Source: Pseudomonas sp. N040
GTDB lineage: Bacteria; Pseudomonadota; Gammaproteobacteria; Pseudomonadales; Pseudomonadaceae
Length of the DNA stretch: 64,000 nt
NCBI RefSeq assembly: GCF_015637705.1
Contig: NZ_JADOBE010000002.1
Span: 1-64,000 of the forward strand
Reading direction: 5' to 3'
The notes under the pieces are model-generated. The model had not been told where the DNA came from, ran no database searches, and saw only the letters and a program-made list of their open reading frames with translations. How positions within the stretch are numbered: the first letter of the stretch is position 1; each line of letters opens with the position of its first letter. Of this stretch, positions 1-64,000 are shown piece after piece. A program made the translations under genes and the position numbers.

Positions 1-1007
<1,007 letters not shown>

Positions 1008-1008
<1 letters not shown>

Positions 1009-1619
1009 TGAAAAAGCACGAAATCCTTGAGAAGAACATCGGCCTGATGGCCCTGTTCATGGTTCTGGCAGTGAGCATCGGCGGTCTGGTACAGATCGTC
1101 CCGCTGTTCTTCCAGGACGTCACCAACACCCCGGTCGAGGGCATGAAGCCGCGCACCGCCCTGGAAATGGAAGGCCGCGACATCTTCATCCGCGAGGGCT
1201 GCGTCGGTTGCCACTCGCAGATGATCCGTCCGTTCCGCGCCGAGACCGAGCGTTATGGTCACTACTCGGTCGCCGGTGAAAGCGTCTGGGATCACCCGTT
1301 CCTGTGGGGCTCCAAGCGTACCGGCCCGGACCTGGCCCGCGTCGGTGGCCGTTACTCGGATGACTGGCACCGCGCGCACCTGTACAACCCGCGCAACGTG
1401 GTGCCCGAGTCGATCATGCCGGCTTATCCGTGGCTGGTGGAGAACACCCTCGACGGCAAGCTGACCGGCGCCAAGCTGCAGGCCATGCAGACGCTCGGGG
1501 TGCCGTATACCGACGCCGACATCGCCGGTGCCGGCGATGCCGTCAAGGGCAAGACCGAAATGGATGCACTGGTCGCCTACCTGCAGGGGCTGGGTACCAG
1601 CCTCAAGAACAAGCGGTAA
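1008..1619 (+). CDS. ccoO: cbb3-type cytochrome c oxidase subunit II (mono-heme)
   Basis: Membrane-anchored mono-heme cytochrome c subunit that passes electrons to CcoN. It has one N-terminal transmembrane helix (about residues 14-36), and the single heme c motif CVGCH is at residues 65-69. A methionine-containing distal segment (SIMPAYPW) supplies a likely sixth ligand. The 203-residue length is normal for the family. The start overlaps the ccoN stop, and ccoQ follows after 5 nt. Confidence 0.97.
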
Positions 1620-1624
1620 GCGCG

Positions 1625-1810
1625 ATGGACATCGGAACCCTGCGCGGACTCGGCACCTTGCTGGTGCTGGTCGCCTTCGTCAGCGTGACCCTCTGGGCCT
1701 ACAGCGGCAGGAACAAGGCGCGCTTCGACGAAGCGGCCAACCTGCCCTTCGCCGATGAAGCCGCGCACGGACAGCACGTCGAACAATTCTCTAGGAGTAA
1801 CAACCAATGA
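1625..1810 (+). CDS. ccoQ: cbb3 oxidase small subunit CcoQ
   Basis: A 61-residue single-pass membrane protein of the CcoQ/FixQ family, which stabilises the cbb3 complex. It begins MDIGTLRG, has one transmembrane helix at about residues 8-26 and then a polar cytoplasmic tail, the usual CcoQ layout. The start is fixed by its place 5 nt after ccoO. The end overlaps the ccoP start in an ATGA arrangement. The call rests on position, size and topology as well as sequence resemblance. Confidence 0.92.
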
Positions 1811-2736
1811 CCACGTTCTGGAGTTGGTACATCACCATCCTGACACTGGGCACCATTGTCGCGCTGGTTTGGCTGATCATGGCAACCCGCAAGGGCCAGC
1901 GTAGCGACACGACCGAGCAGACCGTCGGTCATGCGTTCGATGGCATCGAGGAGTTCGACAACCCGCTGCCCAAGTGGTGGTTCATGCTGTTTGTCAGCAC
2001 CATCGTGTTCGGCCTTGGCTACCTGGCGCTCTACCCCGGGCTGGGTACCTGGACTGGCGTGCTGCCTGGCTATGAAGGTGGCTGGACGCAAAACAAGCAG
2101 TACGACAAGGAAATGCAGAAGGCGCAGAGCGAATACGGTCCGATCTTTGCCAAATATGCGGCAATGCCCATCGAGGAAGTCGCCAAGGATCCGCAGGCAC
2201 TCAAGATCGGCGGTCGCCTGTTCGCTTCCAACTGCTCGGTATGCCACGGTTCGGATGCCAAGGGCACCCACGGCTTCCCCAACCTGACCGACCACATCTG
2301 GCGCTGGGGCGGCGAGCCTGAAGCGATTCAGGCCACCCTCCTCAACGGTCGCCAGGCTGCCATGCCCGCCTGGGGCACGATTCTTGGCAGCACCGGGGTG
2401 AAGAACGTTGCCGCCTATGTGCTGAATGACCTGGCCGGGCGCAAGCTGCCGGAAAATGCCAAGGTTGACCTGGCTGCTGGCAAAGCGACTTTCGCCACCA
2501 ACTGCGCTGCCTGCCACGGCGCGCAGGGTCAGGGCAATGTCGCCATGGGGGCACCGGACCTGACCCAGCCAGCCGGCTACATCTACGGCACCAGCCTGGC
2601 GCAAGTCGAGCAGACCCTCAACTATGGCCGCAACGGCAAGATGCCGGCACAGGAAGCGTTCCTCGGCAAGGACAAGGTACATGTCCTGGCTGCATACGTG
2701 TACAGCCTGTCGCAAGGCAAGCCAGCTGCAGAATAA
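1807..2736 (+). CDS. ccoP: cbb3-type cytochrome c oxidase subunit III (di-heme)
   Basis: Di-heme cytochrome c subunit that is the electron entry point of the oxidase. Two membrane segments (about residues 7-25 and 58-78) precede two periplasmic cytochrome domains with CSVCH at 143-147 and CAACH at 233-237. The 309-residue length matches pseudomonad CcoP. A GGAGT Shine-Dalgarno lies inside the end of ccoQ. A rho-independent terminator follows 25 nt after the stop, closing the ccoNOQP operon. Confidence 0.97.
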
Positions 2737-2761
2737 GCCTATTGCGTGCAGTTCTATTGAG

Positions 2762-2795
2762 CGGCGTCAGGGGAAACCCGGCGCCGTTTTGCTTT
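2762..2795 (+). terminator. Rho-independent terminator of ccoNOQP
   Basis: A GC-rich stem (CGGCG-TC/ggCGCCG with GGG/CCC inner pairs and a single bulge) closes on a GAAA tetraloop and is followed by TTTTGCTTT. It lies directly after ccoP and before the separate ccoG transcription unit. Confidence 0.85.
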
Positions 2796-2943
2796 AATCC
2801 TGTCTGGATCGGTCAGTAGCCGGCGACCAAAGGTCGCAGACTGGCAGATGGTCTGACGGCGTATCATTGGGCCGCAGTCTCCTTGCGCAGACCCTGGTCG
2901 TTGATATCGCCGGGGTCATCCCTCACTGACGTGGTAAGCAGTA

Positions 2944-4359
2944 ATGAGCGAACAGATACCAGTAAAGGATGTAACCCCGGTTAAAGCCAAAGCAACCGAG
3001 TACACCGACCTCTATGCCAGCCGGGAAAAGATCTACACCCGCTCGTTCACTGGCCTGTTCCGCAACCTGCGCATTTCCGGTGGAGCGCTGCTCTTCGTCC
3101 TCTATTTCGGCACGCTGTGGCTGAACTGGGGTGAGCGTCAGGCCGTCCTGTGGGATCTGCCCGGCCGCAAGTTCTACATTTTCGGCGCGACCTTCTGGCC
3201 GCAGGACTTTGTCCTGCTGTCCTGGAGCCTGATCATCTGCGCCTTCGGCCTGTTCTTCATCACGGTGTTCGCGGGCCGCGTCTGGTGCGGCTATACCTGC
3301 CCGCAAAGCGTCTTCACCTGGGTGTTCATGTGGTGTGAACGGATCACCGAGGGTGACCGCAACCAGCGCATGAAACTCGACAAGCAGCCCATGAGCGGTG
3401 CCAAGTTTCTGCGCAAATTTGCCAAGCACGGCCTGTGGCTGTCGATCGGACTGGTGACCGGCCTGACCTTCGTCGGCTACTTCACCCCGATCCGCGAGTT
3501 GCTTCCCAGCTTGGTCAATGGCACTGCCGATGCCTGGGCATATTTCTGGATCGGCTTCTTTACCCTGGCCACCTATGGCAATGCCGGCTGGCTGCGGGAA
3601 AACGTCTGCATCTACATGTGTCCTTATGCTCGCTTCCAGAGCGTGATGTTCGACAAAGACACGCTGATCGTCTCCTACGACCCGCGGCGCGGCGAAAAGC
3701 GCGGCCCGCGCAAGCGTGATGCCGACTACAAGGCTGAGGGCCTGGGCGATTGCATCGACTGCAAGATGTGCGTGCATGTCTGCCCGACCGGCATCGATAT
3801 CCGCGACGGCCTGCAAATCGAGTGCATCGGCTGCGCCGCCTGTGTCGATGCCTGCGACAGCATCATGGATAAAATGGGCTATCCGAAAGGGCTGATCAGC
3901 TACACCACCGAACACAACCTCTCGGGCCAGCAGACCCACCTGGTGCGACCGCGCCTGATCGGTTACGCGATCGCCCTGGTGACAATGGCCGGCCTGCTGG
4001 CCTACGCCATCTCCATCCGTTCGTTGGCAGAGCTGGACGTACTCAAGGACCGCGTGCTCTACCGCGAGAATGATGAAGGGCGGATTGAAAACGTCTATGT
4101 CCTGAAAATCATGAACAAGGCGCAGCGCGACCTCACCTTCACGATCAAGGCCGATGGCTTGGAAGGCCTTGTTTACGAGGGCAAGCCAGAGATAGTCGCC
4201 GCCGAAGGGGAAATCCTCACCGTACCGGTCGAACTGTCGATCGATCCGGAGAAGCTGCCGTCCAGCACCAATGACGTGCGTTTCAGCATTCAGGCGATCG
4301 AAGACCCGAGTATAAAATCCGAATCCGAAAGCCGCTTCATCGGCCCGGCAGTCCGCTAA
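2944..4359 (+). CDS. ccoG: cbb3 oxidase assembly polyferredoxin CcoG
   Basis: Membrane-bound iron-sulfur protein of the CcoG/FixG/RdxA family, needed for cbb3 oxidase biogenesis; the family has been linked to copper reduction. Helices near residues 45-65 and 90-115 are followed by a WCGYTCP cysteine pair. Two 4Fe-4S clusters are encoded at about residues 270-306 (CIDCKMC..CP and CIGCAAC). The C-terminal part (about 360-471) is a periplasmic immunoglobulin-like domain. It is first in a compact ccoGHIS cluster with short gaps. The 207-nt upstream gap holds its promoter; no intact Anr box was found there. Confidence 0.96.
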   Translation: MSEQIPVKDVTPVKAKATEYTDLYASREKIYTRSFTGLFRNLRISGGALLFVLYFGTLWLNWGERQAVLWDLPGRKFYIFGATFWPQDFVLLSWSLIICAFGLFFITVFAGRVWCGYTCPQSVFTWVFMWCERITEGDRNQRMKLDKQPMSGAKFLRKFAKHGLWLSIGLVTGLTFVGYFTPIRELLPSLVNGTADAWAYFWIGFFTLATYGNAGWLRENVCIYMCPYARFQSVMFDKDTLIVSYDPRRGEKRGPRKRDADYKAEGLGDCIDCKMCVHVCPTGIDIRDGLQIECIGCAACVDACDSIMDKMGYPKGLISYTTEHNLSGQQTHLVRPRLIGYAIALVTMAGLLAYAISIRSLAELDVLKDRVLYRENDEGRIENVYVLKIMNKAQRDLTFTIKADGLEGLVYEGKPEIVAAEGEILTVPVELSIDPEKLPSSTNDVRFSIQAIEDPSIKSESESRFIGPAVR

Positions 4360-4373
4360 TCCAAAGGAACTCC

Positions 4374-4874
4374 ATGCACAGCGATAGCCCTGTTCAACCC
4401 TGGTACAAAGAGTTCTGGGTCTGGTTCATCCTCGCCATCCTGGCGATGGCTGTGGTACTGGGCCTGTCGCTCGCCTTCATCGCCGTGCAGACAGCCGACA
4501 CGCTGGTGGTGAGCAATTACTACGACGCCGGCAAGGGCATCAACCAGAGTCTTGAGCGCGAGCGTCTGGCGGAGCGCCTGAGCATTCGTGGCCAGTTGAC
4601 CCTCGACAACCAGACCGGCACGGCTGAGCTGCGGCTAAGCGGCAACAGTGCCCCACAGTTACTGACCCTCAACCTGATTTCGCCCACCCAGGCCGAGAAG
4701 GATCGCCGCATCGTGCTGCAACCGGGCGTCGGCCAGGTCTATCGCGGGTTGTTGCCGGACGCGATTGGCGGCCGTCGCTTCGTCGAGGTTCTCGGCATGG
4801 AAGGCGGTCAGGAATGGCGCCTGTTCGAAGAGGAAGAACTGGTCTCCGGCCAGGTGATCCTCCTCGGTAACTGA
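4374..4874 (+). CDS. ccoH: cbb3 oxidase assembly protein CcoH/FixH
   Basis: FixH-family single-pass inner-membrane protein involved in cbb3 assembly. A short cytoplasmic N-terminus with PWYKEFWVWF precedes a transmembrane helix at about residues 17-40. The remaining roughly 120 residues form a periplasmic beta-rich domain. AAAGGAACTCC just before the ATG gives a good ribosome site 14 nt after ccoG, and ccoI starts 7 nt after its stop. Confidence 0.93.
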   Translation: MHSDSPVQPWYKEFWVWFILAILAMAVVLGLSLAFIAVQTADTLVVSNYYDAGKGINQSLERERLAERLSIRGQLTLDNQTGTAELRLSGNSAPQLLTLNLISPTQAEKDRRIVLQPGVGQVYRGLLPDAIGGRRFVEVLGMEGGQEWRLFEEEELVSGQVILLGN

Positions 4875-4881
4875 ACCAGCC

Positions 4882-7290
4882 GTGGCGACGCCCCAGCCCT
4901 GCTTCCACTGCGGCCTGCCGGTTCCACCCGGCGCGCCGTTCCGCACTCTCGTGCTCGGCGAGATGCGCGAGATGTGCTGCCCCGGCTGCCAGGCCGTTGC
5001 CGAGGCCATCGTCAGTGGCGGTCTGGAAGGCTACTACCGGTACCGCAGCGAAAGTGCCGCCAATCCAGACTCGCTGACCCGTGCCCTGCCGGACGAGCTT
5101 GAGCTGCTGGATCGGCAGGACGTGCAACAACCCTTTGTCCAGCACCAGGGCGAACTGGCCGAAACCTGCCTGCTGATCGAAGGCATCAGTTGCGCCGCCT
5201 GTGGCTGGCTGATCGAGAAGCACTTGCGCAGCCTGCCGGCCGTCGCCGAGGCCAGCCTCAATCTGTCCAGCCATCGCCTGCAGGTCCGCTGGCTCGACAG
5301 CCAGCTACCACTCAGCCAGCTACTCGCCAGCCTGCGCCGGATCGGCTATGCCGCGCACCCTTACCAGGCGGATCGCGCCGCCGCGCAATTGCAGCGGGAG
5401 AACCGCCGGGCCATCCGCCAGCTGGGCGTGGCCGGCCTGCTGTGGATGCAGGTAATGATGGCCAGCATGGCCACCTGGCCAGAGTTCAACCTCGACCTGT
5501 CTGCGGAGCTCGACCAGATCCTGCGCTGGGTCAGCCTGTTCCTCACCACACCGATTGTCTTCTACTGCTGCACCGACTTCTTCAAGGGCGCATTGCGCGA
5601 CCTGCGCAGCCGCCACCTGACCATGGACGTCTCGGTGTCGCTGGCCATCGGCGGTGCCTATCTGGCCGGTATCTGGTCTACCGTCAGCCGCAGTGGCGAA
5701 CTGTATTTCGATGCGGTCGGCATGTTTGCCCTGTTCCTGCTGGCCGGCCGCTACCTGGAACGCCGGGCCCGTGAGCGCACGGCCGCTGCCACCGCGCAGC
5801 TGGTACAACTGCTGCCGGCGTCCTGCCTGCGCCTGCAGGCGGACGGGCACAGCGAACGCATCCTGCTCAGCGAACTGGCCCTGGGGGATCGGGTGCTGGT
5901 ACCGCCGGGCGCCTTGCTACCGGCCGATGGGCGGATCATCCAGGGCCAGTCGAGCATCGACGAGTCCCTGCTTACCGGCGAATACCTGCCACTGCCGCGG
6001 GCTGCCGGGGATGCCGTCACCGCCGGGACCCTGAATGTCGAGGGTCCGCTGACCGTCGAAGTCCTCGCGTTGGGCCAGGACACCCGGCTGTCCGCCATCG
6101 TGCGCCTGCTCGAGCGCGCCCAGAGCGAAAAACCCCGGCTGGCCGAGCTGGCCGATCGCGTGGCCCAGTGGTTCCTGCTGGTGGTGCTGCTCACTGCTGC
6201 GGGGGTGGGCCTGGTCTGGTGGCAGCTCGACGCCTCACGCGCCTTCTGGATCGTGCTCGCCCTGCTGGTCGCGACCTGTCCCTGCGCGCTGTCGCTGGCC
6301 ACGCCCACGGCGCTGACCACGGCCACCGGCAGCCTGCACCGCATGGGCCTGCTGCTGACCCGCGGCCACGTACTGGAAAGCCTGGGGCGGATCGACACGG
6401 TGATCTTCGACAAGACCGGTACCCTGACCGAGGGCCGTCTGACCCTGCGCGAAATCCGCCCGCTGGGTGAACTGGATGCAGACAACTGCCTGGCACTGGC
6501 CGCGGCACTGGAAAATCGCTCCGAACACCCGATCGCCAAAGCCTTCGGTCGCGCGGCGCAGGCCGCCGAGGATGTCCAGGTCACCGCGGGCAAGGGCCTG
6601 CAGGGCATGATCGGCGCACGGCTGGTGCGCATCGGCCAGCCGGACTATGTCGCGCAACTGAGCCACCAGGCGCCGCCGGTCATGCCCGCCGAGCACGGCC
6701 AGTGGCTGCTGCTCGGCGATCAGGCTGGCCCGCTGGCCTGGCTGGTGCTGGATGATCACCTGCGCGTCGATGCCCCCGCCCTGATCAATGCCTGCCACCA
6801 GCGCGGCTGGCGCACGCTGCTGCTCTCTGGCGACAGTTCGCCGATGGTCGCCGAGGTCGCCGCCCGGTTGGGCATTGCCGACGTGCGCGGCGGCCTGACG
6901 CCGGGCGACAAGCTCGAAGTCCTGCGCCAGTTGCACCAGCAGGGCCATCGGGTACTGATGCTCGGCGATGGCGTCAATGATGTGCCGGTACTGGCCGCCG
7001 CCGACATCAGCGTGGCCATGGGCAGCGCGACCGACCTGGCGAAGACCACCGCGGATGCCGTGCTGCTGTCCAACCGTCTGGACAGCCTGGTGCAGGCGTT
7101 TGTCATGGCCCGCCGCACCCGGCGCATCATCATCGAGAACCTGCTGTGGGCCACGCTGTACAATGGCCTGGTACTGCCCTTCGCCGCCATGGGCTGGGTA
7201 ACCCCGGTCTGGGCGGCGCTGGGCATGTCACTCAGTTCGCTGCTGGTGGTGCTGAACGCCCTGCGCCTGACCCGGCACCCACCGGCCTAA
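4882..7290 (+). CDS. ccoI: Copper-transporting P1B-type ATPase for cbb3 assembly
   Basis: Cu(I) ATPase of the CcoI/FixI type, which exports copper for loading of the oxidase CuB centre. A cysteine-rich N-terminus (CFHC, CCPGC) precedes a heavy-metal-associated domain with CAAC at 104-107. The membrane CPC metal site is at 466-468, the phosphorylation motif DKTGT starts at D510, and the hinge motif GDGVND is at 695-700. The start is GTG, chosen because it begins the conserved cysteine-rich segment just after ccoH. The 802-residue length is normal for the family. Confidence 0.96.
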   Translation: MATPQPCFHCGLPVPPGAPFRTLVLGEMREMCCPGCQAVAEAIVSGGLEGYYRYRSESAANPDSLTRALPDELELLDRQDVQQPFVQHQGELAETCLLIEGISCAACGWLIEKHLRSLPAVAEASLNLSSHRLQVRWLDSQLPLSQLLASLRRIGYAAHPYQADRAAAQLQRENRRAIRQLGVAGLLWMQVMMASMATWPEFNLDLSAELDQILRWVSLFLTTPIVFYCCTDFFKGALRDLRSRHLTMDVSVSLAIGGAYLAGIWSTVSRSGELYFDAVGMFALFLLAGRYLERRARERTAAATAQLVQLLPASCLRLQADGHSERILLSELALGDRVLVPPGALLPADGRIIQGQSSIDESLLTGEYLPLPRAAGDAVTAGTLNVEGPLTVEVLALGQDTRLSAIVRLLERAQSEKPRLAELADRVAQWFLLVVLLTAAGVGLVWWQLDASRAFWIVLALLVATCPCALSLATPTALTTATGSLHRMGLLLTRGHVLESLGRIDTVIFDKTGTLTEGRLTLREIRPLGELDADNCLALAAALENRSEHPIAKAFGRAAQAAEDVQVTAGKGLQGMIGARLVRIGQPDYVAQLSHQAPPVMPAEHGQWLLLGDQAGPLAWLVLDDHLRVDAPALINACHQRGWRTLLLSGDSSPMVAEVAARLGIADVRGGLTPGDKLEVLRQLHQQGHRVLMLGDGVNDVPVLAAADISVAMGSATDLAKTTADAVLLSNRLDSLVQAFVMARRTRRIIIENLLWATLYNGLVLPFAAMGWVTPVWAALGMSLSSLLVVLNALRLTRHPPA

Positions 7291-7306
7291 CCGTTTTGGA
7301 GCCTGC

Positions 7307-7513
7307 ATGCCCGCGCTCTACGTAATGATTCCAATCGCCATCATCATCGTTGCCCTGGCGATCTGGCTGTTCTTCTGGGCTGTCGACAGCGGTCAGTACG
7401 ACGACCTCGACGGCCCGGCCAACAGCATCCTGTTCGATGACGAAGATCCTGCGCACAAGGCGGCCATCCGCGAGGCCGAAGGCCAGCCGGACAAGGATCG
7501 CCGCGGTGACTGA
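7307..7513 (+). CDS. ccoS: cbb3 oxidase maturation protein CcoS
   Basis: A 68-residue CcoS-family protein, needed for cofactor insertion into cbb3 oxidase. It has one N-terminal transmembrane helix (about residues 6-26) followed by an acidic tail containing the family-typical WAVDSGQYDDLDGPA segment. It follows ccoI with a 16-nt gap and a GGAG ribosome site. The stop lies inside the start region of the next membrane-protein gene, so the two are probably translationally coupled. Confidence 0.95.
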   Translation: MPALYVMIPIAIIIVALAIWLFFWAVDSGQYDDLDGPANSILFDDEDPAHKAAIREAEGQPDKDRRGD

Positions 7514-8189
7514 GCTGCTGCCGATGCTGCTTTCTGCACTGATTCTCGGCCTGCTCGGCGGCGGCCACTGCCTGGGCATGTGCGGCGGTCTGATGGGCGC
7601 GCTGACCATGGCGATTCCCGTCGAACAACGTGGCAAACGCCTGCGCCTGCTGCTCGCCTACAATGTCGGCCGGATTCTCAGCTACGCCGTGGCCGGCCTG
7701 CTGGTCGGGCTGGCGGGCTGGGCCGTGGGCCACAGCCCGGCGGCCATGCTGCTGCGCATCGCCGCGGGAGTGCTGCTGATCTGCATGGGGCTGTACCTGG
7801 CCGGCTGGTGGAGCGGGCTGACCCGCATCGAAGCCATCGGCCGCCACCTCTGGCGTCACCTGCAACCGCTGACCCGCCGCCTGCTGCCGGTCACCTCGCT
7901 GCCGCGCGCGCTCTGCCTGGGCGCCATCTGGGGCTGGCTGCCCTGCGGACTGGTCTACAGCACCCTGCTGTGGGCGGCCAGCCAGGGCTCGGCGCTGGAC
8001 AGCGGCTTGCTGATGCTGGCTTTCGGCCTCGGTACGTTGCCGGTCCTGCTCGCCACCGGCTTGGCCGCCGAGCGCCTGCTCGGCCTGCTGCGCCAGCGCG
8101 GCGTGCGCATGGCCGGCGGCCTGCTGGTCATGCTGTTCGGCCTCTGGACCTTGCCCGGCCCGCACCAGCAGTGGCTGATGGGGCACTGA
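7506..8189 (+). CDS. TauE/SafE-like membrane protein of the cco assembly cluster
   Basis: A polytopic inner-membrane protein of about 227 residues with roughly six hydrophobic helices. An early GGGHCLGMCGGLMG motif is typical of the DsbD/TauE-SafE-like family that commonly follows ccoS in pseudomonads. Its role there is thought to relate to metal or thiol handling during oxidase maturation, but this is not settled. GTG at 7506 overlaps the end of ccoS; ATG at 7524 is an alternative start. It probably closes the ccoGHIS operon. Confidence 0.85.
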   Translation: MTELLPMLLSALILGLLGGGHCLGMCGGLMGALTMAIPVEQRGKRLRLLLAYNVGRILSYAVAGLLVGLAGWAVGHSPAAMLLRIAAGVLLICMGLYLAGWWSGLTRIEAIGRHLWRHLQPLTRRLLPVTSLPRALCLGAIWGWLPCGLVYSTLLWAASQGSALDSGLLMLAFGLGTLPVLLATGLAAERLLGLLRQRGVRMAGGLLVMLFGLWTLPGPHQQWLMGH

Positions 8190-8261
8190 ACAAGCACGGA
8201 CTAGCAGGGCGGGTTAGACGCGGCGCGGCCTGCCCATCCTGCGCACTCACCACGGCCCTCG

Positions 8262-8303
8262 TTGATGCAGATCAAAACGCCACGCGTACTCCTTCCCTAG
8301 ACT
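8262..8303 (+). promoter_or_regulatory. Perfect Anr/FNR box and -10 element of hemN
   Basis: TTGAT-GCAG-ATCAA (8262-8275) matches the Anr/FNR consensus at all ten defined positions. A TAGACT -10 hexamer lies at 8298-8303, which puts the box centre about 41.5 bp before the expected start near 8310. That is the class II activator position. It predicts low-oxygen induction of hemN by the anr product encoded just downstream. Confidence 0.93.
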
Positions 8304-8336
8304 CCGGCCATTGCCTGCCAAACCGGACCTGCCAGC

Positions 8337-9719
8337 ATGCTCGACGCCATTCGTTGGGATAACGACCTCATCCGCCGCTACGACTGCGCCGGCCCGCGCT
8401 ATACCTCCTACCCGACTGCCGTGCAGTTCAACAACCAGATCGGCCCCTTCGACCTGCTGCACGCACTGCGCGACAGCCGCAAAGCCAATCGCCCCCTCTC
8501 GCTGTATGTGCACGTGCCGTTCTGCGCCAACATCTGCTACTACTGCGCCTGCAACAAGGTCATCACCAAGGACCGGGGCCGCGCCCAGGCCTATCTCGAG
8601 AGCCTGGCCCGGGAGATCAAGCAGATCGCCCACCACCTGGGCCCCGGCCAGATAGTCGAGCAGCTGCACTTTGGCGGCGGCACCCCGACCTTCCTCAGCC
8701 ACGACGAACTGCGCTGGCTGATGCAGGAAATCCGCCAGAGCTTCAACCTGCTGGCCGATGACAGCGGTGACTACAGCATCGAGATCGACCCGCGCGAGGC
8801 GGACTGGGCGACCATGGGCCTGCTGCGCGAGCTGGGCTTCAACCGGGTCAGCCTCGGCGTGCAGGATCTCGACCCCGAGGTGCAGCGCGCGGTCAACCGC
8901 CTGCAGAGCCTGGAACAGACGCGCGCCGTGCTGGACGCCGCACACACTCTGCAGTTCCGCTCGGTGAACATCGACCTGATCTATGGACTGCCGAAGCAGA
9001 CGCCGGAGAGCTTCGCCCGCACCGTCACCGAAATCATTGCCCTGCAGCCTGACCGGCTGTCGGTGTTCAACTATGCGCACCTGCCCGAGCGCTTCCTGCC
9101 GCAGCGGCGGATCAATGCCGACGACCTGCCCAGCCCGGGCGACAAGCTGCTCATGCTGCAAAACAGCATCGAGCAACTGACCACGGCCGGCTATCGCTAC
9201 ATCGGCATGGATCACTTCGCGCTGCCCGACGACGAACTGGCCAGCGCCCAGGAAGATGGCACCCTGCAGCGCAATTTTCAGGGTTACACCACCCACGGCC
9301 ATTGCGACCTGGTCGGCCTCGGGGTGTCCGCGATCAGCCAGATCGGCGACCTCTACTGCCAGAACAGCAGCGACATCAACACCTACCAGGCCAGCCTGGA
9401 CAGCGGCGAGCTGTCGACCACGCGCGGCCTGCAGTGCAACGACGATGACCGTATCCGGCGGGCAGTGATCCAGCAGCTGATCTGCTCCTTCAGCCTGGAT
9501 TTCGCCAGCATCGAGAACTGCTTCAATATCGATTTCCGCGCCTATTTCGCCGAGTGCTGGCCGGACCTGCAGCAGATGGCCAAGGACCGCCTGATCAACC
9601 TGACCCCACAGGGCATCGATATCCTCCCGGCCGGCCGGTTGCTCGCGCGCTCGGTGTGCATGCTGTTCGATCACTACCTGAACGAGCAGTCCCGGCAGCG
9701 CTTCTCGCGGGTCATCTGA
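8337..9719 (+). CDS. hemN: Oxygen-independent coproporphyrinogen III oxidase
   Basis: Radical SAM enzyme converting coproporphyrinogen III to protoporphyrinogen IX without oxygen in heme synthesis. The cluster motif CxxxCxxC with an extra cysteine is at C63, C67, C70 and C72. The N-terminal GPRYTSYPTA segment and the GGGTPTFL glycine motif are family hallmarks. The 460-residue length is typical. It lies downstream of a perfect Anr box and upstream of anr, so heme supply and oxidase synthesis would respond to the same signal. A diverged second copy lies at 51579. Confidence 0.97.
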   Translation: MLDAIRWDNDLIRRYDCAGPRYTSYPTAVQFNNQIGPFDLLHALRDSRKANRPLSLYVHVPFCANICYYCACNKVITKDRGRAQAYLESLAREIKQIAHHLGPGQIVEQLHFGGGTPTFLSHDELRWLMQEIRQSFNLLADDSGDYSIEIDPREADWATMGLLRELGFNRVSLGVQDLDPEVQRAVNRLQSLEQTRAVLDAAHTLQFRSVNIDLIYGLPKQTPESFARTVTEIIALQPDRLSVFNYAHLPERFLPQRRINADDLPSPGDKLLMLQNSIEQLTTAGYRYIGMDHFALPDDELASAQEDGTLQRNFQGYTTHGHCDLVGLGVSAISQIGDLYCQNSSDINTYQASLDSGELSTTRGLQCNDDDRIRRAVIQQLICSFSLDFASIENCFNIDFRAYFAECWPDLQQMAKDRLINLTPQGIDILPAGRLLARSVCMLFDHYLNEQSRQRFSRVI

Positions 9720-9820
9720 TCTGGAAACGTCCGGAAAATGACCGGATCAGCCGCTTCCCCGGCCTTATCTGACGGAACCTCAGGCAAAGGTCTAACTGGC
9801 CTGAACTCGCGCTGTACGGT

Positions 9821-9854
9821 AACCTTCGCGCATCGTTATTCCGCGAAGGTTTTT
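9821..9854 (+). promoter_or_regulatory. Perfect hairpin overlapping the anr ribosome-binding site
   Basis: AACCTTCGCG (9821-9830) and CGCGAAGGTT (9842-9851) form a perfect 10-bp stem with an 11-nt loop, followed by a short T-run. It resembles a rho-independent terminator for hemN. However, the only good Shine-Dalgarno for anr, GAAGG at 9845-9849, lies in its 3' arm, 9 nt before the ATG. The structure could therefore end hemN transcription, mask anr translation, or both. Confidence 0.75.
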
Positions 9855-9858
9855 CTCC

Positions 9859-10593
9859 ATGCCTGAATCACTCAAGGCGCGCAGCCCGCATCAAGCCCAC
9901 TGCAACGACTGCAGCCTGTCCTCACTGTGCCTGCCGATTTCTCTTGAGTTCGATGACGTCGACGCCCTTGACCAGATCGTCAAGCGCGGCCGGCCACTGA
10001 AGAAAGGCGATTTCCTGTTTCGCCAGGGTGACCCCTTCGAGTCGGTGTTTGCCGTGCGTTCCGGCGCCATCAAGACCTTCAGCCTGAGCGACAACGGTGA
10101 AGAACAGATCACCGGCTTCCACTTTCCCAGCGAACTGGTGGGCCTGTCCGGCATGGATACCGAAGCCTTCCCGGTGTCGGCGCAGGCACTGGAAAGCACC
10201 TCGGTCTGCGAGATTCCCTTCGATCGCCTCGAAGACCTGTCCATGCAACTGCCGCAATTGCGCCGCCAGCTGATGCGCGTGATGAGCCGCGAGATTCGCG
10301 ACGATCAGCAAATGATGCTGCTGCTGTCGAAAAAGACCGCCGACGAGCGAATCGCCGCCTTCCTGGTCAACCTGTCCGCACGCTTTCGCGCGCGCGGTTT
10401 TTCCGCCAACCAGTTCCGCCTGTCGATGTCGCGCAATGAAGTCGGCAACTACCTCGGCCTGGCAGTGGAAACCGTGTCGCGGGTCTTCACCCGCTTCCAG
10501 CAGAACGGCCTGATCGAAGCCGAAGGCAAGGAAGTGCACATCCTCAAGTCGCTCGAGCTCTGCGCGCTGGCCGGTGGCAATCTGGATCTCTGA
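9859..10593 (+). CDS. anr: Anaerobic regulator Anr (FNR family)
   Basis: Oxygen-sensing CRP/FNR-family activator of the micro-oxic response. The 4Fe-4S ligands C15, C18, C24 and C117 are all present. A cyclic-nucleotide-binding-like beta barrel is followed by a dimer helix and a C-terminal helix-turn-helix (about residues 190-220). Its recognition helix carries VETVSR, giving TTGAT specificity. The 244-residue length and most of the sequence resemble Pseudomonas aeruginosa Anr. The perfect Anr box before hemN is its likely target. Confidence 0.97.
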
Positions 10594-10624
10594 GCAGCAT
10601 TCCCGAACACCCGAGGTTGCGCAC

Positions 10625-11173
10625 ATGCCGAGCGACCCGTTCAGCATCAAAAGCCTGATCCGCCCGGTTCCCGACTTCCCCAAGCCGGGCGTGATGTTTC
10701 GCGACATCACCCCGCTGCTGCAGTCGCCACGGGCGTTTCGCCTGGTCTGCGACAGCCTGGCGCAACGCTATGTCGAGGCGGACATCAGCCATGTCGGGGC
10801 ACTCGACGCGCGCGGCTTCCTGCTCGGCTCGGTGCTGGCCTACACCCTCAACAAGCCGCTGGTGCTGTTCCGCAAAGCCGGCAAGCTGCCGGCGCAGGTA
10901 CTCGGCGAAACCTACCAGACCGAGTACGGCAGCGCGCAACTGGAAGTGCAGAGCGACAGCCTGTGCGAAGGCGACAGCCTGTTGCTGCTGGATGACCTGA
11001 TCGCGACCGGCGGCACCCTGCTGGCTGCTGCCCGCCTGGCGCATCGCCTGGGGGCCCGCATTCACGAAGCGGCAGCCATCGTCGACCTGCCGGAGCTCGG
11101 CGGTTCACGCCGGCTGGAAGAAATCGGCATCCGCACCTACAGCCTCTGCACCTTCGCCCTCGGCGAAAACTGA
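10625..11173 (+). CDS. apt: Adenine phosphoribosyltransferase
   Basis: Purine salvage enzyme joining adenine to PRPP to form AMP in the cytoplasm. The PRPP-binding loop appears as [13 protein letters not shown] (about residues 120-133), and the N-terminal [15 protein letters not shown] segment is diagnostic. ATG at 10625 gives the usual 182 residues; an upstream in-frame start would add 17 residues overlapping anr and has no family support. It follows anr in the same direction after 31 nt. Confidence 0.96.
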
Positions 11174-11209
11174 GCAGTGCTTGCCGCGCCGCATCGCGCA
11201 CGGCTCCGC

Positions 11210-11272
11210 GTCATCAATTGAAAAGCCGCTGTCACCCATTGCGAAGCAGGCAGATGCTGCCCGCGGCAAGAT
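11210..11272 (+). promoter_or_regulatory. Tandem 21-bp-period operator, copy A
   Basis: Two half-sites starting GTCAT (11210) and GTCAC (11231) lie exactly 21 bp apart. Each is followed by an A-rich GAAAAG or GCGAAGC tail. The same roughly 38-bp pattern recurs at 13812, 16081 and 26331. A CAAGAT hexamer sits at the -10 spacing seen in the other copies but is a weak match. The site lies 84 nt before the hydrolase start at 11331. Confidence 0.7.
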
Positions 11273-11330
11273 GCACGACGAACCGCACGCCCGGCGTGCC
11301 ACTGACTCGTCCCCTGCAAGGAACCCCGCC

Positions 11331-11885
11331 GTGTCCACTACTTCCTTCCTGATCGTTCCCGGTTTGCGTGACCACGTCGCCGACCACTGGCAGACCCTGC
11401 TGGCGGCCAAACTGCCACGGGTACACACGGTAGCGCCGCTGGAAACCGACAAGCTCAGCTGCGCCGCCCGTGTCGAGGCGCTCCAGGCTGCCCTGCAGCA
11501 GATCGACGGCCCGGTGATCCTGGTCGCGCACAGCGCCGGGGTGATGATGGTGGCGCACTGGGCGCAGAAGTATGCACGGCCGATCAAGGGCGCACTGCTG
11601 GCGACCCCGGCCGATGTCGAGTCGCCCTTCCCCGCGGGCTATCCAACCACCGCGGCCCTGCAGGCCAATGGCTGGCTGCCGGTGCCGCGTCAGCCGCTGC
11701 CCTTCCCGAGCATCCTCGCCGCCAGCCGCAACGACCCGCTGGCCAGCTTCGAGCGCCTCGAACAACTGGCGAGTGACTGGCACAGTGAACTGCTCGACCT
11801 CGGCGCGGTCGGCCATCTCAACCCGGCAGCAGGCTTCGGCGAGTGGCCGCAGGCCGAAGAACTGCTGCGCCGGCTCGACCGCTGA
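11331..11885 (+). CDS. Alpha/beta hydrolase of the RBBP9/YdeN family
   Basis: A predicted cytoplasmic serine hydrolase of 184 residues. The nucleophile elbow VAHSAG, a later aspartate segment (ASRNDPLASF) and a C-terminal GHLNP histidine form a plausible triad. GTG is taken as the start because AAGGA lies 8-12 nt upstream and the conserved FLIVPGL segment follows it at once. A homologue lies at 35832-36413. The substrate is unknown. Operator copy A upstream suggests control with the AraC regulon. Confidence 0.85.
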   Translation: MSTTSFLIVPGLRDHVADHWQTLLAAKLPRVHTVAPLETDKLSCAARVEALQAALQQIDGPVILVAHSAGVMMVAHWAQKYARPIKGALLATPADVESPFPAGYPTTAALQANGWLPVPRQPLPFPSILAASRNDPLASFERLEQLASDWHSELLDLGAVGHLNPAAGFGEWPQAEELLRRLDR

Positions 11886-11989
11886 GCATGGCGCCCCGCC
11901 GCTGGTGCGGTAACAGCCTGATCAACTAAGGATTGGATATCCGCTGCTGTTAGGCCCATATGCCGGGCTGATTATCGAGGTTGCTTGAT

Positions 11990-12595
11990 GGCTTCGGTTG
12001 CGCCCCGCCGGGCGCCTCACTTTTCTTTGCTTGTGCAAAGAAAAGTAAGCAAAAGAAACACCCCCCGGCATCCGGGTCTTCGCTGCGCTCAGACTCCCCT
12101 CGCTCCGGCACTGCTCCGAGGGTCGTCGCGAAGGGCCATCCATGGCCCATCGCGCCTCATTTGGCATCCCTGCCAAATGCCCCTCTGCCCAGTACCTGCA
12201 CTCGGCCTGCTGACGGGGACTTGGGTGGCCACCGTATCGCTTGTGTAGTGTGGAAAACGCCGCTTGCGGCTTTTCCACCGAGCGCGGTTTTGGTGGATAA
12301 CGCTGTGCGGTTATCCGCCCTACGAATGTCGTTCAATCCCGCACGGACTGACAGTCCCGTCAGGAGGGTGAGCGGAATCGGTGTGCAAGGGGTTGAGCGG
12401 CATGGATGCCGCGAAAGCTGCGCTGGGCCATGGACGGCCCATCGCAGCGGGCCTCTGGAGCGCCGATGGAGCGAACGCACCCGGCACATCGCGCAGCGAA
12501 GTGCCGGGCCGGATGCCGGGGGCGCTTTCTCTTTGCTTACTTTCTCTTTGCGCAAACAAAGAGAAAGTGAGGCGTCGTGCAGGACGCAACCTGTA
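11990..12595. repeat. Long imperfect inverted repeat in an 800-nt gene-free region
   Basis: Arms at about 11992-12090 and 12495-12592 are imperfect reverse complements of each other. Each contains a small palindrome of the type CTTTGC..GCAAAG inside TCACTTT...AAAGTAAGC, followed by CCCCCGGCATCCGG. The middle holds further hairpins, such as GTGGAAAA..TTTTCCAC near 12250. Reading frames here look like those of the repeat and not of proteins. Nothing else was recognised between 11886 and 12685. Confidence 0.7.
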
Positions 12596-12685
12596 GCCCT
12601 AAGCCGAGGAAAGTGCTGCGGTCAGGCTCGAAGCCTGCGCCCGTCAGAAAATCTGCAGCGGATTTCCAATCCGCTGGAAATCCCG

Positions 12686-13714
12686 TTATTCCCGCCCTTC
12701 CACACTGCTGCCCCTTTTCCGCCATTCCTGCCGCCAGGCCGCCGGAGCCAGGCCGAACTGCGTGGTGAACCAGCGGGTGAAGGAACTGGGTACCGAATAA
12801 CCGAGTAGTTCGGCGATGCGTCCCAGCGAATAGCGCGGATTGCCCATGTAGCGCAGCACCAGGTCGCGGCGCACCTCGTTGATCAGCTCGGAAAAAGTCA
12901 CGCCTTCCTCCTCCAGCCGACGCTGCAGGGTGCGCAGGTTGATGCCCTGGGCCTGCGCCACCTGTTCGATGGTCGCGCGCCCCATCGGCAGCAGAATGTA
13001 GATCGCCTTGCGCACATCCAGCACCAGCGAATGCTCGCTGACCCCCGGCAGGGAGTCGATGAAGCGCTCGGCGTGCCGGGCCATCACCGGGTCGGCCAGC
13101 GGGTTGGGCTTGTCCAGGTCGATGGCGGAGAAAATGAAGCCATTGAACTCGCTGCCGAACTCCAGCTTGCAGCCGAACAGGCGGCGATAGTCCTGCTGGT
13201 CGGGCACCGCCTCATAGGTGAAGTTGACGCTGAGCGGATGCCAGTTCTGCCCGAGCAGGCCGCTGCACAGGCGAAACAGCGCGCCGAGGGCCAGGTCGGT
13301 GGCCTGGCGCGCCGGGATCGGACGGTCGGTGACCACTTCCTCGCGGACGATCACCGTCTTGCCGACTTCCTCGATAAACAGCGCCAGCGCCTCGTTGAGC
13401 AGATGCCGGTACTGCACGGTGGTCTGCAATGCCTCGCGCAGGGTGCGCTGATGGTTGAGCAGCAGGCTGACCGGGCCGAAATCGGCCATCTGCCGCGCCT
13501 CGGCCATGCGCAGGCCGAAGGTGCTGCAGCCGCTTTCGCGGGCCGACTCCTCGAGCAGCGTCACCGCCGTATCGGCGGCAAGCAGCTGGTCCGGGTTTTC
13601 CAGCATGGCCTGGGTCAGGCCGAGGCGGCGCAGCAGCGGTTGCGGGTTCAGCCCGACCTGCCGGGCAACCCCGAAGTACTTGGTGAGAACGGCGGCACGT
13701 ACCAGAGTCGTCAT
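12686..13714 (-). CDS. AraC-family transcriptional regulator (arabinose-binding-like N-domain)
   Basis: A 342-residue DNA-binding regulator. Residues about 20-205 resemble the Arabinose_bd sensor domain found in OruR/ArgR-like AraC proteins. Residues about 240-335 carry the double helix-turn-helix, including INLRTLQRRLEEEGVTF and IAELLGYSVPSSFTRWF. It is divergent from the first dioxygenase gene. Tandem direct repeats with a 21-bp period, which suit the two HTH units of AraC proteins, occur on both sides of it. It is therefore the best candidate regulator of the catabolic genes. The ligand is unknown. Confidence 0.93.
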   Translation of the reverse strand: MTTLVRAAVLTKYFGVARQVGLNPQPLLRRLGLTQAMLENPDQLLAADTAVTLLEESARESGCSTFGLRMAEARQMADFGPVSLLLNHQRTLREALQTTVQYRHLLNEALALFIEEVGKTVIVREEVVTDRPIPARQATDLALGALFRLCSGLLGQNWHPLSVNFTYEAVPDQQDYRRLFGCKLEFGSEFNGFIFSAIDLDKPNPLADPVMARHAERFIDSLPGVSEHSLVLDVRKAIYILLPMGRATIEQVAQAQGINLRTLQRRLEEEGVTFSELINEVRRDLVLRYMGNPRYSLGRIAELLGYSVPSSFTRWFTTQFGLAPAAWRQEWRKRGSSVEGRE

Positions 13715-13761
13715 GGTCAGCTGATCGCAAAGGCAGGGAATGGAGTTAGGCGCCGATAAAA

Positions 13762-13775
13762 CTGATCCAGATCAA
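13762..13775 (+). promoter_or_regulatory. Near-consensus Anr/FNR box in the araC-dioxygenase intergenic region
   Basis: CTGAT-CCAG-ATCAA matches nine of ten defined Anr positions. On the + strand it lies 23 nt before TATAGC (13799-13804), a possible -10, which would give a class II promoter reading towards the dioxygenase. On the - strand no good -10 is seen. This is the only oxygen-linked signal in the accessory region. Confidence 0.45.
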
Positions 13776-13811
13776 CGTTTCACCGCATGCCCGGGAAATA
13801 TAGCCAGTTTA

Positions 13812-13874
13812 GTCACGTAAAGAAAACTGACTGTCATTTATTGCGAAGTTGATCCACGCCAGCGGCCATAAATT
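13812..13874 (+). promoter_or_regulatory. Tandem 21-bp-period operator, copy D, with -10 TAAATT
   Basis: Half-sites start GTCAC at 13812 and GTCAT at 13833, a 21-bp period, with the AGAAAAC and TTGCGAAG tails shared with copies A, B and C. TAAATT at 13869-13874 lies 19 nt after the operator, as in copies B and C. It sits in the divergent region between the AraC gene and the dioxygenase start at 13972. Confidence 0.75.
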
Positions 13875-13971
13875 CACTCCAGACCCGACACGGTCCTACC
13901 GCAATGGCTCTTGGCGCCCGGCGCCCAGGATGCCCTGCAGAACACTGGCTAGCACTGAGGAAAACAACAAC

Positions 13972-14820
13972 ATGCGCGTCGAACAACTGACCTGCAGCAT
14001 CGGAGCCGAACTGAGCGGCCTCGACCTCGCCAAGGCCGTCCATGACGATGGCCTGTTCCATGAAATCAAGGCCCTGCTGCTGGAGCACAAGGTGCTGTTC
14101 CTGCGCGACCAGGACCTCTCGCGGCCGGATCACGTGGCCTTCGCTTCCCGCCTCGGCCAGCTGGAAGACCACCCGATGGCCCCCAGCCACCCGGAGGCGC
14201 CCGGTCTGGTGCAGATCTACAAGCGCCCCGATCAGCCGATCGACCGCTACGAAAACGCCTGGCACAGCGACGGCAGCTGGCGTGCAACGCCAGCCATGGG
14301 CTGCGTGCTGCGCTGCGTGGAATGCCCGCCGGTGGGCGGCGATACCATGTGGGCCAATATGGCGCTGGCCTACGAGCGCCTGCCAGAGGCAATCAAACTG
14401 CAGATCGCCGACCTGCGCGCCAACCACAGTTTCGAGTCGTCCTTCGCCGCGGCCATGCCGCTCGACAAGCGCCTGGCGATGAAGGTGCAGTACCCGGACG
14501 CCGAGCACCCGGTGGTGCGCACCCACCCGGACACCGGCGAGAAGATTCTCTACGTCAACGCCTTCACCACCCACTTCACCAACTACCACACCCCGGCGCA
14601 GGTGCGCTTCGGCCAGGACGCCAACCCCGGCGCCAACGACCTGCTGCGCTTGCTGGTCAGCCAGGCGTTCATTCCGGAGTACCAGGTGCGCTGGCGCTGG
14701 CAACCCAACAGCATGGCGATCTGGGACAACCGCAGCACCCAGCACTACGCCGTGATGGATTACCCGGCCTGCCACCGCAAGATGGAACGCGCCGCGATCA
14801 TCGGCGACCAGCCCTTCTGA
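13972..14820 (+). CDS. TauD/TfdA-family Fe(II)/2-oxoglutarate dioxygenase (copy 1)
   Basis: A predicted non-heme iron dioxygenase using 2-oxoglutarate and O2. The iron triad is H98-x-D100 (NAWHSDGSW) and H258 (TQHYAV), with arginines in HRKMER near 269-273 for 2-oxoglutarate. The 282-residue length suits the family. The start is ATG with GAGG about 13-16 nt upstream, and it aligns exactly with the paralogue at 17201. A BKACE gene follows 47 nt later, and the same pair recurs 3.2 kb downstream. The substrate is unknown; sequence alone does not tell taurine-like from carboxylate substrates. Confidence 0.92.
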   Translation: MRVEQLTCSIGAELSGLDLAKAVHDDGLFHEIKALLLEHKVLFLRDQDLSRPDHVAFASRLGQLEDHPMAPSHPEAPGLVQIYKRPDQPIDRYENAWHSDGSWRATPAMGCVLRCVECPPVGGDTMWANMALAYERLPEAIKLQIADLRANHSFESSFAAAMPLDKRLAMKVQYPDAEHPVVRTHPDTGEKILYVNAFTTHFTNYHTPAQVRFGQDANPGANDLLRLLVSQAFIPEYQVRWRWQPNSMAIWDNRSTQHYAVMDYPACHRKMERAAIIGDQPF

Positions 14821-14867
14821 ACCTGCAACGCCCACACCACCCCCTACTTCATCCCGAGGAATACGCC

Positions 14868-15923
14868 ATGAACTTCAACGATGGTTCACTGTTTGTCGAA
14901 AACATGCAGAAACTGGTCATCACCGCCGCCCCCTATGGCCCGGAATGGATGCCCGAAGATTTCCCGGAAGACATTCCGGTCAGCATGGAAGCCCAGATCC
15001 AGAAGGCGGTTGACTGCTACAACGCCGGCGCCACCGTGCTCCATGTGCACGTCCGCGAAGCCGACGGCAAGGGCTCCAAGCGCCTGTCCAAGTTCAACGA
15101 ACTGCTCGCCGGCATCCGCGCCGCCTGCCCGGGCATGGTGCTGCAGGTCGGCGGCTCGATCTCCTTCGCGCCGGAAAGCGAAGGGGATGCCGCCAAGTGG
15201 CTGTCCGATGACACCCGGCACATGCTCGCCGAGCTGAAGCCGACCCCGGACCAGGTGACCATTGCCATCAACACCAACCAGATGAACGTCTGCGAGCAGA
15301 TGACCGCCAAGGATGTCGCCGGCACCTCGCTGGCCGACCCGGCGCTGATGCACGCCTACCGCGAGATGACCATCCCGGCCGGCCCGGCCTGGGTCGAGGA
15401 ACACATCAAGCGCCTGAGTGCCAACAAGATCCAGACGCACTTCCAGCTCGCCAGCATCAACCAGCTGGAAACCGTCGAGCGCATGATGCGCCGCGGCGTG
15501 TGCAACGTGCCGCTGATCCTCACCTGGGTGGCCATCGGTGGCGGCTTCGATGCGCCGAACCTCTACAACCTGGCCAACTTCGTGCGCGGCTGCCCGGACG
15601 GCTCGGTGCTGACCCTGGAAACCAGCATGCGCAACGTACTGCCGCTGAACATGCAAGCCATCGCGCTCGGCCTGCACGTGCGCTGCGGCATCGAGGACAA
15701 CATCTGGAACCAGAAGCAGACCGCCAAGATGGGCACCGTGGCGCAGATCGAGCAACTGGTGCGTATCGCCCGCGAGTTCGGCCGCGACGTGGCCAACGGC
15801 GATGAAGCCCGGCAGATCTACAAGATCGGCACCTTCTACAAGGACGCCGACGAGACCCTGGCGAAGAACGGCTTTGCGCCAAACCGCGTGCCTGGGCAAG
15901 TAGGTTTCCTCCAGCACGCCTGA
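14868..15923 (+). CDS. BKACE-family beta-keto acid cleavage enzyme (copy 1)
   Basis: A member of the DUF849/BKACE (Kce-like) family. Known members convert a beta-keto acid plus acetyl-CoA into acetoacetate and a new acyl-CoA. The TIM-barrel zinc ligands are visible as H59-x-H61 in VLHVHVRE, with GGSISF and IGGGFDAP segments later. The length is 351 residues, and GAGGA lies 7-11 nt before the ATG. It is close to the copy at 18102. With the CoA-transferase at 27568-29230 it could form a complete acetoacetate-yielding pathway. Confidence 0.93.
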   Translation: MNFNDGSLFVENMQKLVITAAPYGPEWMPEDFPEDIPVSMEAQIQKAVDCYNAGATVLHVHVREADGKGSKRLSKFNELLAGIRAACPGMVLQVGGSISFAPESEGDAAKWLSDDTRHMLAELKPTPDQVTIAINTNQMNVCEQMTAKDVAGTSLADPALMHAYREMTIPAGPAWVEEHIKRLSANKIQTHFQLASINQLETVERMMRRGVCNVPLILTWVAIGGGFDAPNLYNLANFVRGCPDGSVLTLETSMRNVLPLNMQAIALGLHVRCGIEDNIWNQKQTAKMGTVAQIEQLVRIAREFGRDVANGDEARQIYKIGTFYKDADETLAKNGFAPNRVPGQVGFLQHA

Positions 15924-15933
15924 CGCCAGCACA

Positions 15934-16050
15934 CGTAGGGTGGGTTAGGCCGCCGGCCGTAACCCACCAACCAGCCGTCAGGCTGGTCGCTGCCGATATC
16001 TTTCGGCAGCGATGCTGGGTTACGCCGCTTTGCGGCTAACCCACCCTACG
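15934..16050. repeat. Intergenic palindromic element with four nested hairpins
   Basis: Perfect 15-bp ends, CGTAGGGTGGGTTAG (15934-15948) and its complement (16036-16050), enclose further stems such as ACCAGCC..GGCTGGT and GCTGCCGA..TCGGCAGC. Related GTAGGGTGG-type ends occur at 19164, 34643 and 38075. It probably forms the 3' end of the first dioxygenase/BKACE transcript. Confidence 0.85.
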
Positions 16051-16080
16051 CAATCTTTACGGCTGAACATCCGCCCGCCT

Positions 16081-16143
16081 GTCATGTAATGAAAAGTCGA
16101 TGTCGTGCGATGTGAAGCATGGCCAGTCCTGCTGACCTAAAGT
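16081..16143 (+). promoter_or_regulatory. Tandem 21-bp-period operator, copy C, with -10 TAAAGT
   Basis: Half-sites GTCATGTAATGAAAAG (16081) and GTCGTGCGATGTGAAGC (16102) are 21 bp apart. TAAAGT at 16138-16143 follows after 19 nt. The first 16 bases are identical to copy B at 26331. Both copies precede a quinone-oxidoreductase gene, here by 65 nt from the -10. Confidence 0.8.
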
Positions 16144-16208
16144 CATCTCACCCACGATGGTAACCACCCGGCTACCACGACGACTGATCAGCACACTGGA
16201 GAACAGGC

Positions 16209-17189
16209 ATGGCCAAAGCCGTACGCTTCTACGAAACAGGTGGTCCCGAAGTTCTGCGCCTCGAAGAGGTCGACGTCGGCCAGCCCGGCCCCGGCCAGGT
16301 CCGCCTGCGCCACGAGGCGGTCGGCCTGAACTTCGCCGACACCTACTTCCGTAACGGCACCTACCCGATCCCGCTGCCGAACGGCATGGGCGTGGAAGCC
16401 GCCGGCGTGGTCGAAGCCATCGGCGAAGGCGTGAGCAACGTCGCGGTCGGCGACAAGGTCAGCTACACCGGCTTCATCAACACCCTCGGCGCCTACTCGA
16501 GCGAACGCCTGATCGCCGCCGCGCCGCTGATCAAGCTGCCCGCCGGCATCGACTGCGCCACCGCCGCGGCCATGACCATGCGCGGCCTGACTTCGGCTTA
16601 CCTGATGCGGCGCATCTATGACTTCAAGCCCGGCGACAGCATTCTGCTGCACGCCGCCGCCGGCGGTGTCGGTCTGATCGTGTCGCAGTGGGCCAAGCTG
16701 CTCGGCCTGAACGTGATCGGCACCGTGTCCAGCGAGGCCAAGGCCGCAGCGGCGCGCGCCCATGGTTGCGCCCACACGATCAACTACAGCCATGAAGACG
16801 TCGCCCAGCGCGTGCGTGAACTGACCGATGGCGTCGGCGTCAACGTGGTGTTCGACAGCGTCGGCAAGGACACCTTCCTCGGCTCGCTGGATTCGCTCAA
16901 GCGCCGCGGCCTGATGGTCTGTGTCGGCACCGCCTCCGGCCCGATCGAAGGGTTCAACCCGCAGATCCTGGCGATGAAAGGCTCGCTCTACCTGACCCGC
17001 CCGGCGCTGGCCGACTACATCGCCGACCCGGCCGAGAAGACCGCCCTGGCCGACGAGATCTTCGGCCACGTCGCCGCCGGCCGCATCAAGATCGAGATCA
17101 ACCAGCGCTACGCGCTGGAAGACGCGGTGCAGGCGCACCGCGATCTGGAAGCGCGCAAGACCACCGGCTCGTCGATCTTCGTCATCTGA
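16209..17189 (+). CDS. Zinc-independent NADPH:quinone oxidoreductase (copy 1)
   Basis: MDR-superfamily quinone/enal reductase of 326 residues, similar to QOR/QorA. The Rossmann motif HAAAGGVGLIVSQ lies near residues 152-164, and the NADPH phosphate-binding region follows. No zinc-ligand set is seen. Its paralogue at 26455 is nearly the same except for a short insertion (about GIGA) at residue 60. The dioxygenase copy 2 starts 11 nt after its stop. In this context it may reduce or dehydrogenate a pathway intermediate. Confidence 0.92.
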   Translation: MAKAVRFYETGGPEVLRLEEVDVGQPGPGQVRLRHEAVGLNFADTYFRNGTYPIPLPNGMGVEAAGVVEAIGEGVSNVAVGDKVSYTGFINTLGAYSSERLIAAAPLIKLPAGIDCATAAAMTMRGLTSAYLMRRIYDFKPGDSILLHAAAGGVGLIVSQWAKLLGLNVIGTVSSEAKAAAARAHGCAHTINYSHEDVAQRVRELTDGVGVNVVFDSVGKDTFLGSLDSLKRRGLMVCVGTASGPIEGFNPQILAMKGSLYLTRPALADYIADPAEKTALADEIFGHVAAGRIKIEINQRYALEDAVQAHRDLEARKTTGSSIFVI

Positions 17190-17200
17190 GGGGGTTTGCC

Positions 17201-18049
17201 ATGCACGTCGAACAACTCACCTGCAACATCGGCGCCGAGCTGAGCGGCATCAACATCGCCGACGCCATCCACGATGACGGCCTGTTCAGCGAGATCCGCA
17301 GCCTGCTGCTCCAGCACAAGGTGCTGTTCCTGCGCGACCAGGACATCACCCGCGGCGAGCATGTGGCCTTCGCCGAGCGTTTCGGCCAGCTGGAAAGCCA
17401 TCCGGTGGCCGGCAGCCACCCGGACTACCCGGGCCTGGTGCAGATCTACAAGAACCCCGACAGCCCGATCGACCGCTACGAGAACGCCTGGCACTCCGAT
17501 GCCAGCTGGCGCGAGGCACCGCCGTTCGGCTGCGTGCTGCGCTGCGTGGAGTGCCCGCCGGTCGGTGGCGACACCATGTGGGCCAATATGGTGGTGGCCT
17601 ACGAGCGTCTGCCCGAGCACATCAAGCAACAGATCGAGGGGTTGCGTGCGCGGCACAGCATCGAGGCCAGCTTCGGCGCGGTGATGCCGATCGACAAACG
17701 CCTGGCGCTCAAGGCGCAGTATCCGGACGCCGAGCACCCGGTGGTGCGCACCCATCCGGACACCGGCGAGAAGATCCTCTACGTCAATGCCTTCACCACC
17801 CACTTCAGCAACTTCCACACCCCGGAGCGGGTGCGTTTCGGCCAGGACGCCAACCCCGGCGGTTCAGACCTGCTGCGCTACCTGATCAGCCAGGCGTACA
17901 TCCCCGAATACCAGGTGCGCTGGCGCTGGAAGCCGAACAGCATCGCCATCTGGGACAACCGCTGCACCCAGCACTACGCGGTGATGGACTACCCGCCCTG
18001 CCATCGCAAGATGGAACGCGCCGGGATCGTTGGCGACAAGCCCTACTGA
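17201..18049 (+). CDS. TauD/TfdA-family Fe(II)/2-oxoglutarate dioxygenase (copy 2)
   Basis: Paralogue of the protein at 13972, again 282 residues, with the same iron triad H98, D100, H258 and the HRKMER arginines. Most positions agree by eye, and differences cluster in the N-terminal 70 residues and around 103-110, near the metal site. That could alter substrate choice. It is preceded closely by the quinone oxidoreductase and followed by BKACE copy 2 after 52 nt, so the three look co-transcribed from operator copy C. Confidence 0.92.
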   Translation: MHVEQLTCNIGAELSGINIADAIHDDGLFSEIRSLLLQHKVLFLRDQDITRGEHVAFAERFGQLESHPVAGSHPDYPGLVQIYKNPDSPIDRYENAWHSDASWREAPPFGCVLRCVECPPVGGDTMWANMVVAYERLPEHIKQQIEGLRARHSIEASFGAVMPIDKRLALKAQYPDAEHPVVRTHPDTGEKILYVNAFTTHFSNFHTPERVRFGQDANPGGSDLLRYLISQAYIPEYQVRWRWKPNSIAIWDNRCTQHYAVMDYPPCHRKMERAGIVGDKPY

Positions 18050-18101
18050 GTCAAAGCACCCTAGTTGAACCGCTCACTTTCACTTTTTTGAGGTAACAGA
18101 C

Positions 18102-19151
18102 ATGAATTTTCTCGACGGCGCGCTCTTCCCCGAAAACCAGGACAAGCTGGTCATCACCGCCGCCCCCTACGGCCCTGAATGGTTCCCCTCCGACTACCCG
18201 GAAGACATCGCGGTGACCATGGAGGAGCAGATCCAGAAGGCCGTCGACTGCTACGCAGCCGGCGCCTCGGTACTTCACCTGCATGTGCGCGAGCTGGACG
18301 GCAAGGGCTCCAAGCGCCTGGAGAAGTTCAACGAGCTGATCGCCGGCGTGCGCCAGGCGGTGCCGGACATGATCATCCAGGTCGGCGGCTCCATCTCCTT
18401 CGCGCCTCCGGAAGACGGCGCGGCGGCGAAGTGGCTGCATGACGATACCCGGCACATGCTCGCCGAACTCGATCCCAAGCCCGACCAGGTCACGGTGACG
18501 GTGAACACCACGCAGATGAACGTCATCGAGCAGATGGATGTGCGCGACTACGCCGGCACCTCCATGGGCGGCGACACCTACGAAGCCTACCGCGAGATGA
18601 TCGTACCCTCCGGCCCCGGCTTCATCGAGGAGCACGTCAAGCGCCTCAGCGCTGCCGGTATCCAGAGTGCCTTCCAGTTCTACAACATCAACAGCTACGA
18701 GTCGGTGGAGCGCCTGATCCGTCGCGGCGTCTACAAGGGGCCGCTGGTGTGCAACTGGGTGGCAATTGGCGGTGGCATGGACCAGCCGCATATCTACAGC
18801 ATGGCCAACTTCCTGCGCGCCATCCCCGACGGCACCATGCTGACGGTGGAAAGCACCATGCTCAACACCCTGCCGATCAACCTGATGGGCATGGCGATGG
18901 GCCTGCATGTGCGCTGCGGCATCGAGGACAACATCTGGACCCAGGATCGTTCGCGCAAGATGACCTCCGTCGAGCAGATCGAGCAGTTGGTGCGCATCGC
19001 CAAAGAAATCGGCCGTCCGGTTGCCAACGGCAAGGAAGCCCGGGAAATCCTCAAGATCGGTGTGTTCTACAACACGGTCGAAGAAACCCTGGCCGCCAAC
19101 GGCTTCGCCCCGAACCCGAAGGGCGGCCAGCAGGGCTTCCTGCGCAAATGA
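18102..19151 (+). CDS. BKACE-family beta-keto acid cleavage enzyme (copy 2)
   Basis: A 349-residue paralogue of the protein at 14868. The zinc ligands H59 and H61 (VLHLHVRE), the GGSISF segment and the IEDNIW segment are conserved. It differs most around residues 148-165 and 185-205, which in this family include substrate-contacting positions. This suggests the two copies accept different beta-keto acids made by their partner dioxygenases. TTTGAGGTAACAGAC before the ATG gives the ribosome site. Confidence 0.93.
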   Translation: MNFLDGALFPENQDKLVITAAPYGPEWFPSDYPEDIAVTMEEQIQKAVDCYAAGASVLHLHVRELDGKGSKRLEKFNELIAGVRQAVPDMIIQVGGSISFAPPEDGAAAKWLHDDTRHMLAELDPKPDQVTVTVNTTQMNVIEQMDVRDYAGTSMGGDTYEAYREMIVPSGPGFIEEHVKRLSAAGIQSAFQFYNINSYESVERLIRRGVYKGPLVCNWVAIGGGMDQPHIYSMANFLRAIPDGTMLTVESTMLNTLPINLMGMAMGLHVRCGIEDNIWTQDRSRKMTSVEQIEQLVRIAKEIGRPVANGKEAREILKIGVFYNTVEETLAANGFAPNPKGGQQGFLRK

Positions 19152-19163
19152 TTCACCCGCAGG

Positions 19164-19238
19164 CGTAGGGTGGGCGTAGGGTGGGCTTCAGCCCACCGAT
19201 ATCAGCCAGCGCCGTTGGTGGGCTGAAGCCCACCCTGC
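19164..19238. repeat. Intergenic inverted repeat, GTAGGGTGGGC type
   Basis: A doubled GTAGGGTGGGC start (19164-19187) leads into GGGCTTCAGCCC. The complementary GGGCTGAAGCCCACCC closes it at 19238. It is of the same class as the element at 34643 and lies between BKACE copy 2 and the MFS gene. Confidence 0.8.
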
Positions 19239-19279
19239 ATGACTGACCCGATACAGCGTGAAGACAACCAGGAGGCAGC

Positions 19280-20611
19280 ATGGCCTATCACCACAGCACG
19301 GCGAATGACGAAGTCGATACGTCCATCGGCATTCCCCGCAGTTACGCCTGGATCGTCTTTGCGCTGACCTTTGGTCTGCTGATTTCCGACTACATGTCGC
19401 GGCAAGTGCTCAATGCCGTGTTTCCCATGCTCAAGGGCGAATGGGCGCTGACCGACAGCCAGCTGGGCCTGCTCAGCGGCATCGTCGCGCTGATGGTCGG
19501 CCTGCTGACCTTCCCACTGTCGCTGCTCGCCGACCGTTTCGGCCGGGTCCGCAGCCTGGCGCTGATGGCCTTCCTCTGGAGCCTGGCCACACTCGGTTGT
19601 GCGCTGGCGGAGAACTATCAGCAGATGTTCGTCGCACGCTTCCTGGTCGGTGTCGGTGAGGCTGCCTACGGCAGTGTCGGCATCGCCGTGGTGGTGTCGG
19701 TGTTTCCGCGCAACATGCGCGCCACCCTCTCCGGGGCCTTCATCTCCGGCGGCATGTTCGGCTCGGTGCTGGGCATGGCCACCGGCGGCCTGCTGGCCGA
19801 ATGGCTGGGCTGGCGCTGGGCGTTTGCCGGCATGGCGATCTTCGGCCTAGTGCTGTCGGCGCTGTATCCGGTGGTGGTCAGGGAATCACGGATTGCGCAA
19901 AAGCACGTGGTCAACGCCGCCAGTATCGCCGCCGACAAGCTCAGCCGGCCGTTGCGCACCCTCTATTCCAGCCGTTCGGTGCTGTCCGCCTACGTCGGCA
20001 GCGGTCTGCAGCTATTCGTTGGTGGCACGGTGATCGTCTGGATGCCCAGCTACCTGAACCGCTTCTACCACATGCCAACCGACAAGGCCGGCGCGGTGGC
20101 CGCGATCATCGTGCTGTGTAGCGGCGCCGGCATGGTGCTGTGCGGCATGCTCAGCGACCGTATGTGCCGCAACCGGCCCGACCGCAAGATCAGCCTGGCC
20201 ATCGCCTACTGCCTGGGCAGCTGCCTGCTGCTGTCGCTGGCCTTTGCCCTGCCGTTCGGCATGCCGCAGCTGGTACTGATCTGCCTGGGCATGCTGATCG
20301 CGGCCGGCACCTCCGGCCCGGCCGGCGCCATGGTGGCCAACCTGACCCACTACAAGGTGCACGGCACCGCCTTCGCCACCCTGACCCTGGCCAACAACCT
20401 GCTGGGGCTGGCCCCGGGGCCGTACATCACCGGCCGGGTGTCGGACATCATCGGCCTGGATGCAGCCTTCCAGCTGGTGCCGCTGATCAGCATTGCCTCG
20501 GCGGCGGTGTTCTTCTACGCCAAGCGGCACTACCACAACGACATGGCCCGCCTGAATGGCGCTGGCGTTACCGAAAAAGCCACGGAAGCCCTGGTGGAGG
20601 TGCAATCGTGA
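19280..20611 (+). CDS. MFS transporter, probable uptake carrier of the pathway (copy 1)
   Basis: A 443-residue major facilitator with about 12 hydrophobic helices. The loop 2-3 signature appears as ADRFGRVRSLALMA (about residues 82-95). The segment before helix 1 and helix 1 itself (SYAWIVFALTFGLLISDY) match the MFS at 41852, which sits beside another dioxygenase. That pairing suggests related organic-acid substrates. GGAGG lies 8 nt before the ATG. The next gene starts within its stop codon. Confidence 0.92.
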   Translation: MAYHHSTANDEVDTSIGIPRSYAWIVFALTFGLLISDYMSRQVLNAVFPMLKGEWALTDSQLGLLSGIVALMVGLLTFPLSLLADRFGRVRSLALMAFLWSLATLGCALAENYQQMFVARFLVGVGEAAYGSVGIAVVVSVFPRNMRATLSGAFISGGMFGSVLGMATGGLLAEWLGWRWAFAGMAIFGLVLSALYPVVVRESRIAQKHVVNAASIAADKLSRPLRTLYSSRSVLSAYVGSGLQLFVGGTVIVWMPSYLNRFYHMPTDKAGAVAAIIVLCSGAGMVLCGMLSDRMCRNRPDRKISLAIAYCLGSCLLLSLAFALPFGMPQLVLICLGMLIAAGTSGPAGAMVANLTHYKVHGTAFATLTLANNLLGLAPGPYITGRVSDIIGLDAAFQLVPLISIASAAVFFYAKRHYHNDMARLNGAGVTEKATEALVEVQS

Positions 20612-21270
20612 ACCGTCCGCTGCACATCAGCGTGTACTTCGACTTCATCTGCCCGTGGTGCCTGATCGGCAAGCGCAATCTGAGTCAGGCCCTGCAACTG
20701 CTGGCCCGTCAGCAGCCGCAGACGCCCGTTGAGCTGGACTGGATCGGCGTGCAGTTGCTGCCCGACCTGCCCGCCAGCGGCGTGCCCTTTGCCGAGTTCT
20801 ACCTGAACCGCCTGGGCAGCACGCAAGCGGTGCGCCAGCGCCAGGCCCAGGTGCAGGCTGCCGCCGCCCGCGCCGGACTGGACATCGACCTGCAACGCAT
20901 CCCGCGCATGCCCAACAGCGCCGATGCCCATCGCCTGCTGGTCCACGCCAGCGCGCTGGGCAGCGCCGCGCAGCTGGATGCATTGCTGGAACGCTTGTTC
21001 GCTGCCTACTTCATGCGTGGCGAAGACCTCGGCGACAGCGCCACCCTGCTGCAGATTGCCGCCGAGTGCGGCTACCCGGCCGCACAACTGGCCAATTCCC
21101 TGCGCGGCGACGGCTCCCCGTTCTACGGCCCGGGGGCCCACAGCAGCGGCGGCGTGCCGACCTTCGTGATCAACCAGCGCCTGGCGCTGTCCGGGGCGCA
21201 GCCGCCGGAAGTGCTGCTCGGCGCCCTGCTGCGCGCCATCGAACAGGCACCGCAGGGGAGCCCGGCATGA
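20608..21270 (+). CDS. DsbA-family oxidoreductase (FrnE / HCCA-isomerase-like)
   Basis: A 220-residue thioredoxin-fold protein with the active-site motif CPWC at residues 15-18 and a cis-proline region GGVPTFVI near 186-193. It has no signal peptide, so it should be cytoplasmic, like FrnE or hydroxychromene-carboxylate isomerase. GTG overlaps the MFS stop by 4 nt, and the end overlaps the Rieske gene. Its job in the pathway is unclear: thiol-dependent isomerisation or redox repair are both possible. Confidence 0.9.
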   Translation: MNRPLHISVYFDFICPWCLIGKRNLSQALQLLARQQPQTPVELDWIGVQLLPDLPASGVPFAEFYLNRLGSTQAVRQRQAQVQAAAARAGLDIDLQRIPRMPNSADAHRLLVHASALGSAAQLDALLERLFAAYFMRGEDLGDSATLLQIAAECGYPAAQLANSLRGDGSPFYGPGAHSSGGVPTFVINQRLALSGAQPPEVLLGALLRAIEQAPQGSPA

Positions 21271-21602
21271 CCCGCCGTATCGAGATCCCGGCCGGCCAGC
21301 TGCCGGCCAGCGGGGCGCGCGCCGCCCTGCAGATCGAGGACAAGCACCTGGCGCTGTTCAACGTCGACGGCAGCCTGTTTGCCATCGATGACAGCTGCCC
21401 GCACCAGGGCGCTTCACTGCTCGGCGGTGACCTGCAGGGCCGCATCATCCAGTGTCGCGCCCACGGCCTGCGCTTCGACCTGGCCAGCGGTTGCATGCCC
21501 AACGTGACCAACTTCGGTGTTGCCGCCTATCCGCTGGACATCACCGAAGGCAGGACCTTCATCCTGCTTCCCGACCGCCCCAGCCGGGAGTCCGCCCAAT
21601 GA
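21267..21602 (+). CDS. Short Rieske [2Fe-2S] ferredoxin-like protein
   Basis: A 111-residue stand-alone Rieske protein with C-x-H (CPHQG) near residues 49-51 and C-x2-H (CRAHG) near 67-70. It resembles the electron-carrier components of ring-hydroxylating systems or the nitrite reductase small subunit. No oxygenase alpha subunit or ferredoxin reductase lies nearby, so the partner is unknown. It overlaps the preceding gene by 4 nt. Its last codons sit inside a 28-bp direct repeat shared with the start of the next gene. Confidence 0.9.
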   Translation: MTRRIEIPAGQLPASGARAALQIEDKHLALFNVDGSLFAIDDSCPHQGASLLGGDLQGRIIQCRAHGLRFDLASGCMPNVTNFGVAAYPLDITEGRTFILLPDRPSRESAQ

Positions 21603-21822
21603 GCGCCACTGCTTGCAGCGCGTCGAGCGCTCCGCTGGCGGGGCAAAGCCTGCCCAGCTCCTGAGCATGTTCAGAGCGGTGATACTGGCAACCCAACTCA
21701 CAAATGAACACTTGTGTTCAATTTTGATCTTGATAATATATTCAACCAACAGATGCTCTGATGGTTTTCAGCCCGACCCCATCAGTTCATCCCAGGAGTC
21801 TGCCCAATGAGTGCCACTGCCT
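21587..21822 (+). repeat. Direct 28-bp repeats bracketing a promoter-bearing insert
   Basis: GGAGTCCGCCCAATGAGCGC... (21587-21614) and GGAGTCTGCCCAATGAGTGC... (21795-21822) agree at about 25 of 28 bases and are 208 nt apart. Each contains ATGAGYGCCACTGC. The second is the start of the YeiH-type gene. The first overlaps the Rieske stop and opens a 21-codon stub (21599-21664) that begins with the same MSATA. Confidence 0.75.
21705..21740 (+). promoter_or_regulatory. AT-rich promoter with palindromic operator before the YeiH-type gene
   Basis: TGAACAC-TT-GTGTTCA (21705-21720) is a perfect inverted repeat with a TGAAC-N6-GTTCA core, typical of TetR-family operators. AT-rich sequence with GATAATATA (21732-21740) follows as a candidate -10. 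This is one of the two most AT-rich stretches in the window. No TetR gene is present in the window. Confidence 0.6.
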
Positions 21823-22817
21823 TCACCGCACTTAACAGCCGTGGCCGCGAACTGTTGCCCGGCTTCATCGTCAGCCTGATAGTCGCTGCGGCGGCGACCT
21901 TTCTCTCCGAGCACTACGGCGCGCCGGTGATGCTGTTCGCCCTGCTGCTGGGCATGGCGCTGAACTTTCTCTCCGGCGACAGCAAGTGCAAGCCCGGCAT
22001 CGAGTTCACCGCCCGCGAAGTGCTGCGCATTGGCGTGGCCCTGCTGGGCATGCGCATCACCCTCGGGCAGATCGCCGCGCTGGGCTGGGAGCCGGTGGCG
22101 CTGATCATCGTCTCGGTGGCCGCGACCATTCTGCTGTCCATGCTGGTGGCGCGCCTGATGGGCTTCCAGAGCCTGTTCGGCCTGCTCAGCGGCGGCGCCA
22201 CGGCAATCTGCGGAGCCTCCGCGGCGATGGCCATCTCCGCCGCCCTGCCCGGCCATCCCGGCAAGGAAAAGGCCACCCTGTTCACCGTGATCGGCGTGTC
22301 CGCGCTGTCGACCCTGGCGATGATCAGCTACCCGATGATCGCCAACTTCTTCGGCCTCTCGGCCAGCGAGGCCGGGATCTTCCTCGGCGCCACCATCCAT
22401 GACGTGGCCCAGGTGGTTGGTGCCGGCTACAGCATGTCGCCGGAGACCGGCGATACCGCCACGGTGGTCAAGCTGCTGCGCGTGGCCATGCTCCTGCCGG
22501 TGATCCTCTGCGCCGCCATGATCACCCGCATGCGCGGTGCCGCGGCCGGCGACAAACGCCCGCCACTGCTGCCCTGGTTCGCCGTTGGCTTCATCGTGCT
22601 GGCCAGCATCAACAGCACCGGGCTGGTGCCGGCGCTGGTGCAGACGACGGGCAACGAACTGTCACGCTGGTTCCTGGTGATCGCCATCAGCGCGCTGGGC
22701 ATGAAGACCCAGCTCAAGGAACTGGCCGCCGTGGGAATCAAGCCGATCCTGCTGATGTTCGGCGAAACCCTGTTCCTCATGCTGCTGGTGCTGGCCGCCC
22801 TGCGCTGGTGGCTGTGA
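21807..22817 (+). CDS. YeiH/UPF0324-family putative anion exporter
   Basis: A 336-residue inner-membrane protein of the YeiH (UPF0324, putative sulfate exporter) family with about ten helices. The family-typical GGATAICGASAAMA and GATIHDVAQVVGAG segments are near residues 130-145 and 193-206. CAGGAGTCTGCCC supplies the ribosome site. Family function is poorly established; sulfur anion export has been proposed. If the nearby dioxygenases release sulfite or a related anion, export would fit, but this is inference. Confidence 0.88.
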   Translation: MSATAFTALNSRGRELLPGFIVSLIVAAAATFLSEHYGAPVMLFALLLGMALNFLSGDSKCKPGIEFTAREVLRIGVALLGMRITLGQIAALGWEPVALIIVSVAATILLSMLVARLMGFQSLFGLLSGGATAICGASAAMAISAALPGHPGKEKATLFTVIGVSALSTLAMISYPMIANFFGLSASEAGIFLGATIHDVAQVVGAGYSMSPETGDTATVVKLLRVAMLLPVILCAAMITRMRGAAAGDKRPPLLPWFAVGFIVLASINSTGLVPALVQTTGNELSRWFLVIAISALGMKTQLKELAAVGIKPILLMFGETLFLMLLVLAALRWWL

Positions 22818-22954
22818 TGCTGGCGCTGGCCACCCCAATGCGATAAACAGACAAGCCAGGCCAATCCAGGCCTGGCAACAGCCTGCCAGCCAGTGCGCGC
22901 CAATATTCGTCAGCGGAGGCCGGGAGCTACCGCGATACCAGGAGAAACACCGAC

Positions 22955-23815
22955 ATGGCCAGTTCGAGCACCACCACCAGGGCATTGTCGCGGGAACCCA
23001 AACCGCCGGCGGTGAAAGGCTTTCTGTTTGAAATGATCAAGGTCGGCAACCAGCGCCTGCGCGTCGGTATCCGCCACAGCCGCAAGGGCGGCATCCCGCT
23101 GTTGCTGTTCAACGGCATCGGCGGCAATGCCGAGCTGCTGCAACCGTTTGTCGATGCCCTGCCCGAGCGCACCGTGATCACCTTCGACATTCCCGGGGTC
23201 GGCCACTCGCCGATGCCTGCGCGCCCCTACCGCCTGTCCGGCATCGCCCGCCTGGCGCACCTGCTGCTGCAGCAACTGGGCCACCTGCAGGTCGATGTGC
23301 TGGGCATTTCCTGGGGCGGCACGCTGGCCCAGCAGTTCGCCCGCAACTACCCGCGCCAGTGCCGCAAGCTGATCCTGGCCGCCACCACGCCGGGGGTGAT
23401 CATGTTTCCCGGCAAGCTGAGCACCATCCTGAAAATGTCCACGCCGCGCCGCTACTTCGACGCCGAGTACGCGCGGCGTATCGTCGGCGACATCTACGGC
23501 GGGGCCTTCCGCCGCAACCCCAACCTCGGCCGCGAGCATTTCCAGCATGTACGCTGGCAGTCCCGGCTGGGCTACTACCTGCAGCTGTTCGCCCTCTCCG
23601 GCTGGAGCAGCCTGCCCTGGCTGCACAAGCTCCAGCAACCGACGCTGATCATGGTCGGCGAGGATGACCCGATCACCCCGCCGGCCAACGGCCGGCTGAT
23701 GCACGTGCTGATGCCCAACGCCCAGCTCTGGCACAGCCATTGCGGCCACCTGTTCCTGGTCACCGAAGCCGAAGCCTCTGCGGCGGCGGTGCATACATTT
23801 TTGCAGCAACCCTGA
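22955..23815 (+). CDS. Intracellular PHA depolymerase-like alpha/beta hydrolase
   Basis: A 286-residue alpha/beta hydrolase resembling medium-chain-length PHA depolymerase PhaZ of pseudomonads. Shared features are LLLFNGIGGNAELL near the oxyanion hole, the nucleophile elbow GISWGG (about residues 114-119), DDPITPP carrying the acid and CGHLFLV carrying the histidine. It differs from typical PhaZ by an N-terminal extension of about 20 residues. It starts a compact trio with a MaoC hydratase and a PHA synthase. Confidence 0.85.
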   Translation: MASSSTTTRALSREPKPPAVKGFLFEMIKVGNQRLRVGIRHSRKGGIPLLLFNGIGGNAELLQPFVDALPERTVITFDIPGVGHSPMPARPYRLSGIARLAHLLLQQLGHLQVDVLGISWGGTLAQQFARNYPRQCRKLILAATTPGVIMFPGKLSTILKMSTPRRYFDAEYARRIVGDIYGGAFRRNPNLGREHFQHVRWQSRLGYYLQLFALSGWSSLPWLHKLQQPTLIMVGEDDPITPPANGRLMHVLMPNAQLWHSHCGHLFLVTEAEASAAAVHTFLQQP

Positions 23816-23822
23816 GAAAACC

Positions 23823-24305
23823 ATGACCAACAGCAGCCCCACCATCAGCCCGGCAGAGAAACTGGCCGCCCTCGCCCTGCGCATCGGCGAAGAGCTCGGC
23901 AAATCGGACTGGATCAGCATCGACCAGGGCCGTATCGATGACTTCGCCAAAGCCACCGACGACCACCAGTGGATCCATGTCGACCCCGCCCGCGCGGCCA
24001 GCGAAGGCCCCTTCGGCGGCACCATCGGCCATGGCTTCCTCAGCCTGGCGCTGATCGCACCTACCCTGTTCGAAGTACTGATCGACCCGTTGCAGGTGCG
24101 CCAGGCCATCAACTACGGCCTCGAGCAGGTGCGTTTCATCGCCCCGGTAAAGGCCGGCAAGCGGGTGCGCAACTGCATCACCCTGCTCGCGGTGCAAGAC
24201 CGCGGTCGCGGGCGCTGGATGGTGACCACCCAGAACAGTTTCGAAATCGAAGGTGAGGGCAAGCCGGCACTGACCGCGCAGAACCTCGTGTTGCTCAGCG
24301 TCTGA
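23823..24305 (+). CDS. MaoC-like (R)-specific enoyl-CoA hydratase
   Basis: A 160-residue single hot-dog-fold hydratase. The catalytic D47-x4-H52 (DHQWIH) and GGTIGHGF motifs are intact. In PHA loci such PhaJ-type enzymes supply (R)-3-hydroxyacyl-CoA from enoyl-CoA to the synthase, which fits its place 7 nt after the depolymerase-like gene and 13 nt before the synthase. The MaoC family is broad, so a dehydratase step in the neighbouring catabolic pathway is also possible. Confidence 0.88.
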   Translation: MTNSSPTISPAEKLAALALRIGEELGKSDWISIDQGRIDDFAKATDDHQWIHVDPARAASEGPFGGTIGHGFLSLALIAPTLFEVLIDPLQVRQAINYGLEQVRFIAPVKAGKRVRNCITLLAVQDRGRGRWMVTTQNSFEIEGEGKPALTAQNLVLLSV

Positions 24306-24318
24306 AGAGGAAATTTGC

Positions 24319-26223
24319 ATGCAACAGACAGCCACCCCCGTCCCGACCGACTCCGCGCCGCCGCCCGGCGCCCGCCCGGCCAAGGCCAAGCCCGCCAGCC
24401 GCGCCAAGCGCCCGCCGGCTAGCACAGCCAGGCCTGCCGCCCAGCCGGCGGCCAGCAAGGCCGTCAGCAGCACCCGCCAGAAGCGCCGACCGGCGACGGC
24501 GGCCGCGCCGCGTGAAGGCAAGGCCATGGCGCGCACCGCGCAGGCTGTCGATCTGGTGGCCGATGTGGCCAATCACACCCTGGCCGCCAACCCGCTGATC
24601 GGCCTGCGCGCCGCCGACGTGGCCAGCGCCGCTGGCAGTTTGCTGCAGGCCGTGCGCAAGGCGCCGAAGAAGGCTGGCGGGCACTTGCTCAGCTACGGCA
24701 AGTCCCTGGCCCGGATCGTCAAGGGCGACTCCGAGATCGCCCCCCACCCGCGCGACAAGCGCTTTGCCGACCCGGCCTGGCAGGGCAATTTCCTCCTGCA
24801 CCGGATCATGCAGGGCTATCTGGCCAGCAACGACGAGCTGAAGCGCTTTATCGACGAATCCGGCCTCGACAGCATGGCCAAGGGCCGCGCGCAATTCATC
24901 GCCGCGCTGGTGATGGACGCCCTGTCGCCGAACAACAACCCGCTGTTCAACCCGCTGGCACTGCGCAAGATCATCGACACCGGTGGCCAGAACCTGGTCA
25001 CCGGCGTCCAGCAGTTCGTGCAGGATGTGCGCGCCAACAAGGGACTGCCCAGCCAGGTGGACAGTTCGGGCTTCAAGCTCGGCGAGAACATCGCCACCGC
25101 CAAGGGCGAGGTGGTGTTCCGCAACGAGATGTTCGAACTGCTGCAGTACGCCCCCACCACCGCCAAGGTCTATGGCCGGCCGCTGGTGATGTCGCCACCG
25201 CAGATCAACAAGTACTACGCCGTCGACCTGTCGCCGGAGAAGAGCCTGATCAAGTGGATCCAGGACAGCGGCGTGCAGCTGTTCGTCATCAGCTGGCGCA
25301 ACCCCACCGCCGAGCACCGCCACTGGGGCTTGTCCGAATACGTGCTGTGCCTCGACCAGGCGGTCGAGGTGGCGCGCGAGATCACCGGCAGTGCGGACGT
25401 GAACATGTGGGGTTCCTGTTCCGGCGGCATGACCCTGGCCGCCTACCTGGGCTGGCTGGCCGCGCGCAACGACATCCGGAAAGTCGCCAACACCAGCTGG
25501 GCGGTCTGCGTGCTCAACACCAGTGCCTCGCTGGATGGCACCACCCTCGGCCTGTTCACCACCACCCAGACGCTGCATGCGGCCCGCGCGCAATCGCGGC
25601 GCAACGGCGTGCTCACCGGCGAGGAAATGGCGCGCATGTTCGCCTGGATGCGCCCCAACGACCTGATCTGGAACTACTGGGTCAACAACTACCTGCTCGG
25701 CAACAAGCCGCCGGCCTTCGACATCCTCGCCTGGAATGCCGACACCACCAACCTGCCGGCGCAACTGCACGCGGACTACCTCGACCTGGTGGAACTCAAC
25801 CCCTTCATCAACCCCGACAGCATGCAGGTCGCCGGCGAGTGGATCGACATGCGCAAGGTCAAGGTCGGGGCCTACGTGATCGCCGGCACCACCGACCACA
25901 TCACCCCGTGGAAGGGCTGCTACGGCACCGCGCGGCTGCTCGGCGAGGACAGCACCTTCGTGCTGGCCAATGCCGGCCACCTGCAGTGCTTCATCAATCC
26001 GCCGGGCGGCAAGAAATCCTTCTACTACGCCGGCACGGCCAAGCAGGGCGACCCGCGCAAATGGCTGGAGAGCGCCGGTGAGCAGCGCGAAGGCAGCTGG
26101 TGGCCGCACTGGCGCAGCTGGATCCAGCAGCGCTCAGGCGCCGAAAAGGACGCCCCGAAGAAAGCCGGCTCGCGCCGCCACCCCGCGCTGTGCGCCGCCC
26201 CCGGCACCTACGTGCTGGAATAA
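24319..26223 (+). CDS. phaC: PHA synthase with Ala/Pro/Lys-rich N-terminal extension
   Basis: Poly(3-hydroxyalkanoate) polymerase of 634 residues. The lipase-like box GSCSGG puts the nucleophile at C367; D526 (TTDHITPW) and H554 (NAGHLQ) complete the triad. The segment RPNDLIWNYWVNNYLLG is shared with class II synthases of pseudomonads, which are about 560 residues. The extra roughly 75 N-terminal residues are rich in A, P, K and R and resemble the low-complexity tail of phasins such as PhaF. Gene order phaZ-phaJ-phaC differs from the usual phaC1-phaZ-phaC2 set. Confidence 0.92.
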   Translation: MQQTATPVPTDSAPPPGARPAKAKPASRAKRPPASTARPAAQPAASKAVSSTRQKRRPATAAAPREGKAMARTAQAVDLVADVANHTLAANPLIGLRAADVASAAGSLLQAVRKAPKKAGGHLLSYGKSLARIVKGDSEIAPHPRDKRFADPAWQGNFLLHRIMQGYLASNDELKRFIDESGLDSMAKGRAQFIAALVMDALSPNNNPLFNPLALRKIIDTGGQNLVTGVQQFVQDVRANKGLPSQVDSSGFKLGENIATAKGEVVFRNEMFELLQYAPTTAKVYGRPLVMSPPQINKYYAVDLSPEKSLIKWIQDSGVQLFVISWRNPTAEHRHWGLSEYVLCLDQAVEVAREITGSADVNMWGSCSGGMTLAAYLGWLAARNDIRKVANTSWAVCVLNTSASLDGTTLGLFTTTQTLHAARAQSRRNGVLTGEEMARMFAWMRPNDLIWNYWVNNYLLGNKPPAFDILAWNADTTNLPAQLHADYLDLVELNPFINPDSMQVAGEWIDMRKVKVGAYVIAGTTDHITPWKGCYGTARLLGEDSTFVLANAGHLQCFINPPGGKKSFYYAGTAKQGDPRKWLESAGEQREGSWWPHWRSWIQQRSGAEKDAPKKAGSRRHPALCAAPGTYVLE

Positions 26224-26236
26224 GCGAGGGCGGCTC

Positions 26237-26302
26237 TGTAGGAGCGAGCTTGCTCGCGATCTTGCCTAAATACCGCTGATCGCGAGCAAGCCCGCCCCTA
26301 CA
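26237..26302. repeat. Pseudomonad REP pair
   Basis: TGTAGGAGCGAGCTTGCTCG (from 26237) and an inverted partner ending in CCCTACA (26302) form a typical REP doublet with internal GCGAGC..GCTCGC stems. It lies between the PHA synthase and operator copy B and may end the phaC transcript. Confidence 0.9.
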
Positions 26303-26330
26303 CCACCCCACCCTACATCGGCGTCAGTCT

Positions 26331-26393
26331 GTCATGTAATGAAAAGCCGCTGTCACCTGATGAGAAGCACGCGGCACTGCGGTAACCTACAGT
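26331..26393 (+). promoter_or_regulatory. Tandem 21-bp-period operator, copy B, with -10 TACAGT
   Basis: GTCATGTAATGAAAAG (26331) and GTCACCTGATGAGAAGC (26352) are 21 bp apart. TACAGT at 26388-26393 lies 19 nt downstream, the same geometry as copies C and D. It precedes the second quinone oxidoreductase and the CoA-transferase genes. Confidence 0.8.
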
Positions 26394-26454
26394 CGCTACC
26401 TGTTGAAGACGGCGTCCGCCGCACCCAATGATTCACACCCAGTGGAGACAATCA

Positions 26455-27447
26455 ATGGCCAAGGCCGTGCGCTTCTATGAAATCGGTGCACCAGACGTCA
26501 TGCGTCTGGAAGAGGTCGAAGTCGGCCAGCCCGGCCCGGGCCAGGTGCGTCTGCGCCATGAGGCGATCGGCCTCAATTATGCCGACACCTATTTCCGCAA
26601 CGGCACCTACCCGATCCCGCTGCCTGCCGGTATCGGTGCGGGCATCGGCGTGGAAGCCGCCGGGGTGATCGAGGCCCTCGGCGCAGGCGTGGACAACCTT
26701 GCGGTCGGCGACCGGGTCAGCTACACCGGCTACCTCGACACCCTCGGCGCCTACAGCACGGAGCGCCTGATCAACGCAGCGCCGCTGATCAAGCTGCCGC
26801 AAGGCATCGACTCGCAGACTGCCGCCGCCATGACCATTCGCGGCCTCACCAGCGCCTACCTGCTGCGCCGCATTCACCCCTTCCAGCCCGGCGACACCAT
26901 CCTGCTGCACGCCGCGGCCGGCGGCGTCGGCCTGATCCTCTCGCAATGGGCCAAGCTGCTCGGGCTGACGGTGATCGGCAGCGTGTCGAGCGAGGCCAAG
27001 GCCGAACTGGCGCGCGCCCACGGTTGCGACCACGTGATCAACTACAGCCACGAGGACATCCCCAAGCGCGTGCGCGAACTGACTGATGGCGTCGGCGTCG
27101 ACGTGGTCTTCGACAGTGTCGGCAAGACCACCTTCATGGGCTCGCTCGACTCGCTCAAGCGCCGCGGCCTGATGGTCTGTGTCGGTACCGCTTCCGGCCA
27201 GATCGAGCCGTTCAACCCGCAGATCCTGGCGTTCAAGGGCTCGCTGTTCCTGACCCGTCCGGCCCTGGCGGATTACCTGGCCGACCCGGCCGACAAGGCC
27301 GCCCTGGCCGGGGAGCTGTTTGACCACGTCCTCAGCGGCCGGATCAAGATCGAGATCAACCAGCGCTATGCCCTGGAAGACGCCGTGCAGGCGCACCGCG
27401 ACCTGGAAGCGCGCAAGACCACCGGCTCGTCGATCTTCGTGATCTGA
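26455..27447 (+). CDS. Zinc-independent NADPH:quinone oxidoreductase (copy 2)
   Basis: A 330-residue paralogue of the protein at 16209 with the same HAAAGGVGLILSQ nucleotide-binding motif and an almost unchanged C-terminal third. ATG at 26455 is chosen because GGAGA lies 7-11 nt upstream and it aligns with the paralogue start. It is the first gene after operator copy B and is followed by the CoA-transferase genes after 120 nt. Confidence 0.92.
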   Translation: MAKAVRFYEIGAPDVMRLEEVEVGQPGPGQVRLRHEAIGLNYADTYFRNGTYPIPLPAGIGAGIGVEAAGVIEALGAGVDNLAVGDRVSYTGYLDTLGAYSTERLINAAPLIKLPQGIDSQTAAAMTIRGLTSAYLLRRIHPFQPGDTILLHAAAGGVGLILSQWAKLLGLTVIGSVSSEAKAELARAHGCDHVINYSHEDIPKRVRELTDGVGVDVVFDSVGKTTFMGSLDSLKRRGLMVCVGTASGQIEPFNPQILAFKGSLFLTRPALADYLADPADKAALAGELFDHVLSGRIKIEINQRYALEDAVQAHRDLEARKTTGSSIFVI

Positions 27448-27567
27448 GCCAAGCGGCTCAAACCGCACGGCCATCGCCAGGCCGTGCAGCCACCACCGCT
27501 CAACCCGCGGCACCGACACGACCAGCGCGTGCCGCTGCCGCCCCGTGCACATCAACCGGAGAAATGC

Positions 27568-28263
27568 ATGAACAAGCTTTACCCCGACGCCCAGACAGCC
27601 CTTGAAGGGCTGGTGGCGGATGACATGACCCTGGCCGTCGGCGGCTTTGGCCTGTGCGGCATTCCCGAAGCCCTTATCGACGCGCTGAAGGACACCGGCA
27701 AGACCGACCTCACCATCATCAGCAACAACTGCGGCGTCGACGATTTCGGCCTCGGCCAGCTGCTGCACACCCGGCAGATCAAAAAGATGATTTCGTCCTA
27801 TGTCGGCGGCAACAAGGAGTTCGAGCGCCAGTACCTGTCCGGTGAACTGGAGCTGGAATTCACCCCGCAAGGCACCCTGGCCGAGAAGCTGCGCGCCGGC
27901 GGCGCCGGCATCCCGGCGTTCTACACCCGGACCGGCTACGGCACGCTGGTCGCCGAAGGCAAGGAAACCCGCCAGTTCGATGGCGAGTGGTACGTCATGG
28001 AGCGCTCGCTGACCGCCGACGTGGCGCTGATCAAGGGCGCCAAGGCGGACAAGGCCGGCAACCTGATGTTCAACAAGACCGCGCGCAACTTCAATCCGGC
28101 CGCGGCCAAGGCTGGTCGGGTGTGCGTCGCCGAGGTCGAGGAGATCGTCGAGATCGGCGAACTCTCTGCCGATGAAATTCACCTGCCCGGCATCTATGTG
28201 CAACGCCTGGTACTCAACAACAACCCGGAAAAACGCATCGAAGTGCGTACGGTAAGGAACTGA
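27568..28263 (+). CDS. 3-oxoacid CoA-transferase subunit A
   Basis: Alpha subunit (231 residues) of a SCOT/AtoDA/DhcAB-type transferase that moves CoA from succinyl-CoA to a 3-oxoacid such as acetoacetate. The [17 protein letters not shown] segment and the [10 protein letters not shown] loop are diagnostic. GGAGAAATGC precedes the ATG. Subunit B does not follow directly: a 110-residue ORF lies between. Acetoacetate produced by the BKACE enzymes is the natural candidate substrate. Confidence 0.95.
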
Positions 28264-28265
28264 TC

Positions 28266-28598
28266 ATGACCCCGATTCTGCAAGCCCACACCCATGTCCA
28301 CCTGAGCACCGGCCCATCCGAACTGGTCGCCAGCTTTGTTCCCGATGGCATGAACGCCTGGTACGAGCGCAGCAACCAGTTGCGTGGCAACACACCCGAC
28401 GCGGCTGCACGCACCCTCGCCATCCTGCCGCTGGCGGATAACCAGGTGTTTACCGGCACCCTCGGACTGGCTTTCTGCAATCCGCTGAGCGACGGCATCA
28501 AAGCCCTCAACCCGCTGGAAGCTGCCGATGGCAGCAATCTGCACCAGCCGGGCATATACACCCAGCGCCTGGTGATCAGCAGCCGCGAGGACCACTGA
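28266..28598 (+). CDS. Unknown 110-residue protein between the CoA-transferase subunits
   Basis: I do not recognise a family. The frame is intact, begins 2 nt after subunit A and ends 2 nt before subunit B, so it is very likely translated. Its segment [19 protein letters not shown] resembles [18 protein letters not shown] of subunit B. Its C-terminus [12 protein letters not shown] resembles [12 protein letters not shown] of subunit A. The catalytic glutamate context of subunit B (SENGLLG) is not kept. It may be a remnant or a regulator made of CoA-transferase pieces. Confidence 0.75.
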
Positions 28599-28600
28599 AG

Positions 28601-29230
28601 ATGGCCTGGTCGCGTGAAGAAATGGCGCAACGCGCCGCCCATGAGCTGCAGGATGGCTTCTATGTGAACCTCGGCATCGGCTTGCCGACCCTGGTCGCCA
28701 ACTATATTCCAGCCGGCATGGATGTCTGGCTGCAGAGCGAGAACGGCCTGCTCGGCATCGGCCCGTTCCCGACCGAGGAAGAGATCGACCCGGACCTGAT
28801 CAACGCCGGCAAGCAGACCATCACCACCCTGCCCGGCAGCAGCTTCTTCGACAGCGCCGAAAGCTTCGGCATGATCCGCGGCGGCCATATCAACCTGGCC
28901 CTGCTCGGCGCCATGCAGGTCTCCGAGCACGGCGACCTGGCCAACTGGATGATCCCCGGCAAGCTGGTCAAGGGCATGGGCGGCGCGATGGACCTGGTGG
29001 CCGGCGTCCGCCGCGTGGTGGTGCTGATGGAGCACACGGCCAAGGGCGGCGCGCACAAGATCCTCGAGCGCTGCGACCTGCCACTGACCGGCGTCGGCGT
29101 GGTCAACCGCATCATCAGCGATCTGGCGGTGCTGGATGTGACCAAGCACGGCCTGCAGCTGGTCGAACTGGCGCCCGATGTCAGCTTTGAGGAACTGCAA
29201 GCCAGCACCGGCTGCGCCATTCACCGGTAA
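28601..29230 (+). CDS. 3-oxoacid CoA-transferase subunit B
   Basis: Beta subunit, 209 residues, with the catalytic glutamate at E47 in [10 protein letters not shown] and the [14 protein letters not shown] segment. It forms the active enzyme with subunit A at 27568. The subunit is slightly shorter than many homologues but keeps all blocks, including [10 protein letters not shown] and [16 protein letters not shown] element follows 12 nt after the stop and probably marks the operon end. Confidence 0.95.
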
Positions 29231-29242
29231 AGCAGCGGCACG

Positions 29243-29307
29243 TGTAGGAGCGAGCTTGCTCGCGATGCTTGCACCGAGTCAGGATCGCCAGCAAGCTGGC
29301 TCCTACA
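29243..29307. repeat. Pseudomonad REP pair
   Basis: The left unit has the same TGTAGGAGCGAGCTTGCTCG sequence as the element at 26237. The right unit ends GGCTCCTACA. The pair directly follows CoA-transferase subunit B. Together with the element at 26237 it brackets the QOR/CoA-transferase unit. Confidence 0.9.
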
Positions 29308-29377
29308 GGGGACTGTACGCATCTATGAGTACAGCGCCTTTTATACATCCAGCGCCCCGTGCGCGAGATTTTCCCGC

Positions 29378-30616
29378 ATGACGACAACGCCCCCAATGGC
29401 CGGCAAGATGCCCCCGCCCTTGCTGTTCGTCAGCCTGATCGCCGCCCTGGCGGCCCTCGGGCAGTTCGCCATCGCCACCTACCTGCCGGCGTTCGACGAC
29501 ATCGCCCGGTCGCTGCAGGCCAGTCCGCTGCAGGTGCAGCAGACGCTCACTGCCTATCTGGTGCCCTTCGCCCTGACCATCCTCTGGCACGGTGCCATCT
29601 CCGACGCCATCGGCCGGCGCAACTTCATTCTGGTCGGCCTGCTGCTGTTCCTCGCGGCCTCGCTGCTCTGCACCTTCGCCGGCAGCATCGAGCAGCTGTA
29701 TGCCGGCCGCGTACTGCAGGGGCTCAGCGCGGGGATCGGTATCGTGGTCGGGCGCGCCATGGTGCGCGACTGCTTCGAGGGCAGCGCGGCACTCAAGCAG
29801 ATGGCCATGGTCTCCATCCTGTTCGCCCTGGCACCCGCCGTGGCGCCGGTCTGCGGTGGCTTGCTGCTGCTGTGGAGCGGCTGGCGCAGCATCTTCGCCT
29901 TCCTCAGCCTGATCACCGCCGGCCTGCTGCTGGCCTGCTGGCTCTGGCTGCCCGAGACCCTGGCGCCGGCGCGGCGTCACCCGCTGCACCCGGCGGCACT
30001 TGGCAAGGCCTATGTCGGGCTGCTGGCAGACCGGCGCTTCATGCTGATCTCGCTGGCCAACGCTGCCGTGAATTCAGCCATCTACATCTACGTGCTGAGT
30101 GCGCCGACTTTCGTCACCCGTCACCTCGGCCTCGGCCAGCAGTCGTTCGGCTGGCTGTTCATCCCGATAGTCGGCGGCATGCTCTGCGGTTCTCTGGTCG
30201 CGCTGCGCGTCGCCGGACGCATGGTGCCGGCGGCCAGCGTGATGCTCGGACATGCCCTGATGTTCGGCGCCAACCTGCTCAATATCGCTATCGCCATGAG
30301 CCTGCCGCCCGGCCTGCCCTGGTCGATCGTCGCCCTGCCACTGTTCGCCCTCGGCATGGTGCTGACCCAGCCGGGGCTGCAGCTACTGGCTCTGGACCGC
30401 TTCCCGGCACGCCGCGGCCTGGCCTCCAGCGGCTATGTCACGGTGCAGCAGGCCAGCAACGCACTGTCTTCGGCATTGCTGATTCCATTGCTGCTGGGCA
30501 GCACGCTGAGCCTCGCGCTGGGCGTGGCCGCCCTGCAATTTGCCGCGTTGCTGGCCTTCTGGCTGTCGCAGCGCCCCCCCGAGCCCCTTCCAGCCAAACA
30601 GGAACACACCCCATGA
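29378..30616 (+). CDS. Bcr/CflA-type MFS drug-resistance exporter
   Basis: A 412-residue major facilitator with about 12 helices. The helix-1 segment ATYLPAFDDIA and the AGRVLQGLSAGIGIVVGRAMVRD region are characteristic of the Bcr/CflA branch of 12-helix exporters (bicyclomycin, chloramphenicol). The substrate cannot be told from sequence. An SDR gene overlaps its stop by 4 nt (ATGA), so the two are one operon. Confidence 0.9.
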   Translation: MTTTPPMAGKMPPPLLFVSLIAALAALGQFAIATYLPAFDDIARSLQASPLQVQQTLTAYLVPFALTILWHGAISDAIGRRNFILVGLLLFLAASLLCTFAGSIEQLYAGRVLQGLSAGIGIVVGRAMVRDCFEGSAALKQMAMVSILFALAPAVAPVCGGLLLLWSGWRSIFAFLSLITAGLLLACWLWLPETLAPARRHPLHPAALGKAYVGLLADRRFMLISLANAAVNSAIYIYVLSAPTFVTRHLGLGQQSFGWLFIPIVGGMLCGSLVALRVAGRMVPAASVMLGHALMFGANLLNIAIAMSLPPGLPWSIVALPLFALGMVLTQPGLQLLALDRFPARRGLASSGYVTVQQASNALSSALLIPLLLGSTLSLALGVAALQFAALLAFWLSQRPPEPLPAKQEHTP

Positions 30617-31452
30617 AGCCACATGTACTGATCACCGGCACTTCCTCCGGCATCGGCCTGGACTGCGCCCGCCTGCTGATCGAAAACGGCTTCCAGGTCA
30701 TCGGCACGGTGCGCCAGGCCGCCGATGGCGAACGCGTGCGCGAACAGCTGGGTAGCGCCTTTACCCCGCTGCTGCTGGACGTGACCGACCTGGCCGGCAT
30801 CCCCGCCGCCATTGCCGAAGTCAGCGCGCTGGTCGGCGACAACGGTCTGGCCGCCCTGGTCAACAACGCCGGCATCGCCTCGCCCAATGCGCCCCTGGGC
30901 TGGCAACCGATCGCCGAGGTGCGCGCCATGTTCGAGGTCAACGTGCTCGGCCTGCTGGCCATGACCCAGGCCTGCCTGCCGCTGCTCGGCGCCCGTCGCG
31001 GGGCACCCCGGCCGGGGCGCATCGTCAACATCGGCTCGACCTCCGGCGCCATCGCCACGCCGATGGCCGGCAGCTACGCGATCAGCAAGTTTGCCGTCGA
31101 GGCGCTCAGCGACAGCCTGCGCCGCGAACTGTCGATCTACGGCATCCAGGTTGCCGTGATCGAGCCCGGCCCGATCAGGACACCGATCTGGGGCAAGGCC
31201 GAGGGTGACCAGCGCTTTGCGCAGGGCGACTTCGCCCCGGCCATGCAGGCCCTGTCCAGCCTGGCCGCAAAGATGGCCACGCAAGGCGCGCCAGTGGCCT
31301 CGGTCAGCAGCGCGGTACTGCACGCCATCAGCCGCCCGCGGGCCAGGCCGCGTTACCCGCTCAACCCGATGTGGTGGCTCAACCGCCTGTTGCCGACCCG
31401 CCTGTTCGACCGCCTGCTCTGCGCCAGGTTCGGGTTGCGCCGCCTCGGCTGA
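30613..31452 (+). CDS. Short-chain dehydrogenase/reductase
   Basis: A classical SDR of 279 residues. The cofactor motif TGTSSGIG is at residues 8-15, NNAGIA near 86-91, the catalytic serine in NIGSTSGA near 139 and YAISK near 156-160. An extended C-terminus rich in R, P and L might contact the membrane. It is coupled to the exporter upstream. The substrate is unknown. Confidence 0.9.
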   Translation: MKPHVLITGTSSGIGLDCARLLIENGFQVIGTVRQAADGERVREQLGSAFTPLLLDVTDLAGIPAAIAEVSALVGDNGLAALVNNAGIASPNAPLGWQPIAEVRAMFEVNVLGLLAMTQACLPLLGARRGAPRPGRIVNIGSTSGAIATPMAGSYAISKFAVEALSDSLRRELSIYGIQVAVIEPGPIRTPIWGKAEGDQRFAQGDFAPAMQALSSLAAKMATQGAPVASVSSAVLHAISRPRARPRYPLNPMWWLNRLLPTRLFDRLLCARFGLRRLG

Positions 31453-31665
31453 ACGGTCGCGGCTCGCTGCGCTGCTGCGCAACACAGCGCGGCCACGCCG
31501 GGCTGGCGCCGGGTTATTCGAGACGAATGAAAACGGGCTGCGCAAAACCGTGACTGTTTGGTAAAACCGTTCTGGAACTCAGTGGCCAGCGGGTGCACTC
31601 TTGCTGGCGCGCAATGTTTCGTTTGCTGGCCTCGCCCACAATAAAAACAGCCACCATTTCACGGG

Positions 31666-32511
31666 ATGCCGTTCATGCAGTCATTCAACTACAAAGTTGC
31701 CGCCATCACTGGCGCCGGTTCCGGTATCGGCCGCGCCCTCGCCTATGCCCTGGCGCGCCGCGGTTGCGATCTGGCGCTGTCGGATATCAACGACGCTGGC
31801 CTGGCCGAAACCGCCAGCCAGGCCAGGAAGCTCGGCGTCAAGGCCAGCGAAACCCTGGTCGATGTCAGCGACCGCGCCGCCATGCATGCCTGGGCCGACA
31901 AGGTGGTGGCCGAGCATGGCAAGGTCAACCTGATCTTCAACAACGCCGGCGTGGCCCATTGCGGCACGGTGGCCGCTACCCAATACAGCGACTACGAGTG
32001 GTTGCTGGGCATCAACCTGTGGGGCGTGATCCACGGCACCAAGGCCTTCCTGCCGTACCTGCAGGCCAGTGGCGAAGGCCATGTGATCAATATTTCCAGT
32101 GTCTTCGGGCTGTTCGCCCAGCCGACGCAGAGCGTCTACAACACCAGCAAGTTTGCCGTACGCGGCTTTACCGAGTCGCTGCGCCAGGAGCTCGACCTGA
32201 GTGACTGCGGCGTCTCGGCCAGCTGCGTGCACCCGGGCGGGATCAAGACCAACATCGCCCAGGCGGCGCGCTTCACCGACAGCGGCGGCGAAATGCTCGG
32301 CAAGAACTCCGACCTGAGCCGCCAGGCCTTCAACGACAACATGCTGCGCACCTCACCGGACAAGGCGGCGGAAATCATCCTGCGCGGCGTCGAACGCAAC
32401 CGCCGGCGCATCATCGTCGGCCTGGATGCCCGCCTGGCCGACTGGATCCAGCGCATCCTGCCCGCCGCCTACCAGCGCCTGGTCGTGACCCTGACCCGCT
32501 GGAGCCGCTGA
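31666..32511 (+). CDS. Short-chain dehydrogenase/reductase (acetoin-dehydrogenase-like)
   Basis: A 281-residue SDR with TGAGSGIG near residues 15-22, NNAGVAH near 92-98, the catalytic serine in NISSVFG and YNTSK near 162-166. The GGIKTNIA and RNRRRIIVG segments are common in the family often labelled acetoin dehydrogenase in pseudomonads. The start used has no strong ribosome site; ATG at 31675, three codons later, is an alternative. It stands alone after a 213-nt gap in which nothing was recognised. Confidence 0.88.
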   Translation: MPFMQSFNYKVAAITGAGSGIGRALAYALARRGCDLALSDINDAGLAETASQARKLGVKASETLVDVSDRAAMHAWADKVVAEHGKVNLIFNNAGVAHCGTVAATQYSDYEWLLGINLWGVIHGTKAFLPYLQASGEGHVINISSVFGLFAQPTQSVYNTSKFAVRGFTESLRQELDLSDCGVSASCVHPGGIKTNIAQAARFTDSGGEMLGKNSDLSRQAFNDNMLRTSPDKAAEIILRGVERNRRRIIVGLDARLADWIQRILPAAYQRLVVTLTRWSR

Positions 32512-32612
32512 ACCGCGGCTCTGGAGCAGCAGCCCCGCCCTGCGTGGTTTGTTGTCTGATAACAGCCGCAAACCGGCAGCCCGCCGGGGCAGATGTCACA
32601 GGGGAGCAGCCG

Positions 32613-33092
32613 ATGAAATACCTCTATTCGCTCGCCGCCATACTGCTGCTGGGCGCCCTCGGCCTGCTGGTTGCCGGCCAGGCCGGCCTGTTCGCCGGCA
32701 CGCCGCCGCAGAACCTGGGCGTCAGTGCCGGCCGGCTGCTGCCGCCGTCCACCACGCCGAACAGCGTGAGCAGTCAGGCCGGCCTTTACCCGGATCACCC
32801 GCAGCGGGACTATGCGGCGATCGCCCCGCTGCGCTACCGCGGAGATGGCGAAGCCGCCATGCAGAAACTGGCCGGCGTGCTCGCCAGCAGCCCGGGCACG
32901 CGGATCATCACGCAGCGCGCCGATTACATTTACGCGCAAAGCCGCACCACCTGGCTGGGTTTCACCGATGACCTGGAATTCTGGCTGGACCGCGAAGCCG
33001 GGGTCATCCAGCTGCGCTCGGCCAGCCGGCTGGGACGCAAGGATTTCGGCAAGAATCGGGCGCGGATCGAGGCCATACGCGCCAGATTCTGA
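32613..33092 (+). CDS. DUF1499-family exported protein
   Basis: A 159-residue protein with an N-terminal signal or anchor helix (about residues 4-25) and a DUF1499-like domain (about 40-155) containing YIYAQSRT and LEFWLD. DUF1499 has no agreed function. AGGGGAGCAG before the ATG is a good ribosome site. It lies about 100 nt after the SDR and may be co-transcribed with it. Confidence 0.82.
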   Translation: MKYLYSLAAILLLGALGLLVAGQAGLFAGTPPQNLGVSAGRLLPPSTTPNSVSSQAGLYPDHPQRDYAAIAPLRYRGDGEAAMQKLAGVLASSPGTRIITQRADYIYAQSRTTWLGFTDDLEFWLDREAGVIQLRSASRLGRKDFGKNRARIEAIRARF

Positions 33093-33263
33093 ATCCTGCC
33101 CCCCGGTGCAGCTTTTTGCCGTGCCCCGGGCCAGCCCCGGCGGGCCATCCGGGTCGCTAAATGCCGTCCACTTTGCCCGCCCAATGCTGGAAAAAGTGCT
33201 TTGAAAAACCCCGGGGGGGATGGAAACTCGAAGTTTATTCGCGCATTGACTGAGAGGCTTTTG

Positions 33264-34556
33264 ATGGAATTGCTACGCAAGCGGGTTCTGCACCTGAGCG
33301 CCATACCGCGCGACCTTGATTCGGTCATTTCGATCGATACGAAGAAGGAAGTCGACCCGCGCGAGGTCGGCATGCTGCCCGCCGACATCGAGAAGATCTG
33401 GGACAACGTCATCAAGGTCTACAAGACCGGCGTACACCCGGCTATCACCGTCAGCCTGCGCCGCCAGGGCAAGGTCATCCTGTCCCGCGCCATCGGCCAT
33501 GCCCGCGGCAACGGCCCGGATGACGACGCCGGCACCCCGAAAGTCCTCGCCACTACCGATACCCCGGTCTGCCTGTTCTCCACCTCGAAAGCGGTGACCG
33601 CCGTGCTGATGCACTTCCTGGTGGAAGACGGCCTGATCAACGTGATGGATCCGGTGTCGTTCTACGCCCCGGAATTCGCCCGCAAGGGCAAGGGCAACAT
33701 CACCATCCACCAGATCCTCGCCCACCGTGGCGGCATCCCCGGCCTGCCGAAGAACGTTGCACTGGATGTCCTGTGGGACGAAGACGCCACCTGGGAACTG
33801 CTCTGCAATGCCGAGCCGATCATGACCGATGGTTCCAAGCTGGCCTATCACGCGATCACCGGCGGCTTCGTCCTCGAGCGGGTGATCCGCAAGGTCACCG
33901 GCGCCAACATCAACGCCTATATCGACCGCAAGATCCGCCAGCCGATGGGCATGCGCCACTTCACCTACGGCATGCCCGCCGAACAGTTGCCGGAACTGGC
34001 GCTGCACTACGCCACCGGCCCGCGCCCCGGCCCGCTGCTCGGCGCCTTCATCAAGCGCGCCCTGGGTACCGACATCGTCTCGGTGGCCAACATTTGCAAC
34101 GACCCGCGCTTCCACCAGGCAATCATCCCCGCCGGCAATCTGGTGGCCAGCGTCGATGAGGTCTCGGCGTTCTTCCAGATGCTGCTCAACGGCGGCAAGT
34201 GGGGACGCAAGCGCATCTGCGCGGAAAGTACCGTGGTCCGCGCCGTGCAGGAATTCGGCAAGCGCAAGCTGGACCAGACCCTGATGATTCCGATGCGCTA
34301 CAGCGCCGGCCTGATGCTCGGCGACGAGCCTTTCGGCATCTGGGGCCCGCACAGTTCCCAGGCCTTCGGCCATGCCGGACTGATCAACAAGTTCGCCTGG
34401 GCCGATCCGCAGCGGGAACTCTCCGCCGCGATCCTGACCACCGGCATCCCGGTGGTCGCCCACCACATCCTGCCGCTGGCCAACCTGATCCGCAGCATCG
34501 GCAACCTGACGCCGCGCTCGGAGGACAACCCGCCCCTGGCCCTGCAGTTCAAGTAA
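33264..34556 (+). CDS. Serine hydrolase of the beta-lactamase / EstB esterase family
   Basis: A 430-residue penicillin-binding-protein-fold hydrolase. The SxxK motif is S106-T-S-K109, a tyrosine motif is likely at LAYHAITGG, and FGHAGL replaces the KTG motif, as in class C-like esterases. No signal peptide is seen, which favours a cytoplasmic esterase over a beta-lactamase. ATG at 33264 is preferred because GAGAGG lies upstream; a TTG at 33201 in the same frame is less likely. A strong terminator follows. Confidence 0.88.
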   Translation: MELLRKRVLHLSAIPRDLDSVISIDTKKEVDPREVGMLPADIEKIWDNVIKVYKTGVHPAITVSLRRQGKVILSRAIGHARGNGPDDDAGTPKVLATTDTPVCLFSTSKAVTAVLMHFLVEDGLINVMDPVSFYAPEFARKGKGNITIHQILAHRGGIPGLPKNVALDVLWDEDATWELLCNAEPIMTDGSKLAYHAITGGFVLERVIRKVTGANINAYIDRKIRQPMGMRHFTYGMPAEQLPELALHYATGPRPGPLLGAFIKRALGTDIVSVANICNDPRFHQAIIPAGNLVASVDEVSAFFQMLLNGGKWGRKRICAESTVVRAVQEFGKRKLDQTLMIPMRYSAGLMLGDEPFGIWGPHSSQAFGHAGLINKFAWADPQRELSAAILTTGIPVVAHHILPLANLIRSIGNLTPRSEDNPPLALQFK

Positions 34557-34576
34557 TCCCGGCGGACCGCAGCAGC

Positions 34577-34607
34577 AGGCGCGGACTCACCTCCGCGCCT
34601 TTTTTTG
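34577..34607 (+). terminator. Rho-independent terminator after the EstB-like gene
   Basis: AGGCGCGGA (34577-34585) and TCCGCGCCT (34592-34600) form a perfect 9-bp stem with a 6-nt loop, followed directly by seven more T bases. Confidence 0.95.
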
Positions 34608-34642
34608 GCTGTGTCCGCGTTACGGGTTGAATCCTCGCAGTC

Positions 34643-34898
34643 GCAGGGTGGGCTTCAGCCCAGTAAAAGCAGCGGTGCAATAAGGTTGAGCGGCAGGTTG
34701 GCAGCGGTGGACCAAGGCCCACCCTGCGGTTGATGGTTGGCACGTGAGCCGCAGGGGCGAGCTCGATTGGGGGCGCAGGGGGCGCTGTGGATTAGCCGCG
34801 CAGCGGCGCAACCCACAACAACAGCACGTTCAACCACCAACGTGGACAGAGCCTCTATTGCTCCGACCGGCGCTGCAGCGCGGGTGGAGCCCACCCTG
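34643..34898. repeat. Intergenic GCAGGGTGGGC repeats in a gene-free stretch
   Basis: GCAGGGTGGGC (34643-34653) pairs with GCCCACCCTGC (34717-34727), and a second small unit GGGTGGAGCCCACCCTGC ends near 34898. Between them is unstructured GC-rich sequence with no convincing reading frame. This covers most of the gap from 34608 to 34966; I see nothing else in it. Confidence 0.65.
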
Positions 34899-34966
34899 CA
34901 CGTTCGGCGCAGAATGTTTGCAACCGCGCGCCGTGCCAGCCGGCATGTCGCCTGGCGCTCCGGGGT

Positions 34967-35785
34967 CTAATAACCCCGGATCTGCAGGTCGTCGGCGCGG
35001 ATGCTCTGGCCCTGGCTGACCAGCAGGGCAAAGTGCACGACATTCTCCAGTTCGCGCGTGTTGCCCGGCCAGTGATAGGCCTGCAGTGCCGCCTCGGCGG
35101 CTTCGCTGAGCAGCGGCAAGGGCAGCTCCAGGCGCTGGGAATAGACCCCGAGAAAGTACTCGGCCAGCGCCAGGATATCCCCGGGCCGCTGGCGCAGCGC
35201 CGGCAGATCGACCTGGCCGGCCTGCAGCAGCTCGAACAGCGCCGCATTGAACTTGCCTGCGCGTACCGCCAGCGCCAGATCCAAGCTGCTGGCAGCGATC
35301 AGGCGCACATCCACCGCTTGTGCCTGGCTCGCACCCTCGCGCCACACCGCGCCCTGTTGCAGTACTTCGAGCAGGCGCTGTTGCAGGCTCAGCGGCAGAT
35401 CGGCGATCTCGTCCAGATACAGCGTGCCGCCCTGCGCCGAACCCAGCCAGCCGGCGCGACTGCTTGGGCCAGCCGGATAGCCGGCACTATGGCCAAACAA
35501 CTCAGCGGCGCCATGTGCCTTGCTCAGTGCACCGCCATTCACGGCAACAAACAGTCCCGAACGCTCGCTGTGCTTGTGTACATGGCGCGCCAGCAACTCC
35601 TTGCCGGTGCCGCTTTCACCGCGGATCAACAAGGGTTGTCTGGCAGGTGCCAGGCTTTCCACCTGGTCGCGGAGCTGTCGTGAACGGGGATCGATAAACA
35701 CCAGCGCACGGGCGCGGATACTCAGCGGACTGCGATCGGTTTCACTGAAACTGAGCAGCCCGGCAGGATGAAACTGTGCAGGCAT
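34967..35785 (-). CDS. AAA+ protein of the sigma-54 activator type lacking GAFTGA and HTH
   Basis: A 272-residue AAA+ domain like that of enhancer-binding proteins. Walker A is GESGTGKE and Walker B GGTLYLDEI; the sensor region (HWPGNTRELEN) is intact. The sigma-54-contacting GAFTGA loop is replaced by GYPAGP after ELFGHSA, and the protein ends right after the AAA+ lid with no DNA-binding domain. An in-frame start 35 codons upstream is possible but unsupported. It lies near oscA and sbp, which suggests a link to sulfur regulation; this is inference. Confidence 0.85.
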   Translation of the reverse strand: MPAQFHPAGLLSFSETDRSPLSIRARALVFIDPRSRQLRDQVESLAPARQPLLIRGESGTGKELLARHVHKHSERSGLFVAVNGGALSKAHGAAELFGHSAGYPAGPSSRAGWLGSAQGGTLYLDEIADLPLSLQQRLLEVLQQGAVWREGASQAQAVDVRLIAASSLDLALAVRAGKFNAALFELLQAGQVDLPALRQRPGDILALAEYFLGVYSQRLELPLPLLSEAAEAALQAYHWPGNTRELENVVHFALLVSQGQSIRADDLQIRGY

Positions 35786-35831
35786 ATATCCCCCAGCCGC
35801 CAGGCGGCGAACCCTTACGATTGAATGCGCA

Positions 35832-36413
35832 TCAGGCGCTCTGGCGTGCCTGTCGCTCGCTGCGCCCTTGCAGGCGGTAGAGCCAGGCAAAGCCTTGCTC
35901 CCACAGCCGATGGCCGGATTTCACATTGATATGCCCGGCTCCCGGCAAAATGACCACTTCACTGCCCCAGCAGTTGGCCAGCCACTGCGCGCGCACAGGC
36001 GTTGCCGCCGAATCGTTGCTCGACCCCACCAGCAGGCTTGGGAAAGGCAGACCCTGAACAGCCAAAGGCGCGAAATTCTCCAGCGCCTGTGGGCAATCCG
36101 CACGCTCGACGTCTGCCGGCGCGACCAGCAAGGCCGCGCGAACCTTGGCCAGCGTCTGCGCATCAGCCTGCGCCGCCCAATGCGCAATGGTGACGCAGCC
36201 CAGGCTGTGGCCGATCAGAATCACCGGTGCCGGGGCTTCTTCGATGGCGCGTTGCACGGCGGCAATCCAGTCGCCCTTCTGCGGCTGCAGCCAATCCGTT
36301 GGTTGTATCCGCGAAGCGGAGGGCAACACGCTCTGCCAGTGGGATTGCCAGTGCGCGTCGGGTGAGCCCTGCCAACCGGGAACAATCAGGTAATGCAAAG
36401 CTGAATCGGTCAT
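35832..36413 (-). CDS. Alpha/beta hydrolase of the RBBP9/YdeN family
   Basis: A 193-residue predicted serine hydrolase with IVPGWQGS near residues 10-17, the nucleophile motif GHSLG near 69-73, SSNDSAAT carrying the aspartate and GAGHIN carrying the histidine. It is homologous to the hydrolase at 11331. It is in the same direction as the AAA+ gene 46 nt downstream, so the two probably share a transcript reading away from oscA. The substrate is unknown. Confidence 0.88.
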   Translation of the reverse strand: MTDSALHYLIVPGWQGSPDAHWQSHWQSVLPSASRIQPTDWLQPQKGDWIAAVQRAIEEAPAPVILIGHSLGCVTIAHWAAQADAQTLAKVRAALLVAPADVERADCPQALENFAPLAVQGLPFPSLLVGSSNDSAATPVRAQWLANCWGSEVVILPGAGHINVKSGHRLWEQGFAWLYRLQGRSERQARQSA

Positions 36414-36449
36414 GCAGCATCTCCGCCTGGGTACTTTTGGCGGAGTCTA

Positions 36450-36657
36450 GGCACAGCGAGTTAGTTCTCAAAAGAATATAAAACTATTTGCTTATACAAA
36501 TATGTTCATTCGTTCAACGCAGCAATATCGACTTCTTCATATTCTATTAGGTTCTAATCTAATCAATAAATAGTATTTTTAAGTATTACAAAACGCGACC
36601 TACTATGCGCTCCACGCCGACAGCTGCCCTGTCAGCGGTGACGAACTGGAGAGAATC
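36450..36657. promoter_or_regulatory. AT-rich divergent promoter region of hydrolase and oscA
   Basis: About 150 nt of unusually AT-rich sequence (36465-36590) separates the two divergent genes. It contains ATTAG-GTT-CTAAT (36546-36558) and several TATA-like hexamers. By analogy with other sulfate-starvation loci, CysB sites are expected here. I cannot assign exact sites. Confidence 0.5.
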
Positions 36658-36843
36658 ATGAGCGCCCCGCATGAGCATCCTGCGGACGATCAGGACGAAA
36701 ACAGCATTCTGCGCGAGATAGTTCGCGCACTGCAGGGTCTGCGCTTTGGTGCGGTGGAAATCACCGTACACAACAGCCAGATCGTCCAGATCGAACGCAA
36801 GGAAAAGATACGCCTGCAAGCGGCGCCAAACCGCCAGGCCTGA
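36658..36843 (+). CDS. oscA: Sulfur-starvation protein OscA (DUF2292/YezD family)
   Basis: A 61-residue cytoplasmic protein whose core ENSILREIVRALQGLRFG and VEITVHNSQIVQIERKEK match OscA of pseudomonads. OscA was described for organosulfur use and chromate tolerance and is normally found upstream of sbp-cysTWA, as here. TGGAGAGAATC gives the ribosome site. Expression is expected under sulfate limitation. Its molecular role is not known. Confidence 0.93.
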   Translation: MSAPHEHPADDQDENSILREIVRALQGLRFGAVEITVHNSQIVQIERKEKIRLQAAPNRQA

Positions 36844-36877
36844 ACAACAGCCCGACTGGACCACCAGAGGGCGTGCA

Positions 36878-36973
36878 ATGAACCGAGCCAACTACTGGAA
36901 GAGCCCGACCATGAACACGCACCTCAACACTGCTCCCCATCTGTGCCGATGTTTCCGGCGAATGTGTCGCTAG
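36878..36973 (+). CDS. Candidate 31-residue leader peptide with clustered cysteines
   Basis: A short frame between oscA and sbp with GAGGG 7-11 nt before the ATG. An internal ATG at 36911 also has a good ribosome site, GGAAGAG. The C-terminal end reads CRCFRRMCR, three cysteine and four arginine codons in nine. A small hairpin GTGTC-GCTA-GACAC spans the stop codon. This is the layout expected of a cysteine-sensing leader ORF in front of a sulfate transport operon. Translation is not proven. Confidence 0.55.
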   Translation: MNRANYWKSPTMNTHLNTAPHLCRCFRRMCR

Positions 36974-37016
36974 ACACCCTCGCACCAAATACATCGCAAG
37001 CCCCATACAGATGAAA

Positions 37017-37034
37017 CGTACCCGCAGCGGTACG
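37017..37034 (+). promoter_or_regulatory. Hairpin just upstream of the sbp ribosome site
   Basis: CGTACC and GGTACG form a 6-bp stem with a CGCAGC loop, ending 3 nt before AAGGAG, the sbp Shine-Dalgarno. It could affect initiation or form part of a leader-controlled structure with the short ORF at 36878. Confidence 0.45.
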
Positions 37035-37048
37035 CCAAGGAGTAACAC

Positions 37049-38047
37049 ATGTCCATTCGCAAACTGAGCCTGTCGCTGATCACCGCCGCCCTGTTCGCCG
37101 CGCCGGCACTGGCTGAAACCACCCTGCTCAACGTGTCCTACGACCCGACCCGCGAGCTGTACAGCGAATACAACGCTGCCTTCAACAAACACTGGACCGC
37201 CGCTGGTAACGAAGCCGTGAAAGTCCAGCAATCCCACGGCGGCTCGGGCAAACAGGCCCGCGCCGTGATCGATGGCCTGCAGGCTGACGTAGTGACGCTG
37301 GCCCTGGCTGGCGACATCGATGAGCTGCACAAGATCGGCAAGCTGATCCCGGAAAACTGGCAGACCCGCCTGCCGCAAGCCAGCACGCCTTACACCTCGA
37401 CCATCGTGTTTCTGGTGCGCAAGGGCAACCCCAAAGGCATCAAAGACTGGGGTGATCTGACCAAGGAAGGCGTGGAAGTGATCACGCCGAACCCGAAAAC
37501 CTCCGGTGGTGCACGCTGGAACTTCCTCGCTGCCTGGGCCTGGGCCCAGCAGCATTACGGCAGCGAAGCCAAGGCCCAGGAGTACGTGAAAGCGCTCTAC
37601 CAGCACGTCCCTGTTCTGGATACCGGCGCCCGTGGCTCGACCATCACCTTCGTCAACAACAACATTGGTGACGTGCTGCTGGCCTGGGAAAACGAAGCCT
37701 TCCTCGCGCTTAAAGAAGAAGGTGGCAAGAACTTCGAAATCGTCGCGCCAAGCCTGTCCATCCTGGCTGAGCCGCCGGTGACTGTCGTCGACAAGAACGT
37801 TGAGAAGCATGGCACCCGCAAAGTCGCTGAAGCCTATCTGCAGTACCTGTACAGCGATGAAGGCCAGACGATCGCCGCGAAGCACTTCTACCGTCCGCGC
37901 AACGAGAAGGTCGCTGCACAGTTCAGCAAGCAATTCCCGGAGATCAAGCTGGTCACCATCGACAAGGATTTCGGCGGCTGGAAAACCGCGCAACCGAAGT
38001 TCTTCAATGATGGTGGTGTGTTCGACCAGATTTACGCCGCGCAGTAA
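37049..38047 (+). CDS. sbp: Periplasmic sulfate-binding protein
   Basis: Substrate-binding protein of the sulfate/thiosulfate ABC importer, 332 residues. A signal peptide with cleavage after ALA (about residue 22) precedes the family-typical [12 protein letters not shown] segment. [14 protein letters not shown] and TSGGARWN, which line the sulfate site, are present. AAGGAG lies 7 nt before the ATG. Partners are cysT, cysW and cysA downstream. Confidence 0.96.
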
Positions 38048-38074
38048 GGCATGGAGCAACCGTAGGAGCCAGCC

Positions 38075-38160
38075 CGTAGGGTGGATCACGCTTCACCGAT
38101 CCACCATCGACCTCTCAGAGGGCGCCGTTGGTGGAAGTGCAAAGCGACTTCCACCCTACA
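38075..38160. repeat. Intergenic GTAGGGTGG inverted repeat between sbp and cysT
   Basis: Outer CGTAGGGTGG and CCACCCTACA enclose two hairpins, GGTGGATC..GATCCACC and GGTGGAAGT..ACTTCCACC. The element could lower readthrough from sbp to cysT, so that more binding protein than permease is made. Confidence 0.8.
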
Positions 38161-38209
38161 GCTGACTTGCCCGGTCATTGAGCGTTCCAACGCAGATTAA
38201 GGACAGACA

Positions 38210-39028
38210 ATGTCGCGCCGTATTTCCCCCGTCATACCCGGCTTCGGGCTGACACTGGGCTACACGCTGGTGTACCTCAGTCTGCTGGTGCTGATCCCCC
38301 TCGGCGCCCTGTTTCTTAAAACCAGCGAGCTGAGCTGGGAACAGTTCCTCACGGTAATCAGTTCCCCGCGGGTACTCGCCGCCCTCAAATTAAGTTTCAG
38401 TACCGCCCTGTACGCCGCCCTGCTCAATGGCCTGATCGGCACGTTGCTGGCCTGGGTGCTGGTGCGTTACACCTTCCCCGGCCGCAAGATCATCGACGCC
38501 ATGATCGACCTGCCGTTTGCCCTGCCCACCGCGGTGGCCGGTATCGCCCTCACCGCCCTGTATGCCCCCAGTGGGCTGGTTGGCCAGTTTGCCACCGACC
38601 TCGGTTTCAAGATCGCCTACACCCCGCTGGGCATCACCCTGGCGCTGACCTTCGTCACCCTGCCCTTTGTGGTGCGCACCGTGCAGCCGGTACTGGCCGA
38701 CATCCCGCGTGAAGTCGAAGAAGCCGCGGCCTGTTTGGGCGCCAAACCGCTGCAGGTATTCCGCCACGTGCTGATGCCAGCCCTGTTGCCCGCTTGGCTG
38801 ACCGGTTTTGCGCTGGCCTTTGCCCGCGGCGTCGGCGAGTACGGTTCGGTGATTTTCATCGCCGGCAACATGCCGATGAAGACCGAGATCCTGCCCCTGC
38901 TGATCATGGTCAAGCTCGACCAGTACGACTACACCGGCGCCACCAGCATCGGTGTACTGATGCTGGTGGTCTCCTTCATTTTGCTGCTGCTGATCAACCT
39001 GCTGCAGCGACGCATCGAAACCCCTTGA
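38210..39028 (+). CDS. cysT: Sulfate ABC transporter permease CysT
   Basis: Inner-membrane permease of the sulfate/thiosulfate importer, 272 residues with about six helices. The ABC-coupling EAA loop reads [23 protein letters not shown] near residues 168-190. [14 protein letters not shown] is also typical of the family. It pairs with CysW, which starts 10 nt later after TGAGGAGG. Confidence 0.95.
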
Positions 39029-39038
39029 GGAGGCTGGT

Positions 39039-39911
39039 ATGACCACTGCAACCCTGACTGCCAGCGCTGCGGCCAACGAAGCCCGTCGCGGCAACATCAT
39101 CGCCCGCCGCGTGCTGATCGCCAGTGCCTGGCTGGCCTTCGCGCTGTTTCTGCTGCTGCCGTTGTACATCGTGCTGTATGAAGCCCTGCAGAAAGGCGTT
39201 GGCACCTTCTTCAGTGCCATCATCGAGCCGGACACCATCTCGGCGCTGAAGCTTACGCTGCTCGCCGTTGGCATCTCGGTGCCACTCAACCTGGTATTCG
39301 GCGTGTCCGCTGCCTGGTGTGTGAGCAAGTACGAATTCACCGGCAAGAGCCTGCTGGTAACCCTGATTGACCTGCCGTTCTCGGTCTCGCCGGTAATCGC
39401 CGGCCTGATCTATGTGCTGCTGTTCGGCGCCCAGGGCTACTTCGGCCCCTGGCTGCAGGAACACGATATCCAGATCATCTTTGCCGTACCCGGCATCGTG
39501 CTGGCCACCATCTTTGTCACCGTGCCCTTTGTTGCTCGTGAGCTGATTCCGCTGATGCAGGAACAAGGCACCCAGGAAGAAGAAGCCGCGCGCCTGCTCG
39601 GTGCCAACGGCTGGCAGATGTTCTGGCACGTCACGCTGCCGAACATCAAGTGGGGCCTGATCTACGGCGTGGTGCTGTGTACGGCGCGGGCCATGGGCGA
39701 GTTTGGCGCGGTGTCAGTGGTGTCCGGGCACATCCGCGGCCTGACCAACACCCTGCCGCTGCAAGTCGAGATTCTCTACAACGAATACAACCACGTCGCT
39801 GCCTTCAGCGTCGCCAGCCTGCTGCTGATCCTGGCGCTGTTCATCCTGCTGCTCAAGCAGTGGAGCGAAGAACGTTTGTCCCGCCTGAAGTCAGCCGGGG
39901 ATGAGGAATAG
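39039..39911 (+). CDS. cysW: Sulfate ABC transporter permease CysW
   Basis: Second permease of the importer, 290 residues, with [21 protein letters not shown] as the coupling loop near 182-202 and [13 protein letters not shown] after it. The stop codon TAG is the last three bases before a 267-bp inverted-repeat insert that separates it from cysA. In most relatives cysW and cysA are nearly adjacent. Confidence 0.95.
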
Positions 39912-40178
39912 GAGCCTACCCTTTGGATAAATCGCGTCTGCGCCGGAGACCATTTTTGCGCAGGGCAATGAAGGCGGAGTGAGGTTTGGTTACTCCAAAT
40001 AAACGACAACTGACGCAGCCATGCGGAAAAATGGACCCGGCCCTTCGGGTTGCGCCCCAAAGCACGCCATGCGGCGTTGCGGGGTTTGATAAGGGAATGA
40101 CCATTACCTGCACCCCGCGCCTTGCCTGGCGTGCTTTGGGGCAGCAACGCAAACGCGATTTATCCAAAGGGTAGGCTC
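39912..40178. mobile_element. 267-bp MITE-like element between cysW and cysA
   Basis: Perfect 26-bp terminal inverted repeats begin GAGCCTACCCTTTGGATAAA (39912-39937 and 40153-40178). A second, inner inverted repeat GCCCCAAAGCACGCCA... spans about 40050-40143. No transposase frame is present. No clear target duplication was found, although cysW's stop and cysA's start abut the ends. It interrupts an operon and would fold into a long hairpin in the transcript. Confidence 0.85.
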
Positions 40179-40181
40179 TTC

Positions 40182-41171
40182 ATGTCGATCGAAGTCCGCA
40201 ACATCAGCAAGAACTTCCACGCCTTCCGCGCACTGGACAACATCAATCTGGATATCCGCAGTGGCGAACTGGTGGCCCTGCTCGGCCCGTCCGGCTGCGG
40301 CAAGACCACCCTGCTGCGCATCATCGCCGGGCTGGAAACGCCGGACGCCGGCAACATCGTGTTCCACGGCGAAGATGTCTCCGGGCATGACGTGCGCAAC
40401 CGTAACGTCGGCTTTGTGTTCCAGCACTACGCACTGTTCCGCCACATGACGGTATTCGACAACGTCGCCTTCGGCCTGCGCATGAAACCGAAGAAGGAAC
40501 GCCCGAGCGAAAAGGTGATTGCCGAACGTGTGCACGAACTGCTCAACATGGTGCAGCTCGACTGGCTGTCCGACCGCTATCCGGAGCAACTCTCCGGCGG
40601 CCAGCGCCAGCGTATCGCCTTGGCGCGCGCCCTCGCCGTGCAGCCAAAGGTGCTGCTGCTCGATGAACCGTTCGGTGCACTGGATGCCAAGGTGCGCAAG
40701 GAACTGCGCCGCTGGCTGGCCCGCCTGCACGAGGAAATCCATCTGACCTCGGTGTTCGTCACCCACGACCAGGAAGAAGCCATGGAAGTGGCCGACCGCA
40801 TCGTGGTGATGAACAAGGGCGTGATCGAACAGATCGGCGCCCGCGGCGAGGTCTACGAGAAGCCGGCGAGCGATTTCGTCTACCACTTCTTGGGCGACTC
40901 CAACCGGCTGCACCTGGGCGACGACCAGCACATCCTGTTCCGTCCGCACGAGGTGTCACTGTCGCGCAGCGAGCTGGACGATCACCGTCTGGCCGAAGTA
41001 CGCGACATCCGCCCGCTGGGCGCCATCACCCGGGTGACCCTCAAGGTCAAGGATCAGGACGAGCTGATCGAGGCCGAAGTGGTCAAGGACCACGACAGTC
41101 TGACCGGCCTGATCCGCGGCGAGAGCCTGTTCTTCAAGCCAAGGCCGAGTGTGCCCGGCGCGCTGCGCTGA
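40182..41171 (+). CDS. cysA: Sulfate/thiosulfate ABC transporter ATPase CysA
   Basis: ATPase of the importer, 329 residues: Walker A GPSGCGKT at 35-42, signature LSGGQRQR and Walker B VLLLDEP. The C-terminal regulatory domain (about 240-329) is of the TOBE type. ATG at 40182 is 4 nt past the MITE-like element, and the usual CysA start sequence [10 protein letters not shown] begins there. Its ribosome site AGGGTAGG therefore comes from the element itself. An upstream in-frame start would lie inside the element. Confidence 0.96.
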
Positions 41172-41265
41172 GCGCTGGCACGCCAAACTGCTTTGCCGCG
41201 CTGCGGCTGGCATTCTGCGTGCTCCTCGGTTACACCTGCGGGAACTGGCTTACCCGGGGAAGCCC

Positions 41266-41640
41266 ATGATTTTTCGCCTGGCCGCCGATGCAGTCCTGCT
41301 GCTGCACCTGCTCTTCATCCTGTTCGCCCTGTTCGGCGCGGCGCTGGCGGCCTGCTGGCGCTGGATGCCGCTGCTTCATCTGCCGGCGGCGGCCTGGGGC
41401 TGCTTCGTCGAGCTGAGCGGGCGGGTCTGCCCGCTCACGCCCTGGGAGAATGCGCTGCGCAGCAGGGCGGGCCAGTCCGGTTATACCGAGAGTTTCATCG
41501 AGCACTACCTGCTGGGTGTCATCTACCCGGCCGGCCTCACCCGGGATATCCAGCTGCTGCTGGCCGGTGTGGTGCTGGCGGTCAACCTGCTGCTGTATGG
41601 CTGGTTGCTGTGGCGTGGGCGCAGCCGCATGCGGCGCTAG
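41266..41640 (+). CDS. DUF2784-family membrane protein
   Basis: A 124-residue inner-membrane protein with three or four helices (about residues 5-30, 36-50, 80-115). The WGCFVELSGRVCPLTPWENALR motif is typical of DUF2784. Function is unknown in the family. A GGGGAAGCCC ribosome site precedes the ATG. It follows cysA by 94 nt and may be transcribed with it. Confidence 0.85.
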   Translation: MIFRLAADAVLLLHLLFILFALFGAALAACWRWMPLLHLPAAAWGCFVELSGRVCPLTPWENALRSRAGQSGYTESFIEHYLLGVIYPAGLTRDIQLLLAGVVLAVNLLLYGWLLWRGRSRMRR

Positions 41641-41736
41641 ACGCCCGCAGCCGCATGGCTGGCGCCACTCGACCCATCCTGCAAGCTGCTTGCCGGCCCG
41701 CCAGTTGTTAGCCATAGCTGGCCTGGCGCCCCCCCC

Positions 41737-41780
41737 CTACTCCGCTGGAGTGGGTGGCGTTGAAAGCTCAGCGGTATAGG
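41737..41780 (+). promoter_or_regulatory. Palindromic operator CTACTCC-N3-GGAGTGG, copy 1, with -10 TATAGG
   Basis: The palindrome (41737-41753) recurs at 46093 with 15 of 17 bases identical. TATAGG at 41775-41780 follows after 21 nt. That places the operator centre near -42, the usual activating position for LuxR-type regulators. The MFS start is 98 nt downstream. Confidence 0.75.
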
Positions 41781-41851
41781 ATCCAGCCTTCCAGCATTGC
41801 GCGAACTGCTGAACACACCGCAGCATCCCCCTCTCTCTCCATGGAGAACTC

Positions 41852-43156
41852 GTGGCCATTCCAGTCCCCCTTGCCAACGATCCGACCGATTGCGGTGCCT
41901 ACCCCGTAAGCCGCCGCTATGCATTCATAGTGCTGGCCATGACCTTTGCATTGATGATGTCCGATTACCTGTCGCGCCAGGTCATCAATGCGATTTTCCC
42001 GTTCCTCAAGGCGGACTGGGGGCTCAGTGACACTCAACTCGGCTCCCTGGTGAGTGTCGTGGCCCTCACGGTCGGCCTGATGAGCGTTCCCATCGCGCTG
42101 ATGGCCGATCGCATCGGGCGGGTTAAAAGCGCCACCCTGATGGCGTTGGTCTGGGGCAGCGCCACCATCGCCTGCGGACTCTCCGAAGGCTTCATCATGC
42201 TGCTGGTCTCGCGGGCCCTGGTTGGTCTGGGCGAGGCAGGCTATGCCAGCGCCGGCAGTGCGATCCTGGTCTCGGTATTTCCCGCACGCCTGCACGCCAC
42301 CGTCATCGGCACCTTCCTTGCCGCCGGAATGATCGGCTCGGTACTGGGGGTCATGCTCGGCGGGGTGCTTGCCCAGCATCTGGGCTGGCAAATGGCCTTT
42401 ATCCTGGTCGGCGGTTTCGGCCTGGCGCTGGCGATTGCCTTCCCCATGGTGGTCAAGGAGCCTGCCAAGACTGCCAGCCACGAGGAGGATCAGCCGATCG
42501 CCCTGGGCCGGCTGTTCAAGGGCCTGTTCGGCACACCGACGTTCGTCTTCACCTTTCTTGCCGGTGGCTTCGGCATGTTCGTGCAGGGCTCCATGCTGGC
42601 CTGGATCCCCAGTTACCTGAACCGCTATTACGGCCTCGAACCTTCGACCGCCGGCATGGCCAGCGGCGCCCTGGTCCTTTGCGCCGGCGTGGGCATGATT
42701 ATCGGAGGCCGGCTGGTCGACTTGTTCAGTGTGCGCAACAAGGTCAACCGCTTGCGCATCTCGATGGCCTACGGCCTGTTTTCGGCAGTTACCTTCCTGC
42801 TGGCCTTCAGCTGCCCGCCGGGCTGGCTGCAAATCGTGCTGATCGGACTCGGGCTGACCCTGTGCACCAGCTTCGTCGGCCCGGCATCGGCGGTGATCAT
42901 CGATATCACCCCGCGGTCGATCCACGCGACCAGTTTTGCCGTACTCGCCCTGTCCTATTCCCTGATCGGCCTGGCGCCGGGTCCGTTCCTGACCGGCTGG
43001 CTGGGGGATCTGACCGAGCTTTCCACGGCCCTGCAGGTAGTGCCTGTTGCCGGGCTGATCTCGGCGCTGTTTTTCTTCCTGGCATCCAGAACCTACCACA
43101 AGGACACCGAGCGGACGCCCTACAGCCGCTACCAGCCGGCGGCCGAAGGCGTGTAG
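41852..43156 (+). CDS. MFS transporter, probable uptake carrier (copy 2)
   Basis: A 434-residue major facilitator homologous to that at 19280: both share SDY-SRQV-NA at the end of helix 1, ADR-GRVKSATLMA in loop 2-3 and VSVFPAR in the middle of the N-half. The start is GTG with GGAGA 4-8 nt upstream. It is convergent with the MalT-type regulator gene and has the palindromic operator in front. The related transporter sits beside related dioxygenases, so both probably import organic acids or sulfonates. Confidence 0.9.
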   Translation: MAIPVPLANDPTDCGAYPVSRRYAFIVLAMTFALMMSDYLSRQVINAIFPFLKADWGLSDTQLGSLVSVVALTVGLMSVPIALMADRIGRVKSATLMALVWGSATIACGLSEGFIMLLVSRALVGLGEAGYASAGSAILVSVFPARLHATVIGTFLAAGMIGSVLGVMLGGVLAQHLGWQMAFILVGGFGLALAIAFPMVVKEPAKTASHEEDQPIALGRLFKGLFGTPTFVFTFLAGGFGMFVQGSMLAWIPSYLNRYYGLEPSTAGMASGALVLCAGVGMIIGGRLVDLFSVRNKVNRLRISMAYGLFSAVTFLLAFSCPPGWLQIVLIGLGLTLCTSFVGPASAVIIDITPRSIHATSFAVLALSYSLIGLAPGPFLTGWLGDLTELSTALQVVPVAGLISALFFFLASRTYHKDTERTPYSRYQPAAEGV

Positions 43157-43166
43157 CCGATAGCCT

Positions 43167-43182
43167 GACTGAGCGCTCAGTC
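43167..43182. terminator. Palindrome between convergent genes
   Basis: GACTGAGCGCTCAGTC is a perfect 16-bp palindrome that includes the stop codon of the regulator on the - strand and lies 10 nt after the MFS stop. It has no T-run, so termination in either direction is only possible, not shown. Confidence 0.4.
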
Positions 43183-45873
43183 GATGATGCCGAGCAGCCG
43201 GGCGCGATCGATCAGGTGCTTGCGGCTGCCGGCATCCAGCTTTCCGAACAGTTTCTTCAGGTGCCACTTCACCGTTTGCACGCTCAGATCCAGCGCCACC
43301 GCGATTTCCTTGTTCGACATGTTGCGTGCCACCAGCCCGATGACTTCCCGCTCCTTGATGGTCAGCAGGATGCTCGGCGCAACCTTGGTTGAAGCGCTGG
43401 CCTTGGGCGCAGGCTGAGCCTCGCTACTCCAATCCCCATGCACGGCTGCCGGGGAGGCCGCGAGCAGGCGCTGAGCCCGGGGATCGTTACGCACCTGCAG
43501 GGCCCACGCGCTGAATTCAGGGTGTGTGTCGATCAGCAAGCGGCGCAGGCCAAGCGCATCGACGATATACAGCCCCTCGATAAACAGGCTTTCGCTGTCT
43601 TCGCCACAGTGCTTCGCCGCCAGCGCTTCCAGCAAGAGGATCTGCAGCCAGTCCCGGTTGCGCCGCAGCTGCTTGGTCAGCGGCTTGATGCTGGCCAGCA
43701 CCTCGCGCACCTTCGGCCAGTCGCCCGAGGCTACATGGCTGTAGGCATGGGCCATGCCGACCTGGAGTTCGACCAGCGGCCGGAGCATGCCCCAGCCAGT
43801 GCTGTCGCCCTGTTTGATGAGCCGGTCAAGCCGTTCGAGATTGATGGCACAGGAGGTTTCCCGGCCCTGCAGGGCAGCGATACGAATCTGCTCCACCAGA
43901 CTGAGAAGGCACAAGCGCGGCAGGCTACGGTTCTCGCCCAGCACAAAGAGCCTTTCCAGCAGGTCATAGAGCAGCCGATTGTCACCACCCAGGAGCGCCA
44001 TTCGCGCCGCCGTCAGGTAGTTCAGGGCGATGCACTCGGGTGGCGTGGCGCGATCGACCAGCTCGCCGCGGCCGGCCAGCAGCGCAGCAATTTCAGCGGT
44101 CTCGCTGCGCTCCCACAGCGCTGCGGCGAGCGAGGCACCGATCATGGCGGCCAACGGACTGTGCCGCCCGGCAATCGACTCGGCTTCGGCCAGGGCGCTG
44201 CGCAGCAACTGTTCGGCGACCGCCACCTGCCCCTGCCACAAATAGCTGGTGGCAACCAGCCAGTCACGCCAGGTGCGCGCATAGGCTCCACCGGCCTCAT
44301 CATCGCCGAGCGACTGGCTCAGGATGTAGCGCGCCTGTTCCGGTTGTCCCCGGTACAGCGCAAGAATTGCCTGCAGGTTGAGGAACACCAGCTGCTGCAC
44401 CGCCGTCTTCGGCACGAAGTGTTCCGGCCAGCTTGAGATCAGCGCCTGGGCACGGTCAAAGTCGTCGGCAAATATCGCGGCAGCCGCCAGCAGCAACGCA
44501 CTTTCGAAACGATCGCCGGCATCCGCCGCAGGGTCCTCCAGGATCGGCCCGATCAGGGCCTGCACCTCGGCATTGCGCGCTCCGTGCGCCAGCGTCCAGC
44601 CGAAGGCGATGCACAGCCGGGGCCTGCTGGCCAGCTCGGCGGCGGGAATGTGTTTTATCCATTCGGCCACCCGCGAGATCTGGCCGGTCACCAACACATC
44701 GTACAGGCAGCGCTCGGCCAACTCGTAGGACAGCTCATCCTGCCCGCACAGCCGGGCATGCCGCGCGGCTTCTTCATAGTGTTTGTGCGCGGCCAGCCAG
44801 CGGACTGCATTGCCCCGGTAGCCGGACTGCTCCACGGCGGGCAACGCCTCGAAATACTCGCGCAGAAAAGCCTTGGCCATGGGCTGGAGGCGCAGCCACG
44901 GGCTGTCGCTGCTCTGCATGAGCACGGGGATCTCATCGCAGAGGTGCGCCAGCATTCGGGCACTGTCCTGCCGGCCGGTGATGGCCTGGCACAGCTCGGG
45001 ATGCAGCGCATCGACGAAGGAAATACAGACCAGAAAGCTGAACTCGTCTGCCGGCAAACCCTCGCTCAGGGATTCAACGAAGTACTGGCGGATATCGCCG
45101 GAACGTGATGCGCGACACTCGGCAATCGCCGCGCGCAGATTCGGGCGTTTCTCCAGGCTGGCCAGGATCAGCTGCAGGCCCAGCGGCCAGCCTTCGGTCA
45201 GCTGATAAATTTGTGCGCACAGATCGGCATCGATCTGCGTCTCGAAACGCGCCGTCAGGATGGCACTGGTCTCCTGCGGGTCCAGGCACAGGCTGGCGGC
45301 ATCCACTGCGGCGAAACAGCCATGCGCTATCAGTTCCGTGACCGGAAACGCCAGGGGCTTGCGCGAGGCCAGGAGGACTCTCAGATTGGGCGGGGCATGC
45401 TGCAGCAGATAGGCCAACGAATTGGTGGCGGTTGCCGCCGGCAGGCTATGCACATCATCAAGGATCAGCACCACCTGGCCGGCAAAAGCCAGCACTTCCG
45501 CCAGCCAGCGGGACAGCCGCGCCTGTGGCTGGCTCTCCACCGCGGACAGATCGCCCGGCTCAGCCTTTTGCCGGCCGGTGGCCGACTGCAGGGCGACCTC
45601 CAGCCCCTCGGCCAACCGCGCATCGTCGTCCCACTGATCGACGTTCAACCAGGCCACCACTGCTCCGTGCGCCAGCGCTTCGCGGCGCCACTGACCAAGC
45701 AGTGCGGTTTTGCCAAAGCCGGTCGGGGCAATGACGGCGATAATGGATTTTTCGCAGAGACTCGGACTGGCCAGGCCAAGACGTTCACGAGGCAATAATG
45801 ACTTGGGCAACCTTGGCGGCGTTGCCTTCAGCACCACCTGCGAATATGTACTTTCAGATCCCATCAGCGGCAT
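43177..45873 (-). CDS. MalT/AlkS-type LuxR-family ATP-dependent regulator
   Basis: An 898-residue STAND-type activator. The ATP-binding APTGFGKT motif is at 49-56. A long helical sensor region (about 330-800) follows, and the C-terminal LuxR helix-turn-helix (about 835-895, LTIKEREVIGLVARNMSNKEIA) binds DNA. ATG at 45873 is used because GAAGG precedes it; a GTG 15 codons upstream is possible. Inducer-bound MalT-like proteins multimerise and activate. The palindromes at 41737 and 46093 are likely targets, but this is inference. Confidence 0.93.
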   Translation of the reverse strand: MPLMGSESTYSQVVLKATPPRLPKSLLPRERLGLASPSLCEKSIIAVIAPTGFGKTALLGQWRREALAHGAVVAWLNVDQWDDDARLAEGLEVALQSATGRQKAEPGDLSAVESQPQARLSRWLAEVLAFAGQVVLILDDVHSLPAATATNSLAYLLQHAPPNLRVLLASRKPLAFPVTELIAHGCFAAVDAASLCLDPQETSAILTARFETQIDADLCAQIYQLTEGWPLGLQLILASLEKRPNLRAAIAECRASRSGDIRQYFVESLSEGLPADEFSFLVCISFVDALHPELCQAITGRQDSARMLAHLCDEIPVLMQSSDSPWLRLQPMAKAFLREYFEALPAVEQSGYRGNAVRWLAAHKHYEEAARHARLCGQDELSYELAERCLYDVLVTGQISRVAEWIKHIPAAELASRPRLCIAFGWTLAHGARNAEVQALIGPILEDPAADAGDRFESALLLAAAAIFADDFDRAQALISSWPEHFVPKTAVQQLVFLNLQAILALYRGQPEQARYILSQSLGDDEAGGAYARTWRDWLVATSYLWQGQVAVAEQLLRSALAEAESIAGRHSPLAAMIGASLAAALWERSETAEIAALLAGRGELVDRATPPECIALNYLTAARMALLGGDNRLLYDLLERLFVLGENRSLPRLCLLSLVEQIRIAALQGRETSCAINLERLDRLIKQGDSTGWGMLRPLVELQVGMAHAYSHVASGDWPKVREVLASIKPLTKQLRRNRDWLQILLLEALAAKHCGEDSESLFIEGLYIVDALGLRRLLIDTHPEFSAWALQVRNDPRAQRLLAASPAAVHGDWSSEAQPAPKASASTKVAPSILLTIKEREVIGLVARNMSNKEIAVALDLSVQTVKWHLKKLFGKLDAGSRKHLIDRARLLGIID

Positions 45874-46092
45874 GGCCCTTCGACTTTTTCGACATTCTAT
45901 AGTTGCACCCGGCGACACAATACCCTGCCCATCCAGTGTTTGTTCGCCGGCCCGCAGCTAATTCCAGGCAAATACCTCGGTTTGAGCGGGTGCCGCGCAT
46001 TGCCCCCGGCTGCAACCCGACGCGCAAGCAGGCAAGGGCCGTAGCCCGGCGCTGGTCAGCGCGCGTGCAGACCACTCCCCTATGGTTCGACA

Positions 46093-46137
46093 CTACTCCT
46101 CCGGAGTGGCGACCGTCTGCCCATCCTTCCATATCCT
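46093..46137 (+). promoter_or_regulatory. Palindromic operator CTACTCC-N3-GGAGTGG, copy 2
   Basis: The palindrome at 46093-46109 lies 86 nt before the dioxygenase start. TATCCT (46132-46137) is a candidate -10 at nearly the same spacing as in copy 1. It lies in the 322-nt gap between the divergent regulator and dioxygenase; the rest of that gap shows no other recognisable element. Confidence 0.72.
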
Positions 46138-46195
46138 CGAGACGTTGATCAGGGAAGCCAATCACGGCAAGCCCGAACCTGTTGAGAGAACCCGC

Positions 46196-47137
46196 ATGGA
46201 TAACTTTGCACTTGCAGCAATCCGGGCTTGGAACCAGAGACAGCGCCCGCAATTTCGCCTGATCGACGTCAAGCCGATCAACCCAACCCTCGGCGCCGAA
46301 ATCTTCGGTGTCGATTTGTCTCAGGATATTTCTCCGGAACTGTTCGCCGAGATCAATGCCGCCCTGGTCGAATACCAGGTCATCGTGTTCCGCGACCAGC
46401 ACTTGTCGCCGGAGCGCCACAAGGCTTTCGGCCGCCTGTTCGGCAAGCTGCACTCGCACCCGGGCCACAGCTACTACATGAAAGCCAAGGCTGACGGCGA
46501 CCAGGAAGCCATCACGCGCTACAAACAGATCGGTTTGACCGACGATACGGAAATCCTCGCGATCGCTGCCGACGAGACCTCGAAGAACGTCGCCGGTGAA
46601 GGCTGGCATACCGACGCCACCTTCGAAGCAGAGCCGCCCATGGGCTCCCTGCTGTATATCACCGAACTGCCCGGCGAAGGCGGTGGCGCCACCCTGTTCA
46701 TGAACAGCCACCTGGCCTACGAGACCCTCTCCGACAGCATGAAGGGTTATCTGGAAGGCCTGACTGCCGTGCACAGCGCCGCCGGACTGTACAACAAGTT
46801 CCTGCGCATCACCCCACCGGCCGGGGTCACCCATGAGTGCGAACATCCTATCGTGGTCCGTCACCCGGTCAGTGGTCGCAAGATGCTCTACGTCAACTTC
46901 GGCCTCACGTCGCATATCCCGCAACTGGCGCCCCATGAAAGCGACGCCCTGCTGCAGATGCTCTTCCGCCATTGCCAGACCATGGTCGAACTGCACTGCC
47001 GTGTGCAGTGGACACCCAACACCCTGACCTTCTGGGATAACCGTGCCACCCAGCACCACGCAGTCTGGGACTACTTCCCGAACAAGCGGGTTGGGCAGCG
47101 CGTATCGGTGCTCGGCGGATGGCGCCCAAGCGCCTGA
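46196..47137 (+). CDS. TauD/TfdA-family Fe(II)/2-oxoglutarate dioxygenase (third type)
   Basis: A 313-residue dioxygenase with the iron triad H138-x-D140 (GEGWHTDATF) and H287 (TQHHAV), and arginines near the C-terminus for 2-oxoglutarate. It is only distantly similar to the pair at 13972 and 17201. ATG at 46196 follows GAGAGAA; upstream in-frame codons would overlap the operator region. It is followed by rhodanese, GST-fold and glutathione reductase genes, which suggests oxidative release of a sulfur-containing group. That is inference. Confidence 0.92.
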   Translation: MDNFALAAIRAWNQRQRPQFRLIDVKPINPTLGAEIFGVDLSQDISPELFAEINAALVEYQVIVFRDQHLSPERHKAFGRLFGKLHSHPGHSYYMKAKADGDQEAITRYKQIGLTDDTEILAIAADETSKNVAGEGWHTDATFEAEPPMGSLLYITELPGEGGGATLFMNSHLAYETLSDSMKGYLEGLTAVHSAAGLYNKFLRITPPAGVTHECEHPIVVRHPVSGRKMLYVNFGLTSHIPQLAPHESDALLQMLFRHCQTMVELHCRVQWTPNTLTFWDNRATQHHAVWDYFPNKRVGQRVSVLGGWRPSA

Positions 47138-47223
47138 TGCAGGCTCCCCAGCCAAACGCTGCCAGGTTGCCCTGGCAGCAAAGCCTCCAGTTACCGCACA
47201 CCAATCAACCCAGGAGATCCACC

Positions 47224-48096
47224 ATGAAACTCCCTAGCCCCGCCGTCAGCACCCAGTGGCTGGCAGATAACCTCGACAACCCGAAGCTGCGCATTTTCGA
47301 TTGCTCCCTCTACCTGACCCCCAACCCGGATGGTCCGGGCTACATCACCGAAAGTGGCGTGACCAAGTGGTCGCAGGCACACATTCCGGGCGCCGGCTTT
47401 CTCGACATGATGGGCGAGATGCTTGATACCTCGACACCGGCCGGCTTTGCCATGCTCCCGGCGGAGAAGTTCGCCCAGATCTGCGGCGAGAAAGGGATCG
47501 GCGACGACACCGCCGTGGTCTTCTACAGCGGCCAGAACATCATGTGGTCGGCACGCATGTGGTGGATGCTGCGCAGCATCGGCTTTGACAACGCCGCGGT
47601 CCTCGATGGCGGCCTGGAGAAGTGGGAACGCGAGCAGCGCCCGATGACGGCAGAGACCCGTCCCTACCCCAAGGCTACCCTGACCGCCAAGGCCAAGCCC
47701 GCCATGTGGGCCGACAAGGCCGATGTGCTGATGGCCATGCGCAGCCCCGCGGTGTGCACCATCAATGCCCTGCAGCCGGACATCTATGACGGCCAGATCA
47801 ACCGTTACGGCCGTCACGGGCATATCCCCGGCAGCTTCAACGTCTACTACAGCAGCCTGATGAATCCGGAAGACGGCACCTTCCTGCCCCTGGAGCAGCT
47901 CAAGACGCGTTTCGAAGAGTCCGCACCCTTCGGCCGCCCGACCATTGTCTACTGCGGCGGCGGCGTTTCGGCGGCGATCGACGCACTGGCGCTGACCATG
48001 CTCAAGCACAACGATGTCGCCATCTACGACGGCTCGATGTTCGAGTGGGCATCCGATCCTGTGCTGCCGCTGGTACTGGGTACCGAGCCGGGCTAA
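47224..48096 (+). CDS. Two-domain rhodanese (SseA-like sulfurtransferase)
   Basis: A 290-residue sulfurtransferase with tandem rhodanese domains. The N-terminal domain (about 8-140) is inactive-type: its loop reads YSGQNIMWS, without cysteine. The C-terminal domain carries the catalytic C244 in YCGGGVSA. That loop differs from the CGSGVTA of 3-mercaptopyruvate sulfurtransferases and is closer to thiosulfate-type enzymes. GGAG precedes the ATG. It is co-directional with the dioxygenase 86 nt upstream. Confidence 0.93.
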   Translation: MKLPSPAVSTQWLADNLDNPKLRIFDCSLYLTPNPDGPGYITESGVTKWSQAHIPGAGFLDMMGEMLDTSTPAGFAMLPAEKFAQICGEKGIGDDTAVVFYSGQNIMWSARMWWMLRSIGFDNAAVLDGGLEKWEREQRPMTAETRPYPKATLTAKAKPAMWADKADVLMAMRSPAVCTINALQPDIYDGQINRYGRHGHIPGSFNVYYSSLMNPEDGTFLPLEQLKTRFEESAPFGRPTIVYCGGGVSAAIDALALTMLKHNDVAIYDGSMFEWASDPVLPLVLGTEPG

Positions 48097-48115
48097 GCCG
48101 GCCCGGGTAACGCTT

Positions 48116-48152
48116 CGCAACGCCGGCTGGGGAAGCTCCCGCCGGCGTTGCG
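48116..48152. repeat. Strong hairpin between rhodanese and GST-like genes
   Basis: CGCAACGCCGGC (48116-48127) and GCCGGCGTTGCG (48141-48152) form a perfect 12-bp stem. The loop can itself pair GGG with CCC. There is no T-run, so it may protect mRNA or reduce readthrough and not terminate fully. Confidence 0.7.
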
Positions 48153-48194
48153 GGCGACTTGAATCAAACTGCGCGCCAACCACAGGAACCCGCC

Positions 48195-49133
48195 ATGTCA
48201 GAGCTCATCCTGCACCACTACCCCGAGTCGCTGTACTCGGAAAAAGTCCGCCTGATCCTGGGCATGAAGAACCTCAGCTGGAAATCCGTGCTGATTCCGA
48301 TGGTCATGCCCAAGCCGGACCTGATGCCGCTGACCGGCGGCTATCGGCGCACGCCGATCCTGCAGATCGGCAATGACGTCTATTGCGATACCGCGCTGAT
48401 TGCCGAGACCCTCGAGCGCCTGGCGCCGCAGCCCAGCCTCTACCCGCAAGGCCTGAAGGGCGTTGCCGAAAGCCTGGCGCAATGGGGCGACAACTACCTG
48501 TTCTGGGCCGCCATGGGTTACTTCTACCAGAGCGAAGGCATCAGCCAGGCCCTGTCCGCCCTGTCGCCAGAAATGGCCCAGAATTATGTCAACGACCGCG
48601 CCGCCCTGCTGGCCTCGCGGCCGCAGATCAGCCTCGCGGAGAACCACGCCGCCCTGCTGGTCTACCTGCAACGCCTGCAGCAGATGCTCGAAGGCGGCCA
48701 GCCTTTCCTGCTGGGTGCAAGCGCCTCGCTGGCCGATGTCTGCTGCTACCACCCGCTGTGGATCCTGCAAATGGTTCCGGCCACCGCTTGCCTGCTGCAG
48801 GGCTATCCGCTGGTACTGGCCTGGCTCGAGCGCGTCAAGGCTATCGGCCATGGTCAGCGCAGCGAACTGTCGGCCCTGGAAGCTCTGGCGATTGCCAAGC
48901 AGCACCCGGCAAGCAGCATCCACAGCCAGGCCAGCGACATCCCCGGGATTGCCCTCGGCGATCAGGTGCAGATCATGCCCAGCGACTATGGCCTGGACCC
49001 GGTACAGGGCGAGCTGGTGCTGGTGGAAAGCAACCACATGGCCGTCCGCCGTCACGACGAGCGCGCCGGCACCGTGGTCGTGCACTTCCCGCGCATCGGC
49101 TACCACATCAAGCACGTCGAGCAGGCGTCCTGA
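48195..49133 (+). CDS. Glutathione S-transferase-fold protein with C-terminal extension
   Basis: A 312-residue protein. The N-terminal thioredoxin-like domain (about 1-80) begins LILHHYPESLYSEKVRLIL, placing a serine at the usual catalytic position. A helical GST domain (about 90-235) follows. The last 70 or so residues (GDQVQIMPSDYGLDPVQGEL to the end) are a beta-rich extension not usual in GSTs. GGAACCCGCC precedes the ATG. It may act on a glutathione adduct in the dioxygenase pathway; the substrate is unknown. Confidence 0.87.
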   Translation: MSELILHHYPESLYSEKVRLILGMKNLSWKSVLIPMVMPKPDLMPLTGGYRRTPILQIGNDVYCDTALIAETLERLAPQPSLYPQGLKGVAESLAQWGDNYLFWAAMGYFYQSEGISQALSALSPEMAQNYVNDRAALLASRPQISLAENHAALLVYLQRLQQMLEGGQPFLLGASASLADVCCYHPLWILQMVPATACLLQGYPLVLAWLERVKAIGHGQRSELSALEALAIAKQHPASSIHSQASDIPGIALGDQVQIMPSDYGLDPVQGELVLVESNHMAVRRHDERAGTVVVHFPRIGYHIKHVEQAS

Positions 49134-49164
49134 TACCCGCTTGTGCAGGCGGCAACGCCATAGC

Positions 49165-49194
49165 ACCCGGATGCCGCGCGCGGCATCCGGGTTT
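49165..49194 (+). terminator. Rho-independent terminator-like palindrome
   Basis: ACCCGGATGCCGCG joined directly to CGCGGCATCCGGGT makes a perfect 28-bp palindrome followed by TT. The central CGCG would open as a loop. It lies between the two GST-fold genes. Confidence 0.7.
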
Positions 49195-49247
49195 ACCTGC
49201 TGAATTTCGCCCGCCTGTGCGGCACAGATGCAACGAGGTTGATTGTC

Positions 49248-49865
49248 ATGATTGAGCTATTCAGCGCGGCCACGCCCAACGGCCACAAAGTTTCGATTGC
49301 CCTGGAAGAGCTGGGCCTGCCCTACAGCCTCCGTGAACTCAAGCTGCTCGAAGGGGAGCAGAAGCAGGACTGGTTCCTGGCGATCAACCCCAATGGCCGC
49401 ATCCCCGCCATCATCGACCACGACGAAGACGATTTCGTGGTGTTCGAGTCCGGCGCCATCCTCATGTACCTGGCGGAAAAGACCGGCCAGCTGCTGCCCG
49501 GCGACATCAAGGGACGTTCCCGGGTGGTGCAGTGGCTGATGTTCCAGATGGGCGGACTGGGCCCGATGATGGGTCAGGCCAATGCCTTCTATCGCTACAT
49601 GCCGGAAAAGATCCAGCCGGCCATCGAGCGCTTCCAGAACGAGACACGACGCTTGCTGATGGTGCTTGACGGGCAACTCAGGGATCATGAGTACCTGGCC
49701 GGTGATTATTCGATCGCCGACATTGCCAACTGGACCTGGGCCCGCCTGCATCAGGTGCCGGGGGTCGAGGCCGCTGACCTGATTCACCTGCAGCGCTGGA
49801 TCGCCGCCATCGGTGCGCGGCCGGCCGTCCAGCGTGGTTTGCTGCAACCCGCCTCCTCGAATTGA
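49248..49865 (+). CDS. Glutathione S-transferase, YghU/Ure2-like
   Basis: A 205-residue GST. The N-terminal [20 protein letters not shown] segment, with T9-P-N-G-H-K, matches the Nu-class (YghU/YfcG) enzymes that have disulfide reductase activity. The NPNGRIPAI loop and [11 protein letters not shown] glutathione-binding motif are intact. ATG at 49248 is chosen because GAGG lies 10-13 nt upstream; a TTG three codons earlier is less likely. It precedes glutathione reductase by 86 nt. Confidence 0.92.
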
Positions 49866-49951
49866 GGCAGGAAAAGCGCCAGTACCTGCGTGTCACAGCA
49901 CAACCTGGGAGCAGTCCGCTGCTGCCGGCCAATGATTGAATGGAGTTCTGC

Positions 49952-51310
49952 ATGTTTGATTTTGATCTGTTCGTGATTGGCGCCGGCTCCGGTGGCGTGC
50001 GCGCCGCGCGCTTTGCCGCCGGCTTCGGTGCCCGCGTGGGCGTGGCGGAAAGCCGCTATCTGGGCGGCACCTGCGTCAACGTCGGCTGCGTGCCGAAGAA
50101 GCTGATGGTCTATGCCAGCCACGTGTCCGAGGAACTGGAGCAGGCTGGCAGCTTTGGCTGGGGCGTGCCACAGGGACGCTTCGACTGGCCGACCCTGATT
50201 GCCAACAAGGACCGCGAGATTGCCCGGCTGAACGATGTCTACCGCTCGCTGCTGCGCAACAGCGGGGTCAACCTGATCGAAGGCCACGCGCGGATTGTCG
50301 GGCCGCAGGAGGTCGAGGTCTCCGGCCAGCGCTTCAGCGCCAGGCACATCCTGATTGGCGTGGGCGGCTGGCCACAGGTGCCGGAAATCCCGGGCAAGGA
50401 ACTGGCCATCACCTCCAATGAGGTGTTCCACCTGGCGCAACTGCCCAAGCGCGTGCTGGTGGTGGGTGGCGGCTACATCGCGGTGGAATTCGCCTCGATC
50501 TTCCACGGCATGGGCGCCAGGACCTCGCTGCTGTACCGCGGCGAGCTGTTCCTGCGCGGCTTCGACCAGGCCGTGCGCGAACACCTGCGCGATGAGCTGC
50601 TGAAAAAAGACCTCGACCTGCAATTCAACAGCAATATCGCCGCCCTCGAACGCCAGGCCGATGGCAGCCTGCTGGCCCGCCTGGAGGATGGCCGCATGCT
50701 GGAAACCGACTGCGTGCTGTTTGCCACCGGCCGCCGGCCGATGCTGGACAACCTCGGCCTGGAAAACGTCCGCGTGGCGTTGGACGAGCGCGGCTTCATC
50801 GCCGTCGACGAGCAGTACCAGACCAGCGAACCGAGCATCCTCGCGCTCGGCGACGTCATCGGCCGGGTCCAGCTGACCCCCGTCGCCCTGGCCGAAGGCA
50901 TGGCCATCGCACGCCGGCTGTTCCGTCCCGAGGAATACCGGCCGGTCGATTACCAGATGATCCCGACCGCCGTCTTCAGCCTGCCGAACATCGGCACGGT
51001 GGGCATGAGCGAGGAGCAGGCGCGCGCCGCCGGGCATTCGCTGCGGATCTTCGAAAGCCGTTTCCGGCCGATGAAGCTGTCCCTGGGCGACAGCCAGGAA
51101 CGCACGCTGATGAAGCTGGTGGTGGATGCCGAGACCGACCGCGTGCTGGGTTGCCATATGGTCGGCCCGGAGGCCGGGGAAATCCTCCAGGGGCTGGCGG
51201 TGGCGATAAAGGCCGGCGCGACCAAGGCAGTCTTCGACGAAACCATCGGCATCCACCCCAGCTCGGCCGAAGAGTTCGTCACCATGCGCACCCCGCGCAG
51301 TCCGAACTAG
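49952..51310 (+). CDS. gor: Glutathione-disulfide reductase
   Basis: NADPH-dependent flavoenzyme regenerating reduced glutathione, 452 residues. The FAD motif [11 protein letters not shown] is near residues 10-20, the redox-active disulfide C41-VNVG-C46, the NADPH motif [10 protein letters not shown] near 174, and the dimer-interface GIHPSSAEE near the C-terminus. ATG at 49952 has GGAG 6-9 nt upstream; an in-frame ATG four codons earlier overlaps that site. It supports the glutathione-linked genes before it. Confidence 0.96.
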
Positions 51311-51484
51311 CCAGCCGGCTGCCGAGCGGCAGCAACGCAGGCCTTGTTGCAGCCACGGGCCTGCGCCCTCATGGCCAGCCTTGCGCGGCACGGCAGCCGG
51401 GCACTGCCAGCGGCCGCAACGAAACCGCTTGAATCCGCAGCACGTCGCCGGCGATGCTGGCGCCCTGACAACAGGACCCCTCCC

Positions 51485-51555
51485 GTTGCCCCGCGCACCC
51501 TGTGTGTGTCGGGGCAACTCCCTTTCGGAACGGCGCTGCAGCGGGTTGCAGCGCC
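51485..51555 (+). promoter_or_regulatory. Two consecutive hairpins in the leader of the second hemN
   Basis: GTTGCCCCG..CGGGGCAAC (51485-51518) and GGCGCTGCA..TGCAGCGCC (51532-51555) are two perfect 9-bp stems directly before the coding sequence at 51579. No Anr box is present in the 268-nt gap, in contrast to the first hemN. The structures may terminate gor transcription or control the leader. Confidence 0.55.
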
Positions 51556-51578
51556 AGACAAGCCCGCCGGTGACACGC

Positions 51579-52967
51579 ATGGCCCCATCGCTCACGTTCA
51601 ATCGCGCCCTGGTCGAGAAGTACGACCGCCCGGGACCGCGCTATACCTCCTACCCCACCGCGCCGCAGTTCCACCAGGCCTTTGCGCTGGACGACTACCG
51701 CAGCGCCGCCCAGGCCAGCAACCAGGCGAGCGCACCCAAGCCGCTGTCGCTGTACATCCACATCCCGTTCTGCCAGAGCCTGTGCTACTACTGCGCCTGC
51801 AACAAGATCATCACCCAGAAGACCCACCGCGCGGCCGAGTACCTGGAGTACCTCAAGCGCGAGATCGCCCTGCAGGCGGCGCTGTTCGACCGCACGCGCA
51901 CCTTGCAGCAACTGCATCTGGGCGGCGGCACGCCGACCTACCTGAGCCGCGAACAACTGGCCGAGCTGATGGACTGCCTGCACCAGGCGTTCAATCTGGA
52001 TGACAGCGACGCCCACGAGTTCTCCATCGAGGTCGACCCGCGCAGCATCAGCACCGGGCAGATCGAGCACCTGCGCCAGCTCGGCTTCAATCGCCTGAGT
52101 TTCGGCGTGCAGGACTTCGACCCGCAGGTGCAGGCGGCGGTCAACCGTGTACAGAGCGAGGAGCAGATCTACGCCCTGGTCGCCGCCGCGCGCCAGGCGC
52201 AGTTCAAGTCGGTCAGTGTCGACCTGATCTACGGCCTGCCCCTGCAGACCGTGGCCAGTTTCGACGTGACCCTGAGCAAGATCATCGCCCTGCGCCCGGA
52301 CCGCATCGCCGCCTACAGCTATGCGCACCTGCCCGAACTGGTGCGCGCGCAGCGCCTGATCCTCCGCGAGGACATGCCGCCGCCGGAACGCAAGCTGGAG
52401 CTGCTGGAGCTGACCATCAGTCGCCTGACCGCCGCCGGCTACGTGTACATCGGCATGGACCACTTCGCCCTGCCCGACGACGAACTGGCCCTGGCCCGCG
52501 CCAACGGCACCCTGCAGCGCAACTTCCAGGGCTACTCGACCTTCGCCGAGTGCGACCTGATCGGCCTTGGCGTGTCGGCCATCGGCAAGGTCGGCGACAC
52601 CTACAGCCAGAGCGTCAAGGAGCTGTCGCAGTACTACGCGCGGCTCGACCAGGGCCTGCTGCCGGTGCACCGCGGCTACCGCCTGAACGCCGACGATGTG
52701 CTGCGCCGCGAGGTGATCAGCGCGCTGATGTGCCACGGGCGCATCGACTTTGCCGGCATCGAGGCGCACCACGGAATCCGCTTCACGGAGTACTTCGCCG
52801 AGGCGCTGGCCCGGCTGCGAGAGCATGTCGCCGACCAGCTGGTGGAGATTCGCGACGATGCGCTGCTGCTGTTGCCGCAGGGTCAACTGATGCTGCGCAG
52901 CGTGGCCATGGCCTTTGATGCCTATCTCGGCGAGGCGCAGAAAGGCAATTTCTCGCGCACCGTCTGA
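51579..52967 (+). CDS. HemN-like oxygen-independent coproporphyrinogen III oxidase, second copy
   Basis: A 462-residue radical SAM protein with the full HemN layout: GPRYTSYPTAPQF at 19-31, cluster cysteines C65, C69, C72 and C74, and GGGTPTYL. It is clearly homologous to the protein at 8337 but diverged throughout. The conserved N-terminal segment argues for true HemN activity and against a HemW-like role. Upstream in-frame sequence shows no resemblance, so ATG at 51579 is used. A small membrane protein follows 10 nt later. Confidence 0.92.
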   Translation: MAPSLTFNRALVEKYDRPGPRYTSYPTAPQFHQAFALDDYRSAAQASNQASAPKPLSLYIHIPFCQSLCYYCACNKIITQKTHRAAEYLEYLKREIALQAALFDRTRTLQQLHLGGGTPTYLSREQLAELMDCLHQAFNLDDSDAHEFSIEVDPRSISTGQIEHLRQLGFNRLSFGVQDFDPQVQAAVNRVQSEEQIYALVAAARQAQFKSVSVDLIYGLPLQTVASFDVTLSKIIALRPDRIAAYSYAHLPELVRAQRLILREDMPPPERKLELLELTISRLTAAGYVYIGMDHFALPDDELALARANGTLQRNFQGYSTFAECDLIGLGVSAIGKVGDTYSQSVKELSQYYARLDQGLLPVHRGYRLNADDVLRREVISALMCHGRIDFAGIEAHHGIRFTEYFAEALARLREHVADQLVEIRDDALLLLPQGQLMLRSVAMAFDAYLGEAQKGNFSRTV

Positions 52968-52977
52968 GGAGGCCGGC

Positions 52978-53421
52978 ATGAGCAGTTATGCGCTGTTGCA
53001 CCTGTTGCACCTGCTGGCGGCGATCGGCTTCATCGGCACGCTGTTCTACGAGGTGATCATCCTCGCCAGGGTCAAGCCGCAGCTCGACCCTGGCCAGCTG
53101 GCCGTGCTCGAGCCGGCCCTCGCGGCGCGCACCCGCCGGGTGCTGCACGCGGTGGTGCTGCTGCTGTACGGTGCCGGCCTTGGCCTGGCCTGGCAGCATC
53201 GGCAGGCCTTGAGCGCGCCGCTGGCCAGCAGCTTTGCCAGCTTGCTGACGCTGAAGATCGTCCTCGCGCTGAGCGTGGTCGCCAGTTACGCCGCGGTGGC
53301 CATGCTGCTGCGCCGCGGGCGCATGACGCCGCGACTGTACCGCCGGCTGCACTGGGCCGTGCTCGCGCAGATGCTGGCCATCGTGGTGCTGGCAAAGGCG
53401 ATGTTCTACCTGCACTGGTAG
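52978..53421 (+). CDS. Four-helix membrane protein, CopD-like
   Basis: A 147-residue integral membrane protein with four hydrophobic helices (about 3-25, 57-75, 84-105, 122-142) and histidines near the ends of helices 1 and 4. The arrangement resembles CopD-type or heme-related small membrane proteins, but I cannot assign it firmly. GAGGAGGCCGGC gives a strong ribosome site, and it is probably co-transcribed with the second hemN. Confidence 0.8.
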   Translation: MSSYALLHLLHLLAAIGFIGTLFYEVIILARVKPQLDPGQLAVLEPALAARTRRVLHAVVLLLYGAGLGLAWQHRQALSAPLASSFASLLTLKIVLALSVVASYAAVAMLLRRGRMTPRLYRRLHWAVLAQMLAIVVLAKAMFYLHW

Positions 53422-53574
53422 CCCGCCGCCGCGCCCGCCAGCAGGTGAGCCATCAGCAATGATCGCAATCAACTTTCGTCGGCCGTGACAGGCGCTGATT
53501 CAGGCCCTCGAATATCCTCGGCCTGGCAGGCTGGAGTGGCTATGGTGCAGGCCCATTGATCGCCAGCCTGCCCG

Positions 53575-53850
53575 GTGCGCAAAGTGTTCGGCAAATACCT
53601 GCACCAGTACCCCAATATCGGCGACTGAATCGCCGAATCGCGCAAGGAAATCGCCCAGATCAAGGCACTGGTGCCGGCCATGCACTGCCGGGTGGTCGAC
53701 CGCGCCATCCGGTCTACGGCGCCATGGGCCTGACCCCGGACACGCCGCTGGCCGACATAGGGACCACCGGCCGCGCCCTGCGCTTTGCCGACGGCCCGGC
53801 TCAGATGCACCTGGCCTTGCGCTGGGCAACATCGGCACATTTGACGCCAT
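53575..53850 (+). pseudogene. Remnant of an acyl-CoA dehydrogenase C-terminus
   Basis: One frame reads VRKVFGKYLHQYPNIGD, then a stop codon, then IAESRKEIAQIKALVPA. Another frame continues YGAMGLTPDTPLADIGTTGR and LRFADGPAQMHLALRWA. These are the recognisable last blocks of acyl-CoA dehydrogenases of the GG-MG-DTPLA type, split by a stop and a frameshift. The N-terminal two thirds are missing. It fills most of the gap from 53422 to 53921; I see nothing else there. Confidence 0.8.
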
Positions 53851-53921
53851 CCGCGATCTGAAGGCCCGCAGCGCACCGGCAACCCGAGCCGCCAGCGCAT
53901 TCCACCCGGCAGCGCCGGCCT

Positions 53922-54818
53922 TCAGCCCGCCAGCGGGTGGCCGATCAGGCAGGCGACCAGCTCGGCGGCAAACCCGGAGAGCAGTTCCCGCTTGCGCACG
54001 CAGACCTTCAGGTCCCGCTGTGCCCAGGGTTCTTCCAGCTCGACAACTGCCAGGGGCGGCCGGGGCGGTCCTTCCGCCACGGCGCTGCGGGGTACCAGAC
54101 CGAGGCCGACGCCGGCGCTGACCATCCGGCAGACCGCCTCGAAACTGCGGACCTGGATGCGCACCTGCAGATGCCGGCCGAGCGCGGCAGCTGTATTCAT
54201 CGTGAAGGTATGAATGGCCGATCCGGAATGCAGCATGACGAAGGGGTAATCCAGTACCTCGGCAAACTGGATGCTCGACCGCTGCGCGATCGGGTGATCG
54301 GCAGGCGCAATCAGTACCAGTTGATCCGCGCGGTAGGGAAGCAGCTCGACTTCGGCACCCTCCACTGCCTCCGCCACGACACCGACTTCCACCTCGCCGC
54401 GCGCCACGGCCATGACCACCTCTGGACTGGTGTGTTCCTCCAGGGAAATGCTCACTTGCGGATTGCGCTTGAGGAAGGCCGCGAGGCTGTCCGGCAGAAA
54501 CGCATGGGTGGCGTGGGTGTTGGCCCACAGGCTGACATGTCCGCGCACCCCCTTGGCGTAGGGCGCGAGGTCGGCATGCAGCTGTTCGAGCTGGGCAAAT
54601 ACCTGGCGTGCATGGCGCAGCAGCGCATCGCCGGCCCGGGTCAGGCTGACGCCGCGCGGGGCGCGCAGCAGCAACGGGGTGCCGAGCGACTCCTCCAGCA
54701 GGCGCAGGCGATGACTGGCCGAAGACGGTGCCAGATGTACGCGGGCGGCTCCGCGGGTCAGGTTGCGCGCTTCGGCAATCGCCACGAAAAGCCGCAGATC
54801 GATCAGGTCATAGTGCAT
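53922..54818 (-). CDS. LysR-family transcriptional regulator
   Basis: A 298-residue LysR regulator. The N-terminal winged helix-turn-helix (about residues 5-62) includes LRLFVAIAEARNLTRGAARVHLAPSSASHRL in pieces, and a substrate-binding domain follows (about 92-295). It is divergent from the EamA transporter gene with a 105-nt shared gap, so control of that carrier is likely. The co-inducer is unknown. Confidence 0.94.
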   Translation of the reverse strand: MHYDLIDLRLFVAIAEARNLTRGAARVHLAPSSASHRLRLLEESLGTPLLLRAPRGVSLTRAGDALLRHARQVFAQLEQLHADLAPYAKGVRGHVSLWANTHATHAFLPDSLAAFLKRNPQVSISLEEHTSPEVVMAVARGEVEVGVVAEAVEGAEVELLPYRADQLVLIAPADHPIAQRSSIQFAEVLDYPFVMLHSGSAIHTFTMNTAAALGRHLQVRIQVRSFEAVCRMVSAGVGLGLVPRSAVAEGPPRPPLAVVELEEPWAQRDLKVCVRKRELLSGFAAELVACLIGHPLAG

Positions 54819-54923
54819 AGCGTTGGTTAAATCCGAACGTAGTGTTGCGAAAAGGCCAATTTTGCGCCGATCTTACACCCCTCATCATTCGTCTCAAGAC
54901 AACTCTTCGAGTGCCAACCTGCC

Positions 54924-55880
54924 ATGCCATGGAAAACCTGGTCAGCCGAACGCCTGGGTATCGCGCTTGCGGTGCTGGCCGCCTTCGGTTTTTCTTTCAA
55001 GGCGATTTTCGTCAAGCTGGCCTATGCCGCTGCGCCGGTAGACGCCGTTACGCTGCTGACGCTGCGCATGACCTTTGCCCTGCCCGTCATGCTCTGGGCC
55101 AGCCTCTGGCTGTGCCGCGCGGCGCCACCGCTGCAGCGCAGGGACTGGGGCCTGTTGCTCGCGCTGGGCCTGCTGGGCTACTACGGCGCCAGCATCCTCG
55201 ACTTCATTGGCCTGCAATACATCTCGGCGGGACTCGAACGCTTGATTCTGTTCGTCTATCCGACCATTACCGTGCTGATCGGCGTATTCGCCCTGGGCAA
55301 GCACCTGGAACGCCGCCAGGTCGGTGCCCTGCTGCTGTCCTATGCCGGCATCGGCCTGGCGTTTGCCCACGACCTGCAGGTCGCCAGCGACATTCGCCCG
55401 GTGCTGATCGGCGCCGCCTTCGTCTTCGGCTCAGCGCTGTCCTATGCGCTGTATAGCGTTGGCGCCGAGATCGCCATTCATCGGATCGGCACCATCCGCT
55501 TTGCGGCGCTGGCGCTCATCGTGTCCGCCATCGCCACGCAGCTGCACTTCGTGCTCACGCAGCCCTTCTCCGCGTTGATCCAGCCGCTGCCGGTCTACGT
55601 CCATGCCGCGGCGATGGCGATCTTCTCCACCGTATTGCCAGTGTTCTGGCTGGCCGCCGCGGTGCAGCGCATCGGCGCAGCCCGCGCCGTGCTGATCGGC
55701 ACCCTCGGCCCGATACTGACGATAGTGTTCGCCTGGCTGCTGCTCGCAGAACCCGTGTCGTTCCTGCAGTTGCTCGGCGCCGGCCTGGTGCTGGGCGGCG
55801 TCCTGCTGGTGGCCCGACGCAGCAGTCTGCGGCCAGCCCGGCCCGGCCGGCACGCTCAGGACGGCTCCGCAGGCAACTGA
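54924..55880 (+). CDS. EamA/DMT-family transporter
   Basis: A 318-residue membrane protein with ten helices in two EamA repeats (about 12-140 and 155-300). GFSFKAIFVKLAY near the N-terminus and the second-repeat end LLLAEPVSFLQLLGAGLVLGG are typical. Such carriers usually export metabolites. Its 3' end overlaps that of the convergent GlxA-type regulator by 25 nt. Confidence 0.92.
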   Translation: MPWKTWSAERLGIALAVLAAFGFSFKAIFVKLAYAAAPVDAVTLLTLRMTFALPVMLWASLWLCRAAPPLQRRDWGLLLALGLLGYYGASILDFIGLQYISAGLERLILFVYPTITVLIGVFALGKHLERRQVGALLLSYAGIGLAFAHDLQVASDIRPVLIGAAFVFGSALSYALYSVGAEIAIHRIGTIRFAALALIVSAIATQLHFVLTQPFSALIQPLPVYVHAAAMAIFSTVLPVFWLAAAVQRIGAARAVLIGTLGPILTIVFAWLLLAEPVSFLQLLGAGLVLGGVLLVARRSSLRPARPGRHAQDGSAGN

Positions 55881-56851
55881 AAACGCCCGCGGTAGGCTGC
55901 CGGCGTGCACCCGAGCCGCTCGCGGAACAGGCGGGTGAAGGAACTGATGTCGCTGTAGCCGACGTACTGGGCGATCTGCGCGGTGGACAGGGCACCGGCC
56001 TCGAGCAGCGCGCGGGCGGTGTCGATGCGCAGGCCCTGCAGGTAGGCCAGCGGGGCCTGCTGCAGCGCGGCCTGGAAGCGGCGTACCAGGGTGCGCTCGC
56101 TGACCGCCAGCTGCCGGGCCAGATCGGCAATCTTCACCGCCTCGGCCATGTGTTCCTGCAACCAGCCCTGCGCCCGCTGCACCAGGGCATCGTGGTGCGC
56201 GCGCTCGGAACTCAACGGCAACAGCGGGGTCTGGGTGCTCTGGCTGAGGTCGATCAGCATGCTGCGGGCGCATTGCAGGGCAACCGCCTGGCCGACGAAA
56301 TGGCTGAGCACGCGCACCGACTGCAACAGAAAGGTGGCGTGTGCGCCGCCGCACACCAGGCGCTCGGCTTCGGTCACCAGCGGGCGCAGCTGCAGATCGA
56401 CCCGCGGGAAACGCGCACGGAAATGCGCTTCCAGCCACCAGGTGGTGGTCGCCAGGCGCTGGTCGAGCAGGCCGGTGTCGGCCAGCAGGAAAGTGCCGGT
56501 GCAGTTGGCCACCAGCCAGGCGCCCTGCTGCCACTGCCGGATCAGCCAGGCCCGCAGGGCCGTCTGCTGCTCGAGGAAGCGCTGGAACTCGTCCCAGCCG
56601 CGGTAATGCAGGCTGGGGATGAACACCAGGTCGAAACGCCGGTCCGCCGGCAGCGGCTGCATGGCCAGTTGCAGGCCGTTGCTGGCGCGCACCGGCTGGC
56701 CGCTGGCGGAAAGGAACTGCCAGTCGAACAGCTGCGCCGGCGTGGCGCCCTGCTTGCGCAGGTGCGCATTGGCCACCTGCAGCATGTCGGCATAACCGCC
56801 GAGCACCGAGGCGTAGACGTCATCAAAACCGAGTATCGCGGCGCTTGGCAC
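55856..56851 (-). CDS. GlxA-type AraC regulator with DJ-1/PfpI domain
   Basis: A 331-residue regulator. An N-terminal glutamine-amidotransferase-like DJ-1/PfpI domain (about 5-190) contains the nucleophile-elbow-like NCTGTFLLADTGLL. A C-terminal AraC double helix-turn-helix (about 235-325) follows, with VGYSDISSFTRLF. GTG at 56851 is chosen because CAGGAGG lies 5 nt upstream. The family senses amines and carnitine-type compounds in some pseudomonads. It is divergent from the quinone reductase gene at 57092, its likely target. Confidence 0.9.
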   Translation of the reverse strand: MPSAAILGFDDVYASVLGGYADMLQVANAHLRKQGATPAQLFDWQFLSASGQPVRASNGLQLAMQPLPADRRFDLVFIPSLHYRGWDEFQRFLEQQTALRAWLIRQWQQGAWLVANCTGTFLLADTGLLDQRLATTTWWLEAHFRARFPRVDLQLRPLVTEAERLVCGGAHATFLLQSVRVLSHFVGQAVALQCARSMLIDLSQSTQTPLLPLSSERAHHDALVQRAQGWLQEHMAEAVKIADLARQLAVSERTLVRRFQAALQQAPLAYLQGLRIDTARALLEAGALSTAQIAQYVGYSDISSFTRLFRERLGCTPAAYRGRFQLPAEPS

Positions 56852-57091
56852 AGGGCCTCCTGGGTTCCACAGCCTTTTAGTTGATCCAACCCGAACCAGC
56901 CAGGCAAACCGGGTTAAACCCCTCGGCAAGCTGGCGCCTACGCTAAAACAGGCAATGCGGGCCGGCTCTGTCGTGTGCACAAACGGCATTCTGTCGTAAA
57001 TCGCACATTAATAGTCTTTTTTGCCAATTCAGCCCTGGCGCAACAGCCCCTAGAGTGGCGTCATCGCCATGCACACCCCCGGAGCCCCCGC

Positions 57092-57796
57092 ATGAACGTC
57101 CTCATCGTCCACGCCCACCACGAGCCGCAATCCTTCAATGCCGCCATGAAAGACCTCGCCGTCGCCGAACTGCGCAGCCAGGGACATGCCGTGGAGGTGT
57201 CCGACCTCTACGCCATGCACTGGAACCCGGTCGCCAGCGCCGCGGATTTCGGCGTACGCCAGCAGCCGGACTATCTGGTCTACGCCCTCGAGCAACGCCA
57301 CAACCAGCAGCAACAGGCGCTGGCCGCGGATATCCGGGACGAGCTGGACAAGCTGCTGCGCGCCGACCTGGTGATCTTCAACTTCCCGGTCTACTGGTTC
57401 TCGATGCCAGCGATCATGAAAGGCTGGCTCGACCGCGTGCTGGTTTCCGGCGTTTGCTATGGCGGCAAGCGCTTCTATGACCAGGGCGGCCTGGCCGGCA
57501 AGCGGGCCATGCTGGCCATCAGCATCGGCGGGCGCCCGCACATGCTGGTCGAGGGCGGCGTGCACGGTGAACTCAACGACATGCTGCGGCCGATACTGCG
57601 CGGCACCCTGGCCTATACCGGGATGACGGTGCTGCCACCCTTCGTCGCCCACCATGTCCCGTATATCACCCATGAAGCGCGCGTGGAGCTGCTCGAACAA
57701 TACCGTCAGCGCCTGCGCACTCTGGATAGCCTGCCGCCGCTGCAGTTCGTCCGCCTCGACCAGTTCGACGCACAGCTGCATCCGCTGCCGGCCTGA
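57092..57796 (+). CDS. NAD(P)H:quinone oxidoreductase, flavodoxin fold
   Basis: A 234-residue NQO1/MdaB/KefF-like flavoprotein performing two-electron reduction of quinones. MNVLIVHAHHEPQSFNAAM binds the FMN/FAD phosphate, and FNFPVYWFSMPAIMKGWLDRV is the family signature near residues 96-118. GGAG lies before the ATG. A 240-nt gap with an AT-richer patch separates it from the divergent GlxA-type regulator. Confidence 0.93.
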   Translation: MNVLIVHAHHEPQSFNAAMKDLAVAELRSQGHAVEVSDLYAMHWNPVASAADFGVRQQPDYLVYALEQRHNQQQQALAADIRDELDKLLRADLVIFNFPVYWFSMPAIMKGWLDRVLVSGVCYGGKRFYDQGGLAGKRAMLAISIGGRPHMLVEGGVHGELNDMLRPILRGTLAYTGMTVLPPFVAHHVPYITHEARVELLEQYRQRLRTLDSLPPLQFVRLDQFDAQLHPLPA

Positions 57797-57858
57797 GCGG
57801 CGCGGCACCCCGCAGCGAGCGCCGCAGTTACAATGGCGCTTTGCCCGGAGCCCCTGCG

Positions 57859-58281
57859 ATGAGCCAAGCACCCACTTACGGCGTCGGCGACGCCTCCTAC
57901 CAGGCCGCCGGCGGCATCGACGGCCTGCGCCGGCTGGTCGATGACTTCTACCGGCTGATGGACCAACTGCCGGAGGCCGCGGCGATCCGCGCGATGCACC
58001 CGCAGAGCCTGGAACTGGCGCGCGACAAGCTGGCCTGCTTTCTCAGCGGCTGGCTCGGCGGGCCGCGCCTGTTCAGCGAGCGCTACGGCCCGATCGCCAT
58101 CCCGGCCTTCCACGCCCAGTGGCCGATCGACCAGGCACACAGCGCCGCCTGGCTGCACTGCATGGCCGGCGCCATCGCCCGGCAGGCTTACCCGGCCGAC
58201 TTTGCCGAGTACCTGCTGGCCCAGCTGCACGTGCCGGCGCAGCGCATCGTTCAGGCCAGCCGCAACCGGCATGGCGACTGA
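57859..58281 (+). CDS. Group II truncated haemoglobin
   Basis: A 140-residue 2-over-2 globin. The N-terminal GDASYQAAGGIDGLRRLVDDFY block, the FLSGWLGGP turn and the later HAQWPIDQAHSAAWLHCM helix identify group II; the histidine before AQWPI is the expected proximal heme ligand. Such proteins bind O2 or NO and often help against nitrosative or oxidative stress. It starts 62 nt after the quinone reductase and is likely co-transcribed. Confidence 0.92.
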   Translation: MSQAPTYGVGDASYQAAGGIDGLRRLVDDFYRLMDQLPEAAAIRAMHPQSLELARDKLACFLSGWLGGPRLFSERYGPIAIPAFHAQWPIDQAHSAAWLHCMAGAIARQAYPADFAEYLLAQLHVPAQRIVQASRNRHGD

Positions 58282-58315
58282 CAGCACCGCTGGCTAATCC
58301 CACCGAGGTGCCGTC

Positions 58316-59647
58316 CTACGCCCGGGTAAACTGCACACTCACTTCAAAACCGTCTGCCCGCCCCGTTGCCGGTGAAGCCAGTGCCAGGCTGGCCCCCACA
58401 CCCCGGGCGATGGTCGCGGCGATGGCCAGGCCCAGACCTGAGCCCTCCGCCACGCTGCCACCGCGCACGAAGCGCCCGGTGAGCTGGGCCAGCACAGCCG
58501 CCGGCACCACCGGCCCGGCATTAGTGATGCGCAACAGCGCATCGGCACTCAGGGCGATTTCCACCGGCTGACTGGCAGCGCCGTGTTTCAAGGCATTTTC
58601 GATCAGGTTGCGCAGCAGGATGGCGAAGGCATCGGCATCAATGCTGGCCAGCACCGTATCGGTGGCCGGCAGTTGCAGAGCGAGCCGGGCGGCGGTGTTG
58701 CTGCGGCTCAGCTCATCGACCACATGACGGAGCAGCGGCAGCAGGTTTTGCGGGGTTTCAGGCAGCAGGCTGCCGCCTTCGGCCTTGGCCAGTTGCATCA
58801 GTTTCTCCGACAGCCTTGCCAGTTCGCGCAGGGACTTCTCGATCTGCGCCGCACGCTCGCGCAGTTTGCCCTCCGGCGCCTCGCTGTGCAGGCGCTGCAC
58901 CTGCGCCAGGGTTGCCGCCAGCGGCGTGCGCAGTTCATGGGCACTGTTGGCGGTAAAACTGCGTTCGGCATCCAGCGCCCGGCGCAAACGCTCCAGCAGG
59001 TGATTGACGGCCCTGGCCAGTGGATCGATTTCCGCCGGCAGTTGCACCGCCCGGATCGGTGACAGATCCCCTGCCCCACGCGCCTCAATGGCGCCGCGAT
59101 AGACCAGGATGCTGCGCAGGCTGAAGCGCACGAACAGCCAGCTGCCGAGCAAGCTCAGCGGGATCAGCACAAGCAGTGGCCAGAACAATGCCAGAGCAGC
59201 CTCCAGTGCTGCCTCACGGCGATGTTCGAGGCGCTCGGCAACCTCGATGAACAGCGTTTCGCGCAGGGCACTGGCGGTGTAAATACGGTGCGTGGCGGTG
59301 TCGGTGAAGCCTTCCAGCGGGAACCGATTGAAGATTGCCGGATCCGCATCGTGCGATTGCATGAGGATCTTGCCCTGCTTGTCGCGCACCAGATACGTCA
59401 GATGTTCCTTGTGCGGTTGCAGTGCGGCAATGCGCTGCGAGCGGCCATCTTCCTCGCGGTTGACGATTTCCAGCACGGCCAGCGGCAGGATGCGCTGCGC
59501 CGTTTCCTCCAGCCCGCTGTCGAACGTCTCGTTCAGCTCTTCGCGCGCGGCCAGGCTGGCGACGATGGCCGCGATGATCCACAGCAGCGCGATCCCTGCG
59601 GTGAGGCCGATGCTCAACCGCCGTTGCAAGCTGACCGCCGGCTTCAT
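58316..59647 (-). CDS. Two-component sensor histidine kinase
   Basis: A 443-residue inner-membrane kinase of the QseC/TctE type. It has two membrane segments (about 12-33 and 152-175), a periplasmic sensor of about 115 residues, a HAMP-like linker, the phospho-acceptor H237 in FTANSAHELRTPLAA, and ATPase blocks NLIENALKHG and GSGLGLAIA. ATG at 59647 overlaps the regulator stop by 4 nt, which fixes the start. The stimulus is unknown; the neighbouring redox genes suggest metal or redox stress. Confidence 0.94.
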   Translation of the reverse strand: MKPAVSLQRRLSIGLTAGIALLWIIAAIVASLAAREELNETFDSGLEETAQRILPLAVLEIVNREEDGRSQRIAALQPHKEHLTYLVRDKQGKILMQSHDADPAIFNRFPLEGFTDTATHRIYTASALRETLFIEVAERLEHRREAALEAALALFWPLLVLIPLSLLGSWLFVRFSLRSILVYRGAIEARGAGDLSPIRAVQLPAEIDPLARAVNHLLERLRRALDAERSFTANSAHELRTPLAATLAQVQRLHSEAPEGKLRERAAQIEKSLRELARLSEKLMQLAKAEGGSLLPETPQNLLPLLRHVVDELSRSNTAARLALQLPATDTVLASIDADAFAILLRNLIENALKHGAASQPVEIALSADALLRITNAGPVVPAAVLAQLTGRFVRGGSVAEGSGLGLAIAATIARGVGASLALASPATGRADGFEVSVQFTRA

Positions 59648-60303
59648 GCCGTCACCAGCCGGTAACCCATGCCGCGCACGGTTTCGATCAGCTCGTGCCC
59701 GAGTTTCTTGCGCAGGCGGCTGATGTACACCTCGATGGTGTTGCTTTCGATTTCCGCACCGAAGGCGTACAGGCAATCTTCCAGCTGTGCCTTGGACAAC
59801 AGTGCGCCGGGGCGCTGGATAAAGGCTTCGAACAACGCCCATTCGCGCGCGGTCAGGTCGACCTTCGCACCATCCCGTTCAATCGTGCGCGCGGCATTGT
59901 CGATATGCAGTGGGCCCAGCTGCAGCAGCGGGTTGGGATTGCCGCTGTAGCGCCGGGCCACGGCGGCCACCCGCGCCGACAGCTCGAACAGGTCGAAGGG
60001 CTTGACCAGGTAATCATCCGCACCGGCGTTCAGCCCGGCGATGCGGTCGGAAATCTGGTCCCGCGCGGTGAGGATGATGACCGGTGTGGCATCGCCGGCG
60101 GCGCGGCGCCGGCGCAGAAAATCGACGCCACTGCCGTCGGGCAGCATGAGGTCGAGCAGGATCAGGTCATAGCGCGTGGAGCGCAGGCTGGCTTCGGCAT
60201 GATCGAGCCGCTGCATCCAGTCCACCGCATGCCCGTCATCGGCAATCTGCTCCTGCACGGCCTGCCCCAGCGCCTGCGTGTCTTCGACCAGCAATACCCG
60301 CAT
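59644..60303 (-). CDS. OmpR-family response regulator
   Basis: A 219-residue regulator with a receiver domain (phospho-acceptor D51 in LLDLMLPDG, K in LVKPFDLFELS) and a C-terminal winged helix (about 125-215) ending in YISRLRKKLG..ETVRGMGYRL. It is related to QseB, TctD and PmrA. GAGGG precedes the ATG at 60303. It is divergent from the PepSY gene; the direct repeats at 60375 and 60784 are likely binding sites. Confidence 0.95.
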   Translation of the reverse strand: MRVLLVEDTQALGQAVQEQIADDGHAVDWMQRLDHAEASLRSTRYDLILLDLMLPDGSGVDFLRRRRAAGDATPVIILTARDQISDRIAGLNAGADDYLVKPFDLFELSARVAAVARRYSGNPNPLLQLGPLHIDNAARTIERDGAKVDLTAREWALFEAFIQRPGALLSKAQLEDCLYAFGAEIESNTIEVYISRLRKKLGHELIETVRGMGYRLVTA

Positions 60304-60374
60304 GAAACCCTCCTCGGCTAAAGGCAGCGTAGCGACTGTCGCTGACGACAAGCTTAACAGGCGCCATGTGCGTC

Positions 60375-60406
60375 TTCAGGTTGCTGTCAGCAACGGCCGC
60401 TAGGGT
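60375..60406 (+). promoter_or_regulatory. Direct-repeat operator and -10 before the PepSY gene
   Basis: TTCAG (60375-60379) and GTCAG (60386-60390) are repeated with an 11-bp period. TAGGGT (60401-60406) follows after exactly 10 nt as a -10 element. The same arrangement with the same spacing occurs at 60784. The operator replaces the -35 element, as expected for OmpR-type activation. Confidence 0.75.
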
Positions 60407-60438
60407 ATGCCACATCTGTACAGACCAGAGGAACGAAG

Positions 60439-60753
60439 ATGAACCGCCGACTCACATTCAGCCTCGCCACGCTTGGCCTGCTGCTCAGTTCAGGTGTTAT
60501 GGCCGAAGAGCATTGCACCGACCCGGTGGCCGACTGGCAGCCGCGCGAAACCCTGCGCGAGCAGGTGCGGCACTACGGCTGGGAAGTGCAGCGCATCAAG
60601 GTCGATGACGGCTGTTACGAGGTCCGCGGGATTGACCGCAAGGGCAACCGCTTCGAGGCCAAATTTGCCCCGGCGACGCTGCAGGTCCGCGCCCTGGAAG
60701 TGGAGTTCGACACAACGGCAGACACCTCTGACTACCTGCTGCAACTGCAGTAA
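60439..60753 (+). CDS. Periplasmic PepSY-domain protein
   Basis: A 104-residue exported protein. A signal peptide with cleavage after VMA (about residue 22) is followed by one PepSY domain (about 30-95) containing VRHYGWEVQRIKVDDGCYEVRG in pieces. Two cysteines (in EHCTD and DGCYE) could form a disulfide. PepSY proteins of this kind accompany redox and metal-response systems. GAGGAACGAAG before the ATG gives the ribosome site. Confidence 0.88.
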   Translation: MNRRLTFSLATLGLLLSSGVMAEEHCTDPVADWQPRETLREQVRHYGWEVQRIKVDDGCYEVRGIDRKGNRFEAKFAPATLQVRALEVEFDTTADTSDYLLQLQ

Positions 60754-60783
60754 TGCGGCGCCTGGAAAACGAATGGCCGCCCG

Positions 60784-60815
60784 TTCAGCTGGCTGTCAGC
60801 TCAGCCCGATAGGCT
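60784..60815 (+). promoter_or_regulatory. Direct-repeat operator and -10 before the DUF2271 gene
   Basis: TTCAG (60784-60788), N6, GTCAG (60795-60799), N10 and TAGGCT (60810-60815) repeat the architecture found at 60375. This gives the DUF2271-flavoreductase-ApbE genes their own promoter, probably under the same response regulator. Confidence 0.75.
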
Positions 60816-60844
60816 GACAACCATACCGATACCACCGGAGAGAC

Positions 60845-61333
60845 ATGATGAAACCTGCTCCACTGAAACAGCTCGCTGCCGCCATTTGCCTGGCCGGCGC
60901 CATTGCCCTGCCCGGACTGGCCCAAGCCCGCACGGTAACCCTGAACACCCAACTGCAAGACTACGGCGGCCGTGACGCCTACCTGGCGTTCTACCTCACC
61001 GATGCCCAGGGCCAGTACCACAGCACCCTGTGGGTCTCCGGCAAGAAGGCCAAGTACTACAAGCACCTGCGCGACTGGAAGCGCGGCAGCAGTGCTGACA
61101 GCGCGTCATTTGACGGCATCACCGGCGCCAGCGTGGGCAGCGGTGAAACCCTGACGGTCAAGGTGGAACTGGCCGATGCGTTGCTCGATGCCGGCTACGA
61201 AATCCGCGTGGACAGCGCCGTCGAGAACAAGCGTGACAACCGCGCCGATATCCAGGTGCCGCTGACCACCGCCGGCGCCGGCAAGCCATCCAGCGGCAGC
61301 GGCTACATCGAAACCTTCAGCTACGACCTGTAA
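60845..61333 (+). CDS. DUF2271 periplasmic protein, predicted flavinylated
   Basis: A 162-residue exported protein with a signal peptide ending near AQA (about residue 28) and a beta-rich DUF2271 domain. Residues 90-96 read DGITGAS, matching the D-x-x-[ST]-G-A-[ST] motif in which ApbE attaches FMN to the threonine (here T93). An apbE gene lies in the same cluster, so covalent flavinylation is predicted. The start could be the ATG at 60845 or 60848. A membrane flavoreductase gene follows 13 nt later. Confidence 0.88.
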   Translation: MMKPAPLKQLAAAICLAGAIALPGLAQARTVTLNTQLQDYGGRDAYLAFYLTDAQGQYHSTLWVSGKKAKYYKHLRDWKRGSSADSASFDGITGASVGSGETLTVKVELADALLDAGYEIRVDSAVENKRDNRADIQVPLTTAGAGKPSSGSGYIETFSYDL

Positions 61334-61346
61334 ACGGGAGAAGCCC

Positions 61347-63572
61347 ATGTTACGTCGGCTGCATTCATTGCCCGGCCTGTTCGCTGCCCTGCTGGTCATG
61401 CTGCTGGCCATCAGCGGCGCGGTTTTGTCGCTCAATCCGGCACTTGAACGCCTGGACAGCCCGGTGCCGGCTGCAGGACAGCTGAACGTCGCCGAACTGG
61501 CCGGAAGGGTCGCGCAGTTCTACCCCAATGCCGAGCAGATCCAGCGCACGCCTTCGGGTTCGGTGATCGTCTATTACAGCCAGGACGGCGACACCGGCAT
61601 TGACCGTATCGACCCGGCCAGCGGCAAAGGAATCGGCGCTTACGCCCCCTCCGAGTTTGCCGGCTGGGTCAAGGATCTGCACCGCTCCCTGCTGCTCGAC
61701 ACCACCGGGCGCGCCATCGCCGGCATTGGCGCACTGGCAATGCTGCTGCTGTCACTCAGCGGCGCGGCCATGCTGGCAAAGCGCTTGGGCGGCTGGCGGC
61801 AGTTGCTGCGCCCGCTGCGCGGCAGCTTCAACCAGCGCTGGCACGCCGAGGCCGGGCGCTTTGCCCTGTTGGGCTTGCTGCTGTCTTCCCTGACCGCGCT
61901 GTACCTGTCCGCGGCCACCTTTGGTCTGGTCAGTGATGGCACGCAAAGCGAGCCAGACTTCCCCACAGCAGTAGCCGGCGGCCGTGCCGCGCCGGTAACC
62001 AGCCTCAAGGCCCTGCAAGCGGTTGACATGAACGACCTGCGCGAGCTGGTCTACCCCAACCCGCAGGACCCGAACGATGTATTCACCCTCAGCACAGCGC
62101 AGGGCGATGGTTTTGTCGATCAGGCCAGCGGCGCGCTGTTGTCCTATCAGGCCCATGACGCCAGGCGCCGCACCTATGAATTCATCTATCAATTGCACAC
62201 CGGCGAAGGCCTCTGGTGGCTGGGACTGATCCTTGGTGCCAGCGCATTGTGCGTGCCATTAATGAGCATCAGCGGTGCAGTGATCTGGTGGCAGCGCCGT
62301 CAGGCGAAGCCGCGGATTGCCCACAACAGCCCCGCGCAGACGGCCGACACGGTGATTCTGGTCGGCAGCGAGAACAACAGCACCTGGGGCTTTGCCCGCA
62401 CGCTGCACTCCGCGCTGGTTGCAGCCGGCCAGCGCGTGCACAGCGCGCCGATGAACCAGCTGACCAGGGACTACCGCAACGCCAGACAGCTGCTGGTGCT
62501 CACCGCCACCTATGGCGATGGCGATGCGCCCGCCTCGGCCAACCAGTTCCTCGGCCTTCTGAACAAAGCGAGCCTTGACCAAAACCTGAAGTTTGCCGTG
62601 CTTGGCTTCGGCGACCGGCAATTCCCGCAGTTCTGCCAGTTTGCCCGGCACACCGAGGCCGCGTTGCTGGAACGCGGACTGACACAACTGCAGGAGCTGG
62701 ACTGCATCGACCGCCAGTCCGCACAGGAATTCGCCCGCTGGGGTAAAACCCTTGGGGCACGCCTCGGCGTTGAACTGAATTTACTGCACACGCCCCGGCA
62801 ACCCGCAACACGGCAGCTGCAATTGATCGAGCGCGTGGAATACGGCGAGCAGGCTGATGCGCTGACCTGTGTGCTGCGCTTCAAGGCCAGCCCCGCGCAC
62901 ACCGCCACTGAACGTGTGCTGCGCCGGTTTGGCAGCAGCGGCTTGCCGCGCTTCGAGGCTGGCGATCTGGTCGGCATAGTCCCGCCGGGCAGTCCGCTGC
63001 CACGCCTGTATTCACTGGCCAGCAGCCGCCGCGATGGCGTGCTGGAAATCTGCGTGCGCAAGCATGCGCAGGGCCTGTGCTCGGGCTATCTGCATGATTT
63101 ACCAGTGGGTGGCTGTATCGAAGGTTTCATTCAGCACAACCCGGACTTCCGCCCGGCCAGCGGCAAGGCGCCGGTCATCCTGATCGGCGCGGGTACCGGT
63201 ATCGGCCCGCTGGCCGGCTTTATCCGCAACAACAGCGAGCGGCAGCCAATGCACCTGTACTGGGGCGGGCGCAATCCCGACTCCGATTTCCTCTATGAGC
63301 CGGAGCTCAACGACTACCTCGCAGACCAACGCCTGACCGCACTGCAGACCGCCTTTTCCCGCGTCAACAACGGCAGCTACGTGCAGGAGCGCATCCTCGG
63401 TGATGCCCTGCAGATGCGCCGCCTGATAGAGACAGGTGCGCAGGTGCTGGTGTGCGGCAGCCGCGACATGGCCAAGAGCGTGATGCTGGCACTGGATGTG
63501 GTGCTGGCACCGATGAACCTCAGCGTAGTCACACTGAAATCCCAGGGGCGCTACCGTGAAGATGTGTATTGA
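61347..63572 (+). CDS. PepSY-membrane / flavodoxin / FAD-NAD(P)H reductase fusion
   Basis: A 741-residue inner-membrane reductase. The N-terminal PepSY-TM part has helices near 8-30, 125-145, 170-190 and 290-315. A flavodoxin domain follows (about 330-475, LVGSENNSTWGFA and TATYGDGDAP). The rest is a CysJ/cytochrome P450 reductase-like FAD/NAD(P)H unit (RLYSLASS, GAGTGIGPLAGFIR, VCGSRDMA). Electrons would pass from NADPH through FAD and FMN to the membrane and then to a periplasmic acceptor, most simply the DUF2271 protein. Confidence 0.92.
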   Translation: MLRRLHSLPGLFAALLVMLLAISGAVLSLNPALERLDSPVPAAGQLNVAELAGRVAQFYPNAEQIQRTPSGSVIVYYSQDGDTGIDRIDPASGKGIGAYAPSEFAGWVKDLHRSLLLDTTGRAIAGIGALAMLLLSLSGAAMLAKRLGGWRQLLRPLRGSFNQRWHAEAGRFALLGLLLSSLTALYLSAATFGLVSDGTQSEPDFPTAVAGGRAAPVTSLKALQAVDMNDLRELVYPNPQDPNDVFTLSTAQGDGFVDQASGALLSYQAHDARRRTYEFIYQLHTGEGLWWLGLILGASALCVPLMSISGAVIWWQRRQAKPRIAHNSPAQTADTVILVGSENNSTWGFARTLHSALVAAGQRVHSAPMNQLTRDYRNARQLLVLTATYGDGDAPASANQFLGLLNKASLDQNLKFAVLGFGDRQFPQFCQFARHTEAALLERGLTQLQELDCIDRQSAQEFARWGKTLGARLGVELNLLHTPRQPATRQLQLIERVEYGEQADALTCVLRFKASPAHTATERVLRRFGSSGLPRFEAGDLVGIVPPGSPLPRLYSLASSRRDGVLEICVRKHAQGLCSGYLHDLPVGGCIEGFIQHNPDFRPASGKAPVILIGAGTGIGPLAGFIRNNSERQPMHLYWGGRNPDSDFLYEPELNDYLADQRLTALQTAFSRVNNGSYVQERILGDALQMRRLIETGAQVLVCGSRDMAKSVMLALDVVLAPMNLSVVTLKSQGRYREDVY

Positions 63573-64000
63573 AGCGCAGACCGCAACAACCCGCGCGCTG
63601 CAGCGCTACAGCCTCAACGGGCAGACCATGGGCACGCGCTACAGCGCGGTGTTCTACGCCCGCCCGGGACTGGATCAGATCGCCATCAGCCGCAGCCTGT
63701 TTGCCGCCGTTGATGAAGTCGACCGGCAAATGTCGCCGTGGAAGCCGGACTCCGCGCTGAATCGCCTGAATGCCGCACCGCTGCAGCAATGGCTGCCTAT
63801 TCCCCGGCAACTGCTGCAGGTGCTGCAGTGTGCGCTGCAGGTCAGCCGGCTCTCGGGTGGGACCTTCGATATAGGAGTTGGCGATCTGGTGAATGCCTGG
63901 GGCTTTGGTGCCGAGCGCAGTCAGCCGGATCCCGCACGGATTGACCAGTTGCACACCCAGCCACGGCAACTGGCGGCCGATGTACTGCAGCTCGACATCG
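63556..64000 (+). CDS. apbE: FAD:protein FMN transferase ApbE, 3' truncated by window
   Basis: The first roughly 148 residues of ApbE, which transfers FMN from FAD to threonine or serine of target proteins. GQTMGTRYS, DRQMSPWKPDSALNRLN and SGGTFDIGVGDLVNAWGFG are diagnostic. GTG at 63556 overlaps the reductase gene by 17 nt and has AGGGG at the right distance; ATG at 63562 is an alternative. There is no clear signal peptide at this start. Its place beside the DGITGAS-bearing protein gives it a clear target. Confidence 0.92.
   Translation, partial: MKMCIEAQTATTRALQRYSLNGQTMGTRYSAVFYARPGLDQIAISRSLFAAVDEVDRQMSPWKPDSALNRLNAAPLQQWLPIPRQLLQVLQCALQVSRLSGGTFDIGVGDLVNAWGFGAERSQPDPARIDQLHTQPRQLAADVLQLDI

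Follow-up and report, generated by a model that had tools for sequence, protein, structure and literature searches.

Extracytosolic flavin relays are widespread, and the triggers and acceptors of most of them remain to be found. The locus considered here has its closest described relatives in the PepSY-like flavinylation systems reported by Meheust et al. 2021 (PMC8238504), in which a PepSY_TM protein and ApbE are accompanied by a DUF2271 protein with a [S/T]GA[S/T] motif. That paper describes 3220 clusters of this type and proposes iron reduction for them; a subset of 1077 genes carries the NAD-binding domain and 167 clusters include VIT1. It also reports that a DUF2271 protein other than the present one is flavinylated on co-expression with its ApbE, and that changing the threonine of the motif abolishes the modification. 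The terms 'histidine kinase' and 'response regulator' are absent from its main text, and no report of two-component control of a DUF2271/PepSY relay was found in the literature searched.

Other relatives resemble single parts of the locus. FoxB, HiuB and CrpH are PepSY_TM heme reductases; a role as ferrisiderophore reductase has been reported or proposed for FoxB and for HiuB, and published accounts of the hiuABC operon include no DUF2271 gene (PMC13001220, PMC13038864). CysJ and NADPH-cytochrome P450 reductase combine flavodoxin with FAD/NADPH domains. HprSR-MsrPQ of E. coli is a two-component-controlled envelope relay that rescues oxidised periplasmic components. In the DbfQRS/BqsRS-type systems (PMC12714742), a small exported PepSY protein is encoded by the side of a kinase and a regulator.

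The window, the whole stretch of 64,000 nucleotides of Pseudomonas sp. N040 that was analysed, ends in a PepSY-like flavinylation system in the sense of Meheust et al. 2021 (PMC8238504), and its kind is thus already known. The apbE and DUF2271 genes are adjacent to the PepSY_TM gene (the limit being five genes) and at least one of the products, DUF2271, has a signal, in the form of a hydrophobic leader. The preliminary description held that most such relays have no assigned function, which needs amending for this type in view of the proposed iron reduction. Unlike the published type, the locus adds a two-component pair with its predicted operator, a small PepSY_2 gene and an ApbE devoid of a leader, and no DUF4198 occurs among the nine locus proteins scanned with Pfam. 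These nine include no TonB receptor either. Pfam domain matches place the genes named in the preliminary description where it had put them, with the kinase/regulator pair divergent from the operon PepSY_2-DUF2271-reductase-apbE:

58316..59647, minus strand: sensor histidine kinase with 2CSK_N, HAMP, HisKA (SAHELRTP) and HATPase_c (Pfam; 15-member alignment)
59644..60306, minus strand: OmpR/PmrA-type response regulator, overlapping the kinase start (Pfam; orthologues)
60326..60331, minus strand: -10-like TACGCT, 10 nt 3' of the regulator-facing operator (spacing rule)
60342..60357, minus strand: predicted regulator-facing operator TTAAGCTTGTCGTCAG, one mismatch against TTCAG-N6-GTCAG
60375..60390, plus strand: predicted operon-facing operator TTCAGGTTGCTGTCAG
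60401..60406, plus strand: -10-like TAGGGT, 10 nt 3' of the operon-facing operator
60439..60753, plus strand: small exported PepSY_2 protein, 104 aa (Pfam E 1.5e-26; hydrophobic leader)
60784..60799, plus strand: second, internal predicted operator TTCAGCTGGCTGTCAG, 5' of DUF2271 (same position in several Pseudomonas loci)
60810..60815, plus strand: -10-like TAGGCT, 10 nt 3' of the internal operator
60845..61333, plus strand: DUF2271 protein, Sec-type leader, presumed FMN carrier in the periplasm (Pfam E 7.4e-35; model)
61121..61123, plus strand: codon of T93 (DGITGAS), predicted flavinylation site (Ser/Thr then GAS in 48/48)
61347..63572, plus strand: PepSY_TM/Flavodoxin_1/NAD_binding_1 transmembrane reductase, 741 aa (Pfam PepSY_TM E 5.2e-42)
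63556..64536, plus strand: ApbE flavin transferase, its GTG start overlapping the reductase stop (Pfam E 5.5e-77)

The window edge at 64000 cuts apbE, whose end at 64536 is taken from the contig; a P1B-5-type ATPase-hemerythrin gene follows directly, beyond the window. This gene, the predicted operators including the internal one, and the lack of a leader on ApbE had gone unremarked in the preliminary description. Orthologues encoded beside the same operon are 51-72% identical for the kinase and 69-85% for the regulator; laboratory strains with the locus include Pseudomonas protegens and P. fluorescens FW300-N2E3. The first set of related loci excludes L064-L070, which match only part of the reductase, at 29-45%; the truncated contigs L051 and L055 are left out of the neighbourhood counts, and for L040 the upstream sequence available is limited to some 400 bases. 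The alignments behind the profiles and models hold 22 (A1, A2), 15 (A3) and 21 (A4) of up to 35 sequences. Beside the relay, apbE is missing in loci L042 and L044. In 10 of 33 loci, PepSY_2 was not found in the 1.5 kb that precede DUF2271; four loci that lack the kinase pair retain it. The likeness observed to the DbfQRS/BqsRS type, in which the small PepSY protein binds the sensor domain of the kinase, is one of adjacency, and the output here is an electron relay.

Two-component control had been deduced earlier from gene adjacency; it is now backed by a conserved predicted operator. The TTCAG-N6-GTCAG repeats point toward both the operon and the regulator gene. Among related genomes, with two sets of loci summed, 33 of the 35 loci that have the two-component pair show the strict form of the operator, vs none of 13 without it; near-identical loci such as L033/L056 and L030/L031/L038 are included, so these counts are not independent. 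The first set contributes 27/29 vs 0/4. The second, of 15 loci, was fetched once the operator pattern had been fixed and contributes 6/6 vs 0/9. Burkholderiales alone give 3/5 vs 0/4 (p 0.17). The -10-like sequence YANNNT is found at a distance of exactly 10 nt on the 3' side of the operator at 51 of 67 unique sites, and at no more than 6 of them for each of the other offsets between 4 and 16. A direct repeat with an 11-bp period and a -10 element at a fixed distance is the pattern of an OmpR-type activator on a site replacing the -35 box, and the predicted operators thus appear to be spaced as at an activated promoter. Apparently, the operon is switched by its own dedicated sensor pair. Nor do the two-component genes seem simply to have moved elsewhere where they are missing from the locus, since kinase searches of nine pair-less genomes gave only distant best matches (29-33% identity) in seven and none at E 1e-30 in the other two.

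A wide regulon was also considered. The strict pattern TTCAGSBBRNYGTCAG has 34 matches in 12 genomes vs 6 for a reversed-pattern control; by position, 19 of them are in the locus and 15 elsewhere, and none occurs in the genome of L041, where the pair is missing. Eleven of the 15 off-locus matches were inspected: ten lie inside predicted reading frames and one (L086) is ambiguous. With a looser pattern, the genome of the window itself yields 9 matches vs 8 for the reversed control, two in the locus and the other seven distributed as four within genes, one overlapping a gene end (L075) and two between genes (L078, L079). No convincing further target emerged among the off-locus sites inspected. 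A relay that has a sensor and an operator to itself and apparently a single target locus offers a clean handle, as the inducer of one promoter should reveal its purpose. At L129-L135, a different repeat with an 11-bp period lies upstream of DUF2271, CTGAAG-N5-CTGAAG or close to it; of eight genomes, five have the exact form at the locus.

The transmembrane reductase has two halves. A PepSY_TM match (PF03929), the only one in the genome, spans residues 3-317, and a profile of the N-terminal part built from 21 sequences finds in the PDB a single match, FoxB (7abw, E 5.8e-9). This bears out the PepSY membrane domain of the preliminary description and specifies it as FoxB-like. H6, H112, H166 and H284 are histidine in 33, 34, 34 and 35 of 35 sequences, the remainder being gaps. 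FoxB has aligned histidines at three of these positions, H6, H112 and H284; H166 was paired with its counterpart by eye, the printed alignment being a few residues off. The four residues are likely heme ligands. A heme reductase of the FoxB type has four axial histidines, two for each heme, and the domain here probably carries two hemes. The C-terminal half confirms the NADPH-reductase architecture (flavodoxin plus CysJ-like) suggested earlier, through its domains as well as through model comparison: the best 50 VIA matches listed, mostly over residues 328-741, are of the CPR/SiR-FP/nNOS reductase kind with Z of 27.6-30.5, among them 3qe2_A (Z 30.1 over 384 residues, rmsd 6.3) and 1f20 (Z 30.5, rmsd 1.9 over 245). 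FoxB is absent among the matches listed, all of which come from the reductase half; confidence in the model is low over its membrane half. Unlike CysJ and NADPH-cytochrome P450 reductase, the protein is fused to a membrane cytochrome-type domain, and it scores far under the NCBIfam cysJ cut-off (160 vs 668 bits). The string [S/T]GA[S/T] is present in 8 of 50 reductase frames.

Since FoxB and HiuB act, or are proposed to act, on ferrisiderophores and hiuABC does without DUF2271, the PepSY_TM protein might itself be the metal or ferrisiderophore reductase, with DUF2271 an accessory and not the exit of the electrons. We consider this improbable: the DUF2271 gene stands ahead of the reductase gene in the window as well as in 32 of the 34 loci of the first set (contig ends cut the other two) and in 15/15 of the second, and its product keeps [S/T]GAS throughout (48/48). 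The PepSY_TM protein also differs from FoxB, HiuB and CrpH in that it includes a diflavin NADPH reductase and has a presumed flavin carrier as its partner; no Fur box was found at this locus. The DGITGAS sequence, residues 90-96 of DUF2271, was earlier read as an ApbE flavinylation consensus, a reading made to depend on its conservation in DUF2271 proteins that neighbour apbE. It is indeed conserved: [S/T]GAS is kept in 33/33 aligned DUF2271 proteins of the module and, with 15 further loci, in 48/48. The related [S/T]GA[S/T] is found in 22 of 24 other DUF2271 proteins of the order. T93 is thus the predicted flavinylation site, at which FMN may be bound. The protein looks Sec-exported: its leader has a hydropathy of 2.46 (2.07 for PepSY_2), and none of 48 DUF2271 leaders is twin-arginine-like. 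Its predicted model (mean pLDDT 79) retrieves nothing with Foldseek at E 0.001 or better; the best VIA match, the C2 domain 3w56 (Z 8.0, rmsd 2.7, 94 residues), is in the range of common beta sandwiches.

Taken together, the gene set very probably moves electrons from the cytosol to a protein that bears a flavin and lies beyond the inner membrane. The complete scheme, a 2CSK_N-sensed, operator-activated relay from NADPH through heme and DUF2271-FMN to a periplasmic metal, we hold to be moderately probable. An envelope signal would act on the 2CSK_N sensor kinase, and the phosphorylated OmpR-type regulator would bind the repeats that stand in for a -35 box. It would thereby activate its own genes and the PepSY_2-DUF2271-reductase-apbE operon, and DUF2271 a second time from the internal site. 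The reductase would draw two electrons from cytosolic NADPH to FAD and then to the flavodoxin FMN; they would cross one by one via two b-type hemes of the FoxB-like domain and reach the FMN covalently bound at T93 of exported DUF2271. From this flavin they would pass to an oxidised acceptor in the periplasm, for which an oxidised metal is the likeliest candidate.

The ApbE protein complicates this scheme. A hydrophobic leader is found in the module ApbE of none of 47 loci (42 scored, highest 1.66; five judged by eye), whereas the lipoprotein-like, nqr-linked ApbE of the same genome scores 2.13 by the same test, a hydropathy scan with a self-chosen cut-off and not a trained predictor. Periplasmic flavinylation by the module enzyme is therefore not simple. 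Of the extracytosolic relay with ApbE put forward in the preliminary description, the gene set stands, while simple periplasmic action is in tension with the missing leader. Among 24 short DUF2271 loci of the order, only one had an ApbE start that could be scored, and this ApbE likewise seemed to have no leader; these loci thus provide no contrast set, and the missing leader may extend beyond the module.

It is possible, if doubtful, that the module ApbE carries out no periplasmic flavinylation of exported DUF2271. Either loading would take place in the cytosol before Sec export, or the nqr-linked exported ApbE would act on DUF2271 and the module enzyme would serve a cytosolic target. The leader scores (positive for the nqr-linked ApbE, DUF2271 and PepSY_2) and the want of twin-arginine-like leaders are in its favour, as is the leaderless ApbE required for a soluble cytoplasmic target in Klebsiella, according to a review (PMC12052999). 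The module ApbE resembles that type in having no export signal by hydropathy, but here the linked protein that bears the motif, DUF2271, looks exported. Against it, conserved linkage and the overlap with the reductase gene suggest DUF2271 as the ApbE target, the module ApbE retains its catalytic-region residues, and the scan itself places 4 of 48 DUF2271 leaders (1.68-1.88) slightly below the chosen cut-off. Leaderless ApbE and exported partner pose a sharp, testable question as to where FMN is attached. The narrower proposal that the leaderless ApbE attaches FMN to DUF2271 while the precursor is still in the cytosol, prior to Sec export, within a two-component-switched, single-operon envelope response, is speculative and, to our mind, unlikely. 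Were it true, flavin would be loaded ahead of translocation, FAD secretion would be unnecessary, and the relay would supply reducing power to the periplasm on demand, without depending on Fur.

As to the acceptor, we favour an oxidised metal, Fe(III) or another, which would receive its electrons on the outer side of the inner membrane. Fur control of the locus was considered and discarded: with a 19-mer Fur consensus, the best scores in the two intergenic regions were 10/19 and 9/19, levels that 231 and 280, respectively, of 500 mononucleotide shuffles also reached, and a looser scan was also run. FeoB_C and VIT1 have no match in this genome, so that a partner for Fe(II) import is not evident; one FTR1-family protein is present. 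The same relay might alternatively serve a non-metal acceptor and repair oxidised periplasmic components (methionine sulfoxide, disulfides, quinones, reactive species), which we judge somewhat unlikely. Such a role would suit the dedicated envelope two-component control, the failure to find a Fur box, a FeoB_C match, a TonB receptor or DUF4198 in the searches above, and the gene content of two loci. In L061, cytochrome b561 is encoded within the operon and an Oxidored_molyb/Mo-co_dimer gene lies some 1.8 kb past apbE; L044 has a ferric-reductase-like (Ferric_reduct) gene within the same divergon, and the Ferric_reduct family includes MsrQ. HprSR-MsrPQ likewise has an envelope two-component system that switches on a transmembrane electron relay, but no MsrP- or MsrQ-family domain occurs among the nine locus proteins scanned. 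Against repair and for the favoured metal acceptor, VIT1 recurs downstream of apbE, in 11 of 15 Pseudomonas loci of the first set and 4 of 15 loci of the second, and in this genome the neighbour, in place of VIT1, is the P1B-5-type ATPase. The ferric-reductase-like gene of L044 can likewise be counted toward a metal link. The other recurrent flank clusters, which may include further redox partners, are mostly antisense frames or the local synteny of a few Pseudomonas.

The window opens a contig of 557,751 bases, of which it covers the first 64,000; the genome totals 3.67 Mb and is 99.85% complete. The preliminary description had assigned the following genes to positions 58316-64000. All were located, and its finding is correct in substance:

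from 58316, minus strand: kinase (HK), first gene of the locus
after HK, minus strand: response regulator (RR)
downstream of RR, plus strand, in this order: PepSY_2, DUF2271, a PepSY_TM/Flavodoxin_1/NAD_binding_1 protein of 741 aa (the reductase) and ApbE
end at 64536, beyond the window edge, plus strand: apbE
DUF2271 residues 90-96: DGITGAS

The last 17 bases of the reductase gene (63556-63572) are shared with the start of apbE. Elsewhere in the genome PF03929 has no match besides the locus reductase, and ApbE has a single second match, within an nqr-type operon on contig C2 (L004:3766-8109, the nqr region), whose ApbE carries a lipobox-like leader. On the other side of the locus, a truncated hemoglobin gene (57841-58281) ends about 35 bases from the end of the HK gene and adjoins a Flavodoxin_2 family (KefF/KefG-like) NAD(P)H oxidoreductase gene (56975-57796). 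A truncated hemoglobin 69% identical to it lies about 1.5 kb past apbE in L128, a relative without the kinase/regulator pair.

Scanning of genome contigs with the window's reductase yielded 41 loci, 34 of which are close relatives (L030-L063, at 53-72% identity; contig ends truncate two) from Pseudomonas, Burkholderiales, other Gammaproteobacteria and Alphaproteobacteria. In these 34 loci and the window, DUF2271 is present in 33, ApbE in 32 and kinase/regulator genes in 29; the RR is among the best-kept members (69-85% identity to the window's). At E 1e-100 or better, the reductase occurs in 9 of 59 genomes of the genus, own genome counted, and in 7 of 25 of the sister genus (46-51% identity). 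The module is therefore patchy but widespread.

The kind of system was already described in 2021, as the PepSY-like flavinylation class (Meheust et al. 2021). To this the window's version adds, as judged from sequence, dedicated two-component control with a conserved predicted operator, and a leaderless ApbE; these are what is new here. The candidate operator, TTCAG-N6-GTCAG, is a conserved direct repeat of period 11 in the divergent intergenic region; BqsR and PmrA use repeats of equal period. In the window, each copy is accompanied by a -10-like hexamer:

60342-60357: RR-facing operator, one mismatch
60375-60390: operon-facing operator
60784-60799: second operon-facing operator

Of the 29 first-set loci with the pair, 27 have strict copies, counted in either orientation, upstream of PepSY_2/DUF2271 (L034 and L035 are the misses); the four pair-less loci of that set (L032, L040, L041, L060) have none. 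In a second set, fetched once the pattern was fixed, the operator is present in 6/6 loci with the pair versus 0/9 without. Together these give 33/35 versus 0/13 (Fisher p 5e-10, on loci that are related to one another), which supports the proposed two-component control; for Burkholderiales alone the counts are 3/5 versus 0/4 (p 0.17). At exactly 10 nt downstream, 51 of 67 unique sites have YANNNT (TANNNT in 34), as against at most 6 of 67 at any other offset from 4 to 16. This fixed spacing is the layout of a promoter with an activator site in place of the -35 element. The operon is thus very likely activated by the linked pair via the predicted operator. Among the operator-like sites read outside the locus none was convincing, so the pair seems dedicated to the relay locus.

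By eye, pair-less L041 has apparent operator relics. So does L123, which has lost the pair, with repeats near the operator pattern and about 16 RR codons left beside a gene that looks MerR-like; it retains DUF2271, reductase and apbE. In L129-L135, without the kinase pair, a different repeat of 11-bp period (CTGAAG-N5-CTGAAG or near) lies upstream of DUF2271, and in one genome a further copy (L145) precedes a gene that by eye looks cytochrome b561-like.

In Vibrio cholerae, the small exported PepSY protein DbfQ is described as interacting with and regulating the kinase DbfS, and PepSY proteins as lying near two-component systems at more than 60 times the expected frequency (PMC12714742). By analogy, the window's PepSY_2, also small and exported, could regulate its kinase in the same way. 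In 10 of 33 loci, the 1.5 kb upstream of DUF2271 showed no PepSY_2 (in L057, one of the ten, the gene sits past the pair), and four loci without the pair do have it; both points argue against a strict sensor role.

The proposed relay architecture is highly probable. The domains of the PepSY-membrane/flavodoxin/CysJ-like reductase were found beside DUF2271, and in a predicted model (mean pLDDT 80.8, pTM 0.54) the reductase half resembles cytochrome P450 reductase, sulfite reductase flavoprotein and nNOS reductase (VIA, Z 27.6-30.5 across the 50 matches listed; 3qe2_A, for instance, has Z 30.1 and rmsd 6.3 over 384 residues). The sole PDB match of an N-terminal 320-residue profile (21 sequences) is FoxB (7abw, E 5.8e-9), for which two hemes with two histidine ligands each are reported (PMC11334425, PMC13038864). 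H6, H112, H166 and H284 are kept in every sequence having letters at those alignment positions; three of them align with FoxB histidines and the fourth was paired by eye only.

DGITGAS fits the ApbE flavinylation consensus, as proposed, and its conservation, named beforehand as a possible point of refutation, holds: [S/T]GAS is kept in 33/33 aligned module DUF2271s and in 48/48 of a larger set. Flavinylation of the Amantichitinum ursilacus DUF2271 is reported as demonstrated at the corresponding threonine (PMC8238504), and T93 is the likely FMN site here. [S/T]GA[S/T] is also found in 22 of 24 other DUF2271s of the same order; L007 and L013, which lack it, are possibly not flavinylated.

A simple hydropathy scan (cut 1.9) finds no hydrophobic leader in any of the 47 module ApbEs (the 42 given a score from the motif reach at most 1.66; five more were judged by eye), and their catalytic region is well conserved. 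The same test detects leaders in the nqr-linked ApbE (2.13), DUF2271 (2.46) and PepSY_2 (2.07) of this genome. Among 48 module DUF2271s, 44 exceed the cut, the other four (1.68-1.88) look signal-like by eye and none has a twin-arginine-like leader. A review recognises cytosolic ApbEs, among them one from Klebsiella that acts on a soluble target (PMC12052999), whereas here a leaderless ApbE is linked to a DUF2271 that appears Sec-exported, by hydropathy an anomaly. Attachment of FMN before export seems unlikely.

A metal is a possible acceptor, with odds a little below even. In the first set, 11 of 15 Pseudomonas loci have a VIT1 gene (E 2.1e-67) after apbE, at a gap of 42-83 bases in the nine loci measured; in the second set, 4 of 15 loci have one. 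The window's own genome has, about 160 bases past apbE:

L003:9699-11984 (contig C12 64699-66984, outside the window), same strand as apbE: heavy-metal P-type ATPase with C-terminal hemerythrin domain, P1B-5 type

Its TPC and QEVID motifs presumably assign it to P1B-5. Some P1B-5 ATPases are described as carrying a hemerythrin-type domain (PMC9388753). In L044, a relative in which apbE was not found, a ferric-reductase-like FAD protein gene (5635-6987) lies between RR and PepSY_2 in the same divergon, with operator copies nearby. These neighbours argue for a metal, as do the iron reduction proposed for the class by Meheust et al. (PMC8238504) and the lower fitness under EDTA reported for Caulobacter PepSY/DUF2271 insertions (PMC12004947). 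An acceptor other than a metal would be consistent with two-component instead of Fur control, and with alphaproteobacterial L061, whose operon includes a cytochrome b561 gene after PepSY_2 (6544-7071) and which has an Oxidored_molyb/Mo-co_dimer gene (12948-14207) about 1.8 kb past apbE. FeoB_C and VIT1 have no match in the window's genome and no Fur box was found at the locus, which argues against a role in iron uptake there; the genome has one FTR1-family protein. Since most VIT1 and P1B-5 proteins act as exporters, the connection with metals may be one of tolerance rather than supply. L030, L053 and L062 also show weaker P-type ATPase matches (26-35%), some 1.8-4.6 kb past apbE, and the end of a ZIP-like metal transporter, its translation judged by eye, lies just upstream of PepSY_2 in pair-less L040 (3-335).
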